A DNA stretch of 64,000 nt from Microbispora bryophytorum (GTDB lineage: Bacteria > Actinomycetota > Actinomycetes > Streptosporangiales > Streptosporangiaceae): NCBI RefSeq assembly GCF_006874465.1, contig NZ_VIRL01000013.1, positions 124,001 through 188,000 on the forward strand, given 5' to 3'. The first letter of the stretch is position 1, and each line of letters opens with the position of its first letter. Under the pieces are notes generated by a model that was given only the letters and a program-made list of their open reading frames with translations, was not told where the DNA came from and did not search any database. The position numbers and the translations under genes were made by a program. Shown one piece after another: positions 1-64,000 of this stretch.

Positions 1-1
1 C

Positions 2-268
2 CCGATCCTGGTGCCGTCGATCACTCTGACCACGGTGTTCTCCGTCATCGCGACCGTCCAGGTGTTCACGGAACCGACCACCCTGCGGCCGCTGACGAAC
101 ACGATCAGCTCGACCTGGAGCCCCTTGATGAAGGTGTACCGCGACGCGTTCGTCACCGGTGACCTGTACTCGGCCGCCGCGACGTCCATAGTGATCGCCG
201 GGATCTCCCTCGTGCTGTCGTTCGGTTTCCTGCGGGTCGTGAAGAACCACGCGTTCGGGGAGAGCTGA
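2..268 (+). CDS. Sugar ABC transporter permease, C-terminal part (partial)
   Basis: This is the 3' end of a gene that begins left of the window; the frame is open from base 2. The remaining residues start with a Pro-rich stretch typical of the end of the cytoplasmic loop of MalF/UgpA-type permeases, followed by two hydrophobic membrane segments and a short basic tail. By family it is one half of the membrane channel of a carbohydrate ABC importer. Its stop overlaps the start of the next permease by one base (TGATG), so the two are translationally coupled. The substrate cannot be told from this fragment. Confidence 0.85.
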   Translation, partial: PILVPSITLTTVFSVIATVQVFTEPTTLRPLTNTISSTWSPLMKVYRDAFVTGDLYSAAATSIVIAGISLVLSFGFLRVVKNHAFGES

Positions 269-1146
269 TGGCCGCCGCGCTGCCGGGGTCCCGCGGACCC
301 GCCCGCCCGTCGCCGCGCCGACCGCTGGGGCTCGCGCCGACCGGGGTGCTCGTGCTCGGCGCGATCTACACCCTGTTTCCGGTGAGCTGGGTCGTGGTCG
401 CGTCCACCAAGTCCGAGGGCGAGCTGTTCTCCACCTCGACCTTCGCGCCCGGCACCGGGCTGCTGTCCAACCTGGCCGATCTGTTCGCCTACCGCGACGG
501 CGTCTTCTGGCTCTGGCTGCTCAACACCCTCCTGTACGCCGGGGGCGGCGCGGTGCTGTCGACCGCGGTGTCCACGATCTCGGGGTACACGCTGGCGAAA
601 TACTCCTTCCCCGGCCGCGGCCTGATCTTCAACCTGCTCATCGGCGGCATCCTGGTTCCGTCGGTCGTGCTGGCGATCCCGCAGTATCTGCTGTTCTCCA
701 AGGCGGGCCTGGCCGGCACCTACTGGTCGGTGCTGCTGCCGCAGATCCTCCACCCGTACAGCATCTATCTGGCCAGGATCTACTCGCAGGCGGCGGTCCC
801 CGGCTCGCTGCTGGAGGCGGGCCGCCTGGACGGCGCGGGCGAGTGGCGGCTGTTCCAGCGGGTGGCGCTGCCGCTGCTGACGCCGGGTATGGTGACGATC
901 TTCCTGTTCCAGTTCGTCGCGATCTGGAACAACTTCCTGCTGCCGTTCATCATGCTGGGCGACGACCAGAGGTTCCCGCTGACGGTCGGCCTCTACACGC
1001 TGCTCGCCGCGGGCGCCGGCCAGCCGTCGCTGTACAACCTGATCATCACGGGGACCATGCTGTCGCTCATCCCGCTGATCGCGCTGTTCCTCACGATGCA
1101 GCGCTATTGGCGTACGGACCTGTCCGGCGGGGCCGTGAAAAGCTGA
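268..1146 (+). CDS. Sugar ABC transporter permease (MalG/UgpE type)
   Basis: A 292-residue inner-membrane protein with six predicted hydrophobic segments. The EAA loop that docks on the ATPase is visible from about residue 183 (EAG..DGAG..........LPLL.P). This is the second permease of a CUT1-type carbohydrate importer. It partners the upstream permease and, outside the window, a solute-binding protein. The ATG overlaps the upstream stop by one base. A LacI regulator starts 44 bases downstream, so the cassette is probably locally regulated. The sugar is unknown. A cellulase about 11 kb away makes an oligosaccharide possible, but nothing in the sequence links them. Confidence 0.92.
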   Translation: MAAALPGSRGPARPSPRRPLGLAPTGVLVLGAIYTLFPVSWVVVASTKSEGELFSTSTFAPGTGLLSNLADLFAYRDGVFWLWLLNTLLYAGGGAVLSTAVSTISGYTLAKYSFPGRGLIFNLLIGGILVPSVVLAIPQYLLFSKAGLAGTYWSVLLPQILHPYSIYLARIYSQAAVPGSLLEAGRLDGAGEWRLFQRVALPLLTPGMVTIFLFQFVAIWNNFLLPFIMLGDDQRFPLTVGLYTLLAAGAGQPSLYNLIITGTMLSLIPLIALFLTMQRYWRTDLSGGAVKS

Positions 1147-1190
1147 TGGGCGCGGGGAAACACGCTGATCCGCGGGGGGAAAATACGACC

Positions 1191-2192
1191 ATGGCGAAAC
1201 GTCCGACCATTCATGACGTGGCCGCGGCGGCGGGCGTCTCCCGGGGCACCGTCTCCCGGGTGCTCAACGACGACCGGTACGTGAGCCCCGCCGCCCACGC
1301 CGCCGTGCGCCGTGCCATCGCCGAGACCGGCTACATCGTCAACCGCAACGCGCGCAGCCTGGTCACCCAGCGGACCGGATCGGTGGTGATGGTGCTGTCG
1401 GAGCCGCACGAAAAGGTCTTCGAGGACCCCAACTACAGCACCACGATCCGTACGGCGATCCGGCGGCTCGGCGAGCGGGACGTCTCCCTCGTCATCATGC
1501 TGGCCGGGGACGACGGCGACCGCGAGCGGGTGGTGCGCTACGTGCGCGGCGGCCACGCCGACGGGGTGCTGCTGATGTCCACGCACGCGGGCGACCCGCT
1601 CGTGGACGAGCTGGAGTCGCTGCGTATCCCGGCCGTCGCCTGCGGCGCGGTGATCGGCAAGGAGAACGTGATCCCCTACGCCGCGGCCGACGACCGCGAG
1701 GGCGCCCGGCAGATGACCCGCTACCTGGTCGAGCAGGGCCGCAGGAAGATCGCCACGATCACCGGTCCGATGGACACGCCGGGCGGCATCCAGCGTCTGG
1801 AGGGCTTCGCCGACGTGCTCGGCAGGAAGGCCTCCAGAAAACTGATCGAGCACGGCGACTGGACCCAGCTCAGCGGCGAGAGCGCGATGGCCCGGCTGAT
1901 CGAGCGCACGCCCGACCTCGACGCGGTCTTCGTCGCCTCCGACCTCATGGCGGCCGGCGCGCTGTCCACGCTGCGCGCGGCCGGACGGCAGGTGCCCGGC
2001 GACGTGGCCGTGGGCGGCTTCGACGACTCGTCGGTCGCCGCCACCACACACCCGCCGCTCACCACGATCCGCCAGCCGCTCGCCGAGGTCGCGGAGGAGA
2101 CCGTACGGCTGCTGCTCACGCTCGTCGACGGAGGCGGCCCGGTGGACCCGGTGATCCTGCCCACCCGCCTCATCGTGAGGGAGTCGGCCTGA
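1191..2192 (+). CDS. LacI-family transcriptional regulator
   Basis: A 333-residue protein. The N-terminal helix-turn-helix (residues about 4-50) begins with the classical TIHDVAAAAGVSRGTVSRVLN pattern. It is followed by a periplasmic-binding-protein-like effector domain with the usual GGFDDSSVA motif near the C-terminus. I chose the ATG at 1191 because it places the helix-turn-helix at the N-terminus; an earlier in-frame opening only adds antisense-like sequence. It lies directly after the two permeases and is likely the sugar-responsive repressor of that operon. I found no convincing LacI operator inside the window, and the operon promoter is off the left edge. Confidence 0.92.
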   Translation: MAKRPTIHDVAAAAGVSRGTVSRVLNDDRYVSPAAHAAVRRAIAETGYIVNRNARSLVTQRTGSVVMVLSEPHEKVFEDPNYSTTIRTAIRRLGERDVSLVIMLAGDDGDRERVVRYVRGGHADGVLLMSTHAGDPLVDELESLRIPAVACGAVIGKENVIPYAAADDREGARQMTRYLVEQGRRKIATITGPMDTPGGIQRLEGFADVLGRKASRKLIEHGDWTQLSGESAMARLIERTPDLDAVFVASDLMAAGALSTLRAAGRQVPGDVAVGGFDDSSVAATTHPPLTTIRQPLAEVAEETVRLLLTLVDGGGPVDPVILPTRLIVRESA

Positions 2193-2227
2193 CTCCTCCG
2201 TCAGGGGATGTCACACCCTGAGGAGGT

Positions 2228-2365
2228 GCCGCGTACGGGCTGCTCGGCAGCCTCGACGAGGCCGAGGACGTCGTGCAGGACGCCTGGCTGCGGCTGCGCT
2301 CCGCCACGGCCGCCGACGGCGGTGAAGAGATCAGGGACGTGACCGGCTGGCTGGTGGTCGCGGTG
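2228..2365 (+). pseudogene. Remnant of an ECF sigma factor (region 2)
   Basis: Frame 2228-2365 reads AAYGLLGSLDEAEDVVQDAWLRL and ends in DVTGWLVVAV. This matches region 2 of SigJ-type ECF sigma factors (the YRLLGS..EAEDVVQ.AWLRW block and the RDV.GWL block that follows). There is no start codon with a ribosome binding site upstream. After about 46 codons the similarity stops and the sequence becomes a GC-rich hairpin, so regions 3-4 are missing. It is a decayed or recombined fragment, not a functional gene. Confidence 0.7.
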
Positions 2366-2406
2366 CCATCATCACCGGGCCCGTCCTCGCCTCCACCATT
2401 CTGACC

Positions 2407-2436
2407 GGGCCCGTTCTGTCCGGGCAGAACGGGCCC
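2407..2436. terminator. Inverted repeat, likely terminator
   Basis: Perfect 12-bp arms GGGCCCGTTCTG (2407-2418) and CAGAACGGGCCC (2425-2436) with a 6-nt loop. There is no T-tract. It could end transcription from the LacI gene or be debris next to the sigma-factor remnant. Confidence 0.5.
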
Positions 2437-2543
2437 TCCTCACCGAGGTGGCGCCGGACCCCGCCGAGCCGGCTGAGTGAAAACGGGAGGACGGCGGCAC
2501 GCGGGGCGAATAGTCTGCCTAACATCATGGAAGGAGGAACGCC

Positions 2544-2639
2544 ATGAGACGTCGCACGATCCGCAGGCCCCGCCGCGTCCGTCGTCCCGTCGCCGATCTC
2601 GACCTGCGCACCCCCTCCGGACGGCCGCTTCCGTACTGA
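2544..2639 (+). CDS. Tiny arginine-rich ORF (31 aa), unknown
   Basis: I do not recognise this protein. The case for it is the perfect Shine-Dalgarno AAGGAGG (2531-2537) six bases before the ATG. The product is 31 residues and strongly basic at the N-terminus: MRRRTIRRPRRVRRPV is followed by a neutral tail with DLDLRTPSG. A stretch this arginine-rich could bind nucleic acid or membranes, but that is speculation. It precedes another short ORF (2774-2941), and both end before the terminator at 2970-2998, so they may share a transcript. Confidence 0.45.
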   Translation: MRRRTIRRPRRVRRPVADLDLRTPSGRPLPY

Positions 2640-2773
2640 ACCGTGCCTATGCGACCGGCTGGCCGAACAGGGCCGGAGGCGTGTGACACCGGAGGCTTTA
2701 CGCCCGTTTTACCGGTTCTGCGATATCTATACCGGAAAGATCACGGAACCATCACGGTCGGGGGGAAACGAAC

Positions 2774-2941
2774 ATGGTCACGGTGGTGCCGTCGCTCGCC
2801 AAGGTCAGGGACATCACAACCGCACTGCGCCGCAGGCCCAAGCGGGACAGGACGGACCGGAAGATCGTCGATCTCAAGGCCTACACGGGCGGGAACGTCA
2901 TCCGGTTCCCGAGGACGTCCGGGCCGACGTCCGCCGCCTGA
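2774..2941 (+). CDS. Small hypothetical protein (55 aa)
   Basis: Begins MVTVVPSLAKVRDITTALRR and contains a basic middle (RRPKRDRTDRK) and the segment VIRFPRTSG. A purine-rich GGGGGGAAACGAAC lies just before the ATG. No family is recognised. It is supported by position: a strong hairpin terminator starts 29 bases after its stop, and a tiny ORF with a perfect ribosome binding site lies 134 bases upstream. Coding status is uncertain. Confidence 0.4.
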   Translation: MVTVVPSLAKVRDITTALRRRPKRDRTDRKIVDLKAYTGGNVIRFPRTSGPTSAA

Positions 2942-2969
2942 GCCGGTTGTCCGCAGCTGTCTACGAGAC

Positions 2970-3004
2970 GGCCCGTCCGGCGTTCCGCCGGACGGGCCGC
3001 AGGC
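2970..3004 (+). terminator. Hairpin terminator
   Basis: Perfect 12-bp stem GGCCCGTCCGGC (2970-2981) / GCCGGACGGGCC (2987-2998) with a 5-nt loop, followed closely by a short T-run (GCTTTT, ending near 3008). It has the shape of a rho-independent terminator closing the short ORF(s) before it. Confidence 0.7.
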
Positions 3005-3026
3005 TTTTACTGGTTGAATTCCCCTC

Positions 3027-3662
3027 ATGGGCGATCTGTCGGCAACCGAGCGGACCCGGCACCGCCGGCTGCGGGAGCAGGGCCGCACCGACCGGGAGGT
3101 GTTGCTCTCGGTGCTCCGCGCCGGGTTCGTCTGTCACCTCGGCGTCGTCGTGGACGGCGATCCCATGGTGGTGCCGACGGTGTACGGCTACGACGACGAC
3201 CATCTGTACGTGCACGGCTCGGCGGCCAGCCGCAGCCTCACCCGCGGCACGACGGTCTGCGTGACGATCACCCACGTCGACGGCCTCGTGCTGGCCCGGT
3301 CGGTCTTCGAGCACGGCGTGAACTACCGCAGTGCGATGATCTACGGCGTCCCGCGCGTGCTGGAGGGCGACGAGAAGCTCGCCGCCCTGCGACTCCTGAC
3401 CGAGCACGCCACCCCCGGCCAGTGGGACTACGCCCGGCAGCCGAACCGCAAGGAACTGGCCGCCACGACGATCCTCGCGGTCCCGCTCGCCGAGGCGTCG
3501 GTCAAGGTGCGCGAGGGCCACCCAGACGACGCCGACGACCCGCACGACGTGTGGGCCGGGATCCTGCCGCTCACCCGGTCGTGGCAGGCTCCCCTGACCG
3601 ACCCGCAGGCCGCCGCCCATCCCGTCCCGCCGCACATCCTCGCCCGCACCGCACCTCACTGA
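3027..3662 (+). CDS. Pyridoxamine 5'-phosphate oxidase family (FMN-binding split barrel) protein
   Basis: A 211-residue protein of the Pyridox_oxase_2 group, which includes NimA-like proteins. The pattern VLRAGFVCHLGVVVDGDPMVVPTVYG is the first strand pair of the flavin split barrel, and LYVHGSAASRSL is the usual phosphate/flavin-binding segment. Family members bind FMN, heme or F420. The exact substrate cannot be assigned, and the annotation does not imply vitamin B6 synthesis. It stands alone, after a terminator and 36 bases before the converging SDR gene. Confidence 0.88.
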   Translation: MGDLSATERTRHRRLREQGRTDREVLLSVLRAGFVCHLGVVVDGDPMVVPTVYGYDDDHLYVHGSAASRSLTRGTTVCVTITHVDGLVLARSVFEHGVNYRSAMIYGVPRVLEGDEKLAALRLLTEHATPGQWDYARQPNRKELAATTILAVPLAEASVKVREGHPDDADDPHDVWAGILPLTRSWQAPLTDPQAAAHPVPPHILARTAPH

Positions 3663-3698
3663 CCCCGGCGCCGTACGGCCGGCCGCGGCGGGCCGCCG

Positions 3699-4421
3699 TC
3701 ACGACTGGACGCTCGGCTTGAGGCGGACGCCGCCGTCGACGGTCAGCACCGTGCCCGTCGCGTAACCTGTCTCGATCAGGTATGCGATCGCGTTCGCCAC
3801 GTCGGCTGGCGTGCCGATCCGGCCGACCGTGGTGGCGGCGGCGAACCCGTCGAGCACGCCCTGCCGGTCGTCCCCCAGCCAGTCCCACCACTCGGTGTCG
3901 ACCACACCGGGCGACACCGCGTTGACCCTGACCGGGGCGAGCTCCACCGCGAGTCCCGGGACCATCGACTCGATGGCGCCGTTCACCGCCGCGAGCCCGG
4001 CCACTCCGGCCAGCGCGTTGTTCGCGCTGGCCGCCGCCACGAACGTCAGCGACCCGTCCCGCCGCAGCGCCGCAAGCGCCGCCTGGGCGGCGACCACCTG
4101 CGCGATCAGCTTGCCCTCCAGGGCCCCGCGCAGATCGTCGGGCGAAAGCGACCGGAACGGACCGGCCCCCTTCCGGCCGGACACGTTGAGCACCACGTGA
4201 TCCACCGGGCCAACCTCGGCGAACAGGTCCCGCATCGCCTCCGGGTCGCGGGCGTCGGCCACCACACCGGAGCCCCGCTCCCCGATCTCCTTGACCGCCC
4301 GCTCCAGCCGTTCCGGCGTACGACCGGTGACGACGACCTCGCGGCCCGACGCGGCCAGCCGTACGGCGGTGGCCAGGCCGATGCCGCTCGTGCCCCCGAC
4401 GATCACCACACGTTCACTCAT
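3699..4421 (-). CDS. Atypical short-chain dehydrogenase/reductase
   Basis: A 240-residue Rossmann protein. The N-terminal GGTSGIG (residues 8-14) is the nucleotide-binding motif, and LNVSG takes the place of NNAG. Where classical SDRs carry the catalytic Tyr-x3-Lys, this one reads GLAAVNGAIESM, so both Tyr and Lys are absent. It may use another mechanism or only bind a nucleotide. The start at 4421 is supported by AAGGAGAG just upstream. It is divergent from a TetR gene with 73 bases between starts, so it is probably the TetR target. Confidence 0.88.
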   Translation of the reverse strand: MSERVVIVGGTSGIGLATAVRLAASGREVVVTGRTPERLERAVKEIGERGSGVVADARDPEAMRDLFAEVGPVDHVVLNVSGRKGAGPFRSLSPDDLRGALEGKLIAQVVAAQAALAALRRDGSLTFVAAASANNALAGVAGLAAVNGAIESMVPGLAVELAPVRVNAVSPGVVDTEWWDWLGDDRQGVLDGFAAATTVGRIGTPADVANAIAYLIETGYATGTVLTVDGGVRLKPSVQS

Positions 4422-4468
4422 CGGACTCTCCTTCATACGAGACATCATGCCTCGAAACCCTAAATCGA

Positions 4469-4479
4469 GACACGGTGTC
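4469..4479. promoter_or_regulatory. Candidate TetR operator and leaderless promoter
   Basis: GACACGGTGTC is an 11-bp palindrome in the 73-base gap between the divergent SDR and TetR genes. A -10-like TAAAGT (4483-4488) follows, six bases before the TetR ATG, suggesting a leaderless transcript. The operator role is inferred from position only. Confidence 0.45.
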
Positions 4480-4494
4480 CTGTAAAGTGGCGGC

Positions 4495-5043
4495 ATGGTG
4501 GGGAGGCCACGCAGCGAGCAGGCACGCCGGGCGATACTCGAGGCCGCGCTGCGGCTGTGCGAGCGCGACGGATATCCGAACGTGACGCTGAAGGGCATCG
4601 CCGAGGAGGCGGGAACCGGCAGGCAGACGCTCTACCGTTGGTGGGACACCAAGGCCGACGTGCTGCTGGAGGCGATGACCGACCTCGTCACGAGCGCCCG
4701 GGCTCCCTCGGAGACCGACCTGGAGACGTTCCTGCGCGAGACCTTCGCGCTGGCGGACGGCGTGGTCGGCGGGGTCGTGGCCGGCCTCATGGCGGAGGCC
4801 CAAAGCGATCCGGCCCTGGGCGAGCGGCTGCGGGAGCGGCTGATCGGCCCGCGGCGCCACGCCCTGCGTGCGGTGCTGGAGCGGATGCCGCCACCCCCCG
4901 GCGCCGACCTTGACCTCTTGATCGACATGATCTTCGGGGTCATGTGGTATCGGCTGCTCAACCGGCACGCCCCGCTCGACGCCGCCCTGGCGGGGGACAT
5001 CACGGCGCTCGTGGCCGGGATCGCCGCACGCCCGGGCCGGTAG
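4495..5043 (+). CDS. TetR-family transcriptional regulator
   Basis: A 182-residue protein. The N-terminal helix-turn-helix (about residues 8-54) contains ILEAALRLCERDGYPNVTLKGIAEEAG and TLYRWWDTKADVL, standard for the AcrR/TetR fold. The C-terminal helical ligand domain resembles the TetR_C_11 type. The ATG at 4495 lies six bases after a -10-like hexamer, so the message may be leaderless. It is divergent from the atypical SDR and probably represses it; the ligand is unknown. Confidence 0.92.
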   Translation: MVGRPRSEQARRAILEAALRLCERDGYPNVTLKGIAEEAGTGRQTLYRWWDTKADVLLEAMTDLVTSARAPSETDLETFLRETFALADGVVGGVVAGLMAEAQSDPALGERLRERLIGPRRHALRAVLERMPPPPGADLDLLIDMIFGVMWYRLLNRHAPLDAALAGDITALVAGIAARPGR

Positions 5044-5144
5044 GCGAGCCCGAAAACCCGGGCGCGGTGGCCACTGGACTCCTCCGCCGGATCGTCTGTC
5101 ACATCCGCCTCATTGCCGACCGCCCGATGCGGCAGGATGGAGCG

Positions 5145-5579
5145 GTGACGCCTTCCCCAGCGGTCGTCCAGCCGGACCGGGACCTCCTTGAGGAGATCCT
5201 CGACGAGCTGGACATCGAGCACACGATAGACACAGAGGGCGACCTGGCGATCTCCACCGCCTACCTCACGATCTTCTTCCTCTTCGGCAAGGAAGGAGAC
5301 CTGTTCACCGTGCGGACCTTCTACGAAAGGAACTACTCGGTGGACGACAAGCCGATGCTGCTCACGGCGCTCAACGAGTGGAACGCGGACACGATGTGGC
5401 CGAAGGTGTACGCGTTCACCCAGGACAACGGAACGATCCGGCTCGTCGGCGACTCGCAGGTCTACATCGGGGCCGGCGTGACCAGGGAGCACCTGACCAC
5501 GATGGTGGCCCACTGGGTGAGGTTCTCGATCAAATTCCATCGCTGGCTCACCGACCGGCTCGCCTTCGAAGCCGACTGA
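5145..5579 (+). CDS. YbjN domain-containing protein
   Basis: A 144-residue YbjN-family protein, a fold related to type III secretion chaperones but here a soluble actinobacterial protein of unknown function. Characteristic features are LLEEILDELDIEHTIDTEGDLAI at the N-terminus, the FFLFGKEGDLFTVRTFY strand block and a C-terminal helix FSIKFHRWLTDRL. I chose the GTG at 5145 with the purine-rich AGGATGGAG just before it; an in-frame ATG at 5127 is the alternative. Confidence 0.8.
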   Translation: MTPSPAVVQPDRDLLEEILDELDIEHTIDTEGDLAISTAYLTIFFLFGKEGDLFTVRTFYERNYSVDDKPMLLTALNEWNADTMWPKVYAFTQDNGTIRLVGDSQVYIGAGVTREHLTTMVAHWVRFSIKFHRWLTDRLAFEAD

Positions 5580-5581
5580 CC

Positions 5582-5704
5582 AACCCGCGGACGGGCGAAG
5601 GGCGGGTGCCGGACTTCGCCCGCGGCCTGCGTCTGCACGGTCTGCTCGACGCGATCCGCCGCTCCGCGGAGACCGGCACCCGCCAGACGTTCACCCCGGC
5701 CTGA
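5582..5704 (+). pseudogene. C-terminal remnant of a Gfo/Idh/MocA oxidoreductase
   Basis: The frame from 5582 to the TGA at 5702-5704 reads PDFARGLRLHGLLDAIRRSAETG. This is the C-terminal block of Gfo/Idh/MocA sugar oxidoreductases, where a FADGLR..R.LDA...SA.TG helix closes the protein. Nothing upstream in this frame belongs to the family, because the YbjN gene ends at 5579. It is a fragment left after deletion or recombination. Confidence 0.6.
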
Positions 5705-5708
5705 CCCG

Positions 5709-6335
5709 TCAGCCTCGCGCGAGGGCGTCGCGCAGCTCGGCGGCGGTGAGCCGGGGGCCGTAGGCGGGCTTGTCCCGCTGGAACCGCCGTCCCTCCGCGA
5801 GCGGGCCCGCGTCCACCACGTCGAAGCCGAACGAGTCGGTCAGCTCGGTGACCACCTTCTTGGCCTCGGCGTCGTCGCCCGAGATCGGCAGCGCCCGCCG
5901 GTTCTCCGCGCCCGCGGGCAGACCCTGCTCGGCGAGGTGAGCGAAGTTGATGGAGTTGAACGCCTTCACGACCCGCGACCCCGGCAGATGCGCGGCGAGC
6001 ACCTCGCTGTCGGTGGTCTCCCCCGCGTCGATCTCGGGGAAGTGACCGTCCCGCTCGAAGTAGTAGTTGTTCGTGTCGATGACGATCTTGCCGTCCAGCG
6101 GCTCTACCGGCACCTCCCGGTATCTGCCGAAGGGAATCGTCACGACCACGATGTCCCCCGCCGCCGCGGCCTCGGCCGCGGTGGCCGCGCGTGCGTTCGG
6201 GCCCAACTCGGCGACGAGTTCGGAAAGCGTGTGCGGCCCGCGGGAGTTGCTCAGCACCACCGAGTGCCCGGCGTCGACCGCCAGCTTCGCGAGGGTGCCG
6301 CCGATCTTCCCACTGCCGATGAGTCCAATAACCAT
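5709..6335 (-). CDS. NADPH-dependent F420 reductase-like protein
   Basis: A 208-residue protein of the F420H2:NADP+ oxidoreductase family. The GLIGSGKIGGTLAKLAVDAGHSV start is the Rossmann GxGxxG fold, and SNSRGP after the second strand is the usual NADP phosphate-binding segment of this family. DTNNYY and KAFNSINFAHL are further conserved blocks. Known members move hydride between F420 and NADP. Many paralogues of this length have no proven activity, so the reaction is an inference. It is a single gene, and its stop is 4 bases from the Gfo/Idh remnant on the other strand. Confidence 0.85.
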   Translation of the reverse strand: MVIGLIGSGKIGGTLAKLAVDAGHSVVLSNSRGPHTLSELVAELGPNARAATAAEAAAAGDIVVVTIPFGRYREVPVEPLDGKIVIDTNNYYFERDGHFPEIDAGETTDSEVLAAHLPGSRVVKAFNSINFAHLAEQGLPAGAENRRALPISGDDAEAKKVVTELTDSFGFDVVDAGPLAEGRRFQRDKPAYGPRLTAAELRDALARG

Positions 6336-6507
6336 GGCTGGGGCAACACGGCCGCCGCCGGTGTCATTCCCCCGGCCGGCGTGTCGTGAAGGACGAAGAC
6401 GGCCCGTTCGAGGAGGTCCCGCCGCTGGTCAGGCCTCGTCCGGGGTGAACTCCCCCACCGGCCCGCGCTCGCATCACCGGCCACCCGGACCGCGTGACCG
6501 CCACGGT

Positions 6508-6557
6508 CCATGACGGATGCCTCCCACCCGCACCCGGGTGGGAGGCATCCGTCATGG
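6508..6557. terminator. Very long perfect hairpin, terminator of the nrd operon
   Basis: Perfect 23-bp stem, arms 6508-6530 and 6535-6557, with a CACC loop. The inner part is CCTCCCACCCG/CGGGTGGGAGG. It begins 35 bases after the nrdJ stop on the minus strand and also faces the end of the region read from the left. A stem this long with a 4-nt loop would form in either transcript direction. Confidence 0.75.
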
Positions 6558-6592
6558 GCAGATCACTGGAGCCCTGCCCGGTCTTTCCGGGC

Positions 6593-9508
6593 TCAGCTGC
6601 AGCCGCTGGTGCTGCCGCAGCCCTCGCAGACGTAGCAGCTGCCGGCCGGTCGCATCTTCGTGCCGCAGGTCATGCACAGCGGCGCGTCCGCCGTACGGCC
6701 CTGGTGGCTCTCCAGCGAGGCGCCGACCCGGCGCGGCTCCGGCACCGCCACCGGCACGACCTGCCCGGCGGACGGCCCCTCGGCGGGCTTGGCCTCGACC
6801 GGCGCCGGCTGCGCCTTCTCGACGGGCACGGCCTTCCCGTTCTCGATTGGCGCGGACTGCGCCAGGGCGGCGGTGTCCAGGTCCTGGAGCGCGGCCGGGT
6901 CCTCGCCGCGCTGCTGCGCGGCCCGCTCGGAGGCGGAGAAGATGCCCAGAGCCGCCCGGTCCTCGTACGGCAGGTGGTCGAGCGCGAGCCGCCGGAAGAT
7001 GTAGTCCATTACCGACTGCGCCATCCGGACGTCGGGGTCGTCGGTCATGCCCGCTGGCTCGAAGCGCATGTTGACGAACTTCTGCACGTAGGTGTCCAGC
7101 GGCACGCCGTACTGGAGACCGATCGAGATCGCCACAGAGAAGGCGTCCATCACGCCCGCGAGCGTGCTGCCCTGCTTGGACATCTTGAGGAAGACCTCGC
7201 CCAGGCCGTCGTCAGGATAGGACGAGGCGGTCATGTAGCCCTTGGCGCCGCCCACGGTGAAGCGGGTGGTGGTGCTCGGCCGCTGGTTCGGCATCCGCCG
7301 CCTGGTCGGCCGCGCGACCTCCACGACCTGGACGATCGGCTCCTTCTCGGCGGACGCCTCGGCAGGGGCCTCCTCGGAGGCCTTCTTCGCGATCGACAGC
7401 GGCTGACCGACCTTGCAGTTGTCGCGGTAGACGGCCAGGGCCTTGAGGCCGAGCTTCCAGCCCTCCAGGTAGACCTGCTCGATGTCGTCCACCGTGGCCG
7501 ACTCCGGCAGGTTCACGGTCTTGGAGATGGCGCCGGACAGGAACGGCTGGACGGCCGCCATCATCCGGACGTGGCCCATCGATGCGATGGCCCGCTCGCC
7601 CATCGCGCAGTCGAACACCTCGTAGTGCTCCGGCCGCAGGCCGGGGGCGTCCACGACGTGACCGTGCTCGGCGATGTACTCGACGATGGCCTCGACCTGC
7701 TCCTCAAGGTAGCCGAGCTGACGCAGCGCCCGCGGGATCGTCTGGTTGACGATCTGCATCGAGCCGCCGCCGACGAGCTTCTTGAACTTCACCAGCGCCA
7801 GGTCGGGCTCGATGCCGGTGGTGTCGCAGTCCATCATCAGGCCGATGGTGCCGGTCGGGGCCAGCAGCGACGCCTGGGCGTTGCGGTAGCCGTTCCGCTC
7901 GCCGAGCTTGAGGCACTCCTGCCACTGCCGGGTGGCCTCGGCGTGCAGGTCCTTGTCCATGGCGTCGAGCGTGCGCAGGTCGTCGTTGGCCGCGGCGTGC
8001 TTGCGCATGACCCGCTTGTGCGGCTCGGCGTTGCGCTGGTAGCCGTCGTACGGGCCGACGATCCCGGCGATCTCGGCCGAGCGGCGGTAGGACACGGCGG
8101 TCATCAGCGAGGTGATCCCGGCCGCGATGGCCCGGCCGCCGTCGGAGTCGTACGCGTGGCCGGTCGCCATCAGCAGCGCGCCCAGGTTCGCGTAGCCGAT
8201 GCCGAGCTGGCGGTACGCCCGGGTGGTCTCGGCGATCTTCTCCGTCGGGAAGTCGGCGAAGGTGATCGAGATGTCCATCGCGGTGATGATCAGCTCGGTG
8301 ATCTTCACGAAGGCGCCGACGTCGAAGGAGTCGTCGTCACGCAGGAACTTCAGCAGGTTGATCGACGCGAGGTTGCACGAGGAGTTGTCCAGGTGGACGT
8401 ACTCCGAGCAGGGGTTGCTGGCCGTGATGCGCCCGGTCTCCGGGCAGGTGTGCCAGTCGTTGATCGTGTCGTCGTACTGCAGGCCGGGGTCGGCGCACTC
8501 CCAGGCGGCCTGGGCCATCTTGCGGAACAGCGACCGCGCCTCGACCTCCTCGATGACCTCTCCGGTGAGCCGGGCCCGCAGGCCGAAGCTCCCGCCGGCC
8601 TCGACGGCGCGCATGAACTCGTCGGAGACCCGCACCGAGTTGTTGGCGTTCTGGTACTGGACGGACACGATGTCCTTGCCGCCGAGGTCCATGTCGAACC
8701 CGGCGTCGCGCAGCGCGCGGACCTTGTCCTCCTCGCGCGCCTTGGTCTCGATGAACTCCTCGATGTCGGGGTGGTCCACGTCGAGGACGACCATCTTGGC
8801 CGCCCTGCGGGTGGCGCCGCCCGACTTGATGGTGCCGGCGGAGGCGTCGGCGCCGCGCATGAAGGAGACCGGGCCGCTGGCCGTGCCCCCGCTGGACAGC
8901 AGCTCCTTGGACGAACGGATGCGGGAGAGGTTGACCCCCGAGCCCGAGCCGCCCTTGAAGATCACGCCCTCTTCCTTGTACCAGTCGAGGATCGACTCCA
9001 TCGTGTCGTCCACGGCCAGGATGAAGCACGCGCTCACCTGCTGGGGGGAGAGGGTGCCGACGTTGAACCACACCGGGGAGTTGAAGCTGAAGATCTGGTG
9101 GATCAGCGCGTGCTTGAGCTCGTGGTCGAAGATCTCCGCGTCCTCGTCGGAGGCGAAGTAGCCGTTCTCGACGCCGGTCCTGGTGTAGACGCCCACGACC
9201 CGGTCGACGAGCTGCTTGAGGCTCGACTCGCGCTGGGGGGTGCCCACCGCCCCGCGGAAGTACTTGGTGGTGACGATGTTGGCCGCGTTGACCGACCAGG
9301 AGTCCGGGAACTCCACGCCGTGCTGCTCGAAGTTGACCGAGCCGTCCCGCCAGTTCGTCATCACGACGTCGCGCCGCTCCCAGCGGACCTCGTCGTACGG
9401 GTGAACACCCGGGGTGGTGAAGATGCGCTTCATCTTCAGGCCCTTGCGCGGGCGCTTGCCCGGCCGACCCCCCGCACCCGATACGGTGCCGCTCACGGTC
9501 TCCGTCAT
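6593..9508 (-). CDS. nrdJ: Vitamin B12-dependent ribonucleotide reductase (class II)
   Basis: A 971-residue class II reductase, which reduces ribonucleotides to deoxyribonucleotides using adenosylcobalamin and works with or without oxygen. Visible landmarks are VSACFILAVDDTM, the SGSGVNLSRIRS block, NPCSEYVHLDNSSCNLASINL around the radical/catalytic cysteine, and a C-terminal cysteine cluster (CMTCG..........CEGCGSTSGCS) that re-reduces the active site. The start at 9508 follows GGGAGGGGGAAGTC. Length matches streptomycete NrdJ. It lies 120 bases downstream of nrdR on the same strand, the standard nrdRJ operon order, and the paired NrdR boxes ahead of nrdR should control both. Confidence 0.97.
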   Translation of the reverse strand: MTETVSGTVSGAGGRPGKRPRKGLKMKRIFTTPGVHPYDEVRWERRDVVMTNWRDGSVNFEQHGVEFPDSWSVNAANIVTTKYFRGAVGTPQRESSLKQLVDRVVGVYTRTGVENGYFASDEDAEIFDHELKHALIHQIFSFNSPVWFNVGTLSPQQVSACFILAVDDTMESILDWYKEEGVIFKGGSGSGVNLSRIRSSKELLSSGGTASGPVSFMRGADASAGTIKSGGATRRAAKMVVLDVDHPDIEEFIETKAREEDKVRALRDAGFDMDLGGKDIVSVQYQNANNSVRVSDEFMRAVEAGGSFGLRARLTGEVIEEVEARSLFRKMAQAAWECADPGLQYDDTINDWHTCPETGRITASNPCSEYVHLDNSSCNLASINLLKFLRDDDSFDVGAFVKITELIITAMDISITFADFPTEKIAETTRAYRQLGIGYANLGALLMATGHAYDSDGGRAIAAGITSLMTAVSYRRSAEIAGIVGPYDGYQRNAEPHKRVMRKHAAANDDLRTLDAMDKDLHAEATRQWQECLKLGERNGYRNAQASLLAPTGTIGLMMDCDTTGIEPDLALVKFKKLVGGGSMQIVNQTIPRALRQLGYLEEQVEAIVEYIAEHGHVVDAPGLRPEHYEVFDCAMGERAIASMGHVRMMAAVQPFLSGAISKTVNLPESATVDDIEQVYLEGWKLGLKALAVYRDNCKVGQPLSIAKKASEEAPAEASAEKEPIVQVVEVARPTRRRMPNQRPSTTTRFTVGGAKGYMTASSYPDDGLGEVFLKMSKQGSTLAGVMDAFSVAISIGLQYGVPLDTYVQKFVNMRFEPAGMTDDPDVRMAQSVMDYIFRRLALDHLPYEDRAALGIFSASERAAQQRGEDPAALQDLDTAALAQSAPIENGKAVPVEKAQPAPVEAKPAEGPSAGQVVPVAVPEPRRVGASLESHQGRTADAPLCMTCGTKMRPAGSCYVCEGCGSTSGCS

Positions 9509-9628
9509 GACTTCCCCCTCCCAGGGCCCGATGGAGCCCCTTCTCCGGACCACGCTCGTTATAACCACATCGTCGCGCCGCGCCGTCGCGCGCCGCCGCC
9601 CGCCTCGTCCCGGTCCCCCGGAAGGCGC

Positions 9629-10093
9629 CTACTCCTCGCCCGCCGTGCCGTGGGCCACGCGGAGCCGCTCGATCTCCGCCTCGAAGTCCGCAAGCGTCTC
9701 GAAGCTGCGGTAGACCGACGCGAAGCGCAGGTAGGCCACCTCGTCGAGGTCACGGAGCGGGCCCAGGATGGCCAGGCCCACCTCGTGGGAGGCGATCTCG
9801 GCCGCGCCGGTGCCCCGGATGCTCTCCTCGACGCGCTGCCCGAGCTGGGCGAGGGAGTCCTCGCCGACCGGGCGTCCCTGGCAGGCCCGCCGCACGCCGG
9901 CGATGACCTTCTCCCGGGAGAACGGCTCGGTGACCCCGCTGCGCTTGCTCACCATCAGCAGTACGGTCTCCTGCGTGGTGAACCTGCGCCCGCACTCGGG
10001 ACAGGTGCGCCGGCGACGGATCGCCGCCCCGTCCTCGGCCGCGCGGCTGTCCACGACCCGGGTGTCCGGGTGGCGACAGAACGGACAGTGCAC
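9629..10093 (-). CDS. nrdR: Transcriptional repressor NrdR
   Basis: A 154-residue NrdR, the nucleotide-sensing repressor of ribonucleotide reductase genes. It has the zinc ribbon with CPFC near residue 3 and CPECGRRF about 30 residues on, followed by the ATP-cone domain ([22 protein letters not shown]). I chose the GTG at 10093, which begins HCPFC as in characterised NrdR proteins and has GGAGG upstream; a longer frame only adds a non-conserved leader. It is the first gene of the nrdRJ operon and likely autoregulated through the two boxes at 10123-10170. Confidence 0.95.
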
Positions 10094-10122
10094 GTCATCG
10101 CCTCCCTGAACGCCCATCCTGA

Positions 10123-10170
10123 ACACAAGGTGTGGTGAACTTACACCGGTGTGACTACTAGATGTTGTGG
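10123..10170. promoter_or_regulatory. Tandem NrdR boxes upstream of nrdR-nrdJ
   Basis: Two 16-bp sites, ACACAAGGTGTGGTGA (10123-10138) and CTACTAGATGTTGTGG (10155-10170). Each matches about 11 of 16 positions of the known NrdR box (ACACWATATATWGTGT, from established work). Their starts are exactly 32 bases apart, about three helical turns, the classical spacing. Between them lies a perfect ACACCGGTGT palindrome (10143-10152). They sit 30 bases before the nrdR start. Confidence 0.8.
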
Positions 10171-10444
10171 TCCAACCGTAGGAGCGCCCGACCTTGAACG
10201 CAAGTCGAACCGGCGTTGGCCATGGAAGTTCCTGTTCGGCGCGCGTGTCGCGCCTCCAGTCACGGCCGCATCACCTGCCCCACCGGCGCGGAATACGCCC
10301 TTTACCCGCCTTTCCCCGGCCCATTTCCGCACGGCCCCTGACCTGGGCGTACTGCGACCAGAGAAGATCGGTTAAATCGAACACGGGATCGATCGAACTC
10401 CCGTACGATGAGGTGGACGGCGAGATCGGTGATTTCGCTGGATA

Positions 10445-10485
10445 TCGAACAATTGTTTGACGGCGATCTTGAATCGCGGTACGGT
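10445..10485 (+). promoter_or_regulatory. lexA promoter with SOS box
   Basis: TCGAACAATTGTTTGA (10445-10460) matches the Gram-positive LexA operator CGAACN4GTTYG. It overlaps the -35 hexamer TTGACG (10457-10462), which is separated by exactly 17 bases from a -10 TACGGT (10480-10485). LexA binding here would block RNA polymerase, giving autoregulation. The 274 bases between the NrdR boxes and this promoter hold nothing else I can support. Confidence 0.85.
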
Positions 10486-10527
10486 CGCTCTGTGCGACAT
10501 GAGGAACACGGATCGAGAGGTGGCATC

Positions 10528-11241
10528 GTGAGTGACCGAAGTGAGCAAGCGGATGGCGTCAGCGACCTCGCGGTTCGCAGGCGCGACTCGCTTGGCCTCA
10601 CCCCCAGGCAGCGGAAGATCCTTGAGGTGATCCGCGACTCGGTCCAGCAGCGCGGCTATCCGCCGTCCATGCGGGAGATCGGGGAAGCGGTCCAGCTGAC
10701 CAGCACCTCCAGCGTGTCGCACCAGCTCACGGCGCTCCAGCGTAAGGGCTACCTCCGGCGTGATCCCCATCGGCCCCGGGCCCTGGAGGTCCGGCTGCCG
10801 GGCGAGCCGGTGCTGTGGGTGGACCCGGACGCCACCTCCGAGGAGGAGGCCGGGTTCAACCGGCCCACCGCGGCCTACGTGCCGCTGGTCGGCCGCATCG
10901 CGGCCGGTGGGCCCATCCTCGCCGAGCAGAGCATCGAGGACGTGTTCGCGCTGCCCAAGCAGCTCGTGGGCGAGGGCACGCTGTTCCTGCTCCAGGTCTC
11001 CGGCGACTCGATGATCGAGGCCGCCATCGCCGACGGCGACTGGGTCGTGGTGCGGCAGCAGCCGGTCGCCGACAACGGCGACATCGTGGCCGCGATGATC
11101 GACGGCGAGGCCACCGTGAAGACGTTCAAGCGCAAGGACGGGCACGTGTGGCTGGTGCCGCACAACCCCAACTACGAGCCGATCCCTGGCGACGAGGCCA
11201 CCGTGCTCGGCAAGGTCACGGCCGTCCTGCGCAAGCTGTAG
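10528..11241 (+). CDS. lexA: SOS-response repressor and protease LexA
   Basis: A 237-residue LexA. The winged helix-turn-helix spans about residues 22-85 ([29 protein letters not shown]). The self-cleavage site is Ala126-Gly127 within RIAAGGP, and the catalytic dyad is Ser161 (GDSM) and Lys198 (TVKTFK). On DNA damage, RecA filaments stimulate cleavage and the SOS genes are released. I chose the GTG at 10528, preceded by GAGAGG; the longer frame from 10408 would run through the SOS box and promoter. It is divergent from nrdR, so DNA repair and dNTP supply share a control region. Confidence 0.97.
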
Positions 11242-11249
11242 CCGCGCCG

Positions 11250-11280
11250 GCGCCCCGCGGCACAACGCACCGCGGGGCGC
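11250..11280 (+). terminator. Terminator after lexA
   Basis: Perfect 11-bp stem (11250-11260 / 11270-11280, GCGCCCCGCGG and its complement) with a 9-nt loop, starting 9 bases after the lexA stop. It lacks a T-run, as is common in high-GC actinobacteria. Confidence 0.65.
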
Positions 11281-11319
11281 GGCGGCCGCCTTTCAGGCGG
11301 TCACTTATCGGCAATTAGG

Positions 11320-12423
11320 GTGAGTCGGGTGAAACTTGACTCACTGTCCCTGGACGCGGCCCGCCGGCGTGACGGAATCAAATGGGCCCACGCCGCATCC
11401 GGCGTCATCCCCGCCTGGGTCGCCGACATGGACTTCCCCGTGCCCGAGGCGGTCACGGAGGCGATCGCGAGACGTGCCGCCACGGACCTCGGCTATCCCG
11501 CCTGGCTGGAGGAGCCCACCGCCGGGCCCCTGGCGGAGGCGTTCGCCGAGCGCATGGAGGCGCGGTACGGCTGGCGAGCCGATCCGGCGCACGTGCGGTC
11601 CTACACCGACCTCAACCAGGCCCTTCAGGTGCTGCTGCACGTCATGACCGACCCCGGCGACGCGGTGGCGCTGCACGTTCCGGCCTACGACCCCTTCCTC
11701 ACCACGATCACCGCGATGAACCGCCGCCTGGTGCCCATGCCGCTGACGGCCGACGGCAGGTTCGAGGTGCCCGGTGAGCCCGTCCGGGTGCTCCTGCTGG
11801 TCAACCCGCAGAACCCGTCGGGCCGCTCGTTCACCCGTGAGGAGCTCGATGCGGTCGCGGCGTACGCCGACCGGCACGGCACGCTGGTGATCTCCGACGA
11901 GATCCACGCCGACCTGACGTACGCCCCTGCCCGGCACATCCCGTTCGCCACGATCCTGCCCGAGCGCACGGTCACGCTGACCTCCGCCAGCAAGGCCTTC
12001 AACATGGGCGGACTGCACTGCTCGGTCGCCCACATCGGCGCGAAGGACGCCAGGGACGCGCTCGGCCGCCAGCCCGCCCACATCTACGGGGCGCCCAGCG
12101 TTCTCGGCGTGGAGGCCACGGTCGCGGCGTGGCGGCACGGCGACGCGTGGCTGGAGGAGGTGCTGGCGATCCTGGACCGCAACCGCAGGCGCATCGCCGA
12201 GCGGCTCCCCTCGGTGGGGTACCGCATGCCCGAGGCCACCTATCTCGCGTGGCTCGACTTCGGCGTGCCCGGCGCGGCGCACTTCCTCGAACGGGAGGCC
12301 CGGGTCAAGCTCAACCCGGGCCCGAACTACGGAGGCGGCGACACCTTCGCCCGCCTCAACTTCGCGACCTCGGCGGCGATCCTGGAGGAGATCCTGTCCA
12401 GGATCGCCGCCGCACTGACGTGA
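11320..12423 (+). CDS. PLP-dependent aminotransferase/C-S lyase (PatB/MalY type)
   Basis: A 367-residue fold-type I PLP enzyme. The N-terminal WAHAASGVIPAWVADMDFPVPEAV is the hallmark of the MalY/PatB group (cystathionine beta-lyase type). NPQNPSGRSF is the substrate loop, SDEIHADL carries the Asp that binds the pyridine nitrogen, and SASKAFNMGG contains the Schiff-base lysine. Members cleave C-S bonds of cystathionine or cysteine conjugates. Some act in sulfur recycling, others as regulators. The GTG start has only a weak ribosome binding site. It stands alone between the lexA terminator and the converging cellulase gene. Confidence 0.88.
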   Translation: MSRVKLDSLSLDAARRRDGIKWAHAASGVIPAWVADMDFPVPEAVTEAIARRAATDLGYPAWLEEPTAGPLAEAFAERMEARYGWRADPAHVRSYTDLNQALQVLLHVMTDPGDAVALHVPAYDPFLTTITAMNRRLVPMPLTADGRFEVPGEPVRVLLLVNPQNPSGRSFTREELDAVAAYADRHGTLVISDEIHADLTYAPARHIPFATILPERTVTLTSASKAFNMGGLHCSVAHIGAKDARDALGRQPAHIYGAPSVLGVEATVAAWRHGDAWLEEVLAILDRNRRRIAERLPSVGYRMPEATYLAWLDFGVPGAAHFLEREARVKLNPGPNYGGGDTFARLNFATSAAILEEILSRIAAALT

Positions 12424-12432
12424 CGCGCCCGC

Positions 12433-14286
<1,854 letters not shown>

Positions 14287-14332
14287 TCAACGTCCCGTCA
14301 CGGCACGATGCCGACGAGTTTGGGCGCCGGGA

Positions 14333-17300
14333 TCACTCCAGCGGCGGCAACTCCGGCGGGGTGGCCGGATGCCTGTCCCGCAGCGCCGCCAGGGCCAGCT
14401 CCACCGCCCGGGCCAACTGCGGATCCCGCCCGGCGACCAGGTCCTGCGGCGTCACGACGACCTCGACGTCCGGGTCGACGCCGTGGTTCTCGACGCCCCA
14501 CCCCTCGCCTTCGAGCCAGAACGAGTACCGCGGCTGCGTGACGACGGTCCCGTCCGCGAGCGAGTAACGCGAGTCGATGCCGATCACGCCGCCCCAGGTC
14601 CGCGTGCCCACGAGCGGTCCGATGCCGCGGTTCTTGATCCCGGCACTGACGATGTCCCCGTCCGATCCGGCGAACTCGTCGGTGACCGCCACGATCGGCC
14701 CGCGAGGCGCGTCGTCCGGGTATCGCGCCGGCTCGTACCCCCGGGCCAGCGACCACCCGGTCACCCGCCGCTGGAGCTTCTCCAGCACCAGCTCGGAGAC
14801 ATGCCCGCCGCCGTTGTCGCGGATGTCCACGACGAGCCCGTCGAAGCCCATCTCGGCACGCAGGTCCCGGTGGAACTGCGCCCACCCGGTGGACATCATG
14901 TCCGGCACGTGCAGGTAGCCGAGCCGCCCGCCCGACGCCTCCCGCACGAACTCCCGCCGTCCCACCACCCAGTCGTGGTACCGCAGCCGCGTCTCGTCCG
15001 CGACGGGCGTGACGACGACCCGGCGGGTCTCGCCGCCCGAACCGGGCTGGACGGTCAGCTCCACGGGCCGCCCCGCCGTGCCGGACAGCAGTGCCAGCGG
15101 CCCACGGACCGGATCGACCGGGCGCCCGCTCACGGCGACGATCGCATCGCCCTCCCGGACGGCGACGCCGGGCGCGAGCAGCGGCGAGCGGGCCTCATGG
15201 TCGGAGGACTCCCCCGGCAGGATGCGGCTGATCCGCCACACCCCGTTCTCGTCCCGGGCGAGGTCGGCGCCGAGCAGACCCTGACGGCGCCGGGGATCGT
15301 GGCCGCCCCCGCTCGGCCGCGCGTACGCGTGGGAGGTGGCCAGCTCGCCCTGGACCTCCCAGAGCAGGTCGATCAGCTCGGAGTAGGCGCCGATCCGCTC
15401 CACGAGGAGGGCATAGCGGTCGAGCGTGGCCGGCCAGTCCACGCCGTTCATGTCCGCCCGCCAGAAGTGGTCGCGCATGAGCCGCCCGGCCTCGTTGTAG
15501 GCCTGCCGCCACTCGGCGACCGGGTCGACGGTCACGGCCACGCGGTCCAGGTCGATGGTGACGACCTCGTCGTCGTCTCCGGTGGCGCGGGTCTGCAGGC
15601 CGTTGCCACCGCTGGCCACCAGGCGCGTGCCGTCGCCGCTGACCTCGAAGGCCCCGAAGTCCCTGCCCAGCTCGCCGGCCTTGCGCTTGACCAGGTCGTA
15701 GCGTTCGAGGATCGGCTCGCCGGGCTCGGTGCCGTCGCCGAGCTCGCCGGTGAGCGGATGGCGCAGCCACAACAGGCCGCCCTTGGCGGCACGCAGGTTG
15801 GAGTAGATGCCGGCGGGCACCGGCACGGGCACGATCCGCGCCGCCAGCCCGTCGGCGTCCACCTCGGTCGGACGCGGCGGGCCGGACCTGCCGTCGCTCT
15901 TGCCGTCGCTCTTGGCGTCGTTCTTGGCATCGGAACCGGTGTCGTCCTCCCCGCCGAAGCCGCGGCCGGCCAGCGAGGGATCGAACGGCGAGGGGGTCGT
16001 GGCCTTGAGCGGCACCAGGTACGGCCGGCAACTGGCGGGAAACGACAGGTCGAAGACGTGGCTGTCGTAGACCGGGTTGAACGTGCGATCGGACAGGAAG
16101 GCCAGGTACTTGCCGTCCGTCGTGAAGGACGGGCTGTAGTCGTTGAAGCGCGGCGGGGTGACCTCGATCGCGGTGCTGCCGTCCACCCGGGCGAGCTTCA
16201 GATGGCAGCGCCAGGGCTGGTAGGCGTGCGCCCACGCGAGCCAGGCCGAGTCCGGCGAGAACGTGAGGTGCCGCACGTCGCCGTGGGTGGTGCGGTCCAC
16301 CTCGCGGACGTTCCCGGAGTCGAGGTCCACCACCAGCAGCCGCCCGTCGTGGGTGGCGACCGCGGCGTGTCCGCCGTCCGGCGCGGCGGCCAGGTCGAGC
16401 ACCCGGCCGAGCTGCCCGGCGGCCAGCGTGCGGATCTCACCGCCGGGCGTGCCGATCTCCAGCGCGTCCTCGCCGGAGGCGTCCGACACCCAGACGGCCC
16501 GGCCGGCCTCGGGATGCGAGGAGGAGTCGAGGGGCCGCGGCAGCCGTACCCGGACGCCGGGCTCGGCGCGCAGCACGCCGGCGGGGCCGTCGCGGTGGGT
16601 CAGCCAGTGGGCGGTGCCGCGGATCTCGACCACGCTGGCCCGCCCGCTGCGGTCCGGCGCGAAGCCGCCGACGTCGTTCGGCGCCGGGTACGTGGCCCTG
16701 GCCGGGCGCGGCCCGCTCAGGGCGATGTCCAGCTTGTACGGCTCGGCGTCCAGGCTCTCCAGCAGCCACAGGTCGCCGCCGAGGCTGTAGACGACGCGGG
16801 AGCCGTCCGAGGCGGCATGCCGCGCGTAGAAGCCGCGGTGCGTGGTGTGCTGCCGCAGGTCCGAGCCGTCGGGCAGGCAGGAGTAGAGGTTGCCGTCGCC
16901 GTCGGTGTCGGCGAGGAAGGCCAGGCGCTCCCCCACCCACATGACCGACCAGTGCTGCGCGGGGTTGCCGGGGAACAGGCGGGTGAACTCGCCGTCCCCC
17001 GTGGCGTCCACCCAGATCTTGGCCGCGGTGCCGCCCCGGTATCGCTTCCACTGCGACGGCTCGCGCCACACCGCCGAGACGCCCGCCACCTTGGCGCCGC
17101 TGACCGCGACCTCGCTGACCCTGCCGTACGGCAGGGCCGTCGCCGGGCCGCCGTCCAGCGGCACCGCGTGGGCCCACTGCCGGGATCGTGAGCCGTGGCC
17201 GGCGGCGGTGACGGCCAGCACGTTCCCGTCCTCGGTCCAGCCGCGCACGCCCGTCATGCCGTTGCCCCAGTGCGTGAGCCGCTCGCCCTCGGCGCCGTCC

Positions 17301-17521
17301 AGACCGGCGGCGAACACCTCGGGATCACCCTCGCGGGTGCTCGTCCACGCGATGCGCGTGCCGTCGGAGGAGAACCGGGGGTGAGAGACCGGCACCCGGT
17401 CGGCCGTGAAGCGCCAGGCCCTGCCGCCGCTCGTGGGCGCCAGCCAGACGTCGTCATCCGCCACGAAGGCCAGAAGGTCACCGTTCAGGTGGGGGTATCT
17501 CAGGTACGCACCGTTCGCCAC
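14333..17521 (-). CDS. Tricorn-like protease (S41)
   Basis: A 1062-residue protein built like archaeal tricorn protease: a six-bladed WD40-type propeller at the N-terminus (PHLNGDLLAFVADDDVWLAP and later PRFSSDGTRIAWTS), a second propeller, then C1, PDZ and C2 catalytic domains. The catalytic residues are visible: Ser730-His731 in TSHAY, the nucleophile Ser953 in EFAGSDGD, and Glu1011 in WGVENHGVD. It probably degrades peptides released by the proteasome or by Clp in the cytoplasm, as there is no signal peptide. A hydrophilic insert with four DAKNDAKSDGKSDGRS-like units lies between propeller and C1. The start is a GTG at 17521. Confidence 0.93.
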   Translation of the reverse strand: MANGAYLRYPHLNGDLLAFVADDDVWLAPTSGGRAWRFTADRVPVSHPRFSSDGTRIAWTSTREGDPEVFAAGLDGAEGERLTHWGNGMTGVRGWTEDGNVLAVTAAGHGSRSRQWAHAVPLDGGPATALPYGRVSEVAVSGAKVAGVSAVWREPSQWKRYRGGTAAKIWVDATGDGEFTRLFPGNPAQHWSVMWVGERLAFLADTDGDGNLYSCLPDGSDLRQHTTHRGFYARHAASDGSRVVYSLGGDLWLLESLDAEPYKLDIALSGPRPARATYPAPNDVGGFAPDRSGRASVVEIRGTAHWLTHRDGPAGVLRAEPGVRVRLPRPLDSSSHPEAGRAVWVSDASGEDALEIGTPGGEIRTLAAGQLGRVLDLAAAPDGGHAAVATHDGRLLVVDLDSGNVREVDRTTHGDVRHLTFSPDSAWLAWAHAYQPWRCHLKLARVDGSTAIEVTPPRFNDYSPSFTTDGKYLAFLSDRTFNPVYDSHVFDLSFPASCRPYLVPLKATTPSPFDPSLAGRGFGGEDDTGSDAKNDAKSDGKSDGRSGPPRPTEVDADGLAARIVPVPVPAGIYSNLRAAKGGLLWLRHPLTGELGDGTEPGEPILERYDLVKRKAGELGRDFGAFEVSGDGTRLVASGGNGLQTRATGDDDEVVTIDLDRVAVTVDPVAEWRQAYNEAGRLMRDHFWRADMNGVDWPATLDRYALLVERIGAYSELIDLLWEVQGELATSHAYARPSGGGHDPRRRQGLLGADLARDENGVWRISRILPGESSDHEARSPLLAPGVAVREGDAIVAVSGRPVDPVRGPLALLSGTAGRPVELTVQPGSGGETRRVVVTPVADETRLRYHDWVVGRREFVREASGGRLGYLHVPDMMSTGWAQFHRDLRAEMGFDGLVVDIRDNGGGHVSELVLEKLQRRVTGWSLARGYEPARYPDDAPRGPIVAVTDEFAGSDGDIVSAGIKNRGIGPLVGTRTWGGVIGIDSRYSLADGTVVTQPRYSFWLEGEGWGVENHGVDPDVEVVVTPQDLVAGRDPQLARAVELALAALRDRHPATPPELPPLE

Positions 17522-17601
17522 ACGTGCACCCTATGCCGGGTGGCGGCGGCTCCGCCGTACCGGACAGGTTCGTTCACGGTAGGCGGAGCCGGAGTCACCC
17601 G

Positions 17602-20064
17602 CTACGGGACGATGTTGACGAGCTTCGGCACCCGCACGATCACCTTGCGCGGCTCGCCGTCCAGGTAGGGCCGGACCTTGTCCGACGCCAGGGCCAGGGC
17701 CTGCAGGTCGGTCTCGGAGATGTCCGGGGAGACCTCCAGCCGGTCGCGGACCTTGCCCGCCACCTGGACCACGGCCGTGACCGACTCCCGGACCAGCAGC
17801 GCCGGATCCGCCTCGGGCCAGCCGGCCGTGGCGACCGACGGCGCGTGCCCAAGCCGCTCCCAGCCCTCCTCCGCTACGTACGGCGCGACCAGCGACAGCA
17901 TGACCGCCAGGGTCTGCGCGGCCTCGCGGACGGCGGGGTCGGCCGCGCCCGGCCCGGTGTCGATCGCCCGGCGGGTGGCTGTGGTCAGCTCCATCATGCG
18001 GGCCACCGCGACGTTGAACCGGTGGCTCTCGACGAGCTTGGTCACCTCGTCGATGGCCCGGTGGGTGACCTTGCGCAGTTCGACGTCGCCACCGGAGAGG
18101 TCGGCTCCCGGAGCGGAGGCCGCACCGGCCTCGGCCATCACGCGGAACGCGCGGGCGAGGAACTTCTGCGACGCGGCCGGTGAGACGTCGGCCCAGTCGA
18201 TGTCGTCCTCCGGCGGCCCGGCGAAGACCATGGTCAGCCGCACGGCGTCCACGCCGTACGCGTCGATCTGCTGGCCGAGGTCCACGCCGTTGCCCAGCGT
18301 CTTGGACATCGCCTTGCCCTGGTTGATCACCTGGCCCTGGTTGAGCAGGCGCAGGAACGGCTCGGTGAAGCCGACCATGCCCATGTCGTGAAGGACCTTG
18401 GTGAAGAACCGGGAGTAGAGCAGGTGGAGCACCGCGTGCTCCACGCCGCCCACGTACTGGTCGATCGGCCCCCACTTGCGGACCTTCTCGACGTCGAACG
18501 GCCCACCGTCGAAGTGCGGGTCGCAGTAACGCAGGTAGTACCACGAGGAGTCGACGAAGGTGTCCATCGTGTCGGTGTCCCGTTGCGCGGGGCCGCCGCA
18601 CTTCGGACATTCGACGTTGACCCAGTCGGCGGCGCTCGCCAGCGGCGAGACGCCCTTGGGCTGGAGGTCGGCGCCGCGCAGGTCGGGCAGCGTGACCGGG
18701 AGCTGGTCGTCCGGCACCGGGACCTCGCCGCAGTCCAGGCAGTGGATGATCGGGATCGGCGTGCCCCAGAACCGCTGCCGCGACAGCAGCCAGTCCCGCA
18801 GCCGGTAGTTCACCGCCGCCCTGCCGGTGCCGCGCTCCTCCAGGACCTCGATGATCTTCTGGATCGCCTCGGCCTTCGTCAGGCCGTCCAGCGGGCCGGA
18901 GTTCACCAGGGCGCCCTCGCCCGGGGTGGCGACGCCGGTCTCGCCGGGGTCGGCCAGGCCGGTGTGCACGACGACCTGCACAGGCAGGCCGAACTTCCGC
19001 GCGAAGTCGAGGTCGCGCTGGTCGTGCGCGGGCACCGCCATGATCGCGCCGTGGCCGTAGTCGGACAGCACGTAGTCGGCCGCCCAGACCGGGACGCGCT
19101 CCCCGTTGACCGGGTTGATCGCGTACACGCCGAGGAAGACGCCGGTCTTCTCCTTCTCCGTGGACAGCCGCTCGATGTCGGAGAGCTTGGCGACCTCGGC
19201 GCGGTAGGCGGCCAGCGCCTCACGCCGGTCGGGGGCGACGATCTCCTCGGCCAGCGGGGCGTCGGCGGCCACGACGAAGAACGTCGCGCCGTACAGGGTG
19301 TCGGGACGCGTGGTGTAGACGGTGACGGGCTCGTCCCGGCCCTCGATGCGGAACTGGACGTCGGCTCCGGTGGAGCGGCCGATCCAGTTGCGCTGCATGG
19401 TCAGCACGCGATCCGGCCAGCCGCCCTCCAGCTGCGCCATGTCGTCGAGCAGCCGGTCGGCGTAGTCAGTGATCTTGAAGTACCACTGCGTCAGCTCGCG
19501 GCGGACGACGTCGGCGCCGCAGCGCTCGCACTTGCCGCCCACCACCTGCTCGTTGGCGAGCACGGTCTGGTCCTGCGGGCACCAGTTGACCAGGCCGCCC
19601 TTGCGGTAGGCCAGACCCCGCTCGTAGAAGCGGGTGAACAGCCACTGGTTCCAGTGGAAGTACTCCGCGTCGCTGGTGTGCAGGCGCCGCGACCAGTCGA
19701 AGGAGATGGCGTACCGCTTGAACGAGTTCGCCTGGGTCTCGATGTTCTTGTACGTCCACTCGGCGGGGTGGGCGTTGCGCTTGATCGCGGCGTTCTCGGC
19801 GGGCAGGCCGAAGGAGTCCCACCCGATGGGGTGCAGGACGTTGTAGCCCTTCTGGAACCAGTAGCGCGCGACGACGTCGCCGATCGCGAAGACCTCGCCG
19901 TGCCCCATGTGGAGGTCGCCGGAGGGGTAGGGGAACATGTCGAGCATGTACTTGCGCGGCCTGGTGTCCGCGAGGTCCTCGACCGCCTCGAAGGGGTTCA
20001 GTTCCTCCCACCGCGGCAGCCACTTGGCCTGCAGCGCCTGCGGGTCGTACACCGGCTCGTCCAC
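17602..20064 (-). CDS. leuS: Leucyl-tRNA synthetase
   Basis: An 820-residue class I synthetase charging tRNA-Leu. The HIGH motif appears as HMGH at residues 52-55 after [10 protein letters not shown]. The editing CP1 domain has [15 protein letters not shown]. The KMSKS motif is AMSKT with Lys588, a tolerated variant (Thr for the last Ser). Zinc-type cysteines occur in the Zn1 region (GGKCERCG) and near HCLDCG. I chose the GTG at 20064 because GAGGA lies six bases upstream; an in-frame GTG two codons earlier would abut the ribosome binding site. It is divergent from the membrane protein at 20339. Confidence 0.96.
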
Positions 20065-20301
20065 TTCCACTCCTCGCCAGGCGGCTGGAATCACACAGAT
20101 GAAGGCGTCCGCCGGGGGCAGGGTCCCTGCTTCGCGGTCCGAGGCACACGGTCTCCGCGCTCTCACGCTCCGAGACGGCTGCCCGCTCAGCAGGGTGGCG
20201 GCACGCGTGTCAAGCGTAGCGCAGACCGCAACGGGGACGCGGATTGATCTTGTGGGCTGACCTCGCCTGTCAAAGCGTGATACCCGATGGTGATAGATCC
20301 G

Positions 20302-20332
20302 TTGTGGGGTCTTATGTCCCTTCCAATACTGT
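20302..20332 (+). promoter_or_regulatory. Possible leaderless promoter
   Basis: TTGTGG (20302-20307) and TACTGT (20327-20332) are spaced by 19 bases. The GTG start of the next gene follows six bases later. The rest of the 274-base gap toward leuS shows no supported element. Confidence 0.4.
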
Positions 20333-20338
20333 GCTGCC

Positions 20339-22018
20339 GTGGCCAACTCATTCCCGCCCGAGGATTTGCCGATGCAGGACCCGCCCACCGACCCCACGGG
20401 TGAGCAGTTCCGCGAGGCATTCCGCGGTTTCGCTGCGGCAGCCCCCGGCGCGCATGAGATCATGCCAGGCACCCCCAATTCGGGCATGATCTCGGGAGGT
20501 ACCGTGCCCACGGACCGCAGTGAACACCAGCGGGAGCCGGCGTGGCCGGAGATCCCGCCGGCCTGGCCCGAGGTGCCTCCGCCCTCGTCCTTCACCCCGA
20601 CCGTCCGGTCCTTCGTCGAGGGGGCGCCGCAGCAGCCCGCGGACGCGACCGCGACCATGGCGGGCCCGGTTCCCGGCACCGCTCCGCAGCAGCCCTTCAC
20701 CGCCTTCGGCGCGCCCGACCGGTCCCGGACCACTCCTCACTTCGGCCCGCCGCCGGACGGCTTCAGGAACGCGGACGGCTTCAATGGCGCAGGCGGCGTC
20801 GGCGGTGCGGAGAACTTCAACGGTGCGGACGGCTTCGGCGGCCCCGCGCCGACGTACGGCATGCCGGGCCCCGCACACCCTGGTCAGGACCAAGGCCACC
20901 AGGACCAGAGCCGGCACCAAGGGCAGGGACCGGGTCAGGGCCAGGGCCAAGCGCAGGGCCTGAGCCAGGGACAGGGCCTGGGCCAAGCGCAGGGCCAGGG
21001 CCTGGGTCAGGCCGGCCCGCACGCGGGCCAGTTCCCGGGCGGCCCGGACCGCCCCAGGCCCGCCGCGCCGTTCACCCCTTCGGTCCGCTCGTTCGCCGAG
21101 TCCGCCCCGCCCGCCTCCGCCACACCGCCCCAGCCCCAGCCCCAGCCGGAGGATCCGTACCGGCCGTTCGTGACGGCGGGACAGATCAGCGGGCCGAAGA
21201 CGCCCCCCGCGCACCGGCAGCAGGAGCTGTGGAACACGGTCTTCGGGGAGAACTACCAGGCGATCGACGAGTACGAGGACGACGAGTCCGGCCGTCCGGT
21301 CTGGCTGTACGCGCTGGTGGCCTCGGTCGTCGCGGCGCTCGTCGGGGTGCTCGTGTGGGCGTTCGCCGCCGGGCCGCTCAGCTCCGGCGACGCGGCCGAG
21401 GCGGCGACGTCCGCGAAGCCGTCCCCCGCCAATTCCCACGCCACGACCAAGCCGCAGACCCAGACGTCGTCACGGCTGCCCGTCTACAGGGGCACGGCCT
21501 CCCCCGTGAACGGCGTGCTCACCGACACCGCCGGCCGCATCACGCTGCCCAAGCTCGGCGGCCCCTGGCAGGCGGACGCCGACCCGGCTCAGACCAAGGC
21601 GACGTACGGCTTCACCAGCAGGCAGTACGTGCCGGCCGGCATGACGACCAAGGGCAAGCGCGAGTTCGCCGTGGTGATGTCGGGCCCCCTGTCGCAGTCG
21701 CTGGCCGCGAAGTACACCACACCCGGCAACCTGGGACCGGTGGTGAACGCGGTGATGTATCGGGCGCGGCAGACGCAGTTCCCCAAGGACAACAAGATCG
21801 CCAAGGTCGCCCAGCAGCGCCTGACGCGCAACAACCTCACCGGGCTGGCGGCGGCCTACAAGGTGACCGCCGACGGCGCGACCACCACGGTCGTGATCGC
21901 GGCCGTGAACACCGGCGCCGACCTTCCCACGATCGTCTACATGGCCGTGCCCGAGCTCAAGAACGACCTGCTCCCCGACGTCAACACGGTCTTCCGGTCG
22001 ATCAAGCCCCTCGGCTGA
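20339..22018 (+). CDS. Gly/Gln-rich single-pass membrane protein, unknown function
   Basis: A 559-residue protein with no recognised family over most of its length. The N-terminal ~300 residues are low-complexity and cytoplasmic. They carry two copies of a motif, [13 protein letters not shown] (about residue 83) and [13 protein letters not shown] (about 243), plus a [18 protein letters not shown]-type tract at about 197-225. A single membrane helix follows ([21 protein letters not shown], about 323-343), then a folded ~200-residue domain outside the membrane. The architecture (disordered tail, one helix, extracellular domain) and the C-terminal pattern resemble the smaller protein at 50734-51774. 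A role in the cell envelope is only a guess. Confidence 0.75.
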
Positions 22019-22020
22019 CC

Positions 22021-22041
22021 ACCGGCCGGCCGGTCCGGCCG
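22021..22041. terminator. Hairpin between converging genes
   Basis: CGGCCGG (22023-22029) pairs with CCGGCCG (22035-22041) across a 5-nt loop. It fills the 24-base gap between the converging membrane-protein and P450 genes, so it may terminate both. Confidence 0.4.
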
Positions 22042-22042
22042 A

Positions 22043-23326
22043 TCAGAACTCGCAGGTCATGTGCTTGATGCCGTTGATGAAGCTGGACAGCAGGCGCTCC
22101 GGCTCGCCCGCCTCGATCTGCGGGACCCGCCGCAGCAGCTCGCGGAACATCGCGGTGATCTCGCGGCGGGCCAGGTGGGCGCCGAGGCAGAAGTGGGGAC
22201 CTGGGCCGCCGAAGCCGACGTGCGGGTTGGGGTCGCGCCGGATGTCGAAGCGCAGCGGGTCGTCGAACACCCGCTCGTCGCGGTTGGCCGCCCAGTAGTA
22301 CAGCAGGACCTTCTCGCCCTTGCGGTAGAGGTTGCCGTTCATCTCGTGGTCCCGGGTGACCTTGCGGCGCATGTAGTTGACCGGCGCGGCCAGCCGGACG
22401 ATCTCCTCGATCGCGCGCGGCGCCCGGCCCTCGAAGTCCTCCAGCCACAGCCGCCGCTGCTCCGGGTTGACCGTGAGCAGCCGCATGCCGTGCGAGATGG
22501 CGTTGCGGGTGGTCTCGTTACCGGCCACGACGAGCAGGATGAAGAACGAGCCGAGCTCCTGGGCCGTCAGCCGCTCCCCGTCGATGTTGGCGTTGACGAG
22601 GGACGAGGTGAGGTCATCGGTGGGCGTCTCCATCCGCAGCGCGGCCAGGTCCTGGACGAGCTGCTGCAGCTCCATCCCCGCGGTGAGCAGCGCGTGGGCG
22701 ATGTCCGCACGCTCGCTCACGTATTCGGGGTCGGTGGCGCCGAGGACGATGTTCGAGCGGTCGAAGACGAACCGGTAGTCCTTCTCCGGGATGCCCATCA
22801 TGTCGCAGATGATCTTCAAGGGCAGCCTGGCGGCCACCTCGGTGACGAAGTCGCAGCCGGGGCCGGTCTCCAGCAGCTCGTCCACGATGCGCGAGGCCGC
22901 GGCGTCCACGTCGGACTCGAACTGCTTGATCATCTTCGGGGTGAAGGCGCGCGAGACGATCCGCCGCAGGCGCGCGTGCCGCGGGTCGTCCATGTTGATC
23001 ATTGAGCCGAAGTATTCGGCGAACTCCGCCGGCAGGTCCGGGATGTTGGTCGCCCCGCCGTCGCCCGAGCAGAAAACCTCGGGATTGCGGCTGGCCTCCA
23101 GGATGTCGGCGTGCCGGACCAGCGCGTGGTAGCCCGGCCCGGTGACGCCGCCCAGGCTGAACTCGGGCTCCGGGAAGAAGGCCGGCTTGTCCAGGTCGCG
23201 CAGCAGCCGGAAGGCGTGCTCCCGCTCCTCGTCCGGGCGGCCCCAGAAGTCCCAGTCGTTCAGGTCGATGTCCGCCGCCGAGGTGATGGCCGTGCGCTTC
23301 CCGGGGTCCGTCGGCTGTGTCGTCAT
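22043..23326 (-). CDS. Cytochrome P450 (CYP124/CYP125/CYP142-like)
   Basis: A 427-residue soluble bacterial P450. The I-helix oxygen motif is VVAGNETTRN, the K-helix ExxR is EEIVR, and the heme thiolate is Cys380 in FGGPGPHFCLGAHLAR. The conserved GSMINMDDPRHARLRRIVSRAFTPK block and NYMRRKVTRD place it with mycobacterial CYP124/CYP125/CYP142-type enzymes, which oxidise the terminal carbon of methyl-branched lipids or sterol side chains. Exact substrate unknown. A close paralogue sits at 24991-26259. Its upstream region contains AACC-N6-GGTT (23356-23369). It needs a ferredoxin partner, which is not in this window. Confidence 0.92.
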   Translation of the reverse strand: MTTQPTDPGKRTAITSAADIDLNDWDFWGRPDEEREHAFRLLRDLDKPAFFPEPEFSLGGVTGPGYHALVRHADILEASRNPEVFCSGDGGATNIPDLPAEFAEYFGSMINMDDPRHARLRRIVSRAFTPKMIKQFESDVDAAASRIVDELLETGPGCDFVTEVAARLPLKIICDMMGIPEKDYRFVFDRSNIVLGATDPEYVSERADIAHALLTAGMELQQLVQDLAALRMETPTDDLTSSLVNANIDGERLTAQELGSFFILLVVAGNETTRNAISHGMRLLTVNPEQRRLWLEDFEGRAPRAIEEIVRLAAPVNYMRRKVTRDHEMNGNLYRKGEKVLLYYWAANRDERVFDDPLRFDIRRDPNPHVGFGGPGPHFCLGAHLARREITAMFRELLRRVPQIEAGEPERLLSSFINGIKHMTCEF

Positions 23327-23505
23327 GGTGGGGGCCGGCCCTTCCGAGTGACTAGAACCACATTCGGTTGACAGTCTGCCACACCCGCCGGTTCAGCCGC
23401 AGTGGGTCAGGCGGGCATGCCTGCGCCGGCCGGGCGGCCCCTGGTGGACGCCGCGGTAGACGAGGTGGACCACACCGCCACCGTCGCGGGCCGCACCCGC
23501 GGATT

Positions 23506-23707
23506 TCACGTATCGGTTCCGAAGGAGGACGGCAACGCCGTCGCCTGCGTCGAGCGGTAGCGCGAGGGCGGGATGCCGTACAGGTCGACGAACGCCTGGC
23601 GGAGGGCCTCGGCCGTCCCGAAGCCGCAGCGGGCCGCGATCGCGGCCATCGGCAGCGACGTGGAGGCGAGCAGGTGGGCGGCGGCCTCGGCGCGGGCCCG
23701 GCGCACA
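23506..23707 (-). pseudogene. Truncated AraC-family regulator (C-terminal DNA-binding part)
   Basis: The minus-strand frame reads RRARAEAAAHLLASTSLPMAAIAARCGFGTAEALRQAFVDLYGIPPSRYR. This is the second half of an AraC/GlxA-type helix-turn-helix pair, including the conserved AIAARCGFG and the final P..YR. The sensor domain and the first helix-turn-helix are missing. The similarity stops abruptly at about 23707, where a plus-strand membrane-protein frame begins. It is a broken gene. Confidence 0.75.
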
Positions 23708-23720
23708 CACGGGCCAGACG

Positions 23721-24044
23721 ATGTTCGCGGGGATGTTCGCACTCGGCCTGCTGTGGTCCGCGGCAGGGGTGGCGCCCTCGTACGCCCACGATCCCGAACT
23801 CGCCTACCTGCTGATGGCGTTCGACATGTCGGCCGGCATGGCCGTCTGGATGCGCGTGCGCGGACACGCCTGGGCTCCGATCCTGGAGATGTGCGGGGCG
23901 ATGTTCGTCCCGGTCGTGCCGTTGTTCCCGCTCCTGTGGCTGGGCCTGATCGACGGCATGGCCCTGATGGTCGCGGCCCACGTCGCGATGTTCCCGCTGA
24001 TGCTGGCGGCCATGCTGCGGCGCCGCGACGAGTACGCCCACTAG
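23721..24044 (+). pseudogene. Membrane protein, apparently truncated at its N-terminus
   Basis: A 107-residue frame with about three hydrophobic segments (LEMCGAMFVPVVPLFPLLWLGL and ALMVAAHVAMFPLMLAAML) and a basic end RRRDEYAH. It looks like the C-terminal part of a larger actinobacterial integral membrane protein; the motif around AVWMRVRGHAW is the kind seen mid-protein. It has no ribosome binding site, and its start lies at the point where the AraC fragment on the other strand breaks off. It may be expressed, but I read it as a remnant joined by deletion. Confidence 0.5.
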
Positions 24045-24148
24045 AGCTCTCGTTTCACTCCGCCGGCGCCGGCACTCCGCCCGGCCGTCGACGCGTTCGT
24101 CCGACAAATCACTACCCGGCGGCTGGAGCGCCGTGATACACAACCGCC

Positions 24149-24922
24149 GTGCAAAACATCTTGGAGTTCCCCGAGGTCCTGCGGCTGATCGAAGACCGCT
24201 CGGCCGCGTTCCGCGCTGCGATCGCATCCGCCCCCGACCTTGACGTCCAGGTCCCGACCTGCCCGGACTGGACGCTGCGCGAACTGGCGCAGCACCTCGG
24301 TGACGGCCGCCGCCGCCAGGCCGCCATCGTCGCGGCGGGGCCGGGCGCTGAGCCCCCGGCGAGGACGGACCCGAAGGGCGCCCCGACCGCGCCCCGCGAC
24401 CGCGAAGCCCTGGACGCCTGGCTCGCCGAGTCGACCGAGCTCGTGCTCGACGCGATGCGCGAGGCCGGCCCGGACCGCGGCTGCTGGACCTGGTGGGGCC
24501 GCTCGCAGGCCCCGGAGACCAGCGGAGCCGTGGCCCGGCACCAGATCCAGGAGATCGCCGTCCACACCTACGACGCCCAGCTCACCCAGGGCGCCGCACA
24601 GCCGCTGCCGACGGACGTCGCGGTCGAGGGCGTCGACGAGTTCCTGACGACCGTCTCGGCGACGACCGTCCCCTGGCCGTTCAAGCCGGCGACCATCGAC
24701 CTGCACACGACCGAGGGCCGCTCCTGGCGCCTGACCCTCAACGCCGACGGCGTCCGCTGCGACGACCTCGCCGCCGACGCGGAGCCGGGCGACATGGCGA
24801 TGCGAGGCGCAGCGAGTGAACTGGTCCTCTACTTCTACGAGCGCGTCCCGCTCGACAGCCTGGAGACCACCGGCGACACCAAGCCGATGGAGCAGCTCGC
24901 AGACTGGGACCCGAACGCGTAA
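24149..24922 (+). CDS. Maleylpyruvate isomerase family, mycothiol-dependent type (DinB fold)
   Basis: A 257-residue protein with the MDMPI N-terminal four-helix domain. CPDWTLRELAQHLG carries the first metal-ligand histidine, and ARHQIQEIAVHTYDAQL carries further histidines. A C-terminal SCP2-like domain follows. Family members use the actinobacterial thiol mycothiol for isomerisation or S-transfer. The specific reaction is unknown. It begins with a GTG at 24149. It stands alone between the broken-gene scar and the second P450, on the opposite strand to the P450s. Confidence 0.82.
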   Translation: MQNILEFPEVLRLIEDRSAAFRAAIASAPDLDVQVPTCPDWTLRELAQHLGDGRRRQAAIVAAGPGAEPPARTDPKGAPTAPRDREALDAWLAESTELVLDAMREAGPDRGCWTWWGRSQAPETSGAVARHQIQEIAVHTYDAQLTQGAAQPLPTDVAVEGVDEFLTTVSATTVPWPFKPATIDLHTTEGRSWRLTLNADGVRCDDLAADAEPGDMAMRGAASELVLYFYERVPLDSLETTGDTKPMEQLADWDPNA

Positions 24923-24990
24923 AACGCGCACTTGGCACTCGTCATCTGGCTCCGCTCATGATCACCAGGACAGCCCCCAAAGGCCGGCGC

Positions 24991-26259
24991 TCAGAAGCGG
25001 TAGCTCATGTGCTTGACGCCGTTGATGAAGTTGGACAGCAGGTAGGACGGCTCGCCCACGGAGCGGATGGCGGGCATCCGGTCGAACAGCTCCCGGAATA
25101 TCACGGTGATCTCCCGGCGGGCGAGGTGGGCGCCCAGGCAGTAGTGCGGGCCGGGGCCGCCGAAGCCGACGTGGGGGTTGGGACTGCGGGTGATGTCGAA
25201 GACGTCGGGATCGCGGAAGACCGCCTCGTCCCGATTCGCCGAGTTGTAGAACAGCAGGACCTTGTCGCCCGCGTGGTAGTCGTGGCCGTTCATCGTGTGG
25301 GCCCGTGTCACGGTGCGCCGGAACTGGATGACGGGGCTGGAGTAGCGGACGATCTCCTCCACGGCGCCCGCGATGCGCCCGTCGAAGTCCTCCAGGAGCA
25401 GCGCGCGCTGGCCGGGGTGGTCGGTGAGCAGTTTGAGCCCGTGGGCGATGGCGTTGCGGGTCGTCTCGCTGCCCGCGACGACCAGCAGAATGAAGAACGA
25501 GCCGAGCTCCTGGGCGGTCAGGCGTTCTTCGCCGTGCACGAGCATGCTGGTCAGGTCGCCGGTGGGCCGCCGGCGGCGCTCCGCGGCCAGGCGACGGGCC
25601 AGCCCGTTCAGGTCGTGCCCGGCCCGCAGCAGCGCGACCAGGCCGCGGGCCGTCGTCCAGCGGCCGAATGAGGCGTCCGGCCGAAACGGGTCGACGACGA
25701 CGCCCGAATATTCGGAGTCGGCGTTGGCCAGGATCGTGTTCGTACGGCGGAGCACCCGGTCGTGATGTTCGGCCGGGATGCCCATCATGTCGCAGATCAC
25801 CCGTACGGGTAATCGGGCGGCGATCTGGGGCACGAAGTCGCCGGGCCCCTCCCGCACGGCCCCGTCGACGATCTCCCGGGCGGCCCGGCCCAGGTCCTCC
25901 TCCATCTTGGCCAGGATGCGCGGGGTGAACGCCCGCGAGACGATCCGCCGCAGCCGGGCGTGCCGGGGATCGTCCATGTTGATCATGGAACCGAAGTAGA
26001 CGGCCAGCCAGCGCGGCATGTCGGGGATGCTGTTTGCCGTCGGCTCGCTGCTGAAGACGGCGGGGTCGCGGCTCGCCTCGGTCACGTCGGCGTGCCGTAC
26101 GAGCGCGTAGTAGCCGGGGCCGTGGCCGATGAAGGGGATCTTGTTCTCGCGGAAGAAGACGGGCTGGTCGAGCGCACGCAGGCGCCGGAACGCCTCGTGC
26201 CGCTCGGCCCGGGGCAGCCCCCAGAACGGGATGTGGGACAGGTCGGCAGCCGTGTCCAT
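24991..26259 (-). CDS. Cytochrome P450, paralogue of the upstream one
   Basis: A 422-residue P450 with VVAGSETTRN in the I-helix, EEIVR, and Cys374 in GGPGPHYCLGAHLAR. It shares long identical blocks with the P450 at 22043-23326 (GSMINMDDPRHARLRRIVSRAFTP; LTAQELGSFFILLVVAG), so the two arose by duplication. It carries an unusual insertion, YSGVVVDPFRPDASFGRWTTARG, in the F-G region that shapes the substrate pocket, so the two probably differ in substrate. I chose the ATG at 26259. It is divergent from the acyl-CoA synthetase with a palindromic site in the 149-base gap. Confidence 0.92.
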   Translation of the reverse strand: MDTAADLSHIPFWGLPRAERHEAFRRLRALDQPVFFRENKIPFIGHGPGYYALVRHADVTEASRDPAVFSSEPTANSIPDMPRWLAVYFGSMINMDDPRHARLRRIVSRAFTPRILAKMEEDLGRAAREIVDGAVREGPGDFVPQIAARLPVRVICDMMGIPAEHHDRVLRRTNTILANADSEYSGVVVDPFRPDASFGRWTTARGLVALLRAGHDLNGLARRLAAERRRRPTGDLTSMLVHGEERLTAQELGSFFILLVVAGSETTRNAIAHGLKLLTDHPGQRALLLEDFDGRIAGAVEEIVRYSSPVIQFRRTVTRAHTMNGHDYHAGDKVLLFYNSANRDEAVFRDPDVFDITRSPNPHVGFGGPGPHYCLGAHLARREITVIFRELFDRMPAIRSVGEPSYLLSNFINGVKHMSYRF

Positions 26260-26358
26260 GCCGACCACTCTCGTGCGTGGGCACGGCATCGTCAAGGGCC
26301 GGGAACGCCCGTGCAAACGGACCCTGAAAATCCGCCCCCAGAGCCGTTACGCTGAGGT

Positions 26359-26374
26359 ACCTACCGGTTGGTAT
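26359..26374. promoter_or_regulatory. Palindromic candidate operator
   Basis: TACCTACCGGTTGGTA is a 16-bp near-perfect palindrome (only one symmetrical base pair breaks it). It lies 35-50 bases upstream of the acyl-CoA synthetase start and 100 bases from the P450 start. Its form suits a TetR-type lipid regulator, but no such regulator is encoded next to it. Confidence 0.55.
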
Positions 26375-26408
26375 GGACCACGGAGTCCAACAGAAAAGGG
26401 AGCGGCAG

Positions 26409-27935
26409 ATGCTCAACCTGGCCGTCGTGCTGGAAGACAGCGCACGGGAGAAGCCCGACGCCACCGCGGTCGTCTTCGGCGACATGCGCCTGCCGTACTC
26501 ACTCGTGGACACCATCGCCGGCCAGGTCGCCAACCTGCTGGTCTCGCGCGGCATCGGCAGGGGCGACAAGGTGGCGCTGGCCTGCCCCAACCTGCCGTAC
26601 TTCCCGTTCGTCTACTACGGCATCCTCAAGACGGGCGCGACCGTCGTCCCGCTGAACGTGCTGCTGCAGGCCAGGGAGATCGCCTATCACCTGGACGACT
26701 CCGACGCCAAGGCATTCTTCTGCTTCGAGGGCTCACCGGAGCTGCCGCTGGGCGAGCGGGGCCGTGCCGGCTTCGCCGACACGGAGGGCGTCGAGCACTT
26801 CTTCGTGCTGCCGGCCACGCCGTTCGCCACCGAGTCCGAGCTCGGCGAGACGCTGTGGGCGGCCCTCGACGGGATGTCCGGCGAGTTCGAGACCGTGCAG
26901 ACCTCCGCCGACGACACGGCGGTGATCCTCTACACCAGCGGCACCACCGGCCAGCCGAAGGGCGCCGAGCTCACCCACCAGAACATGGTCATGAACGCCA
27001 TCGTCAACGACGAGATGTTCCCCCGGCAGCCGGAGGACACCTACCTCGTCGCGCTGCCGCTGTTCCACTCCTTCGGCCAGACGGTGCTGATGAACGCCGG
27101 GTTCCGGCGCGGCGGCACGCTCGTGCTGCTGCCCCGCTTCGAGCCGGTCGCGGCCCTCACGCTGATGAAGCGCGAGAAGGTCACGCTGTTCGCGGGAGTG
27201 CCGACGATGTACTGGGCCATGCTCGCCGCCGTGCACGCCGGCGCGGCCGAGGTGCCGCCCTCGCTGATCACCGCCGCCTCCGGCGGCTCGGCACTGCCGG
27301 TCGAGGTCCTGAAGGACTTCCGCGCGACGTTCGGCGTGGCCGTCCTGGAGGGATACGGCCTGTCGGAGACGTCGCCGGTGGCCTCGTTCAACCAGCCGGG
27401 CAGGCCCGCGAAGGCCGGCTCGATCGGCACGCCGATCTGGGGCGTGGAGATGAAGCTGGTCGACGCCGACTGGAACACGCCCGACGACATCGGCGAGATC
27501 GCCGTCCGCGGCCACAACATCATGAAGGGCTACTACAACAGGCCCGAGGCGACGGCGCAGGTCATGAAGGACGGCTGGTTCCGCACCGGTGACGTGGCCC
27601 GGCGCGACGAGGACGGCTACTACTTCATCGTCGACCGGGCCAAGGACATGATCATCCGGGGCGGCTTCAACGTGTACCCACGGGAGATCGAGGAGGTCCT
27701 CATGACCCACCCCGCGGTCTCGCTCGCCGCGGTCGTCGGGGTGCCCCACGACTCCCACGGCGAGGAGGTCAAGGCGTACGTCATCCGCAAGCCCGGCGCC
27801 ACGACCACCGAGGAGGAGCTGGTGGCGTGGTGCCGGGAGACGATGGCGGCCTACAAGTACCCGCGGATCGTGGAGTTCCGCGAGTCCCTGCCGATGACCG
27901 CCACCGGAAAGATCCTCAAGCGCGAGCTGCGGTAG
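26409..27935 (+). CDS. Long-chain fatty acyl-CoA synthetase (FadD type)
   Basis: A 508-residue adenylate-forming enzyme that activates a carboxylic acid with ATP and joins it to CoA. The phosphate loop is YTSGTTGQPKGAELTH, the adenine motif is EGYGLSETSPV, the hinge region is GWFRTGDVARRDEDGYYFIVDR, and the C-terminal catalytic lysine is in TATGKILKR. I chose the ATG at 26409, preceded by AAAAGGGAG; a frame open from 26373 would start inside the palindrome. Placed with two P450s, the branched-acid pair and a racemase, the substrate is likely a long or branched fatty acid. It ends 14 bases from the converging methyltransferase. Confidence 0.9.
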   Translation: MLNLAVVLEDSAREKPDATAVVFGDMRLPYSLVDTIAGQVANLLVSRGIGRGDKVALACPNLPYFPFVYYGILKTGATVVPLNVLLQAREIAYHLDDSDAKAFFCFEGSPELPLGERGRAGFADTEGVEHFFVLPATPFATESELGETLWAALDGMSGEFETVQTSADDTAVILYTSGTTGQPKGAELTHQNMVMNAIVNDEMFPRQPEDTYLVALPLFHSFGQTVLMNAGFRRGGTLVLLPRFEPVAALTLMKREKVTLFAGVPTMYWAMLAAVHAGAAEVPPSLITAASGGSALPVEVLKDFRATFGVAVLEGYGLSETSPVASFNQPGRPAKAGSIGTPIWGVEMKLVDADWNTPDDIGEIAVRGHNIMKGYYNRPEATAQVMKDGWFRTGDVARRDEDGYYFIVDRAKDMIIRGGFNVYPREIEEVLMTHPAVSLAAVVGVPHDSHGEEVKAYVIRKPGATTTEEELVAWCRETMAAYKYPRIVEFRESLPMTATGKILKRELR

Positions 27936-27949
27936 GGAACCGCGGACCC

Positions 27950-29206
27950 CTACGGCCAGTCGAGGGACGGGCGCAACGCGACGTGCGACTGTCCCTCGTC
28001 GAGCCGGACGCCGAGCACCTGGTGCAGCTGCACCTTGTTGCGCTCGAACCCGACGACGCAGCCGGCCATGTAGAGCCGCCAGACCCGGGCGGTGCCCTGG
28101 CCGACCTCCTCGACCGCCTCCTCCCAGTGGGCGTCGAGGTTCTTGCACCACTCGCGCAGCGTCAGCGCGTAGTGCTCACGCAGGTTCTCCTCGTGGCGGA
28201 CCTCGAAACCGGTGTCCTCCATCTGGCGGATCAGGTAGCCCACCGACTCCAGCTCGCCGTCCGGGAAGACGTAGCGGTTGATGAAGCCGCCCTTGTTGAT
28301 GGTCTTCTCGGTGCTGGTCGGGCGCGTGATGCAGTGGTTGAGCAGGCGCCCGCCCGGCTTGAGCTTGCCGTACAGGAAGGAGAAGTACGACGGCAGGTTG
28401 TCCTTGCCGATGTGCTCGGTGAGGCCGATCGAGCTGACCCGGTCGAAACCGGTTTCGGGGACGTCACGGTAATCCATGTAACGGACCTCGGCGAGCTCCG
28501 ACAGCCCGGCCTCCGCGATGGCCTTCTGCGCCCATTCGGCCTGCTGGCGCGACAGCGTGACGCCGAGGCCCTTCACGCCGTATTCCCTGGCCGCGTGCAT
28601 GACCATGCCGCCCCAGCCGCAGCCGACGTCGAGCAGCCGCATCCCGGGCTTGAGGTCGAGCTTCTTGGCGACCAGGTCGAACTTCGCGTACTGCGCCTCC
28701 TCCAGCGTCGCGTCCGGCCCGGGGAACACCGCGCAGGTGTACGCCATGGAGGGACCGAGCACCCACTCGTAGAAGCGGTTGGACACGTCGTAGTGATGGT
28801 GGATCACTTCGGCGTCACGCTGCTTGGCATGCCGGCTGCCGAGCTTCGCCAGCGTGCTCTGCCGCGCCTCCTGTGGCGGCGGCTGGACGCGCATCAGCAG
28901 CGGCTTGATCCCGAGCGCGCGGATCGCCGCGACCTTCTCGCCCAGCGCCAGGTCGTTGATCGTCAACGACCACATCCGGTCCAGCAGGCTGTACATGTCC
29001 CCGTGCACATCGAGGTGCCCGGAAATGTACGCGCGGGCGAGGCCGAGCTCTCCCGGCGCCTGCGCGAGATAGGCCACCGCGGCCGGCGACTTCACCTCAA
29101 TGCGGAGGTCCGCCCCCGAGGACCCGGCCTTGCTGCCGTCGTAGGCGACGAACTCGACGCCCGCGTCAGGGCCGACGATCTTCTCGAAGATCTTCGCAAG
29201 AGTCAT
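27950..29206 (-). CDS. tmsB: Fatty-acid C10 methyltransferase (cyclopropane synthase family), tuberculostearic acid synthesis
   Basis: A 418-residue SAM-dependent methyltransferase of the cyclopropane-fatty-acid synthase family. The SAM site is LLDVGCGWGGMVMHAA, IGLTEHIGKDN supplies the usual catalytic Glu-His region, and YTCAVF/HHHYDVSN.FY are family hallmarks. Its partner immediately upstream is an FAD oxidoreductase 25 bases away on the same strand. That arrangement is the tmsA-tmsB (bfaA-bfaB) pair: TmsB adds a methylene at C10 of oleoyl chains and TmsA reduces it to 10-methylstearate. A plain cyclopropane synthase is the alternative, but the pairing argues against it. The start at 29206 follows GGGAGAGGT. 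Confidence 0.85.
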   Translation of the reverse strand: MTLAKIFEKIVGPDAGVEFVAYDGSKAGSSGADLRIEVKSPAAVAYLAQAPGELGLARAYISGHLDVHGDMYSLLDRMWSLTINDLALGEKVAAIRALGIKPLLMRVQPPPQEARQSTLAKLGSRHAKQRDAEVIHHHYDVSNRFYEWVLGPSMAYTCAVFPGPDATLEEAQYAKFDLVAKKLDLKPGMRLLDVGCGWGGMVMHAAREYGVKGLGVTLSRQQAEWAQKAIAEAGLSELAEVRYMDYRDVPETGFDRVSSIGLTEHIGKDNLPSYFSFLYGKLKPGGRLLNHCITRPTSTEKTINKGGFINRYVFPDGELESVGYLIRQMEDTGFEVRHEENLREHYALTLREWCKNLDAHWEEAVEEVGQGTARVWRLYMAGCVVGFERNKVQLHQVLGVRLDEGQSHVALRPSLDWP

Positions 29207-29231
29207 TGCACCTCTCCCGACGTAACGACGC

Positions 29232-30602
29232 CTACCGGCCTCTGACGCACTTGTCATAGAGGTCCAGCAGCCGGCCACCCGGGTCGTAGGCGCTTTTGAC
29301 CGGCCAGTAGGCGTCTCCGTTGTAGAGCCGCCAGAACTCCTCCCGCTCATAGAAAGAGGTGGAGTACAGCGACTTGTGGCCGTCGAGCGAATGCACTGCC
29401 CGCTCGATCAACCGGTTGTAGTACCCGTCGTACTGGCCGCGCGGCAGCGGAACCATGCCCCAGAAACCGAAGTTCACGTACAGGCGGCCGGGCTCCAGCG
29501 GGTAGAGCGCCCACTGACCGGTCGCCTTGAGCGGGCACATCCACACCGGGGCCATTCCGACCTTGTCGTGGAAGACCTCCAGGAACTCGGCGCCGCGTTC
29601 GATCGGCACCTCGACATCCTGGATGACCGACTCGTGCACGGGGTTGTTCCGCCAGCGGTCGATCCGGGCGGTCACGCCGTACCTCTGATCGAGGCCGACG
29701 AGCTTGCGATAAACGTCCGACCGCAGATAGCGCCGCGGGAGGAGCGAACGGACCAGCGGCTGCTGCACGCCGAAGGCGCGCGAACACCAGAACCAGTCGG
29801 TGTCCCAGCGCCACAGGTAGTCGCGCACGGTCAGCCAGTCGCGGACGCGGCTGCGGATCGACTGGTAGTAGATCCGCATGCCGGTGTAGTCGGACGTGTA
29901 GGGCGCCCGGTCGGAGAACGAGCCGACCGTGACGTACAGCTCTCCGGGACCGAAGAACGTGCCGTCGACGAAGTCCACCTTCTCGCCGTCGTGCTCGCGA
30001 CTCTCGCAGATCTCCTGCATGGCGAGCATGCACTTGTCGGCGTCGCTGAAGCGGATGTGCGTCAGCTTGACGTACGGCTTCACCCGGGCCAGCTTGATGC
30101 GGATACGCAGGGCGTAGCCGAGCGTGCCGTAGGAGTTGGGGAACGCGTGGAACAGCTCCGCGTGCTCGTTGTCGGGCCGGGCCACCACGATCCGCCCGTC
30201 GCCGGTGAGGATCTCCAGTTCCTCGACCGACTCGTGCGGCAGCCCGTCCTTGAAGCTCGTCGACTCGATGCCGAGGCCCGTGACCGCTCCGCCCAGGGTG
30301 ATCGTCTTGAGCTGCGGCACGACATACGGCATGAGCCCGTACGGCAACGTGGCGTCCACCAGGTTCTCGTACGTCGTCATGCCCTGGACCTCGGCCGTCA
30401 TGGTCACCGGGTCCACGTGGATGACCTGGTCCAGATCGCGGGCGGACAGCGCCGCCGTCTTGACCGGCGCGCGGAAGCGGAACAGGTTCGTCGTCGCCTT
30501 GGCCAGCCGGGGAGCGGAGTCCTCGGGAATGGCCGCGTAGGAGTCCCTGATCTGCTCGACGGCCTTGCTATGGGCGGTCATACTGGCCGTGCGCTCTGGC
30601 AT
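29232..30602 (-). CDS. tmsA: FAD-binding oxidoreductase, 10-methylene fatty acid reductase type
   Basis: A 456-residue flavoprotein with a PCMH-type FAD domain (VDPVTMTAEVQGMTTYENLVDATLPYG; TLGGAVTGLGIESTSFKDGLPHESV). The C-terminal half resembles DHCR24-like/Rv0447c-linked reductases (HDKVGMAPVWMCPL; LYVNFGFWG). Next to a cyclopropane-synthase-type methyltransferase it fits TmsA/BfaA, which reduces the 10-methylene lipid with NADPH to give 10-methyl fatty acids. It is the first gene of the two-gene operon. The ATG at 30602 has GGTGG upstream. The 186 bases before it show no clear promoter hexamers. Confidence 0.83.
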   Translation of the reverse strand: MPERTASMTAHSKAVEQIRDSYAAIPEDSAPRLAKATTNLFRFRAPVKTAALSARDLDQVIHVDPVTMTAEVQGMTTYENLVDATLPYGLMPYVVPQLKTITLGGAVTGLGIESTSFKDGLPHESVEELEILTGDGRIVVARPDNEHAELFHAFPNSYGTLGYALRIRIKLARVKPYVKLTHIRFSDADKCMLAMQEICESREHDGEKVDFVDGTFFGPGELYVTVGSFSDRAPYTSDYTGMRIYYQSIRSRVRDWLTVRDYLWRWDTDWFWCSRAFGVQQPLVRSLLPRRYLRSDVYRKLVGLDQRYGVTARIDRWRNNPVHESVIQDVEVPIERGAEFLEVFHDKVGMAPVWMCPLKATGQWALYPLEPGRLYVNFGFWGMVPLPRGQYDGYYNRLIERAVHSLDGHKSLYSTSFYEREEFWRLYNGDAYWPVKSAYDPGGRLLDLYDKCVRGR

Positions 30603-30788
30603 GACACCACCCCCATGGATCGTAGAGATCGCTTTCTTGGCACGCTATCCCCGGAGGGGAGCGCAGACCAGAGTAGACACGTTACGCCCGCGAAAACTAT
30701 CCAGTGTTCTCACGGCGGCCCACCGGCGTAGATCGTACCCTGCGAGTTTTCATCGCCTCCGCCGCCCCTGGTGTAACTGTGGAAACCG

Positions 30789-31778
30789 TCAGGACCTGGG
30801 CGGACGTCGGCGGACGAGCGGGTCGGCGCCGTTGACCACGTTGACCACGGGGCGGCCCTCCATCGCCGCGGCGAGGTTGTCCAGCACGCATCGGATCAGC
30901 CGGGCCGTCGCCTCGGGCGTGACCCCGGCCGCGTGCGGCGACAGCAGGACCCCCGGGCAGGAGCGCAGCGGGTCGTCCGGCGCCGGGGGCTCGCTGTCGT
31001 ACACGTCCAGCGCCGCGCCGGCGAGACGGCCGGACTCCAGCGCGGCCAGCAGCGCCACCTGGTCGACCACCCCGCCCCGGGCCGCGTTGACCAGCACCGA
31101 CCCCGTGGGCATGCGGGCGAACCTCTCCGCGCCGATCAGCCCGCGGGTCTCCGGCGCGAGCGGCACGGCCAGGACGAGCACGTCGCTTCCCGTCACCAGC
31201 GCGTCGATGTCCTGGTAGGCCGCGCCGTACGACTCGAGCCTGGGCGTGCGCGACCAGTAGGAGACGCGGCAGCCGAGCGCGCCGAACAGGCGGGCGCAGG
31301 CCGCACCGATCGGCCCGAAGCCGATCACTCCCACACGGCATCCGGCGAGCTCGCGGCGCTGGTAGGCGAACTGCGGCCACTCCCCCGCCCGCATGTCCCT
31401 GTCGCCGTCCGCGAGGTGGCGCAGCATGGCCAGCGCGGCGGCCAGGCACCATTCGGCCACCGCGGCGGCGTTCACCCCCGCGGTGTTGGCGAGGGGCACC
31501 CCGGCGCGGGCCAGCGCCTCCGCGTCGTGCCCGTCCACGCCGACCGCCGGCTGCTGCACGAACGCCAGGCGCGGCGCCAGCCGTACGGCCTCCGCGTCGA
31601 GGGCCAGGGCCCCGCTCCAGTCGCCGACGACGATCTCGGCCTCGGGCAGCGCGTCCAGCAGCCCCGCGCGGTCGCGCCGGGCGGGGACGCGCACCTCGGC
31701 GCGGCCGTCGAGGTCGGCTAACAGGCCGCGCACCGCGTCCTCCGGGAGCGGTGGCAGCGCGAGAACATTCCACGTCAC
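30789..31778 (-). CDS. D-2-hydroxyacid dehydrogenase
   Basis: A 329-residue NAD-dependent dehydrogenase. The nucleotide fold is VGVIGFGPIGAACARLFGALGCRV, and the catalytic set is seen as Arg in NAARGGVVD, Glu in DVYDSEPP and His in LSPHAAGVT. Such enzymes reduce 2-oxo acids to D-2-hydroxy acids. The substrate is unknown; a branched 2-oxo acid would suit the neighbourhood. The start is a GTG at 31778, 74 bases from the divergent racemase, with a KstR-like palindrome in between. Confidence 0.9.
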   Translation of the reverse strand: MTWNVLALPPLPEDAVRGLLADLDGRAEVRVPARRDRAGLLDALPEAEIVVGDWSGALALDAEAVRLAPRLAFVQQPAVGVDGHDAEALARAGVPLANTAGVNAAAVAEWCLAAALAMLRHLADGDRDMRAGEWPQFAYQRRELAGCRVGVIGFGPIGAACARLFGALGCRVSYWSRTPRLESYGAAYQDIDALVTGSDVLVLAVPLAPETRGLIGAERFARMPTGSVLVNAARGGVVDQVALLAALESGRLAGAALDVYDSEPPAPDDPLRSCPGVLLSPHAAGVTPEATARLIRCVLDNLAAAMEGRPVVNVVNGADPLVRRRPPRS

Positions 31779-31800
31779 GGGCGCAGTCTCGCACGCCTAC

Positions 31801-31814
31801 AGAAACATGTTCTA
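31801..31814. promoter_or_regulatory. KstR-like palindrome between divergent genes
   Basis: AGAAACATGTTCTA fits the KstR core TnnAACnnGTTnnA (established for mycobacterial lipid and sterol genes) at seven of eight fixed positions. It lies between the D-2-hydroxyacid dehydrogenase and the AMACR-type gene. No KstR gene is in this window, so the regulator is inferred. Confidence 0.5.
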
Positions 31815-31852
31815 CTAGTCGCGTGAGATGACGCCACTGCGAGGAGGGTTCG

Positions 31853-32971
31853 GTGGAGGAGTCGCGAGGACCGCTGGCGGGGATCCGGGTGCTGGAGCTG
31901 GCCGGACTCGCGCCCGGGCCGTTCGCCGGGATGATGCTCGCCGATCACGGTGCCGAGGTCCTGCGGATCGACCGGGTGAAGGCCGTGAGCGACACCCCGC
32001 GCCGCGACGTGATGGACCGCGGCAAGCGCACCATCGGCCTCGACCTGAAGTCGCCCGAGGGCGTCGCCGCCTTCAAGCTGCTCGCCGGGCGGGCCGACGT
32101 GGTGATCGAGGTGTTCCGGCCCGGGGTCGCGGAACGGCTCGGCATCGGGCCCGCCGACCTCCACACGGTGAACGAACGGCTGGTCTACGGCCGCATGACC
32201 GGCTGGGGCCAGGACGGCCCGCTCGCCTCCACAGCCGGGCACGACATCGACTACATCGCGATCGCCGGGGTGCTGTCGATGCTGGGCCGCGAGGGCGGCA
32301 AGCCCACCCCGCCGATCAACATCCTCGGCGACTTCGCCGGCGGCGGGCTCATGCTGGCGTACGGCGTGCTGCTGGCCCTGCTGGAGCGCGAGCGCACCGG
32401 ACGCGGCCGGGTGGTGGACGCCGCGATGGTGGACGGCGCGGCGCTGCTGCTGTCGATGTTCTACGGCGCGGTGCACGGCGGCCACTGGGGCCCGCGCGGC
32501 ACCAACCTCCTCGACACGGGCGCCCCCATGTACGACACGTATGAGACGGCCGACGGCGGGTTCCTCGCCGTGGGCGCGCTGGAGCCGCAGTTCTGGGCGG
32601 AGATGCTCGCCCGGATGGGCATCGACGACATGCCCGGCCGCGACGACCGGGCGAACTGGCCGGCCATCAGGGAGCGGCTGACCGAGGCGTTCCGGTCGCG
32701 CACGCGGGCCGAGTGGGAGGCGGTCTTCGAGGGCTCCGACGCCTGCGTCTCCCCCGTGCTCGACCCGCGCGAAGCCGTCCGGCATCCGCACAACCAGGCC
32801 CGTGGCACCTTCGTGGAGGTCGGCGGGCTGCCGCAGGTCGCGCCCGCGCCCCGGCTGGCCGGCGTGCCGCGCGGCGACCTGTCCCCCGCCACCCGGCTGC
32901 ACGACCTGAGCTCCTGGGGCCTGCCCGGCGACGAGGCGAAGGCCCTGCGCGCCGCCGGCGTCCTGGCCTGA
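31853..32971 (+). CDS. CoA transferase family III, alpha-methylacyl-CoA racemase type
   Basis: A 372-residue CaiB/BaiF protein. Two motifs point to alpha-methylacyl-CoA racemase (AMACR/MCR): the His in AGHDIDYIA and the Asp in NILGDFAGGG, which form the proton-exchange pair in mycobacterial MCR. The enzyme inverts the 2-methyl centre of branched acyl-CoA esters so that beta-oxidation can proceed. The GTG at 31853 follows a strong GAGGAGG (31841-31847). It belongs functionally with the acyl-CoA synthetase and P450s nearby. Confidence 0.88.
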   Translation: MEESRGPLAGIRVLELAGLAPGPFAGMMLADHGAEVLRIDRVKAVSDTPRRDVMDRGKRTIGLDLKSPEGVAAFKLLAGRADVVIEVFRPGVAERLGIGPADLHTVNERLVYGRMTGWGQDGPLASTAGHDIDYIAIAGVLSMLGREGGKPTPPINILGDFAGGGLMLAYGVLLALLERERTGRGRVVDAAMVDGAALLLSMFYGAVHGGHWGPRGTNLLDTGAPMYDTYETADGGFLAVGALEPQFWAEMLARMGIDDMPGRDDRANWPAIRERLTEAFRSRTRAEWEAVFEGSDACVSPVLDPREAVRHPHNQARGTFVEVGGLPQVAPAPRLAGVPRGDLSPATRLHDLSSWGLPGDEAKALRAAGVLA

Positions 32972-33034
32972 CCCTCCTGGTTTGACCGTCCTGGCCTGAC
33001 GGCTCCGGCCGAGCGGGCCGTTTGATCGCGGCGG

Positions 33035-33086
33035 GCTGATCGTGCCGGTTTCCTCGCGGGGCTGATCGTGCCGAGCTGATCGTGCC
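33035..33086. repeat. Three exact 12-bp direct repeats
   Basis: GCTGATCGTGCC occurs at 33035-33046, 33061-33072 and 33075-33086, with degraded copies around (TTTGATCG, CCGATCGCGC). They fill the 178-base gap between the racemase and the nitroreductase, which holds no gene. Purpose unknown. Confidence 0.75.
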
Positions 33087-33149
33087 TGTCCGATCGCGCT
33101 GCACCGACCCCGTTCCCCCTTTCCCCCGACAATCGAGGAGTCCCCGCTC

Positions 33150-33797
33150 ATGGACCTTTTCGAGGCCCTCTACACGACCCGCGCCATGCGGCGGGTCAAG
33201 CCCGACCCGATCCCGATGGAGGTCCAGGAACGCATCCTGGACGCCGCCGTCCGCGCCCCCAGCGCCGGCAACACCCAGGGCTGGCGGTTCCTGCTGGTGG
33301 ACGACCCCGAGGTGAAGTCCCAGCTGGGGCCGCTGTACCGGGAGGCGCTCGGCAGGCTTTTCGAGGGGCACTACAAGCCCATGCGCGAGCGGGCCGAGGC
33401 GACCGGGGACACCCGCACGCTCAGCGTGCTGCGGTCGGCCCAACACCTCGCCGACCACTTCGAGGCCTACCCCCTGCTGATGTTCGCGTTCACCCGCAAC
33501 GACGCGAGCGGCGGTTCCATCTACCCCTCGGTGTGGAGCGCCCAGCTGGCCGCCCGCGCCTTCGGCGTGGGCAGCGCGCTGACGTCCGTGCTGGGGCTGT
33601 TCCACGGCGCGGAGACGATGCGGATCCTCGGCGTGCCCGAGGACAAGGGCTGGCAGGTGGCGTGCATGGTCACCTTCGGCTACCCGACCGGCCGCTGGGG
33701 AGTCGCCCCGCGCCGGCCCGCCCATGAGGTCGCCTACCGCAACCAGTGGGGGGAACCGGTCGGTTTCGAGATTCCCGACCCCCTCTGGACGCCCTGA
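33150..33797 (+). CDS. Nitroreductase family protein
   Basis: A 215-residue FMN enzyme of the nitroreductase superfamily. TTRAMRRVKPDPIP with the Arg-Arg FMN phosphate site, RAPSAGNTQGWRF and the late GYPTGRWG are family blocks. Typical activity is NAD(P)H-dependent two-electron reduction of nitro, quinone or enone groups. The natural substrate is unknown. The ATG is preceded by GAGGAG. It stands alone after the repeat-bearing gap. Confidence 0.9.
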   Translation: MDLFEALYTTRAMRRVKPDPIPMEVQERILDAAVRAPSAGNTQGWRFLLVDDPEVKSQLGPLYREALGRLFEGHYKPMRERAEATGDTRTLSVLRSAQHLADHFEAYPLLMFAFTRNDASGGSIYPSVWSAQLAARAFGVGSALTSVLGLFHGAETMRILGVPEDKGWQVACMVTFGYPTGRWGVAPRRPAHEVAYRNQWGEPVGFEIPDPLWTP

Positions 33798-33841
33798 GTC
33801 GATCATGCTGACCGCCCTTCGATGAAGCAGGTCTTGAATGA

Positions 33842-33863
33842 AATGTAGTACATCTACTACATT
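33842..33863. promoter_or_regulatory. Palindromic operator of the ABC operon
   Basis: Perfect 9-bp arms AATGTAGTA (33842-33850) and TACTACATT (33855-33863) around CATC, 31 bases before the ABC ATPase start. The AT-rich, TAGTA-based palindrome stands out from the GC-rich surroundings. It is probably the binding site of a repressor, perhaps the XRE protein encoded in the same operon or a GntR/YtrA-type factor elsewhere. Confidence 0.6.
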
Positions 33864-33893
33864 CGAGAGCACGGCTACTTCATTGGAGGGCGC

Positions 33894-34766
33894 ATGCATG
33901 ACGCCGCCGTCCGCGTACGCGGACTCCGCATGGCGTACGGGCCCGTTCAGGTTCTGAACGGCGTCGACCTCGACCTGCGCAGAGGCGAGGTGTTCACACT
34001 GCTGGGGCCCAACGGCGCCGGCAAGACCACGCTGGTGGAGATCCTCGAAGGGTTCCGCACCGGCTGGTCCGGCGAGGTCGAGGTGCTCGGCGAGAACCCG
34101 GCGCGCGCCGGGGACGCCTGGCGGGCACGACTCGGCGTGGTCATGCAGTCGTGGCGCGACCACCCCCGGTGGCGGGTGCGCGACCTGGTGGCGCACGTCG
34201 CGGCGCACTACGACGATCCCCACGACGTGGACGAACTGCTCGCCGCGCTCGGCCTGACCGAGGCGGCGCGCAACCGGGCGGGGGTGCTGTCCGGGGGCCA
34301 GCGCCGCCGGCTGGACGTCGCGCTCGGCATCGTCGGCCGCCCCGAAGTGCTCTTCCTCGACGAGCCTACGACCGGATTCGACCCCGAGGCCCGGCGCGAG
34401 TTCCACCTGCTGATCGAGCGGCTGGCCGGCGAGGAGGGCCTGACCGTGCTGCTCACCACGCACGACCTGGCCGAGGCGGAGCGGCTGTCCGAGCGGATCG
34501 CCGTGCTCGTGGCCGGGCGGATGGTCACCTGCGGCAGCCCGGCCGAGCTGGCGCGGGCCGTGCAGGTCCCGTCGCTGGTGCGCTGGGAGGACGGCGAAGT
34601 GGAGACCGCCGACCCCTCCGGCGTGGCCTGGGACCTGCACCAGCGGTACGGCGGCCCGGTCCCCGGGCTGGAGATCAGGCGGCCGACTCTGGAGGAGAGC
34701 TACCTGGATCTGATCGAGGAGACGCGTGCGGCGCGCGAGACGGCGACCGTGGGAGGGACCCGATGA
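33894..34766 (+). CDS. ABC transporter ATP-binding protein
   Basis: A 290-residue ATPase of the ABC-2/DrrA group. Walker A GPNGAGKTT (about residues 38-46), signature LSGGQRRRLDVALG, Walker B VLFLDEPTTGFDP and switch His in TTHDLAEAE are all present. The ~70-residue tail is typical of drug-exporter ATPases. It pairs with the permease whose ATG overlaps its stop (ATGA). Start at 33894 with GGAGGG close before. The likely role is export of a drug, lipid or peptide; substrate unknown. Confidence 0.93.
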   Translation: MHDAAVRVRGLRMAYGPVQVLNGVDLDLRRGEVFTLLGPNGAGKTTLVEILEGFRTGWSGEVEVLGENPARAGDAWRARLGVVMQSWRDHPRWRVRDLVAHVAAHYDDPHDVDELLAALGLTEAARNRAGVLSGGQRRRLDVALGIVGRPEVLFLDEPTTGFDPEARREFHLLIERLAGEEGLTVLLTTHDLAEAERLSERIAVLVAGRMVTCGSPAELARAVQVPSLVRWEDGEVETADPSGVAWDLHQRYGGPVPGLEIRRPTLEESYLDLIEETRAARETATVGGTR

Positions 34767-35554
34767 ACACGACGACCCTGGGACTGCGGCGGGGCTGGAC
34801 CGAGCAGCTCAACCTCTGGAGCGACCGCAAGGAGCTGCTGAACGCCCTCGCCGGGACCGTCGGCACCTACGTGATACTCGTCCTGTTCATCGGGAGCGCC
34901 AACGTGCCCGGCACGTCCGTGTCCATGGCGGCGTTCATGACGCCGGGGTTCCTGGCGTTCGCGGTGTTCGCGACCGGGCTCACGGCGCTGCCCATGTTGA
35001 TCGCCGCGGACCGCGAGGAGGGCACGCTCATGCGAGCCCGCACGCTGCCCGGGGGCATCCGCGTCTACCTGACCGGGCGGGCCGTCACGACGCTGCTGAC
35101 GATCGTGCTCAACGCCGCGCTCGTCCTGCTGGTCGCCGTACCGCTCGCCGGAGTGGGCGCGCCGGCGACGCCCGCGCGGTGGTTCACGCTCGTCTGGGTC
35201 CTGGTGCTGGGCGCACTGGCCGTCGTGCCCATCGGCGCGATGATCGGCAGCCTGGTGTCCGGCCCCAAGGCGGCCGCGGCGATGCTGGCCCTGCCGGCGA
35301 TGCTCCTGATGCTCATCTCCGGGGTGATGTTCCCGCTGGAGTCGATGCCCGGGGTGGTGCGCGGCATCGCCCAGGTCTTCCCGCTCTACTGGCAGGGCCT
35401 CGGGCTGCGCGCGGTCTTCCTGCCCGACTCCGTCCTCGCCGCCGAGCTCGGGCACAGCTGGCCGCTCGGCCGGGCGGCGGCCGTTCTGGGCGCGTGGGCG
35501 GTCGGCGGTATGGTGCTAGCCCCCTGGTTGCTGCGCCGGGTCCGCGGAAGGTGA
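34763..35554 (+). CDS. ABC-2 type transporter permease
   Basis: A 263-residue membrane protein with six hydrophobic segments and the ABC-2 features FMTPGFLAFAVFATGLTALPMLIAADREEGTL and ISGVMFPLESMPGVVRGIAQVFPLYW. It forms the channel for the adjoining ATPase. Its ATG overlaps the ATPase stop, and GGGAGGG lies upstream. It is the second gene of a four-gene operon. Confidence 0.92.
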   Translation: MNTTTLGLRRGWTEQLNLWSDRKELLNALAGTVGTYVILVLFIGSANVPGTSVSMAAFMTPGFLAFAVFATGLTALPMLIAADREEGTLMRARTLPGGIRVYLTGRAVTTLLTIVLNAALVLLVAVPLAGVGAPATPARWFTLVWVLVLGALAVVPIGAMIGSLVSGPKAAAAMLALPAMLLMLISGVMFPLESMPGVVRGIAQVFPLYWQGLGLRAVFLPDSVLAAELGHSWPLGRAAAVLGAWAVGGMVLAPWLLRRVRGR

Positions 35555-35605
35555 GCGGACCCGCGGGGCTGGTGACGGCCGGCGAAGAGCCGACGGAGGT
35601 GAGAC

Positions 35606-35839
35606 GTGGCCGAGGAGCCGGTGTTCAACCGCATCGCGGTGCTGAGGGCCGACCGCGGCGTCTCGCGCCGGGATCTGGCCGCCGCGCTCGGGGTGCACTA
35701 CCAGACGGTGGGCTACCTGGAGCGCGGCGAGTACAGCCCCAGCCTCCACCTGGCCCTGCGGATCGCCGAGTTCTTCGAGGTGCCGGTGGAGGTCGTCTTC
35801 TCCCTCAAGCCTTTCCCCAAGCTGGGGAGCACACTGTGA
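35606..35839 (+). CDS. Small XRE-family regulator
   Basis: A 77-residue protein made of one Cro/cI-type helix-turn-helix (FNRIAVLRADRGVSRRDLAAALGVHYQTVGYLERGEYSPSLHLALRIAEFF). The form matches the short YozG-like transcription factors that sit in ABC-2 operons. The GTG at 35606 has GGAGGTGAGAC before it. It overlaps the next gene by GTGA. It probably controls the operon in which it lies. Confidence 0.9.
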   Translation: MAEEPVFNRIAVLRADRGVSRRDLAAALGVHYQTVGYLERGEYSPSLHLALRIAEFFEVPVEVVFSLKPFPKLGSTL

Positions 35840-36420
35840 GCTGGCGCGAAAGATGGCACGCGCACACCGCCCGCAGCATGGAGCACGCGATGTTCGTGCC
35901 GCTGTACCGCACCCGCGCCCGGCGCCGCCTGCTGGTCGCCACGGGCGCGACCGGCCTGCTGGTGATGTGGGCCGACGCGGTCGTGTCCTGGTACATCGCG
36001 CCGAGCGACACGGCCGTGACGGTCAACTTCGTGCTGCTGACCGTCGCGCTCGTGTGCTATCTGCCCTCCGTGACGACGCTGAACGCCGCCACGCGCGGAC
36101 TGGCGTCGCTGCCGGAACGCCGCCTGGACGAGCGGCAGGTCGCGGAACGGCTGCGCGCCTACACGGTGGCCAACACGCTGATGCGGCTGATCCTCACGCT
36201 CGTCGTGGCCTTGGTCCTCGCCTCGATGTGGGGAGACGGCCCCGCGGCCCGGGTGCCGGGGGCCGCCATCGCCCTCGGCCTCATCGCGGTGTGGCTGACG
36301 CATCTCGTGCTGCCGTTGCTGGTCGCCGGGTGGCGGCTGCCCGACCCGCCTCCCGATGACGACGACCGGGACGACCACGACGACCACCACCAGGCCGGCG
36401 ATCAGGCCGGCGTCGCCTGA
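35836..36420 (+). CDS. Integral membrane protein of unknown function
   Basis: A 194-residue protein with four hydrophobic segments (LLVATGATGLLVMW, VNFVLLTVALVCYL, LMRLILTLVVALVLAS, IALGLIAVWLTHLVLPLLVAG) and an Asp/His-rich tail (DDDDRDDHDDHH). The GTG at 35836 overlaps the stop of the XRE gene, showing translational coupling. No family is recognised. As last gene of the ABC operon it may assist the exporter or sense its state; that is only inference. The Asp/His tail could bind metal. The 3' end overlaps the converging GyrI-like gene by 19 bases. Confidence 0.82.
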   Translation: MSWRERWHAHTARSMEHAMFVPLYRTRARRRLLVATGATGLLVMWADAVVSWYIAPSDTAVTVNFVLLTVALVCYLPSVTTLNAATRGLASLPERRLDERQVAERLRAYTVANTLMRLILTLVVALVLASMWGDGPAARVPGAAIALGLIAVWLTHLVLPLLVAGWRLPDPPPDDDDRDDHDDHHQAGDQAGVA

Positions 36421-36911
36421 ACCTGCGCCGGAGGTCCGGAGGGCTCGCCGAACGACGGCAGCATGGCGACGAAGAGGTCGACGCCTCCGGGGTGGTGGAC
36501 CTCCATGTCGGTGGTGAAGGCACGGGCCGGGGCGGCGCCCGACTCGGTGTGCTTCCACACCTGCTGCCAGGTGTCGGCAAGCACCCCGGGCATCGGCCCC
36601 CGCGCCTCGAACAGCAGCGCCGGCACGCCGGGCACCCGTACGGCGACCATGCCCTCGGGCAGTCGCGCCGCCGTGCGGACGGCCACGCCGACGATCTGCG
36701 TGTAGGCGCCGTTGTGGTCGCTCTCGTAGTCGGTCAGCACGGCGTACAGGTTCTCGTCGACCCGGCCGGGCACGTGCGCGAAGGCCCCGGGCGCTCCGGC
36801 GCGGCCCCACAGGACCGGCAACCGGGCGCGGGCCGGATCCGCCTCCGCCGCGTTGGTCGTCCGCACGGCATAGCCGACGACGAGCGTCTCCGGACGGTCA
36901 ACGATGATCAC
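36402..36911 (-). CDS. GyrI-like / AraC effector-binding domain protein
   Basis: A 169-residue stand-alone effector-binding domain. The pattern LVVGYAVRTTNA, then DENLYAVLTDYESDHNGAYTQIVGV, then FEARGPMPGVLADTWQQVWKH and DMEVHH..GVDLFVAM follows the GyrI/Rob C-terminal fold that binds small hydrophobic ligands. Family members sequester toxins or drugs, or hydrolyse them. It starts at 36911 with AAGGAGA just upstream. It overlaps the converging membrane-protein gene tail by 19 bases. Function inferred from fold only. Confidence 0.8.
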   Translation of the reverse strand: MIIVDRPETLVVGYAVRTTNAAEADPARARLPVLWGRAGAPGAFAHVPGRVDENLYAVLTDYESDHNGAYTQIVGVAVRTAARLPEGMVAVRVPGVPALLFEARGPMPGVLADTWQQVWKHTESGAAPARAFTTDMEVHHPGGVDLFVAMLPSFGEPSGPPAQVQATPA

Positions 36912-36988
36912 ATGCTCTCCTTTCAGGCGAGGTCAATGTATCCCGTGTCCGGGTCTGCTCCGGCGTTGGCCGGGAATGCCGGATATGA

Positions 36989-38455
<1,467 letters not shown>

Positions 38456-38486
38456 CTCCCGCGATTCCGCAGAGGAATATCGGGCT

Positions 38487-38532
38487 CTCCGGGGGTAGTG
38501 CGTTCGTGTACCGACCGCACTACCCCGCGGAG
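38487..38532 (+). promoter_or_regulatory. Long hairpin enclosing the ribosome binding site of the stress protein
   Basis: An 11-bp perfect arm pair GGGGTAGTGCG (38492-38502) / CGCACTACCCC (38516-38526) extends through a one-base bulge to CTCCG/CGGAG (38487-38491/38528-38532). The second outer arm is the Shine-Dalgarno GCGGAGG of the gene starting at 38539. It would hold the ribosome site closed until melted or opened, or alternatively terminate guaB1. Confidence 0.55.
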
Positions 38533-38538
38533 GCGATC

Positions 38539-39381
38539 ATGCAGTACTCCCCGGCCGGAGGGCCGGTCAGTCCGGCGGCCGACAGACGGCTGCTGGTCAG
38601 CTACGACAACTACACGGCGGCGCAGCGCGCCGTCGACATCCTCTCGGACGCAGGGTTCCCGGTGGAGAACACCGCGATCGTCGGCAGCGACCTGCGTCTG
38701 GAGGAGACCGTCACCGGGCGGCTCACCAACGGCAGGGCCGCGCTGTCCGGCCTGATCACCGGCGCGGTGTTCGGGCTCATCGTCGGCCTGTTCCTCGGGC
38801 TGTTCACCTCGGCCACGACGTCGTTCTTCGGGCTGGTGCTGTGGTCGATCCTCTGGGGCGCCATCGCCGGCGCGGCCTTCGGCTTCACCAGCCACGCCTT
38901 CACCGGCGGGACGCGCGACTTCTCCTCCAGGAGCTCGATCGTCGCCGGGCGCTACGACGTGCTGGTGGCCCCTCCCATGCTCGACCAGGCCCAGGCGCTG
39001 CTGCAGGGCGGCGTGCAGCCGGCCGACACCGTCGTGGTTCAGCGTCCGCCGTCGGCCGGGCCGGTCACGACGCCGTCCGCCGCGGCGGTTGACACCGCTC
39101 CGCAGGCCGCCGGCTACCCGCTGACCGAGGACCGGGCCGAAGCGCGTGCGGAAACCCCTGCGGAGACCCGTGCGGAAACGTGGGCGGAGACCCCGGCGGA
39201 ACCGTGGGCGGAGACCCCGGCGGAGCAGGCGCGTGCCGAGAGGACCCATGCCGACGAGGCCCGGGTGGAAGAGGCCCCTGCCGAGAGGACCCGTGCCGAC
39301 GAGGCCCGGGTGGAGGAGGCACGGGCGGAGGAGGCCCGTGCCGACGACAGGGCGGGCCTGTCGAGAGGCCGTCGCCCGTAA
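38539..39381 (+). CDS. General-stress-protein-17M/YflT domain protein with repetitive tail
   Basis: A 280-residue protein. The N-terminal YflT-type domain runs from RRLLVSYDNYTAAQRAVDILSDAGFPVENTAIVG through a glycine-rich double hydrophobic hairpin (GLITGAVFGLIVGLFLGLF; GLVLWSILWGAIAGAAFGF) to VAGRYDVLVAPP. The C-terminal ~90 residues are charged repeats (AETPAETRAETWAETPAE; ERTHADEARVEEAP). Relatives respond to heat and general stress in Bacillus; the molecular role is unknown. I chose the ATG at 38539 with GCGGAGG five bases away; an in-frame GTG at 38506 lies in the hairpin loop. Confidence 0.82.
   Translation: MQYSPAGGPVSPAADRRLLVSYDNYTAAQRAVDILSDAGFPVENTAIVGSDLRLEETVTGRLTNGRAALSGLITGAVFGLIVGLFLGLFTSATTSFFGLVLWSILWGAIAGAAFGFTSHAFTGGTRDFSSRSSIVAGRYDVLVAPPMLDQAQALLQGGVQPADTVVVQRPPSAGPVTTPSAAAVDTAPQAAGYPLTEDRAEARAETPAETRAETWAETPAEPWAETPAEQARAERTHADEARVEEAPAERTRADEARVEEARAEEARADDRAGLSRGRRP
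39150..39345. repeat. Tandem repeats in the tail of the YflT-like gene
   Basis: Two near-identical ~40-base units, CCGAGAGGACCCRTGCCGAC followed by GAGGCCCGGGTGGARGAGGC, start near 39238 and 39286. They are preceded by shorter GCGGAGACCCCGGCGGA units (about 39183-39225). The repeats keep the reading frame and encode the Glu/Ala-rich tail. Confidence 0.8.
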
Positions 39382-39405
39382 CCCCCTGTCGGCTCTGGAG
39401 TCGCG

Positions 39406-39436
39406 ACGCCTTCCCCGCCCCGCGCGGGGAAGGCGT
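39406..39436 (+). terminator. Hairpin terminator
   Basis: Perfect 11-bp stem ACGCCTTCCCC (39406-39416) / GGGGAAGGCGT (39426-39436), 9-nt loop, followed by TTCTCG. It begins 25 bases after the YflT-like stop. Confidence 0.7.
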
Positions 39437-39527
39437 TCTCGTGTCGGCCGTCCCCGGTAGAGTCGTCAGCCTGCCGCAACTCCGGGCGCGGGAAGCGCTT
39501 GGGGCACACAAAGAACAGGAGACCCAC

Positions 39528-39902
39528 GTGGCACTGGAGAAGCCGGAGATCGACTATCCCGAGGGCGCGCCGCCCGCGGACCTGGAGATCGTCGACCTCG
39601 TCGAGGGTGACGGGCCGGAGGCCAGGCCCGGGCAGAACGTGACCGTCCACTATGTCGGGGTCGCGTTCTCCACGGGTGAGGAGTTCGACGCCTCCTGGAA
39701 CCGCGGCCAGCCGTTCCAGTTCCCGCTCGGCGGCGGCCAGGTCATCGCCGGATGGGACCGGGGCGTGGCCGGCATGAAGGTCGGCGGACGGCGTCGTCTG
39801 ACGATCCCCGCGCACCTCGGGTACGGCAACCGCGGTGCGGGCGCCCTCATCAAGCCCGGCGAGACGCTCATCTTCGTCGTCGACCTGCTCGGCGTCGGCT
39901 GA
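39528..39902 (+). CDS. FKBP-type peptidyl-prolyl cis-trans isomerase
   Basis: A 124-residue single-domain FKBP, which speeds cis-trans isomerisation at proline bonds. Core pattern: VTVHYVGVAFSTGEEFDASWNRGQPFQFPLGGGQVIAGWDRGVAGMKVGGRRRLTIPAHLGYG, with the active-site Asp and the VIAGWD tryptophan. There is no signal peptide, so it acts in the cytoplasm. The start is a GTG at 39528 with AGGAG upstream. It resembles the small FKBP found near proteasome genes in actinobacteria, but no proteasome genes are here. Confidence 0.93.
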   Translation: MALEKPEIDYPEGAPPADLEIVDLVEGDGPEARPGQNVTVHYVGVAFSTGEEFDASWNRGQPFQFPLGGGQVIAGWDRGVAGMKVGGRRRLTIPAHLGYGNRGAGALIKPGETLIFVVDLLGVG

Positions 39903-40093
39903 CCGGGACACCGGTGCCGCCACGGCGGCGTTTCGATTTCTGGGGTAGGAAGGCCGGAGCGGTTCGAGGATGATGGTCGCGTGGACGACGCCCCCCCGAA
40001 CCACCGCCGCATAAACCCCCTCGATCGGGGTCCTTCCCTTCACGGCCGCCCGCAGGACGACCGACTGCGAACGCCGGCTTCCGGGAGGCCGGC

Positions 40094-41623
40094 GTGACCG
40101 CGGACAACGAGGTCACCGGCGGCGCGCCGGCGGCGCACCACGGCGCCGGAGGGGCGTCCCCCGGCGGAGACGTCCGTACGGGCGCTCCGCTCACCAGGCA
40201 GCCCCGGGCCGTGGTCGCGATCGCCGGCGCGACCGTGGCCGTGCTGCTCGCGGTGAGCCCGTGGTACGGCTACCACCGCGACGAGCTGTATTTCCGCATG
40301 CTGGGCGAGCGGCCGCGGCTCGGATACTTCGACACGCCGCCGCTGACGCCGATGATCGCCCGGGTGTCCACGGCGATCTTCGGTGACACGGTCGTCGCGT
40401 TGCGGATCGTGCCCGCCCTGTGCGCCGGGGCTCTGGTCGTGCTCGTCGCGCTGGCCGCCCGCGAACTGAGCGGCGGCCGGGCGGCCCAGATCCTCGCCGC
40501 GGCCGGGACGGCCACCTCGGTGCTGCCCCTGCTGGCCGGTCATTCGCTGCTGACCCTCACTCCCGACCTCGTGTTGTGGAGCGCCATCACGCTGTGCCTG
40601 CTCCGGGTGCTGCTCAGGGGCGACGGGCGTTACTGGCTCTGGACGGGAGCGCTGTGCGGGATCGCGGCGTACAACCGCGATCTGATCGTGGTGCTGCTGG
40701 GCTGCGTCGGGCTGGGCGTCCTCGTGGCCGGCCCGCGCGAGGTGCTGCGTGACCGGCGGCTGTGGGCCGGCGCCCTCCTGGCGCTGGTGATCGCCTCACC
40801 CAACCTGCTCTATCAGGTGACGCACGACTGGCCACAGTTCCAGATGGCCGACGCGCTGAGGATCGACGAGGGTGCGGACAACCGCGTGTCCTTCCTCCCC
40901 CTTCAGATCGTGCTGCTCGGGCCCGTGCAGGCGGTGATCTGCGTGGCCGGCTGGCTGCGGCTGTGGCGGAACCGGCGCGTCCGCTCCCTCGCCATCGCCT
41001 ACCCAGTGGCCTGTGCGCTGATCCTCTACACCGGAGGCCGCCCCGACTACGCCGGCGGGTTCCTGCTCTACCTGTTCGCGGCCGGCTGCGTCAGCGCGGC
41101 CGGATGGCGGTGGAGACGAGCGTTGATCGCGGCGCTGGCGGTCAACGCCGTGGTGGCGGTGGTCGTGGCGCTGCCGGTCATCCCGGCGGCGTCGCTCGGG
41201 GGAACGCCGGTCGCCGCCATGAACGAGGTGGCCAGTGAGTCGGTGGGCATGCGCGATGTGGCGGCGCAGACGGCCCGGGTCGTGAACGGCCTGCCCGCCG
41301 CCGAGCGCGCCGGTGCGGTGCTACTCGCGGCGAACTACGGCGAGGCCGGCGCGCTGCACCGCTGGGCGGGCGAGTTCGGGCTGCCCGCGGTCTACAGCGG
41401 CCACAACGAGCTGTGGTGGTGGGGACCGCCGCCGGAGGGGACGCGGGTGGTCGTGTCCGTCGGCTATCCGCCCGCCGGACTCGCCACCGTCTTCGCCCGC
41501 TGCGCCCCGGCGGGCACGCTGAGCGGGATGCCGGGCGAGGAGCAGGGCGTGCCGATCACGGTCTGCCACGACCCCGTCCAGCCCTGGCGCGAGCTGTGGC
41601 CGCGCATGCGCCACTACAGCTGA
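40094..41623 (+). CDS. Membrane glycosyltransferase, GT39/ArnT type
   Basis: A 509-residue polytopic membrane protein with about ten to twelve hydrophobic segments. The first outer loop has [30 protein letters not shown], the acidic-residue motif and proline block typical of PMT_2/GT-C enzymes that use polyprenyl-linked sugars. GSA late region [24 protein letters not shown] is the usual C-terminal soluble part. Likely transfers a sugar to a cell-envelope acceptor; donor and acceptor unknown. The GTG at 40094 follows GGGAGG. Confidence 0.87.
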
Positions 41624-41724
41624 GTCGTGTCACGCTCGCGGCGGGCAGCATCTGTCCGGCACTCCCTGGCCGCGTCTCACCCCCGGCCTGGGCACCTACC
41701 CCTGTGGTAAGGCAGGATTACGGT

Positions 41725-43251
41725 GTGTTGCTGATCGACCTTGCCAGGACCTCCGCGGCCGTCGCCGCGGACTCGGCGCGGCTCGCCAAGATCAGGCACC
41801 TCGCCGAGCTGCTCGGCAGGGTGGGACCGGACGAGGCCGGGATCGCCATCGCCTACCTGTCGGGCGAGCTGCCGCAGCGCCAGATCGGGGTGGGCTGGCG
41901 GGGCCTGTCCGACCTCCCCGAGCCACGTCAGATCGCCACGGCGACCCTGACGCAGGTCGACGCGCTGCTCGAACGCATTAAGTCGCAGTCCGGCGCCGGA
42001 TCGCAGACCGCGCGCCGTGAGGTGCTCGGCGAGCTGTTCGGCGCCCTCACCCGCCAGGAGCAGTCGTTCCTGCACCGCCTGCTGACGGGCGAGCTGCGCC
42101 AGGGGGCGCTCAACGGGGTGATGATCGAGGCGGTCGCCATGGCCGCGAACGTGCCCGCGGCCGAGGTGCGCCGCGCCCTGACCCTGCGCGGTTCGCTGCC
42201 CGCCGTCGGCGCGGCCGCGCTGCGCGGCGGCGTCGCGGAGCTGAAGGCGTTCCGCTTGGAGGTCGGGCGGGCGGTGGCGCCGATGCTCGCGCAGAGCGCG
42301 CCCAGCGTGACCGCCGCCCTGGAGAAGGCCGGCGCCCCCGCCGCCGTGGAGTGGAAGCTCGACGGCGTGCGGGTCCAGGCGCACCGGTCGGGGGACGGTG
42401 TCGCCGTCTTCACCCGCACGCTCGACGACATCACCGCGCAGGTCCCCGAGCTGGTCGAGGCCGTGCTCGGCCTGCCCGGGACCGATCTCGTGCTCGACGG
42501 CGAGGTCATCGCGCTGCGCCCGGACGGCCGCCCCGAGCCGTTCCAGGTCACCTCGGGCCGGGTGGCCAGCAGGACCGACGTCGCGTCGCTGCGCGCGACC
42601 GTGCCGCTGACCGTGTTCTTCTTCGACGCCCTGCGCGTGGGCGGCGCCGACCTGCTCGACCTGCCGGACGAGGAGCGGCACGCCGCTCTGGAGGCCGCGG
42701 TCCCGGCCGAGCTGATCACCCCTCGGCTGGTCACGGCGGACGCCGAGGAGGCCGAGGCGTTCTTCGGCGACGCCGTACGCCGGGGCCATGAGGGCGTGGT
42801 GGTGAAGTCGCTGCGCACGCCGTACGCCGCCGGGCGGCGGGGGGCGGGCTGGATCAAGGTGAAGCCGCGGCACACGCTCGACCTGGTCGTGCTGGCGGCC
42901 GAGTGGGGCAGCGGACGGCGCCGGGGCTGGCTGTCCAACCTGCACCTCGGCGCCTACGACCCGGAGACCGGCGGTTTCGTGATGCTCGGCAAGACGTTCA
43001 AGGGCCTCACCGACGAACTGCTGACCTGGCAGACCGAGCAGTTCCTGCGGCTGGCGGAGGGGCCGGCGGACGACTACGTCGTCACGCTCAAGCCCGCGAT
43101 GGTCGTGGAGATCGCCTTCGACGGCGTGCAGCGGTCGACCCGTTATCCCGGCGGCATGGCGCTGCGGTTCGCCCGGGTCCTGCGCTACCGGCCCGACAAG
43201 CGGCCGGAGGAGGCCGACACCGTGGCCGCGGTCCGCGCGCTCATGCCCTGA
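41725..43251 (+). CDS. ligB: ATP-dependent DNA ligase (LigB type)
   Basis: A 508-residue ATP-dependent ligase of the LigB group, which seals nicks in double-stranded DNA. The adenylated lysine is Lys211 in [10 protein letters not shown]. Motif III is [10 protein letters not shown], motif IV EGVVVKS, motif [10 protein letters not shown]. An N-terminal DNA-binding domain ([29 protein letters not shown]) precedes the core and an OB fold follows. The length matches mycobacterial LigB. The GTG at 41725 precedes TTGCTG. It is an accessory ligase; the main NAD-dependent LigA is not in this window. Confidence 0.93.
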
Positions 43252-43270
43252 CCCGGGAGCCGCTTACGGG

Positions 43271-43855
43271 TTACTTGACCAGGCGGATGGTCAACGGGTA
43301 GCGGAATTCGGTGCAGGCGAGCGCCGACACCCCGCCGACGACGCACAGGACCAGTCCGACGACCCAGATGACCGGCAGCAGGACGAAGCCGACGACGGTG
43401 AACGGCAGCAGCACCGTCGCTCCCAGCACGGTGAGGTGGAAGTTCAGCGCCTCCACCGCATGCTTCCGGATGTAGGGGGACGTCCGGCCCGCCGTCACCA
43501 TCATCAGCAGCGGGCCGATGACGAACAACCCCAGCAACGCGAACAGGTGCGAGGACGCCGCCCCGACCCGGTCTCCCCCGGCCGGGACGGCGGCGGGCCG
43601 GTACGCGGGCGGCCGGGGAACGTACGCCGGGCGGGTGCCGTACAGGTCGTTCATGATGGGCACGAGATCGGCGTGCGTGCGCGCGGTCATCGCCAGGTGC
43701 AGGCGCTCGTCCATCTCGTGCTTGTCGAGCCGGCCCTCGGCGTAGGCCGCCTTGACGTGCTCGACCACCTGCTCGCGGTCCTGGTTGGTAACGCGCAACT
43801 GAGGGTGTGGCATCGGGGCATGGCCCGGCCACGATGGTGTCGCTGCCGCGGGCAT
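43271..43855 (-). CDS. DUF1707 and DUF4870 domain membrane protein
   Basis: A 194-residue protein. A DUF1707 (SHOCT-like) helix pair comes first (LRVTNQDREQVVEHVKAAYAEGRLDKHEMDERLHLAMTARTHADLVPIMNDL), then a Pro/Ala linker, then a DUF4870 unit with three hydrophobic segments ending in FRYPLTIRLVK. Function unknown; DUF1707 proteins are common small actinobacterial membrane-associated proteins. I chose the ATG at 43855 (GGAAGGCG upstream); an ATG at 43813 is possible. It converges on ligB with a 19-base gap. Confidence 0.85.
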   Translation of the reverse strand: MPAAATPSWPGHAPMPHPQLRVTNQDREQVVEHVKAAYAEGRLDKHEMDERLHLAMTARTHADLVPIMNDLYGTRPAYVPRPPAYRPAAVPAGGDRVGAASSHLFALLGLFVIGPLLMMVTAGRTSPYIRKHAVEALNFHLTVLGATVLLPFTVVGFVLLPVIWVVGLVLCVVGGVSALACTEFRYPLTIRLVK

Positions 43856-44016
43856 CACAGCATCGCCTTCCGTCGATCGACTTGCTCGGCTCTCTTCGAG
43901 TCTGCCTCTCCATCTTGTGCCGTGTACGCGCCCGCCCGCATCAGGGACATCCCCGACATCGCCCCGAGACCGCTTCCTTAACGCCATCGTGATCCGCGGC
44001 GATGTATACAAGCACT

Positions 44017-44367
44017 ATGAGATGGCGAGATCGCTACGGGCTCCGGCGGCGCCGGGGTGCCCGCGTGGCCAGATTCGACCGCGAGGCGACCGACACCGAC
44101 ATCGAGGCCCTCATCGAGTTCGCCAAGACCCGCCGTGGAGTCGAGTTCTACGTCGAGCCGGAGACCTTCGCGACCGACACCACCGCGGTGGCCGTGGCTC
44201 ACGACGGGGAGTGGACCCGTCGCCGTGTCGGAGCTCCCGCCGTGATCGCCAAGGTCGCCAGAGATCTCGCCCTCCCGGTGTACGACGTGCAGCTCACCGG
44301 TTATCCCGGCCGGATGCGGGCCTACAACGAACGCCGGCGTCAGGCTCAGGACGGCGACCTGATCTGA
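44017..44367 (+). CDS. Small conserved-type protein of unknown function
   Basis: A 116-residue protein, RWRDRYGLRRRRG at the basic N-terminus. A compact domain follows with TDIEALIEFAKTRRGVEFYVEPETFATDTTAVAVAHDGEWTRR and DLALPVYDVQLTGYPGRMRAYN. I do not know a name for the family. A -10-like TATACA (44005-44010) lies six bases before the ATG at 44017, suggesting a leaderless message; an in-frame ATG at 44002 is the alternative. The 3' end overlaps the converging DUF4192 gene by 22 bases. Confidence 0.75.
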   Translation: MRWRDRYGLRRRRGARVARFDREATDTDIEALIEFAKTRRGVEFYVEPETFATDTTAVAVAHDGEWTRRRVGAPAVIAKVARDLALPVYDVQLTGYPGRMRAYNERRRQAQDGDLI

Positions 44368-45446
44368 CGGCCGCCGGGGGCCGATGCGGAGGCCGGACCG
44401 GGCACGTCCCGGGTCAGCAGTGCGCGCAGCGGCGCGAGCCAGATCGCCCGGGCGGGCCCCATCTCGTCGTCGAGTTCCGCAGGTGTCGGCATGCGGTCGC
44501 GGAGCATGGCGGGGGACATCATGTGCGCCAGTGCCTGCCGCAGAAGGATCGCCATCGAATAGCCGGGGTCGGCGGCGAGCGCCCGTTCCAGCGCCATTCC
44601 GGCCAGCGCGCACTCCCCCCGATGCCAGGCGGCGGCCGCCAGCAGTGAGGCCGCGGGCGCGACATGGCCCGGCTCCAGCCGGCGGGTGAGGTCGCGCCAC
44701 AGCGCGACGTGCGCGTCACGGTCGTCGATCAGCGCCCATGCCTCGTCGCGCACCCTCACCACGGCGAGGTCGAGCCCGAGCCGGGCGGCGCCCTCGTCGT
44801 CCAGCCGGCCTCCCGAGTCGTACAGGCCGACGGCCCTGCGCACCCGCGCCAGCCCCTCGGCCACGAAGCGCGCGGCCAGTTCGTCCGCGCCCGGTCCCCC
44901 GGGCTCGGGCATCGCCCGCAGATCGGCCATGACGCGGGAGGTCGCCTGCCGCATCGCCGCCCCGCCGCACCGCTCGACGGAGCGGCGCAGACTGCCCCGG
45001 TCGGGCAGGGCCACCAGCCCGTGCATCACGGCCTCGGCGGCGACATGGCTGCGCTCGGTGTCGTAGGGCGTGCCCTCCGCGGGACAGCAGGTCGCGCTGT
45101 CGCAGGAGTAGGACCAGTAGCGCCCCCCTTCGGCCCGAAGGCTCTCCGCCACCCGGATGCCTCCGGCGCGCAGCAGCCGGGTCATCGTGTCGGCGGCGGG
45201 GGTCACCAGGGCGCCGGGGCCGTACCCGACGACGAAGACTTCGGTCACCGCCTCGCGGCGCAGCAGCGCGACCAGCAGGTCGAGGTCCTCGGAGGCGACC
45301 GGGAGGTCCCAGCGCGTCGCCAGCCGCACCTGCGGGCCGGCGACGCCCGCCACGACGAGGCTGTCGGCGGGGTGGAACCCGACGAGGTAGGGCACGGCGG
45401 CGAGGATGTCCGCCGGTGAGGAGAGCACGAGCTTCGGGATCGTCAT
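44346..45446 (-). CDS. DUF4192 domain protein
   Basis: A 366-residue DUF4192 protein, an actinobacterial family without known function. The N-terminus LVLSSPADILAAVPYLVGFHPADSLVVAGV is the family signature, followed by VFVVGYGP and the mid-protein WSYSCDSATCCPAEGTPYD, with three cysteines that could bind metal. The second half (WRDLTRRLEPGHVAPAASLLAAAAWHRGECALAGMALERALAADPGYSMA) resembles a helical TPR-like repeat. The start ATG at 45446 is followed upstream by the divergent ABC-F leader region. Confidence 0.82.
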   Translation of the reverse strand: MTIPKLVLSSPADILAAVPYLVGFHPADSLVVAGVAGPQVRLATRWDLPVASEDLDLLVALLRREAVTEVFVVGYGPGALVTPAADTMTRLLRAGGIRVAESLRAEGGRYWSYSCDSATCCPAEGTPYDTERSHVAAEAVMHGLVALPDRGSLRRSVERCGGAAMRQATSRVMADLRAMPEPGGPGADELAARFVAEGLARVRRAVGLYDSGGRLDDEGAARLGLDLAVVRVRDEAWALIDDRDAHVALWRDLTRRLEPGHVAPAASLLAAAAWHRGECALAGMALERALAADPGYSMAILLRQALAHMMSPAMLRDRMPTPAELDDEMGPARAIWLAPLRALLTRDVPGPASASAPGGRQIRSPS

Positions 45447-45544
45447 GGCCGCAAGCCTCGCCGGGGCGGCCGAGCCGCACGACGGCCGAAGCGCGTTCTG
45501 GGGACAGCCGTCCTCCTGTGGACAACCCGGCGGCCGGAAACCCG

Positions 45545-45575
45545 TTGGCACCGGGCCGGGCCCTCCGCCTACACT
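45545..45575 (+). promoter_or_regulatory. Promoter of the ABC-F leader transcript
   Basis: TTGGCA (45545-45550) and TACACT (45570-45575), 19-base spacer. The leader ATG follows seven bases later, so the transcript should begin at or near that ATG and be leaderless. Confidence 0.6.
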
Positions 45576-45582
45576 CGGCGCC

Positions 45583-45606
45583 ATGGCACTGCCCCGGATC
45601 TCCTAG
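45583..45606 (+). CDS. Leader peptide ORF (MALPRIS) upstream of ABC-F gene
   Basis: A seven-codon ORF, MALPRIS, whose ATG sits seven bases after a -10-like TACACT. Its last codons contain GATCTCC (45597-45603), which can pair with GGAGCATC (45653-45660), the ribosome site of the ABC-F gene, with one bulged base. Between them lies a GGACAC/GTGTCC stem (45610-45615/45635-45640). A ribosome stalled on the leader would cover the first arm and free the second. This is the layout of translation attenuation known for antibiotic-induced ABC-F genes. Existence of the peptide is inferred from layout. Confidence 0.6.
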   Translation: MALPRIS

Positions 45607-45609
45607 CTC

Positions 45610-45660
45610 GGACACCCGCTTCCCCGCCACCCGTGTGTCCTTGAGCTTCTCCGGAGCATC
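45610..45660 (+). promoter_or_regulatory. Attenuator-like structures before the ABC-F gene
   Basis: A GGACAC/GTGTCC stem (45610-45615/45635-45640) is followed by the self-complementary CTCCGGAG (45649-45656), whose second half GGAG is the Shine-Dalgarno nine bases before the ATG. The GGAG can also pair with the 3' part of the leader ORF. Alternative pairings suggest switching. Confidence 0.5.
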
Positions 45661-45665
45661 AACAA

Positions 45666-47230
<1,565 letters not shown>

Positions 47231-47258
<28 letters not shown>

Positions 47259-48070
47259 TCTCCCGGAGCCTGACCGTCCGGTGCCCGCTGTCCCGGTACG
47301 GTCGCCGGCGCCAGCCGCGTGCGGACGAGCATGGCGGCGCCGGCGACCGCGCCGGGCATCGCGACGACGCTGACGAGCGGCACCATGAACGCGAGGAAGA
47401 GCGGCACCCCGAACCCGAGCGAGACCGACAGGTTCGACCGGAGCAGCGCGAAGCGCTCCTTGCGCCGCAGACCCCGGCGTTCCATCGCCAGGGCGGTCAG
47501 CTCGACCGTGAGGAAGAACCCGGAGACCAACGCCCCCACCACGGGCACCACGGTCTGCCCGACGACCGGCACGAAGCCGAGCGCGAACAACGGCACGGAG
47601 AACAGCAGGACCCACCAGAGCGTGACGAGGCTGTCGCGGATCGACCGGAACAGGGACGCCCAGAAGGGCAGGTCGCCCCCGCCGGGAAGCCCGCCGAGGT
47701 CCTCCTCGACCCGCTCCGACAGCTTCTCGTAGAACGGGTCGCCGATCACGAGCGTGACGGCGGTGAACGTCAGCACGGCGAGCGCGAGACCCACCACGAA
47801 GATCATCACACCGACCAGCATGCGGAACCCGTCGCGCCAGCCCCAGTCGTCCGCGAACGGCGTCGCCCAGGCCGCCACGTCGGTCGCGTGCGTGCCCAGC
47901 CAGACCAGCGCCAGGGCATAGAGAACCAGGGCGATCAGAGCCGGGATCAGCCCGAACAACCACCAGCGAGGATGCCGGCAGGTCCATCCGAGACCCCGGA
48001 AGCAGAAACCGACTCCCTCGGCGAAGCCGCCGACGCCGCGCCGTCCGGCGGGCCGCCCGATGCCACTCAT
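47231..48070 (-). CDS. EI24 domain (CysZ-like) membrane protein
   Basis: A 279-residue membrane protein of the EI24/CysZ family, with the N-terminal amphipathic start FAEGVGFCFRGLGWTCRHPRWWLFGLIPALIAL, the VIGDPFYEKLSERVEEDLGG block and FVPVVGQTVVPVVGALVSGFFLTVEL. CysZ in enterobacteria imports sulfate; the actinobacterial role is not established. Four or more hydrophobic segments are visible, and the C-terminal tail is polar. Its stop lies inside the ABC-F coding end (28-base convergent overlap). It starts 11 bases before the end of the maf gene on the same strand. Confidence 0.87.
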
Positions 48071-48080
48071 GGCGGGCAGG

Positions 48081-48668
48081 CTAGCGCCACAAGGCCGTCA
48101 CAGGCACGCCCAGATCGGCGAAAAGGCGGCGAAGCAGCGGCAGCGAGATGCCGAGCACGTTGCCGTGGTCGCCCTCGATGCCCTCCACGAACCAGCCACC
48201 CAGGCCGTCGAGTGTGAACGCCCCCGCCACGCGCAGCGGCTCCCCGCTCGCGACGTACGCCTCGATCTCCTCGTCCGACGGCGTGCCGAACCGCACCACG
48301 GTCGCCGCCACCTCCGACACCCTGCGGCCCGCCGGCACGTCGACCACGCAGTGCCCGGTCAGCAGCCTGCCGGTCCTGCCGCGCATCGCGTGCCAGCGGT
48401 CCTTGGCGTTCTCCGGCGTTCCCGGCTTGCCGTACGCGACGCCGTCGAGTTCGAGCACCGAGTCGCAGCCGATCACGATGCCGTCGCCGAGCGTCCGGGA
48501 GACGGCGTCCGCCTTGGCCACGGCCAGCTTCAGGCACAGCTCCCCGGGGGTGCCGGCCGTGATCGCGTCCTCGTCGACGCCGCTGACGATCACCTTGGGA
48601 TCGAGCCCGGCAGCCCTCAGCACACCGAGGCGGGCGGGCGAGGCTGAAGCGAGCACCAGTTCCGTCAC
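48081..48668 (-). CDS. maf: Maf family nucleotide pyrophosphatase
   Basis: A 195-residue Maf protein, a house-cleaning pyrophosphatase that hydrolyses non-canonical nucleoside triphosphates. The start [21 protein letters not shown] is the family signature, and [10 protein letters not shown] and GKPGTPENA form the active site. I chose the GTG at 48668: a -10-like TAGGCT lies seven bases upstream on the minus strand, indicating a leaderless message. The longer frame to 48749 adds sequence overlapping the divergent channel gene. It is followed on the same strand by the EI24 gene (11-base gap). Confidence 0.92.
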
Positions 48669-48729
48669 ACGGCGAAGCCTAGTCGCTTCTACTATGTGTG
48701 GCATTTGCTGATCATTGTGGGGGATGCCG

Positions 48730-50595
48730 GTGTCAAAGGCCACGGTCAAAGAGCGCGCGCGCTACTGGTTCGACAACACGATGGCCAGGGGCACGGCCGC
48801 CCTGATCGGCTGGCTGGCCCTGGTGTCGCTGGGGCTCATCGTGGTGGTCAGCGCGCTGACGATGTGGCTGACCCCGGACGAGGCGCTCCGGCACCAGGGC
48901 TGGCCGGGCGTGCTGTGGCTGTCGCTCATGCACGCGCTCAGCCCGGGAAAGATCGCCGGGGACGCCGGAACGGCGCCCTTCCTCGCCATCATGCTGGGCG
49001 CGTCCCTCGGCGGCATCTTCATCGTCAGCATCCTCGTGGGCGTGCTCTCCGCCGGCCTGCGCGGCAAGCTGGAGGAGCTGCGCAAGGGCCGCTCGCGCGT
49101 CATCGAGAGCGGCCACACCGTCATCCTCGGCTGGTCCGAGCAGCTCTTCACGATCGTCTCCGAACTGGCGAAGGCGCACGCCAGCCAGCACGGGTCGGTC
49201 ATCGCGATCATGGCCGAAAGGGACAAGCCGGCCATGGAGGACGCCATCCGGGCCCGGGTGGGTGACACGGGCAAGACGCGCCTGGTGTGCCGCACCGGCC
49301 GGCCCACCGAGCCGGCCGACCTCGACCTGTTGAGCCTGAGCAGCGCGCGGACGATCGTCGTGCTCTCCCCCGAGCAGGACGACCCGGACGCGCACGTCAT
49401 CAAGACCCTCCTCGCGCTGGGCAAGCGCGCCGGGGACCATCCTCCGGTGGTCGCCGCCATCGCCTCCTCGCGCAACATGGCGGCCGCCCGGCTGGCCGGA
49501 GGGCCCGGCGTCCACCTGGTCGACAGCGACGACATCGCCGCCCGGCTGATCGTGCAGTCGTCCCGGCAGTCCGGCATGTCCGTCGTCTGCATGGACCTGC
49601 TGAACTTCGACGGCGACGAGATCTACCTGCGCCGCGACCCCTCCTTGGCGGGCAGGTCGTACGGCGAGGCCCTCGACGCCTACGCGACCGCGACCGTCCT
49701 CGGCCTGCGCGCACCCGGCGGCGTGGTGCTCAACCCGCCACCGGACACGGTGATCGGGACGTCCGACGAGATCGTCGTGCTCGCCCAGGACGACTCGCTC
49801 ATCCGCCGGGAGAGCGGAACGGCTCCCGCGGACGAACGGCACATCGTCCCCGCGACGGCCCCGCCTCCGGCCCCCGAGCGGACCCTGATGCTCGGCTGGA
49901 ACGGCCGGGCCGCACGGATCATCCACTACCTGGACGGATACGTGACCCCCGGGTCGGTGCTCGACGTCGCCGGCGACCACCCCGGCGCCGGCGCCGGCCT
50001 GGCGGACCTGCGCAACCTGACGGTGAACGTCAAGGAGTGCGACGGCACCGACAGGTACGCCCTGGAGTCCCTCGGTGTCGGCGTCTACCAGCACGTCATC
50101 GTGCTCTCCGACGACCGGTGCGATCCGCGCCACGCCGATACCCGGACGCTGATGACCCTGCTGCAGCTGCGCGACATGCAGGCGACCCTCGGGGAGAAGT
50201 ATTCGATCGTGAGCGAGATGCACGACGAGAACAACCGGGCGCTCGCGGAGGTCACCGAGGCCGACGACATCGTGATCAGCGACACCGTCATCGGCCTGCT
50301 GCTCGCCCAGCTCGCCGAGAACCCGCACCTCGCCGAGGTCTTCGGCCACCTCTTCGACTCCACCGGCTCGGAGGTCTACCCCCGGGCCGTGGAGGACTAC
50401 GTGACCACCGGGGTGCCCGTCGCCTTCCGCACGATCATGGAGTCGGCGCTGCGGCGTGGCGAGACCGCGATCGGTTACCGCCTGGCGGCGAAGTCCGGGA
50501 AACCGCCCCACTACGGCATCGTGCTCAACCCGGACCGGTCACGGCCAGTGACGCTCACTCCCGGTGACTGCGTGATCGTCCTCGCCGAGCGGTGA
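48730..50595 (+). CDS. CASTOR/POLLUX-related ion channel protein
   Basis: A 621-residue membrane protein. Two hydrophobic segments at the N-terminus ([46 protein letters not shown]) flank a pore-like loop. Large RCK-type regulatory domains follow: [19 protein letters not shown] and [18 protein letters not shown] are Rossmann-like, with [17 protein letters not shown] and [31 protein letters not shown]. This is the layout of CASTOR/POLLUX-type cation channels. Ion unknown (potassium or calcium are candidates). Of starts at 48715, 48724 and 48730 I chose the GTG at 48730, with GGGGG six bases before it. A -10-like TACTAT lies at 48690-48695. Confidence 0.85.
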
Positions 50596-50704
50596 GCCCG
50601 GTCGCCCCGACGACTCACTCGGTCGCGTGAAGCCCGGTTGCACGGAGCTCGGCGCAGACGGACGTCAGGTGGGACCCGGCGCCGGCAATGCCGTGCTGCC
50701 GGCC

Positions 50705-50721
50705 CGCCGCCTGTGGCGGCG
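50705..50721. terminator. Short hairpin after the minus-strand gene
   Basis: CGCCGCC (50705-50711) pairs with GGCGGCG (50715-50721) around TGT, 13 bases beyond the stop of the hypothetical membrane protein on the minus strand. Confidence 0.4.
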
Positions 50722-50733
50722 CCCACGCTCCTG

Positions 50734-51774
50734 CTAGAGCGCCTTGACGGAGGACATCACCTTGTTGATGTCGTGCCAGCGCTTCTTCTGGCTGTCGGGG
50801 ATCGTGACGAACACGACGGCGGGCTTCGTCTCCGGCGTGTCCACGAGGGCCAGCGCCGCGGCGGAGACCCGTTTCCTGCCCTTGAGCGAGTAGTGCACGG
50901 TGTAACCGAGCAGCCAGCCCTTCCGCTTGCCCGCCTTGATGGGCTGCGAGGCGGTCCAGGTGATCGTCGCGCCCGACGGGTGGTGGTTGAGCGTCCATCG
51001 GGCGGCCAGGAAGGCGGTGTCGCGCAGCGTCTTCTGCTCGGGGATCGGCACCGGGCAGGAGACCAGCATCCCGCGGTACGACGCGCCCTTCGCCATGGGC
51101 AGCAACTGGCGGGAGGCGAACGGCGCGGGCTTGGCCAGCGTCCATGCCTTGGTGAAGCGGGGCAGGGCGACGCCGGAGCGCCTGTCCTTGATCAGGCTGT
51201 GGGTGGCGGCCGCCCGGCCGGGCAGGCTGCGGAGCCGGCGGACGTCCTTCGGCAGCGCGGGCACCCGGGGGTCCTTGAGGGCCGCCGCCAGCGCGGGATC
51301 GACCGCGTCCGCGTTGTCCGCGGGGCTGGCGTCCACGCTGGGCGTGGCGCTCGTCCCGGTGCTGGACAGCGGGCTGGACGGCGGGCTGGGCGGCGGGCTG
51401 GGCGGCGTGCTGGACAGTGGGCTGAGACCGGGGGTGGCCACCGCGCCCGCGGCCGGTGCGGCGGCGCCCGACGCGGACGAGGCCGACACGACCGAGGGGA
51501 CTGCGGCGTCCGCGGAGTTCCGCGGCGCGGCGGTCGTGGTGGCGGAGTCGCCCCGGTTCAACAGCACGACGGTCACGCCCGCCCCCAGGACCACGACTCC
51601 CGTGGCGACCGCGATCATCCGGTAGACCACGCGCATCGGCAGGTCTCCGAGGCCCTTGGACGAGCTCGCCGGTGGCGCCGCCGCAGGGACCGTGATCTTC
51701 GGTAGTGGCGTGGTCTCGGCCTCGGCCGCTAGATAAGAAGGAACGGCCTTCGTCCCATAGTCCCCAGGTGACAC
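50734..51774 (-). CDS. Single-pass membrane protein of unknown function
   Basis: A 346-residue protein with an acidic cytoplasmic N-terminus (about 1-57), one membrane helix (VYRMIAVATGVVVLGAGVTVVLL, about 59-81), a Ser/Pro/Ala-rich extracellular stretch containing PPSPPPSPPSSPLSS, and a folded ~200-residue C-terminal domain. No family is known to me. The layout and the end of the domain parallel the larger protein at 20339-22018, so they may be distant paralogues. I chose the GTG at 51774 because TACGCT lies seven bases upstream, like other leaderless starts here. Confidence 0.75.
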   Translation of the reverse strand: MSPGDYGTKAVPSYLAAEAETTPLPKITVPAAAPPASSSKGLGDLPMRVVYRMIAVATGVVVLGAGVTVVLLNRGDSATTTAAPRNSADAAVPSVVSASSASGAAAPAAGAVATPGLSPLSSTPPSPPPSPPSSPLSSTGTSATPSVDASPADNADAVDPALAAALKDPRVPALPKDVRRLRSLPGRAAATHSLIKDRRSGVALPRFTKAWTLAKPAPFASRQLLPMAKGASYRGMLVSCPVPIPEQKTLRDTAFLAARWTLNHHPSGATITWTASQPIKAGKRKGWLLGYTVHYSLKGRKRVSAAALALVDTPETKPAVVFVTIPDSQKKRWHDINKVMSSVKAL

Positions 51775-51820
51775 GATCGGGAGCGTACGGCATATCCCGG
51801 TATTTCGGGCGCCTTCCCCA

Positions 51821-52558
51821 TCACACTTCGGGAACGCCGACCCGCAGCCACGGCGCGTCGGCCACAACCGTCGCGGAGTTCGGGGCGATCTCGGTGAACC
51901 CTGCGTCCCTGACCACCGGCAGCCCGCTCGCGGCGAGCGCGTCCCACCCGGCCGGATCGGCCGTCCTGACCCGTACGGCGAAGCCGCGCTCGCGCCAGGC
52001 CGCCCTGTCCGCCTCGCCCGCGCCCCACCAGGCGAACTGGGCGCCGTGGCCCGCCTGGGCCATCGCCTTGCCCGCGGTCATCTCCAGACCGGGGTTGATC
52101 CAGAGCACCACGTCGCCGGGACCCGCCTCCGGCGGGGTGGCGTCGTCGGAGAGGTCCGTGCCCGAGACCTGGAGCCGGGCGAGGTCACGCGGCCAGTCGT
52201 CGAGCGGCACGGGAGGATGCACCCGCACCTCGGCCGTGCGCACGGTGACGGTGATGCCGGGCAGGGCGAGCGCCCGCCGCCATTCGGCGCCGCGTGCCCG
52301 CCTGACCACCTTCCTGATGCGCCCGTCCTGCCACTCGGCGACCTCGTCGGACCACTCGCCTCCGCGGTCCTCGGCACGGTCCCCGGCACGGCCCTCGGCA
52401 TGATCCTGGGCACCGTCTTCGGCATGATCCTGGGCACGATCCTGAGCACGGTCGAGCAGGCGCACCACGGCCGTCGCCGCCGCCTCCAGCGCGTCGGTGC
52501 GCTGCGGCGGCGCGGACCGCTCGATGCGCACGACCAGGGGAAGAACGCGTTCGGTCAC
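51821..52558 (-). CDS. Peptidyl-tRNA hydrolase Pth2-like protein with extra N-terminal domain
   Basis: A 245-residue protein. The C-terminal ~115 residues (GDVVLWINPGLEMTAGKAMAQAGHGAQFAWWG through FTEIAPNSATVVADAPWLR) fit the Pth2 fold, where a Lys in GKAMAQ.GH is conserved; Pth2 enzymes release peptides from tRNA. The N-terminal ~130 residues are unusual. They include a run of DRAQDRAQDHAEDGAQDH-type repeats at about residues 38-66, then a strand-rich part (WRRALALPGITVTVRTAEVRVHPP). Activity is not certain. The GTG start at 52558 overlaps the stop of the MFS gene (GTGA), so the two are co-translated. Confidence 0.78.
   Translation of the reverse strand: MTERVLPLVVRIERSAPPQRTDALEAAATAVVRLLDRAQDRAQDHAEDGAQDHAEGRAGDRAEDRGGEWSDEVAEWQDGRIRKVVRRARGAEWRRALALPGITVTVRTAEVRVHPPVPLDDWPRDLARLQVSGTDLSDDATPPEAGPGDVVLWINPGLEMTAGKAMAQAGHGAQFAWWGAGEADRAAWRERGFAVRVRTADPAGWDALAASGLPVVRDAGFTEIAPNSATVVADAPWLRVGVPEV
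52355..52460. repeat. Degenerate repeats in the Pth2-like gene
   Basis: Units of the type GGCATGATCCTGGGCAC and GGCACGGTCCCCGGCACGG recur and encode the Ala/Asp/Glu/Arg-rich DRAQDHAEDGAQ tract on the minus strand. Frame is maintained. Confidence 0.7.
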
Positions 52559-53814
52559 CCGACAAGGATCCCAGCTTCGCGGCGATCCCGGACACGCGTG
52601 ACGATACGGGACGACATGAGCGCGGCGAACAGGCACAGCACGCCCGCGCCGTACCACGCCAGGTCGTAGTTCCCCAGGTGGTCGCGGGTGACCCCGGCCA
52701 CGGTCGCGACGACGGCCGCGCCGACCTGGTGGGAGGCGAAGACCCAGCCGAACACCACCGCGCCGTCCGCGCCGAAGATCCTGCGGCACAGCGCGACGGT
52801 CGGCGGCACAGTGGCCACCCAGTCGAGGCCGTAGAAGACGATGAAGACCAGCATGCTCGGCTCGGTCGTGGCGGCGAACAGCCGCGGCAGGACCAGCAGC
52901 GACAGCCCGCGCAGCCCGTAGTAGACGACGAGCAGGAGCCGCGGGTCCACCCGGTCGCTCAGCCAGCCCGACACGACGGTGCCGGCGATGTCGAAGACCC
53001 CGATCACGGCGAGCAGCGAGGCGGCCGTGGTCTCGGGCATGCCGTGGTCGTGGGCGGCCGGGATGAAGTGGGTGCCGACCAGGCCGTTCGTGCTCGCCCC
53101 GCAGATGGCGAAGCCGACGGCGAGATACCAGAAGCGCCGGGTGCGGGCGGCGTCCCGCAGCACACGGACGGCCCGCGCGGCGGCGCCCTCGGCCGGCGTG
53201 CGCACGACCGGCTCGGTCGCGCCCAGCGCGGTCAGGCCGATCTCCTCGGGGGTGTCCCTGAGCAGGAACCACACGAGGGGGACGACGGCGAGCGCGGCCG
53301 CCGCCACCGTGACCGAGGCCCACCTCCAGCCCTGCGTCTGGGTCAGATGCGCGAGCACCGGCAGGAAGATCAGCTGCCCGGTCGCGCCGCCGGCCGTCAG
53401 CACGCCGGTGACCAGGCCGCGGTGCCGTACGAACCAGCGGTCGGTCAGCGTGGCGGCGAAGACGAGCGCCATCGAGCCGGTGCCGAGCCCGACCAGGACG
53501 CCCCACAGCGCGATGAGCTGCCAGCTCGCGGTCATGAACACGGTCAGGCCGCTGCCGGTCGCCACCAGCAGCAGGGCGCAGGCGACGACGCGCCGCATGC
53601 CGAAACGGTCCATGAGCGCGGCCGCGAACGGCGCGCACAGCCCGTAGAGCATGAGGTTCACCGAGACCGCGAGCGAGATCGTGCCCCTCGACCAGCCGAA
53701 CGCGTCCTCCAGCGGCGTGATCAGCACACCCGGCGTGGCGCGGAATCCGGCCGCCCCGAGGATCGCGACGAAGGCGACGGCGGCGACGATCCACGCACGA
53801 TGCAGCGACTTCAT
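52555..53814 (-). CDS. MFS transporter (OFA-like)
   Basis: A 419-residue major facilitator with twelve hydrophobic segments. The loop 2-3 motif is MDRFGMRRVVA, and the parallel loop 8-9 motif is SDRVDPRLLLVV. The N-terminal AAVAFVAILGAAGFRATPGVLITPLEDAFGWSRGTISLAVSVNLMLYG fits the OFA/monocarboxylate type. Substrate unknown. I chose the ATG at 53814, nine bases after GGAGG; an ATG at 53823 directly abuts it. The gene is divergent from a GlxA-type regulator, its likely controller, with 71 bases between starts. Confidence 0.88.
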   Translation of the reverse strand: MKSLHRAWIVAAVAFVAILGAAGFRATPGVLITPLEDAFGWSRGTISLAVSVNLMLYGLCAPFAAALMDRFGMRRVVACALLLVATGSGLTVFMTASWQLIALWGVLVGLGTGSMALVFAATLTDRWFVRHRGLVTGVLTAGGATGQLIFLPVLAHLTQTQGWRWASVTVAAAALAVVPLVWFLLRDTPEEIGLTALGATEPVVRTPAEGAAARAVRVLRDAARTRRFWYLAVGFAICGASTNGLVGTHFIPAAHDHGMPETTAASLLAVIGVFDIAGTVVSGWLSDRVDPRLLLVVYYGLRGLSLLVLPRLFAATTEPSMLVFIVFYGLDWVATVPPTVALCRRIFGADGAVVFGWVFASHQVGAAVVATVAGVTRDHLGNYDLAWYGAGVLCLFAALMSSRIVTRVRDRREAGILVG

Positions 53815-53885
53815 GGCGAGCATCCTCCGTTGTGCCCGCCTTGGGGGACAGTGGCCGGGAGGTCAACATGTGAAAGGATCGGGCC

Positions 53886-54848
53886 ATGCACCGCGTCGCC
53901 GTACTGGCCCTGGACGACTTCTCCACACTCGATCTGGGCGTCCCGGGGCAGGTGTTCTGGGCCGCCCACGACCACGGCCCGCTGTACGAGGTCGTCACCT
54001 GCAGCCCGGGCGGCCGCCCGGTGCGGAGCCAGGCGGGCTACAGCGTCCTCCCCGACCACGACCTGAGCGTGCTCGCGACGGCCGACACGGTGGTGGTGCC
54101 GGGCATCCACAGCGGCACCCCGCTGGAGCACGGCACGCTCGACGAGGAGGTGCGCGCGGCGCTGCGGGGCGTCGCGGGACGCGCCCGGCTCATCTCGATC
54201 TGCACCGGGGCCTTCGTGCTGGCCGCCGCGGGACTGCTGGACGGGCGGCCGGCGACCACACACTGGCGCGACGCCGCGGGCTTCCGTGCGCTGTTCCCCC
54301 GCGTACGGCTCGATCCCGACGTGCTGTTCATCGACGACGGCGACGTGCTCACCTCGGCCGGCGTGGCGGCGGGCATCGATCTGTGCCTGCACGTCATCCG
54401 GCGCGACCACGGCAGCGACGTGGCCAACCGCACCGCCCGCCGGTGCGTCACCCCGCCGTTCCGGGAGGGCGGACAGGCCCAGTACATCGAACGCCCGCTC
54501 CCCGATCCCGCCGCGACCTCCACCGCGCCCACCCGGGCGTGGATGCTCGAACACCTGGAGGAGCCGGTCAACCTGGCCGCCCTGGCCGCGCACGCCCGCA
54601 TGAGCGTGCGGACGTTCACCCGCAGGTTCCGGGAGGAGACCGGCCTCAGCCCGGCCAGGTGGCTCGCCGGGCAGCGGATCGCGCACGCCCGGCACCTGCT
54701 GGAGACCACCGACCTGCCGGTCGGCGCGATCGCCGGGAAGGCCGGGTTCGGCAGCGCGGTCTCGCTCCGCCAGCACCTCCACGCCGCCGTCGGGGTGTCC
54801 CCCCTGGTCTACCGCCAGACGTTCCGCACTCCCGCCGGCGTCGGCTGA
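53886..54848 (+). CDS. GlxA-type transcriptional regulator (DJ-1/PfpI plus AraC)
   Basis: A 320-residue regulator. The first ~190 residues are a DJ-1/PfpI-like domain with the elbow SICTGAFVLAAAGLLDGRPATTHW. The last ~100 are an AraC-type double helix-turn-helix (LAALAAHARMSVRTFTRRFREETGLSPARWLAGQRIAHAR and IAGKAGFGSAVSLRQHLHAAVGVSPLVYR). It is divergent from the MFS transporter and probably regulates it in response to an unknown metabolite. Compare the AraC fragment at 23506-23707, which is the same kind of domain in broken form. Confidence 0.92.
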   Translation: MHRVAVLALDDFSTLDLGVPGQVFWAAHDHGPLYEVVTCSPGGRPVRSQAGYSVLPDHDLSVLATADTVVVPGIHSGTPLEHGTLDEEVRAALRGVAGRARLISICTGAFVLAAAGLLDGRPATTHWRDAAGFRALFPRVRLDPDVLFIDDGDVLTSAGVAAGIDLCLHVIRRDHGSDVANRTARRCVTPPFREGGQAQYIERPLPDPAATSTAPTRAWMLEHLEEPVNLAALAAHARMSVRTFTRRFREETGLSPARWLAGQRIAHARHLLETTDLPVGAIAGKAGFGSAVSLRQHLHAAVGVSPLVYRQTFRTPAGVG

Positions 54849-54860
54849 TCAGACCTGCCT

Positions 54861-54926
54861 CAGCGTCGGCCGGGAGGCCGGTGCCAGCGGCCGGTGTCAG
54901 CGTCGGCCGGGCGGCCGGTGTCAGCG
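54861..54926. repeat. Short direct repeats
   Basis: CAGCGTCGGCCGGG followed by (A/C)GGCCGGTG occurs twice (about 54861 and 54898), with a third partial copy GCGGCCGGTGTCAG between. They lie between the GlxA-type gene and the small membrane protein. Confidence 0.6.
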
Positions 54927-55130
54927 GCGGTTGCCCGCGGCGGGTCCCCGCCAGGCGGACGGATTGCCCGACCGGCGTCCGGGCTCGCGCAGCGCCGGCG
55001 AGCCCGCGGGCCGCTGCTGCTTGCGGGTCCGCCGCCTGCGCATGAACAGCCAGCCGATGCCGAGCAGGACCATCCCGAGCGGCGTGCGCGCCAGCCAGCG
55101 GGTGAAGACGAGCTGCAGGATCCTCTTCAT
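54921..55130 (-). CDS. Small membrane protein (69 aa)
   Basis: A 69-residue protein, KRILQLVFTRWLARTPLGMVLLGIGWLF followed by RRRRTRKQQRP and a basic, Pro/Gly-rich tail. One hydrophobic helix is visible, then a positive tail that should stay in the cytoplasm. A GGGGCGGATGTC upstream offers a weak ribosome site. I do not know its function. Its 3' end touches the direct repeats. Confidence 0.65.
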   Translation of the reverse strand: MKRILQLVFTRWLARTPLGMVLLGIGWLFMRRRRTRKQQRPAGSPALREPGRRSGNPSAWRGPAAGNRR

Positions 55131-55175
55131 GACATCCGCCCCTACCCGGCACGGACGTGGTCATGTGCCCGCCGG

Positions 55176-55879
55176 TCAGGATGCCAGCTGCGGATACAGG
55201 TCTGCCACGTCGCCGGACAGCCTGGCCCGCACCCCGCGGCTCACGTCGTCGGCGACCACCTCGAAACTCCCCTGCTCGATCCCCCGCAGGGCCTGGGCGG
55301 CGACCTCCGCCGGGTCGGCCTTCGGGCCGTCGACGTGGGCGGCCATGTCGGTGTCCATGTATCCGACGTGCAGCGCCGTGACGAGCGTGCCCTGCTCCTT
55401 CAGTTCGAGGCGGAGGCTGTTGGTGAGCTGCAGCGCGGCCGCCTTCGCCGCGGAGTAGCCGGCCACCTGCGGGGCGGTGAACCACGACAGCACCGACAGC
55501 ACGTTGAGGATCGCGCCGCCCCCGTTGCGGCCCAGGACCGGGGCGAACGCACGAGCCATGGCGAGCGTGCCGAAGTAGTGCGTCTCCATCTCCAGGCGGA
55601 GTCGTCGAGCGTACCGGCGAGGAACGACGAGCCCGTGGAGATCCCGGCGTTGTTGATCAGGAGGTCCACGTCGCGGGCCCGCTCGGCGGCGGCCCGGACG
55701 GACGCGGGGTCGGTGATGTCCAGGGCGAGCGGCACCACGCCCGGCAGGTCGACCGTCTCCGGCCTGCGCGCCGCCGCGTACACCTTGGCGGCGCCCCGGT
55801 CCAGCAGCGCGGCTGCGAAAGACCGTCCCAGCCCGCGGTTCGCGCCCGTGACCAGCGCGATCGATCCCTCGATCTTCAT
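55176..55879 (-). pseudogene. SDR-family oxidoreductase with a frameshift
   Basis: The two halves of a classical SDR lie in different frames. The first (from the ATG at 55879, with GGAGAAACA before it) has ALVTGANRGLGRSFAAALLDRG and DLLINNAGIS. The second has METHYFGTLAMARAFAPVLG, the catalytic SVLSWFTAPQVAGYSAAKAA and runs to the stop at 55176. The break is at about 55595, where one base appears missing before CTGGAGATGGAG. With one base restored the protein would be ~235 residues with all catalytic residues. It is either a recent pseudogene or a sequencing error. It is divergent from the HxlR regulator. Confidence 0.8.
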
Positions 55880-55921
55880 TGTTTCTCCATCCCTTGACGG
55901 CTTCGCGTCCACACTAGAGAC

Positions 55922-55944
55922 CTGACTTTAAAGTTGCAAGTCAG
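55922..55944. promoter_or_regulatory. Candidate HxlR operator
   Basis: CTGACTT (55922-55928) and AAGTCAG (55938-55944), perfect 7-bp arms around a 9-nt AT-rich spacer containing TAAAGT. It lies between the divergent SDR and HxlR genes. Confidence 0.6.
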
Positions 55945-55996
55945 CCTCTTCGAGCTAGCCTGGATCCCACCGGCGAAGAGCGAGCGAGGCGTGCGA

Positions 55997-56479
55997 ATGA
56001 CGACCACCGAACTCCCCGACTCGATGACGTGCTCCATCGAGCGGGCGGTGACCTTCCTCGGAGAGCGGTGGACGCCGCTGATACTGCGGGAGCTGCACGA
56101 CGGAGCCGTCCGCTTCGCCGACATCCAGCAGCGCCTGGGGATCGCCACGAATCTGCTGACCACCCGGCTGGCGACGCTCGTCGGTGCGGGCGTCGTCGAG
56201 AAGCGGCCCTACCGCGACTCCGGGGCCCGCACCCGCTACGAGTACCACCTGACCGATTCGGGCCGCGACGCCCTCGTGATCCTCGGAGCGCTGCAGCAGT
56301 GGGGGGACCGCCACGCGCCCCGGCTCGCGGGACCGACGGTCGAACGCCGTGATCGGCGGACCGGGGCGCGGCTGGACGTGTCGTTCACCGACCCCGAGGG
56401 GCGCGCCGTCCCGCTGGACGCGGTCGCCCTCGTACGCACGGCCACCGACCGGCCGGACGACGGCGGCAGAGCGGCCTGA
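55997..56479 (+). CDS. HxlR-family transcriptional regulator
   Basis: A 160-residue winged helix-turn-helix protein. MTCSIERAVTFLGERWTPLILRELHDGAVRFADIQQRLGIATNLLTTRLATLVGAGVVEKRPY is the HxlR core with the N-terminal cysteine often used as a redox or aldehyde sensor. A longer C-terminal stretch follows. The ATG at 55997 was chosen because it is right before the domain; the frame is open from 55934 but would run through the operator. Divergent from the SDR, its likely target. Confidence 0.92.
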   Translation: MTTTELPDSMTCSIERAVTFLGERWTPLILRELHDGAVRFADIQQRLGIATNLLTTRLATLVGAGVVEKRPYRDSGARTRYEYHLTDSGRDALVILGALQQWGDRHAPRLAGPTVERRDRRTGARLDVSFTDPEGRAVPLDAVALVRTATDRPDDGGRAA

Positions 56480-56557
56480 GCCGCCTGAGCCGCCGTGCGG
56501 TCACCCGGCACTCGTCATGCGTGAGCGGATGCGACTCGGCGCCTCGTGGGCCGGTGA

Positions 56558-57046
56558 TCAGCGGTGGGACGGCGGTATCTCGAAGCCGAACTTCTCCCCC
56601 AGCGCGTGGACGTCCTCGCGATCCTTGTCCTGGGGTGTGTACGCCGTCTTGAAGGTGAACATCCACTCCGGGGCGACGCAGTCCACGGCCCGGCCGTTGA
56701 TCGTGCCCTGTCCGGTGAGCGAGCCGTAGGGGTACGCGATCCCGTAGACGTTCTTTCCGGATTCGTCGTATTCGAAGACGTGCACGTCGACGCTGCGGCC
56801 TCGGCCGTCGGTCAGGACGTAGTTCCACGCGGTGTCGTCACCGTCGCGCCTCTTCGTGTATCCGAGACCCTGCATGAGTGCGGCGAATTCCACTTCGTCC
56901 TTGTGGTCGACCGCCACGTCGAGGTCCGGGTGCTCTCTCGTCTGCCTCCCGAGGAGGGCGTCGACGCACCAGCCGCCGTCGATCCAGATCCTCACTCCAC
57001 GTCCGGCGAGATAGTCGTAGATGCCGCAGACCGCTTCGGCGTCCAT
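56558..57046 (-). CDS. Nucleotidyltransferase, LinA/AadB-like
   Basis: A 162-residue minimal nucleotidyltransferase. VRIWIDGGWCVDALLGRQTREHPDLDVAV contains the GGW signature and the Asp-x-Asp metal pair (DLDV), with a further Asp in VDVHVF. Length and pattern fit lincosamide (LinA/LnuA) or aminoglycoside (ANT(2'')) nucleotidyltransferases, but distant relatives with other substrates are common, so resistance is not established. I chose the ATG at 57046 because an upstream frame start at 57103 would run through the hairpin terminator of the tRNA gene. Confidence 0.75.
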   Translation of the reverse strand: MDAEAVCGIYDYLAGRGVRIWIDGGWCVDALLGRQTREHPDLDVAVDHKDEVEFAALMQGLGYTKRRDGDDTAWNYVLTDGRGRSVDVHVFEYDESGKNVYGIAYPYGSLTGQGTINGRAVDCVAPEWMFTFKTAYTPQDKDREDVHALGEKFGFEIPPSHR

Positions 57047-57055
57047 CAGAACGCC

Positions 57056-57087
57056 GAGAGCCGCCCTCCGGATGGAGGACGGCTCTC
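57056..57087 (-). terminator. Terminator of the tRNA-Ala gene (copy 1)
   Basis: 14-bp stem, arms 57056-57069 and 57074-57087 (one G-U pair), GGAT loop, 18 bases downstream of the tRNA on the minus strand. Confidence 0.65.
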
Positions 57088-57105
57088 GGGATGGTTCGGT
57101 CATTG

Positions 57106-57178
57106 TGGAGCTATGGGGATTCGAACCCCAGACCCCTTCCATGCCATGGAAGTGCGCTACCAGCTGCGCTATAGCCCC
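57106..57178 (-). tRNA. tRNA-Ala (GGC), copy 1
   Basis: 73 nt on the minus strand, folding as a cloverleaf: acceptor GGGGCTA with TAGCTCC, discriminator A, D-arm AGCGCAGCTGGTAGCGC, anticodon arm CTTCC-ATGGCAT-GGAAG with anticodon GGC, T-arm GGGTTCGAATCCC. The CCA end is not encoded. It is identical to the copy at 61279-61351. Confidence 0.97.
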
Positions 57179-57209
57179 TTGCCACACCGCGTCCGCGGCG
57201 CCTTGCCAG

Positions 57210-57238
57210 TGTATAGGACTTCCGCGGTGTGGGTGTAA
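57210..57238 (-). promoter_or_regulatory. Promoter of tRNA-Ala copy 1
   Basis: On the minus strand TTACAC (57238-57233) and TATACA (57215-57210) are spaced by 17 bases, 31 bases before the mature 5' end. Copy 2 has the same TCCTATACACTG core. Confidence 0.75.
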
Positions 57239-57380
57239 CCGAGAAGACCTCGGCAGGCGCAGGCGGCTCCCGCGGGCGCGGCGAGCGGTTCGGCCCGCCC
57301 GGCGCGCACCCCCGGAGGGCTCCACGACCGCGAAGCCCACGACGTACGTCGCCGCCGGCGCGCCGCACGGCGTTCCGGTG

Positions 57381-58865
57381 TCAGGTCGCGTCCGGCGGAT
57401 CGGTGATCGCCAGCGAGAACCAGACGGTCTTGCCTCCGGCCACCCGGCTGGTCCCCCAGTGCTCCGCGAGCTGGCTGACGAGGTACAGCCCCCTGCCGTC
57501 CTCGTCGAGCGGGCCGGGCTCGCGCACCACCGGCAGCCGGTGGTCGTCGTCGCTGACCTCGCACAGCAGGTGGTCGGTGCGCAGCAGCCTGATGGTGATG
57601 GGCCGCTGGGTGTGCTGCACCGCGTTGGTGACGAGCTCCCCGGCGAGCAGCTCGGCCGCCGGGATCATGGGCGTGAGGCCCCACGAGCCGAGCGTCCGCC
57701 GGACCAGGCCGCGTACGCGCGACGGCGCCGTCGGCTGAGGCTCCAGCAGCCACTGGGCGACGTGTCCGCTGGGGATGCCGCGGAACCGGATGGCCAGCAC
57801 GGTGACGTCGTCGGTCCTCTCGACGGACAGCACGTCGTCGCTCAGCGCCTCGATCGAGGTTCCGTCGGCGAGCTTGCGGCGCAGCGACTCCACGCTCAGC
57901 CCGATGTCCTGTCCGCGCTCCTCCACGAGGCCGTCGGTGTAGAGGACGAGCATGCTGCCGTCCTCCGCCGCGATCTCCATCGTCTCGAACGGCGTGCGGC
58001 CCAGCCCGATCGGCGGGCACCGGGGCGGCGACAGCACCTCCGCCTTGCCGTCCGCTCCGAGCAAGATCGGCGGCAGATGCCCGGCGCTCGCGATCGTGCA
58101 CCTGCGCAGCACCGGGTCGTACACGCAGTAGACGCAGGTGGTGAGCGTCTGCGCGGCCAGCCGCTGCGCCATCTCGTCGAGCGAGTGGAGCACCTGCTCG
58201 GCCGGCAGGTCGAGCGAGGCCAGGGTCTGCACGGCCGTGCGGAGCTGGCCCATCACCGCGGCGGCGGCCAGCCCGTGTCCCATCACGTCGCCGACGACCA
58301 GGGCCACCCTGCTGCCCGGCAGCGGGATGACGTCGTACCAGTCGCCGCCCACCCGGTCGGCCATGGGCTTGTAGCGGTAGGCGATCTCCAGCCCCGGCAG
58401 GTCGGGCGGGTCGCCCGGCCGCATCCCGCGCTGAAGGGTCTCCAGGGTCTCGTTGTGCCGGCGGTCCCGCCGCCCGTGATGGATCGTGAGCGCGGCGGGC
58501 ACGGCGAGCTGTTCCGCGGCGAGCACGTGCGCCTTCCCGAAGGGCGGCCGACGGGCGTCGCGCGCCAGCAGCGCGCAGCCGACGGGCGTGCCGTACGCCC
58601 TGAGAGGCACGGCGAGCAGGTGCCCGTCGAGCAGGGTCGCCTCACCGATCCCGTCGTCGGCCCAGCGCGGCGGCAGCCGCCCGTCGGGATCGACCCGATG
58701 CCAGGCGGCGCCGTCCACATAGACCGCGGCGGCGTCGGCCAGCTTCGGCACCACCGCCTCACACAGGACCCTCGTCGCCTCCTCCGGGCCGCGGCTCTCG
58801 CCCATGGCCCGGACGACCCCGCTGACGTGACTCAGCACAGAGAACGGTTCCCCGTCTCGCGACAC
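57381..58865 (-). CDS. PP2C-type SpoIIE phosphatase with GAF and HATPase domains
   Basis: A 494-residue signalling protein. A GAF-like sensor (about 20-130) is followed by a SpoIIE/PP2C phosphatase domain with VGGDWYDVIPLPGSRVALVVGDVMGHGLAAAAVMGQLR, ASAGHLPPILL and YTDGLVEERG. It ends in an anti-sigma-factor-type kinase domain (ELLAGELVTNAVQHT; DEDGRGLYLVSQLAEHWG). The joint RsbU/RsbW-like layout is common in actinobacteria and acts on anti-anti-sigma proteins to set alternative sigma-factor activity. The partner is not next to it. The GTG start at 58865 is 12 bases from the end of the methyltransferase upstream, so they share an operon. Confidence 0.92.
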   Translation of the reverse strand: MSRDGEPFSVLSHVSGVVRAMGESRGPEEATRVLCEAVVPKLADAAAVYVDGAAWHRVDPDGRLPPRWADDGIGEATLLDGHLLAVPLRAYGTPVGCALLARDARRPPFGKAHVLAAEQLAVPAALTIHHGRRDRRHNETLETLQRGMRPGDPPDLPGLEIAYRYKPMADRVGGDWYDVIPLPGSRVALVVGDVMGHGLAAAAVMGQLRTAVQTLASLDLPAEQVLHSLDEMAQRLAAQTLTTCVYCVYDPVLRRCTIASAGHLPPILLGADGKAEVLSPPRCPPIGLGRTPFETMEIAAEDGSMLVLYTDGLVEERGQDIGLSVESLRRKLADGTSIEALSDDVLSVERTDDVTVLAIRFRGIPSGHVAQWLLEPQPTAPSRVRGLVRRTLGSWGLTPMIPAAELLAGELVTNAVQHTQRPITIRLLRTDHLLCEVSDDDHRLPVVREPGPLDEDGRGLYLVSQLAEHWGTSRVAGGKTVWFSLAITDPPDAT

Positions 58866-58877
58866 GGGTGCGGCCGC

Positions 58878-59543
58878 TCAGACTCGGTCACGCCGGCAGT
58901 TGACGAAGAGCTGGATTTCCGGCGGCGCCTGCGTGGTCGCCGGAGCGTACGAAAGGTGGTTCTCCGACAACACGCTGAAACCGGCGGCTTCGATGACCTC
59001 GCGCAACTCGTCACGCAGATATCCGGTCACCCGCACCGGAGCGCCGAGAAACTGGAAGGGCACGTCGTCGAGGTCGATTTCCACCATGCTCAGTGAGAAC
59101 AGGCCGCCGGGGGCGAGCACGGCGTGGATCGCGCGCAGCGCCTGCTCGATCTCGGCCCGCGGCAGCATGAGCAGACTGAAGAAGGCCGTCACGGCGTCGA
59201 ACGCGCCGAGCGAGCCGTCGAGGTCGAGCACGTCGCGTTCGACGAACGTCCCGGTCGGCACGTTTTTACGCGCCAGGTCCAGCATGACCGGGGAGATGTC
59301 GATGCCGGTCACCTCGCAGCCCGCCTCGGCGAACTGCTGTGCCGTGGGCGACCCCGTGCCGCAGCCGACGTCGAGGACGCGCGCCCCCGGCTTGAGCTGC
59401 TTGATCATCCACTCGCCGGCGGCCACCTGGCCTTCCTTGTGCGGAAACGCCTCGTCGTACCGGCCGCCGATGCGATTGAACGCCTCGGCCTGGATGGCCC
59501 GGTACTCCTGACGCGGATTGTCCGGTCCTGATTCGATTGTCAT
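58878..59543 (-). CDS. Class I SAM-dependent methyltransferase
   Basis: A 221-residue methyltransferase. VLDVGCGTGSPTAQQFAEAGCEVTGIDISPVMLDLA is the SAM motif I and post-I, and FDAVTAFFSLLMLPR is motif IV. The C-terminal domain is small. Substrate unknown. It is the first gene of a two-gene operon with the PP2C regulator. The ATG has a weak ribosome site (GGCGGCGACC). Confidence 0.9.
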   Translation of the reverse strand: MTIESGPDNPRQEYRAIQAEAFNRIGGRYDEAFPHKEGQVAAGEWMIKQLKPGARVLDVGCGTGSPTAQQFAEAGCEVTGIDISPVMLDLARKNVPTGTFVERDVLDLDGSLGAFDAVTAFFSLLMLPRAEIEQALRAIHAVLAPGGLFSLSMVEIDLDDVPFQFLGAPVRVTGYLRDELREVIEAAGFSVLSENHLSYAPATTQAPPEIQLFVNCRRDRV

Positions 59544-59959
59544 GGTCGCCGCCGTTGGTGATCAGCCGTCTTTTGCCTCCTTCTAGATAGGGGACCGCAC
59601 CCGGACAAGTCAAGCCATTGCGTGGCTAAATAGGCATTTCGGCCAACAATTGTGTCAAAGATCGTTGTCAACTCATGGCCGGCACACCGATATGCCAGAG
59701 ATGATCGACGAGGGCCGTGAGGCCGTACGCCCGCCGATGAACAGAACCGGCCGGCCCCGGCGGCGGAGAGTTTCGGACACACTGCGCACTGGCCTGAGCT
59801 CCGTTTTTTGGGCCACGCGGGCGACCGAGCGCTCGATGTAGCGGCCGGTCGGCCGCTCGCTCCGCCGGGCTCTCATTCGCCCGAACACATGCCAGCAGAT
59901 CCCGGTATATCAAAATATCTTCTTCCATTTCGGCGGAAAGATCCCTAGCGTGGGCCGCC
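59544..59959. other. Intergenic stretch without a supported gene
   Basis: 416 bases between the divergent methyltransferase and LtrA genes. Short overlapping frames on both strands (about 60-70 codons) lack ribosome sites and recognisable domains. The part around 59585-59665 is relatively AT-rich and could hold the methyltransferase promoter. Near the right end TAGCGT (59948-59953) lies six bases before the GTG of the LtrA gene. Confidence 0.6.
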
Positions 59960-61126
59960 GTGACGATGCACACGGGCACGCTCCGCCCGCGCGGCGGAGA
60001 GCAGCGGGTCACGTTCACCGAGCTGTTCTTCGACCTCGTGTACGTGTTCGCGATCACTCAGCTCTCCCATCTGCTGCTCGGCCACCTGTCGGGGCGCGGC
60101 GCGGCGCAGACCCTGTTGCTGCTGCTCGCCGTCTGGTGGGCCTGGATCTACACCGCCTGGCACACGAACTGGTTCGACCCCGACCGCCCTTCGGTGCGGA
60201 TCGTGCTGGTCGCCGTCATGCTCGCGAGCCTGGTCATGTCGGCGGCCCTCCCCCGGGCCTTCGGCGAGCACGGCCTGATGTTCGCCGGGGCGTACGTGGC
60301 CGTCCAGGTCGTCCGTACGGCGTGCTCGGTGGCCGCCGCGCCGCGGGGTCCGCTGCGGCGCAACCTGACGCGCGTGCTCGCCTGGGCGGTGCTGTCGGGG
60401 GTGTTCTGGATCGCAGGAGGCCTCGCGCACGGTCTGTCCAGGGAACTGCTCTGGGCGGCGGCGGTGGGGGCCGACCTGCTGGCCCCCTGGGTCGGGTTCG
60501 TCACCCCGGGCCTCGGCAGGTCGGCGACGACGGACTGGTCGATCGACGGCGCCCACCTGGCCGAGCGCTGCCAGCTCTTCCTGATCATCGCCTTCGGCGA
60601 GTCGATCCTGGTCACCGGGGCGACCTTCGCCGCGCACCCGTCCGCCGCCGCGGGCGCGGCCCTTCTCACCGCGTTCGGCGCGAGCGTCGGCCTGTGGTGG
60701 ACCTACTTCGGCAGCAGCGCCGAGGCGGGCAGCCGGATGATCGCCGCGGCGGACGACCCGGGCCGGCTCGCCCGTTCGGCCTACACCTTCCTCCACCTGC
60801 CGATGGTCGCGGGCGTCGTCGTGTCGGCGGTGGCCGACGAACTCGTGATCCACCACCCGGGCGGGCACACCGCGCCCGGGACGGCGATCGCCGTGCTGGG
60901 CGGCCCCGCGCTCTTCCTCACCGGGCACGCGCTGTTCAAGCGGGCCGTCTGGGGGCGCGTCCCGAGGTCGCATCTGGTGGGGGTGCTCGTCCTCGCCGCC
61001 CTCGGGGCCCTGACGCCGCTGGTGCCGCCCCTGGCGCTCGCGGCCTGCGCCACCGCGACCGTGGCGGGCGTCGCCGCCCACGCGACCGTCGCCCGCCGCG
61101 GGGAGCCGCGGGCGCGTCGCCCCTGA
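59960..61126 (+). CDS. ltrA: Low temperature requirement protein A (LtrA)
   Basis: A 388-residue LtrA-family membrane protein with about eleven hydrophobic segments. The beginning EQRVTFTELFFDLVYVFAITQLSHLLL is the family signature, with WWAWIYTAWHTNWFDPD following, and QLFLIIAFGESILVTG in the second half. The gene was first found in Listeria as needed for growth in cold; molecular function unknown. Start GTG at 59960 (or ATG at 59966), after a -10-like TAGCGT, so possibly leaderless. Confidence 0.93.
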   Translation: MTMHTGTLRPRGGEQRVTFTELFFDLVYVFAITQLSHLLLGHLSGRGAAQTLLLLLAVWWAWIYTAWHTNWFDPDRPSVRIVLVAVMLASLVMSAALPRAFGEHGLMFAGAYVAVQVVRTACSVAAAPRGPLRRNLTRVLAWAVLSGVFWIAGGLAHGLSRELLWAAAVGADLLAPWVGFVTPGLGRSATTDWSIDGAHLAERCQLFLIIAFGESILVTGATFAAHPSAAAGAALLTAFGASVGLWWTYFGSSAEAGSRMIAAADDPGRLARSAYTFLHLPMVAGVVVSAVADELVIHHPGGHTAPGTAIAVLGGPALFLTGHALFKRAVWGRVPRSHLVGVLVLAALGALTPLVPPLALAACATATVAGVAAHATVARRGEPRARRP

Positions 61127-61247
61127 CCGCCACCACGACAGTCCTCCGCCTCTTCGGCATCCCTGAGGGAAACGGAGAACCGGCGCCACGGGGCGGATGG
61201 GAATGCCGCGCCCCGGAGCCCGCTCGCCGGCCTTCTGACATGAAAAA

Positions 61248-61267
61248 GGGCGGTCGATCGACCGCCC
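61248..61267 (-). terminator. Terminator of tRNA-Ala copy 2
   Basis: GGGCGGTCGATCGACCGCCC is a perfect 20-nt palindrome. On the minus strand it is followed by TTTTT (61243-61247), a complete rho-independent terminator 11 bases after the tRNA. Confidence 0.85.
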
Positions 61268-61278
61268 TCAAGGTGTTG

Positions 61279-61351
61279 TGGAGCTATGGGGATTCGAACC
61301 CCAGACCCCTTCCATGCCATGGAAGTGCGCTACCAGCTGCGCTATAGCCCC
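61279..61351 (-). tRNA. tRNA-Ala (GGC), copy 2
   Basis: 73 nt, base-for-base identical to the copy at 57106-57178, with identity extending three bases 3' and four bases 5' of the mature tRNA. Anticodon GGC, CCA not encoded. Its promoter (GTTACC at 61395-61390, 17 bases, TATACA at 61372-61367) shares the core of copy 1. Confidence 0.97.
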
Positions 61352-61366
61352 TTGCGACGCAGTCAG

Positions 61367-61395
61367 TGTATAGGAGTCCGCGCGAGGACGGTAAC
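61367..61395 (-). promoter_or_regulatory. Promoter of tRNA-Ala copy 2
   Basis: On the minus strand GTTACC and TATACA are spaced by 17 bases, 15 bases before the mature 5' end. A GTCCGCCGCC/GGCGGCGGAC hairpin (61411-61432) lies just upstream. Confidence 0.75.
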
Positions 61396-61456
61396 CGGAT
61401 CCGGGCCCTCGTCCGCCGCCGAGGCGGCGGACGGGACGAGCGCCCCGGATCCGAGG

Positions 61457-61490
61457 GTGAGGGAGGGCGGCCAGGCCGCCCACCCCTCAC
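61457..61490 (-). terminator. Hairpin after araA
   Basis: GTGAGGG-A-GGGCGGCC pairs with GGCCGCCC-A-CCCCTCAC (small mismatches), 9 bases beyond the araA stop on the minus strand. It likely ends the arabinose operon. Confidence 0.65.
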
Positions 61491-61499
61491 TTCTTTCGG

Positions 61500-62981
61500 T
61501 CAGAACCCCTGCGCGAGCCGGTAGTAGGCCTGGTTCCACCGCAGTTCCTTGGTGAACTGGCGCGAGGTGGTCGCCTCGTCGATGACGAGCAGCTCGACGC
61601 CGAGCATGTCGGCGAAGTCGGTCAGCTCCTCGGACCCGACGGCCGAGGAGAGCACCGTGTGGTGCGGGGCCCCCGCCGTGATCCACGACTCGGTGGAGGT
61701 GCGCATGTCGGGCCGGGGCTTCCACACCGCACGGGCGACCGGCAGGGCGGGCAGCGGCTCGGGCGGGGCGACCACGTCGATCTCGTTGGCCACCAGCCGG
61801 AACCGCTCGCCCATGTCGGACAGGCCCACCACGACGGCGGGGCCGGGGGCGGCGTCGAACACGAGCCGCACCGGGTCCTCCCGGCCGCCGATGCTCAGCG
61901 GGTGGATCTCGCACGCGGGGGTGTCCGCGGCGATCGTCGGGCAGACCTCCAGCATGTGCGCGCCGAGGATGAGCTCCTCGCCCGGGGTGAGGTGGTAGGT
62001 GTAGTCCTCCATGAACGAGGTGCCGCCGGGCAGGCCCTCCGACATGACCTTGAGCGTGCGCAGCAGCACCGAGGTCTTCCAGTCGCCCTCGCCGCCGAAG
62101 CCGTAGCCGTCGCCCATGAGCCGCTGCACGGCCAGGCCGGGAAGCTGGCGCAGCCCGCCCAGGTCCTCGAAGTTCGTGGTGAACGCCTTGAAGCCGCCGC
62201 CCTCCAGGAAGTGCCGCAGGCCCAGCTCGATGCGGGCCGCGTAACGCAGCGAATCGTGCCGCTCCCCGCCCGCGCGCAGCTCCGGGGCCATCCGGTAGAG
62301 GTCCTCGTACTCCTTGACGAGGGCGGACACGTCGGCGTCCGCGGCGGCGTCCACGGCCTCGGCCAGCTCGTTGACGCCGTAGGTGTTCACCGACACCCCG
62401 AACCGCAGCTGCGCCTCGACCTTGTCGCCCTCGGTTACGGCGACGTCGCGCATGTTGTCACCGAAGCGGGCCAGGCGCAGCGAGCCGACCTCGGCCCGGC
62501 CGGCCGCGGCGCGGGCCCAGGTGGCGATCCGCGCCGCCACCGCCGGGTCGCTCACGTGGCCCGCGACGGTCTTGCGCGGCACGCCGAGGCGCGTCTGGAT
62601 GTAACCGAACTCACGGTCGCCGTGGGCGGCCTGGTTGAGGTTCATGAAGTCCATGTCGATGGAGCTCCACGGCAGTTCCACGTTGGCCTGCGTGTGCAGG
62701 TGCAGCAGCGGCTTGCGCAACGCGTCCAGACCGGCGATCCACATCTTGGCCGGGGAGAACGTGTGCATCCACGCGATCAGGCCGATGCAGTCGTCGTCAC
62801 CGTTGGCCTCAAGGCACACCCGGCGGATGGCCGCCGCGTCGGTGAGCACCGGCCGCCACTCGAGCTCGAACGGCAGCGCCTCGCCCAACTGCTCGGCGAT
62901 GCGCTGGGACTGCTCGGCCACCTGCCGCAGCGTGTCCTCGCCGTACAGACCCTGGCTACCGGTCAGGAACCAAAGCTTCAC
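61500..62981 (-). CDS. araA: L-arabinose isomerase
   Basis: A 493-residue isomerase converting L-arabinose to L-ribulose, the first step of arabinose use in the cytoplasm. The family start [22 protein letters not shown], the block [30 protein letters not shown] and the metal-binding Glu/His set ([27 protein letters not shown]) are clear. The GTG start follows GAGGAGT and overlaps the stop of araD. It is third in araB-araD-araA. Confidence 0.97.
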
Positions 62982-63637
62982 AGGTGACTCCTCTGTCCAT
63001 AGACGTTCTGATACCGGTCGTACAAGCGGTCGATGTCGCCCTGCGCGATCGGCAGGGGCTCACCGAGCTGCCGGGAGACATGCACGGTGCGGGCGACGTC
63101 CTCGCACATGACGGCGGCCTTGACGGCCGCCTTCGGCGAGTCGCCGATGGTGAACACGCCGTGGTTCTGCATCAGCACGGCGGGCGAACGGTGGCCGGAC
63201 AGGGTCGCGACGATCCCCTTGCCGATGTCGTCGTTGCCGATGAGCGCGAACGGCCCGAGGGGGATCTCACCGCCGAACTCGTCGGCCATCGCGGTGAGCA
63301 CGCACGGGATCGCCTCGCCGCGGGCCGCCCACGCCGAGGCGTACGTGGAGTGGGTGTGGACCACGCCGTTGACCTCCGGCATGTGCCGGTAGACGTAGGC
63401 GTGCGCCGCCGTGTCGCTGGACGGAGACAGGTCTCCCTCGACCAGGTTGCCGTCGAGGTCGCAGACCACGATCGACTCGGGAGTCAGGTCGTCGTAGGAC
63501 ACCCCGCTGGGCTTGATGACGAACAGGTCCTCGCCCGGCACCCTGCCCGACACGTTGCCGGCCGTCCAGACGACGAGGTTGTATCGCACCAGTTCGGCGT
63601 GGAGCCGGCAGACTTCCCTGCGAAGTTCATCGATCAT
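62978..63637 (-). CDS. araD: L-ribulose-5-phosphate 4-epimerase
   Basis: A 219-residue class II aldolase-type epimerase that turns L-ribulose-5-phosphate into D-xylulose-5-phosphate for the pentose phosphate pathway. [43 protein letters not shown], the zinc ligands [13 protein letters not shown] and [11 protein letters not shown] are visible. Its ATG overlaps the araB stop (ATGA) and its stop overlaps the araA start. Confidence 0.96.
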
Positions 63638-64000
63638 GCACTGGCCTCGTTCCTGATAGCGCGCAGCCGGTGGAGCATCCCGCCGTCCGCGAAGTGGTCG
63701 TGCAACCTGCGGTACTCCGCGTACAGCCGGTCGTAGGCGTCGGCGCGCCCGGCGTCGGGCGCGTAGACGGCGGCTTGGCGCTTGCCCATGTCGGCCGCGG
63801 CCGCGGCGATGTCGGGGTAGGCGCCCGCGGCGACCGCCGCGTGGATCGCCGAGCCGAGGGCCGGCCCCTGGTCGGAGCCGATCACCGACAGCGGACGGCG
63901 CAGCACGTCGGCGTACGTCTGCATGAGGAAGCCGTTCTTGAGCAGGCCGCCGGCGACCACGAACTCCTCCACCGGGACCCCGGCCGCCTCGAACGTCTCC
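63634..64000 (-). CDS. araB: Ribulokinase, C-terminal part (partial)
   Basis: The frame is open to the right edge. The visible ~122 residues include VAGGLLKNGFLMQTYADVLRRPLSVIGSDQGPALGSAIHAAVAAG, the second FGGY-kinase signature region, and end in a helical tail. With araD and araA next in line this is ribulokinase, which phosphorylates L-ribulose with ATP. The N-terminal half and operon promoter lie outside the window. Confidence 0.93.
   Translation of the reverse strand, partial: ETFEAAGVPVEEFVVAGGLLKNGFLMQTYADVLRRPLSVIGSDQGPALGSAIHAAVAAGAYPDIAAAAADMGKRQAAVYAPDAGRADAYDRLYAEYRRLHDHFADGGMLHRLRAIRNEASA

Follow-up and report, generated by a model that had tools for sequence, protein, structure and literature searches.

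In the genome of Microbispora bryophytorum, a gene for a methyltransferase of the cyclopropane synthase family directly follows one for an FAD-binding oxidoreductase. This raises the question of whether the methyltransferase closes cyclopropane rings beside an unrelated neighbour, or whether the two enzymes together make methyl-branched fatty acids. The genes are found on the minus strand of the window, the whole stretch of 64,000 nucleotides that was analysed, which is part of contig 41 of a 7.85-Mb genome. The original prediction read them as a 10-methyl fatty acid pair, tmsA-tmsB, and this reading is supported by orthology, by the phylogenetic tree and by the consistent linkage of the two genes. 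While the pair was correctly recognised, its current name is bfaA-bfaB, the authors of the tms names having renamed the genes (PMC7791843). By analogy with characterised orthologues, the locus is almost certainly a two-gene operon that would make 10-methyl chains from the cis-9 acyl chains of phospholipids by way of a 10-methylene intermediate, the conversion of C17:1 cis-9 to 10-methylheptadecanoic acid probably being the main route. This pathway is already characterised and is standard in the bacterial family of the strain; it is not novel.

The first gene, bfaA (tmsA; 29232..30602, minus strand), encodes 456 amino acids, and the second, bfaB (tmsB; 27950..29206, minus strand), encodes 418. 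Both frames are open and complete. The spacer between them (29207..29231, minus strand) is 25 bases long, and its sequence displays a ribosome-binding-like GGGAGAGG just 5' of the bfaB ATG. The original description of a methyltransferase directly after an FAD oxidoreductase, with a 25-base gap, is correct in both coordinates and gap. A second candidate ATG of bfaA is residue 8, from 30581, and for bfaB the list of open reading frames offers a longer start at 29350. The start at 29206 is preferred because relatives align from residue 1 there, and because of the ribosome-binding-like sequence before this ATG. The two genes are probably co-transcribed in the Microbispora window. A simple consensus scan of 27800-31000 gave no sigma-70-like promoter, and the two terminator-like sites in the same region are on the opposite strand and near the number expected from shuffled sequence. 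A hydroxyacid dehydrogenase gene (30789-31778) is located upstream on the same strand, 186 bases away, and has a match in 22 of 80 loci. The next gene downstream of bfaB, transcribed convergently, encodes an acyl-CoA synthetase with a match in 29 of 80; both counts are lowered by loci shorter than the full flank. A larger operon was considered and rejected, neither neighbour being counted in on account of distance, orientation and the few matching loci.

The bfaB product is a predicted SAM-dependent acyl methyltransferase, an assignment based on its translation, identity to relatives, place in the tree and match to PF02353 (CMAS, E 3.9e-101). None of the NCBIfam matches is a model naming the bfaA-bfaB pair, and all of them are under their cut-offs. 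The scores against the Cfa models are 250 bits versus a cut-off of 400 (NF008686) and 331 versus 650 (NF040703), so that neither model would call the protein a Cfa. The bfaA product is predicted to be an FAD-dependent, probably NADPH-dependent, 10-methylene acyl reductase with a VAO/DprE1-like fold, based on its translation, identity to relatives, a match to PF01565 (FAD_binding_4, E 3.5e-12, 46.7 bits versus a cut-off of 26.4) and an AlphaFold model with a mean pLDDT of 84.1. The best solved structures among the 50 matches listed for this model are DprE1, cytokinin oxidase and galactonolactone dehydrogenase, with Z of 26.1-28.9 over 310-378 residues. The PF01565 domain and the modelled VAO fold agree in assigning BfaA to the VAO-type FAD_binding_4 proteins. 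A shared VAO fold would by itself be no proof of the reaction of BfaA, and it is from the published orthologues that a role as reductase is proposed. The alignment for the structure model (A1) holds 31 of 55 located relatives; a second one (A2), which served as an alignment only, holds 29 of 54, with L082 left out. This locus, from Kutzneria, has a stop inside the bfaB frame, which was counted as a gap in the methyltransferase tree described below.

Compared with the proteins of G095, a genome taken as Thermomonospora curvata, the window BfaA displays 65% identity over 446 residues and BfaB 68%. G095 is found beside T. catenispora in both the BfaA tree and the methyltransferase tree. The identity of BfaB to an unlinked actinobacterial methyltransferase is 48%, to a mycolate-type enzyme 35%, and to E. 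coli Cfa 33%. Among the best 80 of 593 relatives, a set from which records very close to the window may be missing, the closest named one is that of Microbispora siamensis, with 96% identity in both proteins. In the genome itself a single CMAS match exceeds the family cut-off, and four matches exceed that of the desaturase family PF00487. The genome also encodes two paralogues of BfaA, 27-29% identical over part of the protein only. In a tree of 29 relatives and these two paralogues, the window BfaA groups with the other BfaA proteins, and the paralogues are very remote.

The pairing of the FAD gene and the methyltransferase gene is not due to chance. For the FAD protein, 593 relatives were confirmed and the best 80 kept as named loci. 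In every one of these 80 a methyltransferase gene follows directly on the same strand; in L072 and L083 it is truncated at the end of the contig. A sample of 148 genomes from the class was searched at a match level of E 1e-50 or better. The FAD protein was found in 75 and some methyltransferase in 112 of these. The methyltransferase gene is adjacent and on the same strand in 74 of the 75 genomes with BfaA, always with the FAD gene first and with 3-369 nt between the match ends. The 75th genome, G368, has an adjacent partial methyltransferase match (47% over 170 residues) that ends at the contig end. The other 66 methyltransferase matches of the sample are at most 54% identical to that of the window, bar one of 70% in G363, which begins at a contig edge in a genome with no BfaA match at 1e-50. 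As read from the table for the order, the BfaA match reaches at least E 1e-60 in 293 of 297 genomes. Among the remaining four, the methyltransferase search at 1e-30 gave nothing in three and only a match of 36% in one, so that in the order both genes are absent together. In a sample of the phylum, nine of 149 genomes encode BfaA at 1e-40; two of these belong to other classes, and both have the methyltransferase gene adjoining.

The methyltransferase tree comprises 94 sequences, of which 46 are BfaA-linked (one of them from Variovorax), 41 are unlinked and seven are reference cyclopropane or mycolate enzymes. They were drawn from 21 of the 80 named loci, from the class sample (20 linked and 40 of the 66 unlinked), from G095, the window and plasmid loci (three linked and one unlinked), and from the seven references. 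The window methyltransferase is found inside a group of 45 linked actinobacterial sequences with a support of 99/98, together with the BfaB of G095 and apart from all 41 unlinked and seven reference sequences. It again groups with BfaB at 99/98 in a subset tree. For this tree, as for the topology test, both the linked and the unlinked group were thinned to every third row, and L118, L155, L158 and L159 were left out. The unlinked sequences form no single sister group. One of them, L092 from genome G403, joins the base of the BfaB group with modest support (95/62), and the edge of this group is therefore not sharp. A closer relationship to true cyclopropane synthases, which would speak against the original prediction, is not what this phylogeny displays, and the identities point the same way.

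Several orthologous systems have been characterised. When the M. chlorophenolicum pair, which resembles that of the window and has the same gene order, was co-expressed in E. coli, 10-methylstearic acid was formed via a methylenated intermediate, while the methyltransferase alone gave a different product (Machida et al. 2017, PMC5660069). Seven candidate methyltransferases are described for M. chlorophenolicum (PMC5660069), as against the single CMAS match in the window genome. In M. smegmatis, where an FAD gene lies upstream of the methyltransferase gene cfa in the same order, tuberculostearic acid needs cfa, as deduced from loss and complementation of this gene (PMC10127668). The bfaA-bfaB genes of Thermomonospora curvata and Thermobifida fusca are like those of the window in gene order, short spacing and protein families, with 65-68% identity to the T. 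curvata-like G095, but the main chain expected in Microbispora is probably C17 and not C18. In T. fusca, Tfu_2161 is BfaA and Tfu_2160 is BfaB, and 10-methyl C16-C18 acids are present (PMC9198275). For bfaAB, a 10-methylene intermediate, a need for NADPH and a substrate range of C14-C20 have been reported (PMC7791843). Eleven bfaAB operons, in the choice of which conservation of the bicarbonate site was used, have been cloned in E. coli; four were active, those of T. curvata and T. fusca best, and seven gave no product (Blitzblau et al. 2021, PMC7791843). Since seven of eleven gave no product, orthology is no guarantee of measurable activity. The third gene of some species, bfaC (PMC7791843), does not adjoin the window pair, where the acyl-CoA synthetase gene is found instead. 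The tmpB-tmpA genes of M. hydrocarbonoclasticus and Desulfobacteraceae also include a methyltransferase of the same family that gives a 10-methylene chain, but as that paper describes them they are set apart by another gene order and a non-homologous reductase (PMC7791843).

In the mechanism proposed for the window pair, BfaB would transfer a methyl group from S-adenosylmethionine to C10 of a cis-9 unsaturated acyl chain in a membrane phospholipid. The steps past methyl transfer would be a hydride shift and then a proton loss that gives the methylene. The cation formed on BfaB would thus rearrange and drop a proton, leaving a 10-methylene chain and no cyclopropane. BfaA, as an FAD protein charged by NADPH, would then reduce the exo-methylene to a saturated 10-methyl chain. 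In Microbispora, C17:1 cis-9 would probably be the main substrate, giving mainly 10-methylheptadecanoic acid, in addition to 10-methyl C16:0 and little tuberculostearic acid. For the window strain, both the activity of the pair and its products are what we infer. In four Microbispora strains 10-methyl C17:0 constitutes 13.3-18.0% and 10-methyl C16:0 2.2-6.2% of the fatty acids, while tuberculostearic acid is at most 1.4% and was not detected in two of them (PMC8049491). One of the four belongs to Microbispora amethystogenes (PMC8049491); in this species, under a different strain number, the pair is also among the named loci, with 93% identity. At 13-18% in these strains, 10-methyl C17:0 is probably the main product instead of tuberculostearic acid. 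Of the original wording, "tuberculostearic-type" synthesis, the 10-methyl pathway thus stands, while the acid it is named after would be a minor product.

Other readings of the locus have to be weighed against this one. In one of them BfaB would simply make cyclopropane fatty acids, and the FAD gene next to it would be unrelated. This is suggested by Pfam and NCBIfam, which name the protein by the cyclopropane synthase family, and by the retention of all five bicarbonate-site residues of E. coli Cfa. In E. coli K-12, cfa has no adjoining FAD gene. The position among BfaA-linked enzymes, the consistent linkage to BfaA and the identities, 68% to the BfaB of G095 but only 33% to Cfa, all argue against such an enzyme, and the Microbispora fatty acid table, as shown, contains no cyclopropane acid (PMC8049491). 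This reading is very improbable, and is ruled out here by tree position and identities. The FAD protein could alternatively desaturate the methylated chain instead of reducing it, as in the furan fatty acid pathway, where UfaM is likewise a SAM-dependent acyl methyltransferase with a redox partner (PMC7380195). That partner, UfaD, apparently belongs among the phytoene dehydrogenases and desaturases (PMC7380195), unlike the PF01565 protein with a VAO fold encoded here, and the BfaA of T. curvata reduces a methylene group with NADPH (PMC7791843). A furan pathway was rejected on this difference in family between the FAD proteins, and its probability is close to nil.

A 10-methyl pathway might also be directed mainly at a different class of lipids, or at chains such as unusual branched ones, and not at ordinary phospholipid chains. 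The four Microbispora strains do contain mostly iso-branched and odd chains, with more 10-methyl C17:0 than tuberculostearic acid, but the 10-methyl C17:0 fits the cis-9 C17:1 of the same table (PMC8049491). Special chemistry is not needed either, as the T. curvata enzymes take chains of C14-C20 (PMC7791843), and a dedicated lipid pool is highly unlikely. The preferred reading remains the bfaA-bfaB pathway acting on phospholipid cis-9 chains.

BfaB has five residues that align with the presumed bicarbonate site of the E. coli enzyme Cfa. In Cfa this site presumably includes Cys139 and Glu239, the equivalents of Cys158 and Glu264 in BfaB, and all five (Cys158, Glu264, His291, Ile293 and Tyr346) are kept in 45 of 45 linked sequences. 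Other columns differ between the 45 linked and 40 unlinked sequences compared, from which the Variovorax sequence and the very long-branched unlinked L118 were left out. Thr157 and Leu262 are present in all 45 linked sequences, where all 40 unlinked ones have Ser and Met, respectively. Thr263 is found in 98% of the linked versus Gly, Ala, Ser or Val in the unlinked, and Trp225, farther from the catalytic residues in sequence, in 45 of 45 versus a mixture. Except for Trp225, the separating columns adjoin the putative catalytic residues in sequence. The codon of Cys158, located from the alignment and the gene coordinates at 28733..28735 (minus strand), follows the BfaB-specific Thr157. The codons of the equally specific Leu262-Thr263-Glu264-His265 are at 28412..28423 (minus strand) by alignment, with coordinates checked against the sequence. 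As strings, L-T-E-H occurs in 79 of 80 named linked sequences, the exception being L072 at a contig end, and Y-T-C in 80 of 80, while neither is found in any of the 41 unlinked. E. coli Cfa has M-F-E-H and Y-S-C at these places.

It may be asked whether Thr157, Trp225 and Leu262-Thr263 decide between cyclopropane closure and rearrangement to a methylene. This is a tentative and rather doubtful suggestion, because residues specific to a clade are accounted for equally well by common ancestry and by function. Thr and Trp are also found at positions 157 and 225 in a Burkholderia gene annotated as cfa, and these two residues alone are thus not diagnostic outside the actinobacteria. No such claim was found in the literature that was searched, only in part with this question in view, which is weak evidence of absence. 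If the suggestion were true, the sequence of many enzymes annotated as cyclopropane synthases could tell which product they make, and a few changes could switch it. As BfaA-linked and unlinked enzymes separate cleanly, a handful of residues can be put forward for testing what makes a methyl branch and not a cyclopropane ring.

A different arrangement is found on a 2.48-Mb replicon of Variovorax paradoxus VAI-C. It encodes a BfaA homologue of 50% identity. Here the methyltransferase gene comes first and its end overlaps the gene of the BfaA homologue by 17 bases, so that the order is opposite to that in actinobacteria. This BfaA falls inside the actinobacterial BfaA set, with Catellatospora at 95/79 and on a long branch, while the methyltransferase is outside the BfaB group; a tree with all linked methyltransferases as one clade is rejected (p-AU 6e-6). 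It looks as if Variovorax obtained its BfaA from an actinobacterium and combined it with a different methyltransferase, although the long branches limit this claim. The methyltransferase has equivalents of Thr157 and Trp225, but T-L-E-H instead of L-T-E-H before and at the catalytic Glu. Convergence on the BfaB signature was considered and is weakened by this Thr-Leu order and by the Burkholderia gene annotated cfa, which has both Thr157 and Trp225. V. boronicumulans has this methyltransferase at 86.5% identity, with no FAD gene in the stretch examined, and the plasmid that carries it gave no BfaA match.

In Actinomadura graeca 10-methyl C18:0 (10.5%) exceeds 10-methyl C17:0 (1.2%) (PMC8631618). 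Which products predominate may just depend on the chains that the host provides. The pair described here is the likely genetic basis of the 10-methyl C17:0 that serves as a chemical marker in Microbispora. As bfaA and bfaB are apparently kept or lost together, the presence of the gene pair may predict this marker.

Two cytochrome P450 genes are found in the window, at 22043-23326 and 24991-26316, both on the minus strand and past the acyl-CoA synthetase gene that lies downstream of bfaB. The surroundings of bfaAB contain a P450 match in 32 of the 80 named loci, which are the best 80 of 593 BfaA relatives; part of these matches lie on the opposite side of the pair and display an identity of only 35-38%.

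The bfaB frame of Kutzneria sp. 744 (7397-8632) contains one stop codon as sequenced. On contig C130 of genome G262 (99450-100814) the bfaB match is found in two pieces with 93 bases between them, and each piece was reported inside a 628-aa open frame. The 38-kb plasmid of Prescottella sp. R16 (NZ_CP130944.1) encodes bfaB, while bfaA is unannotated; the bfaA match consists of four BLAST pieces, and the gene may be broken. Both genes are flanked by duplicated TetR and Rieske genes, whose two copies are oppositely placed.

The gene order is reversed in Variovorax paradoxus VAI-C (CP063167.1, 3689-6263), where a Cfa-family methyltransferase gene comes first and overlaps the following gene, encoding the BfaA homologue, by 17 bases. 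The methyltransferase partnered with this homologue is an unrelated member of the Cfa family. In Variovorax sp. PDNC026 both genes are matched, and the two matches adjoin and keep this order, while in the stretch and plasmid examined of V. boronicumulans the methyltransferase match stands alone and no BfaA homologue was found.

Many actinobacteria of the class genomes (loci L092-L131) encode BfaB homologues at 38-50% identity without BfaA in the retrieved stretch. In the alignment, the bicarbonate-site histidine is replaced by glutamine in 19 of the 41 unlinked methyltransferases, and the isoleucine of this site by methionine in 18 of the 41.
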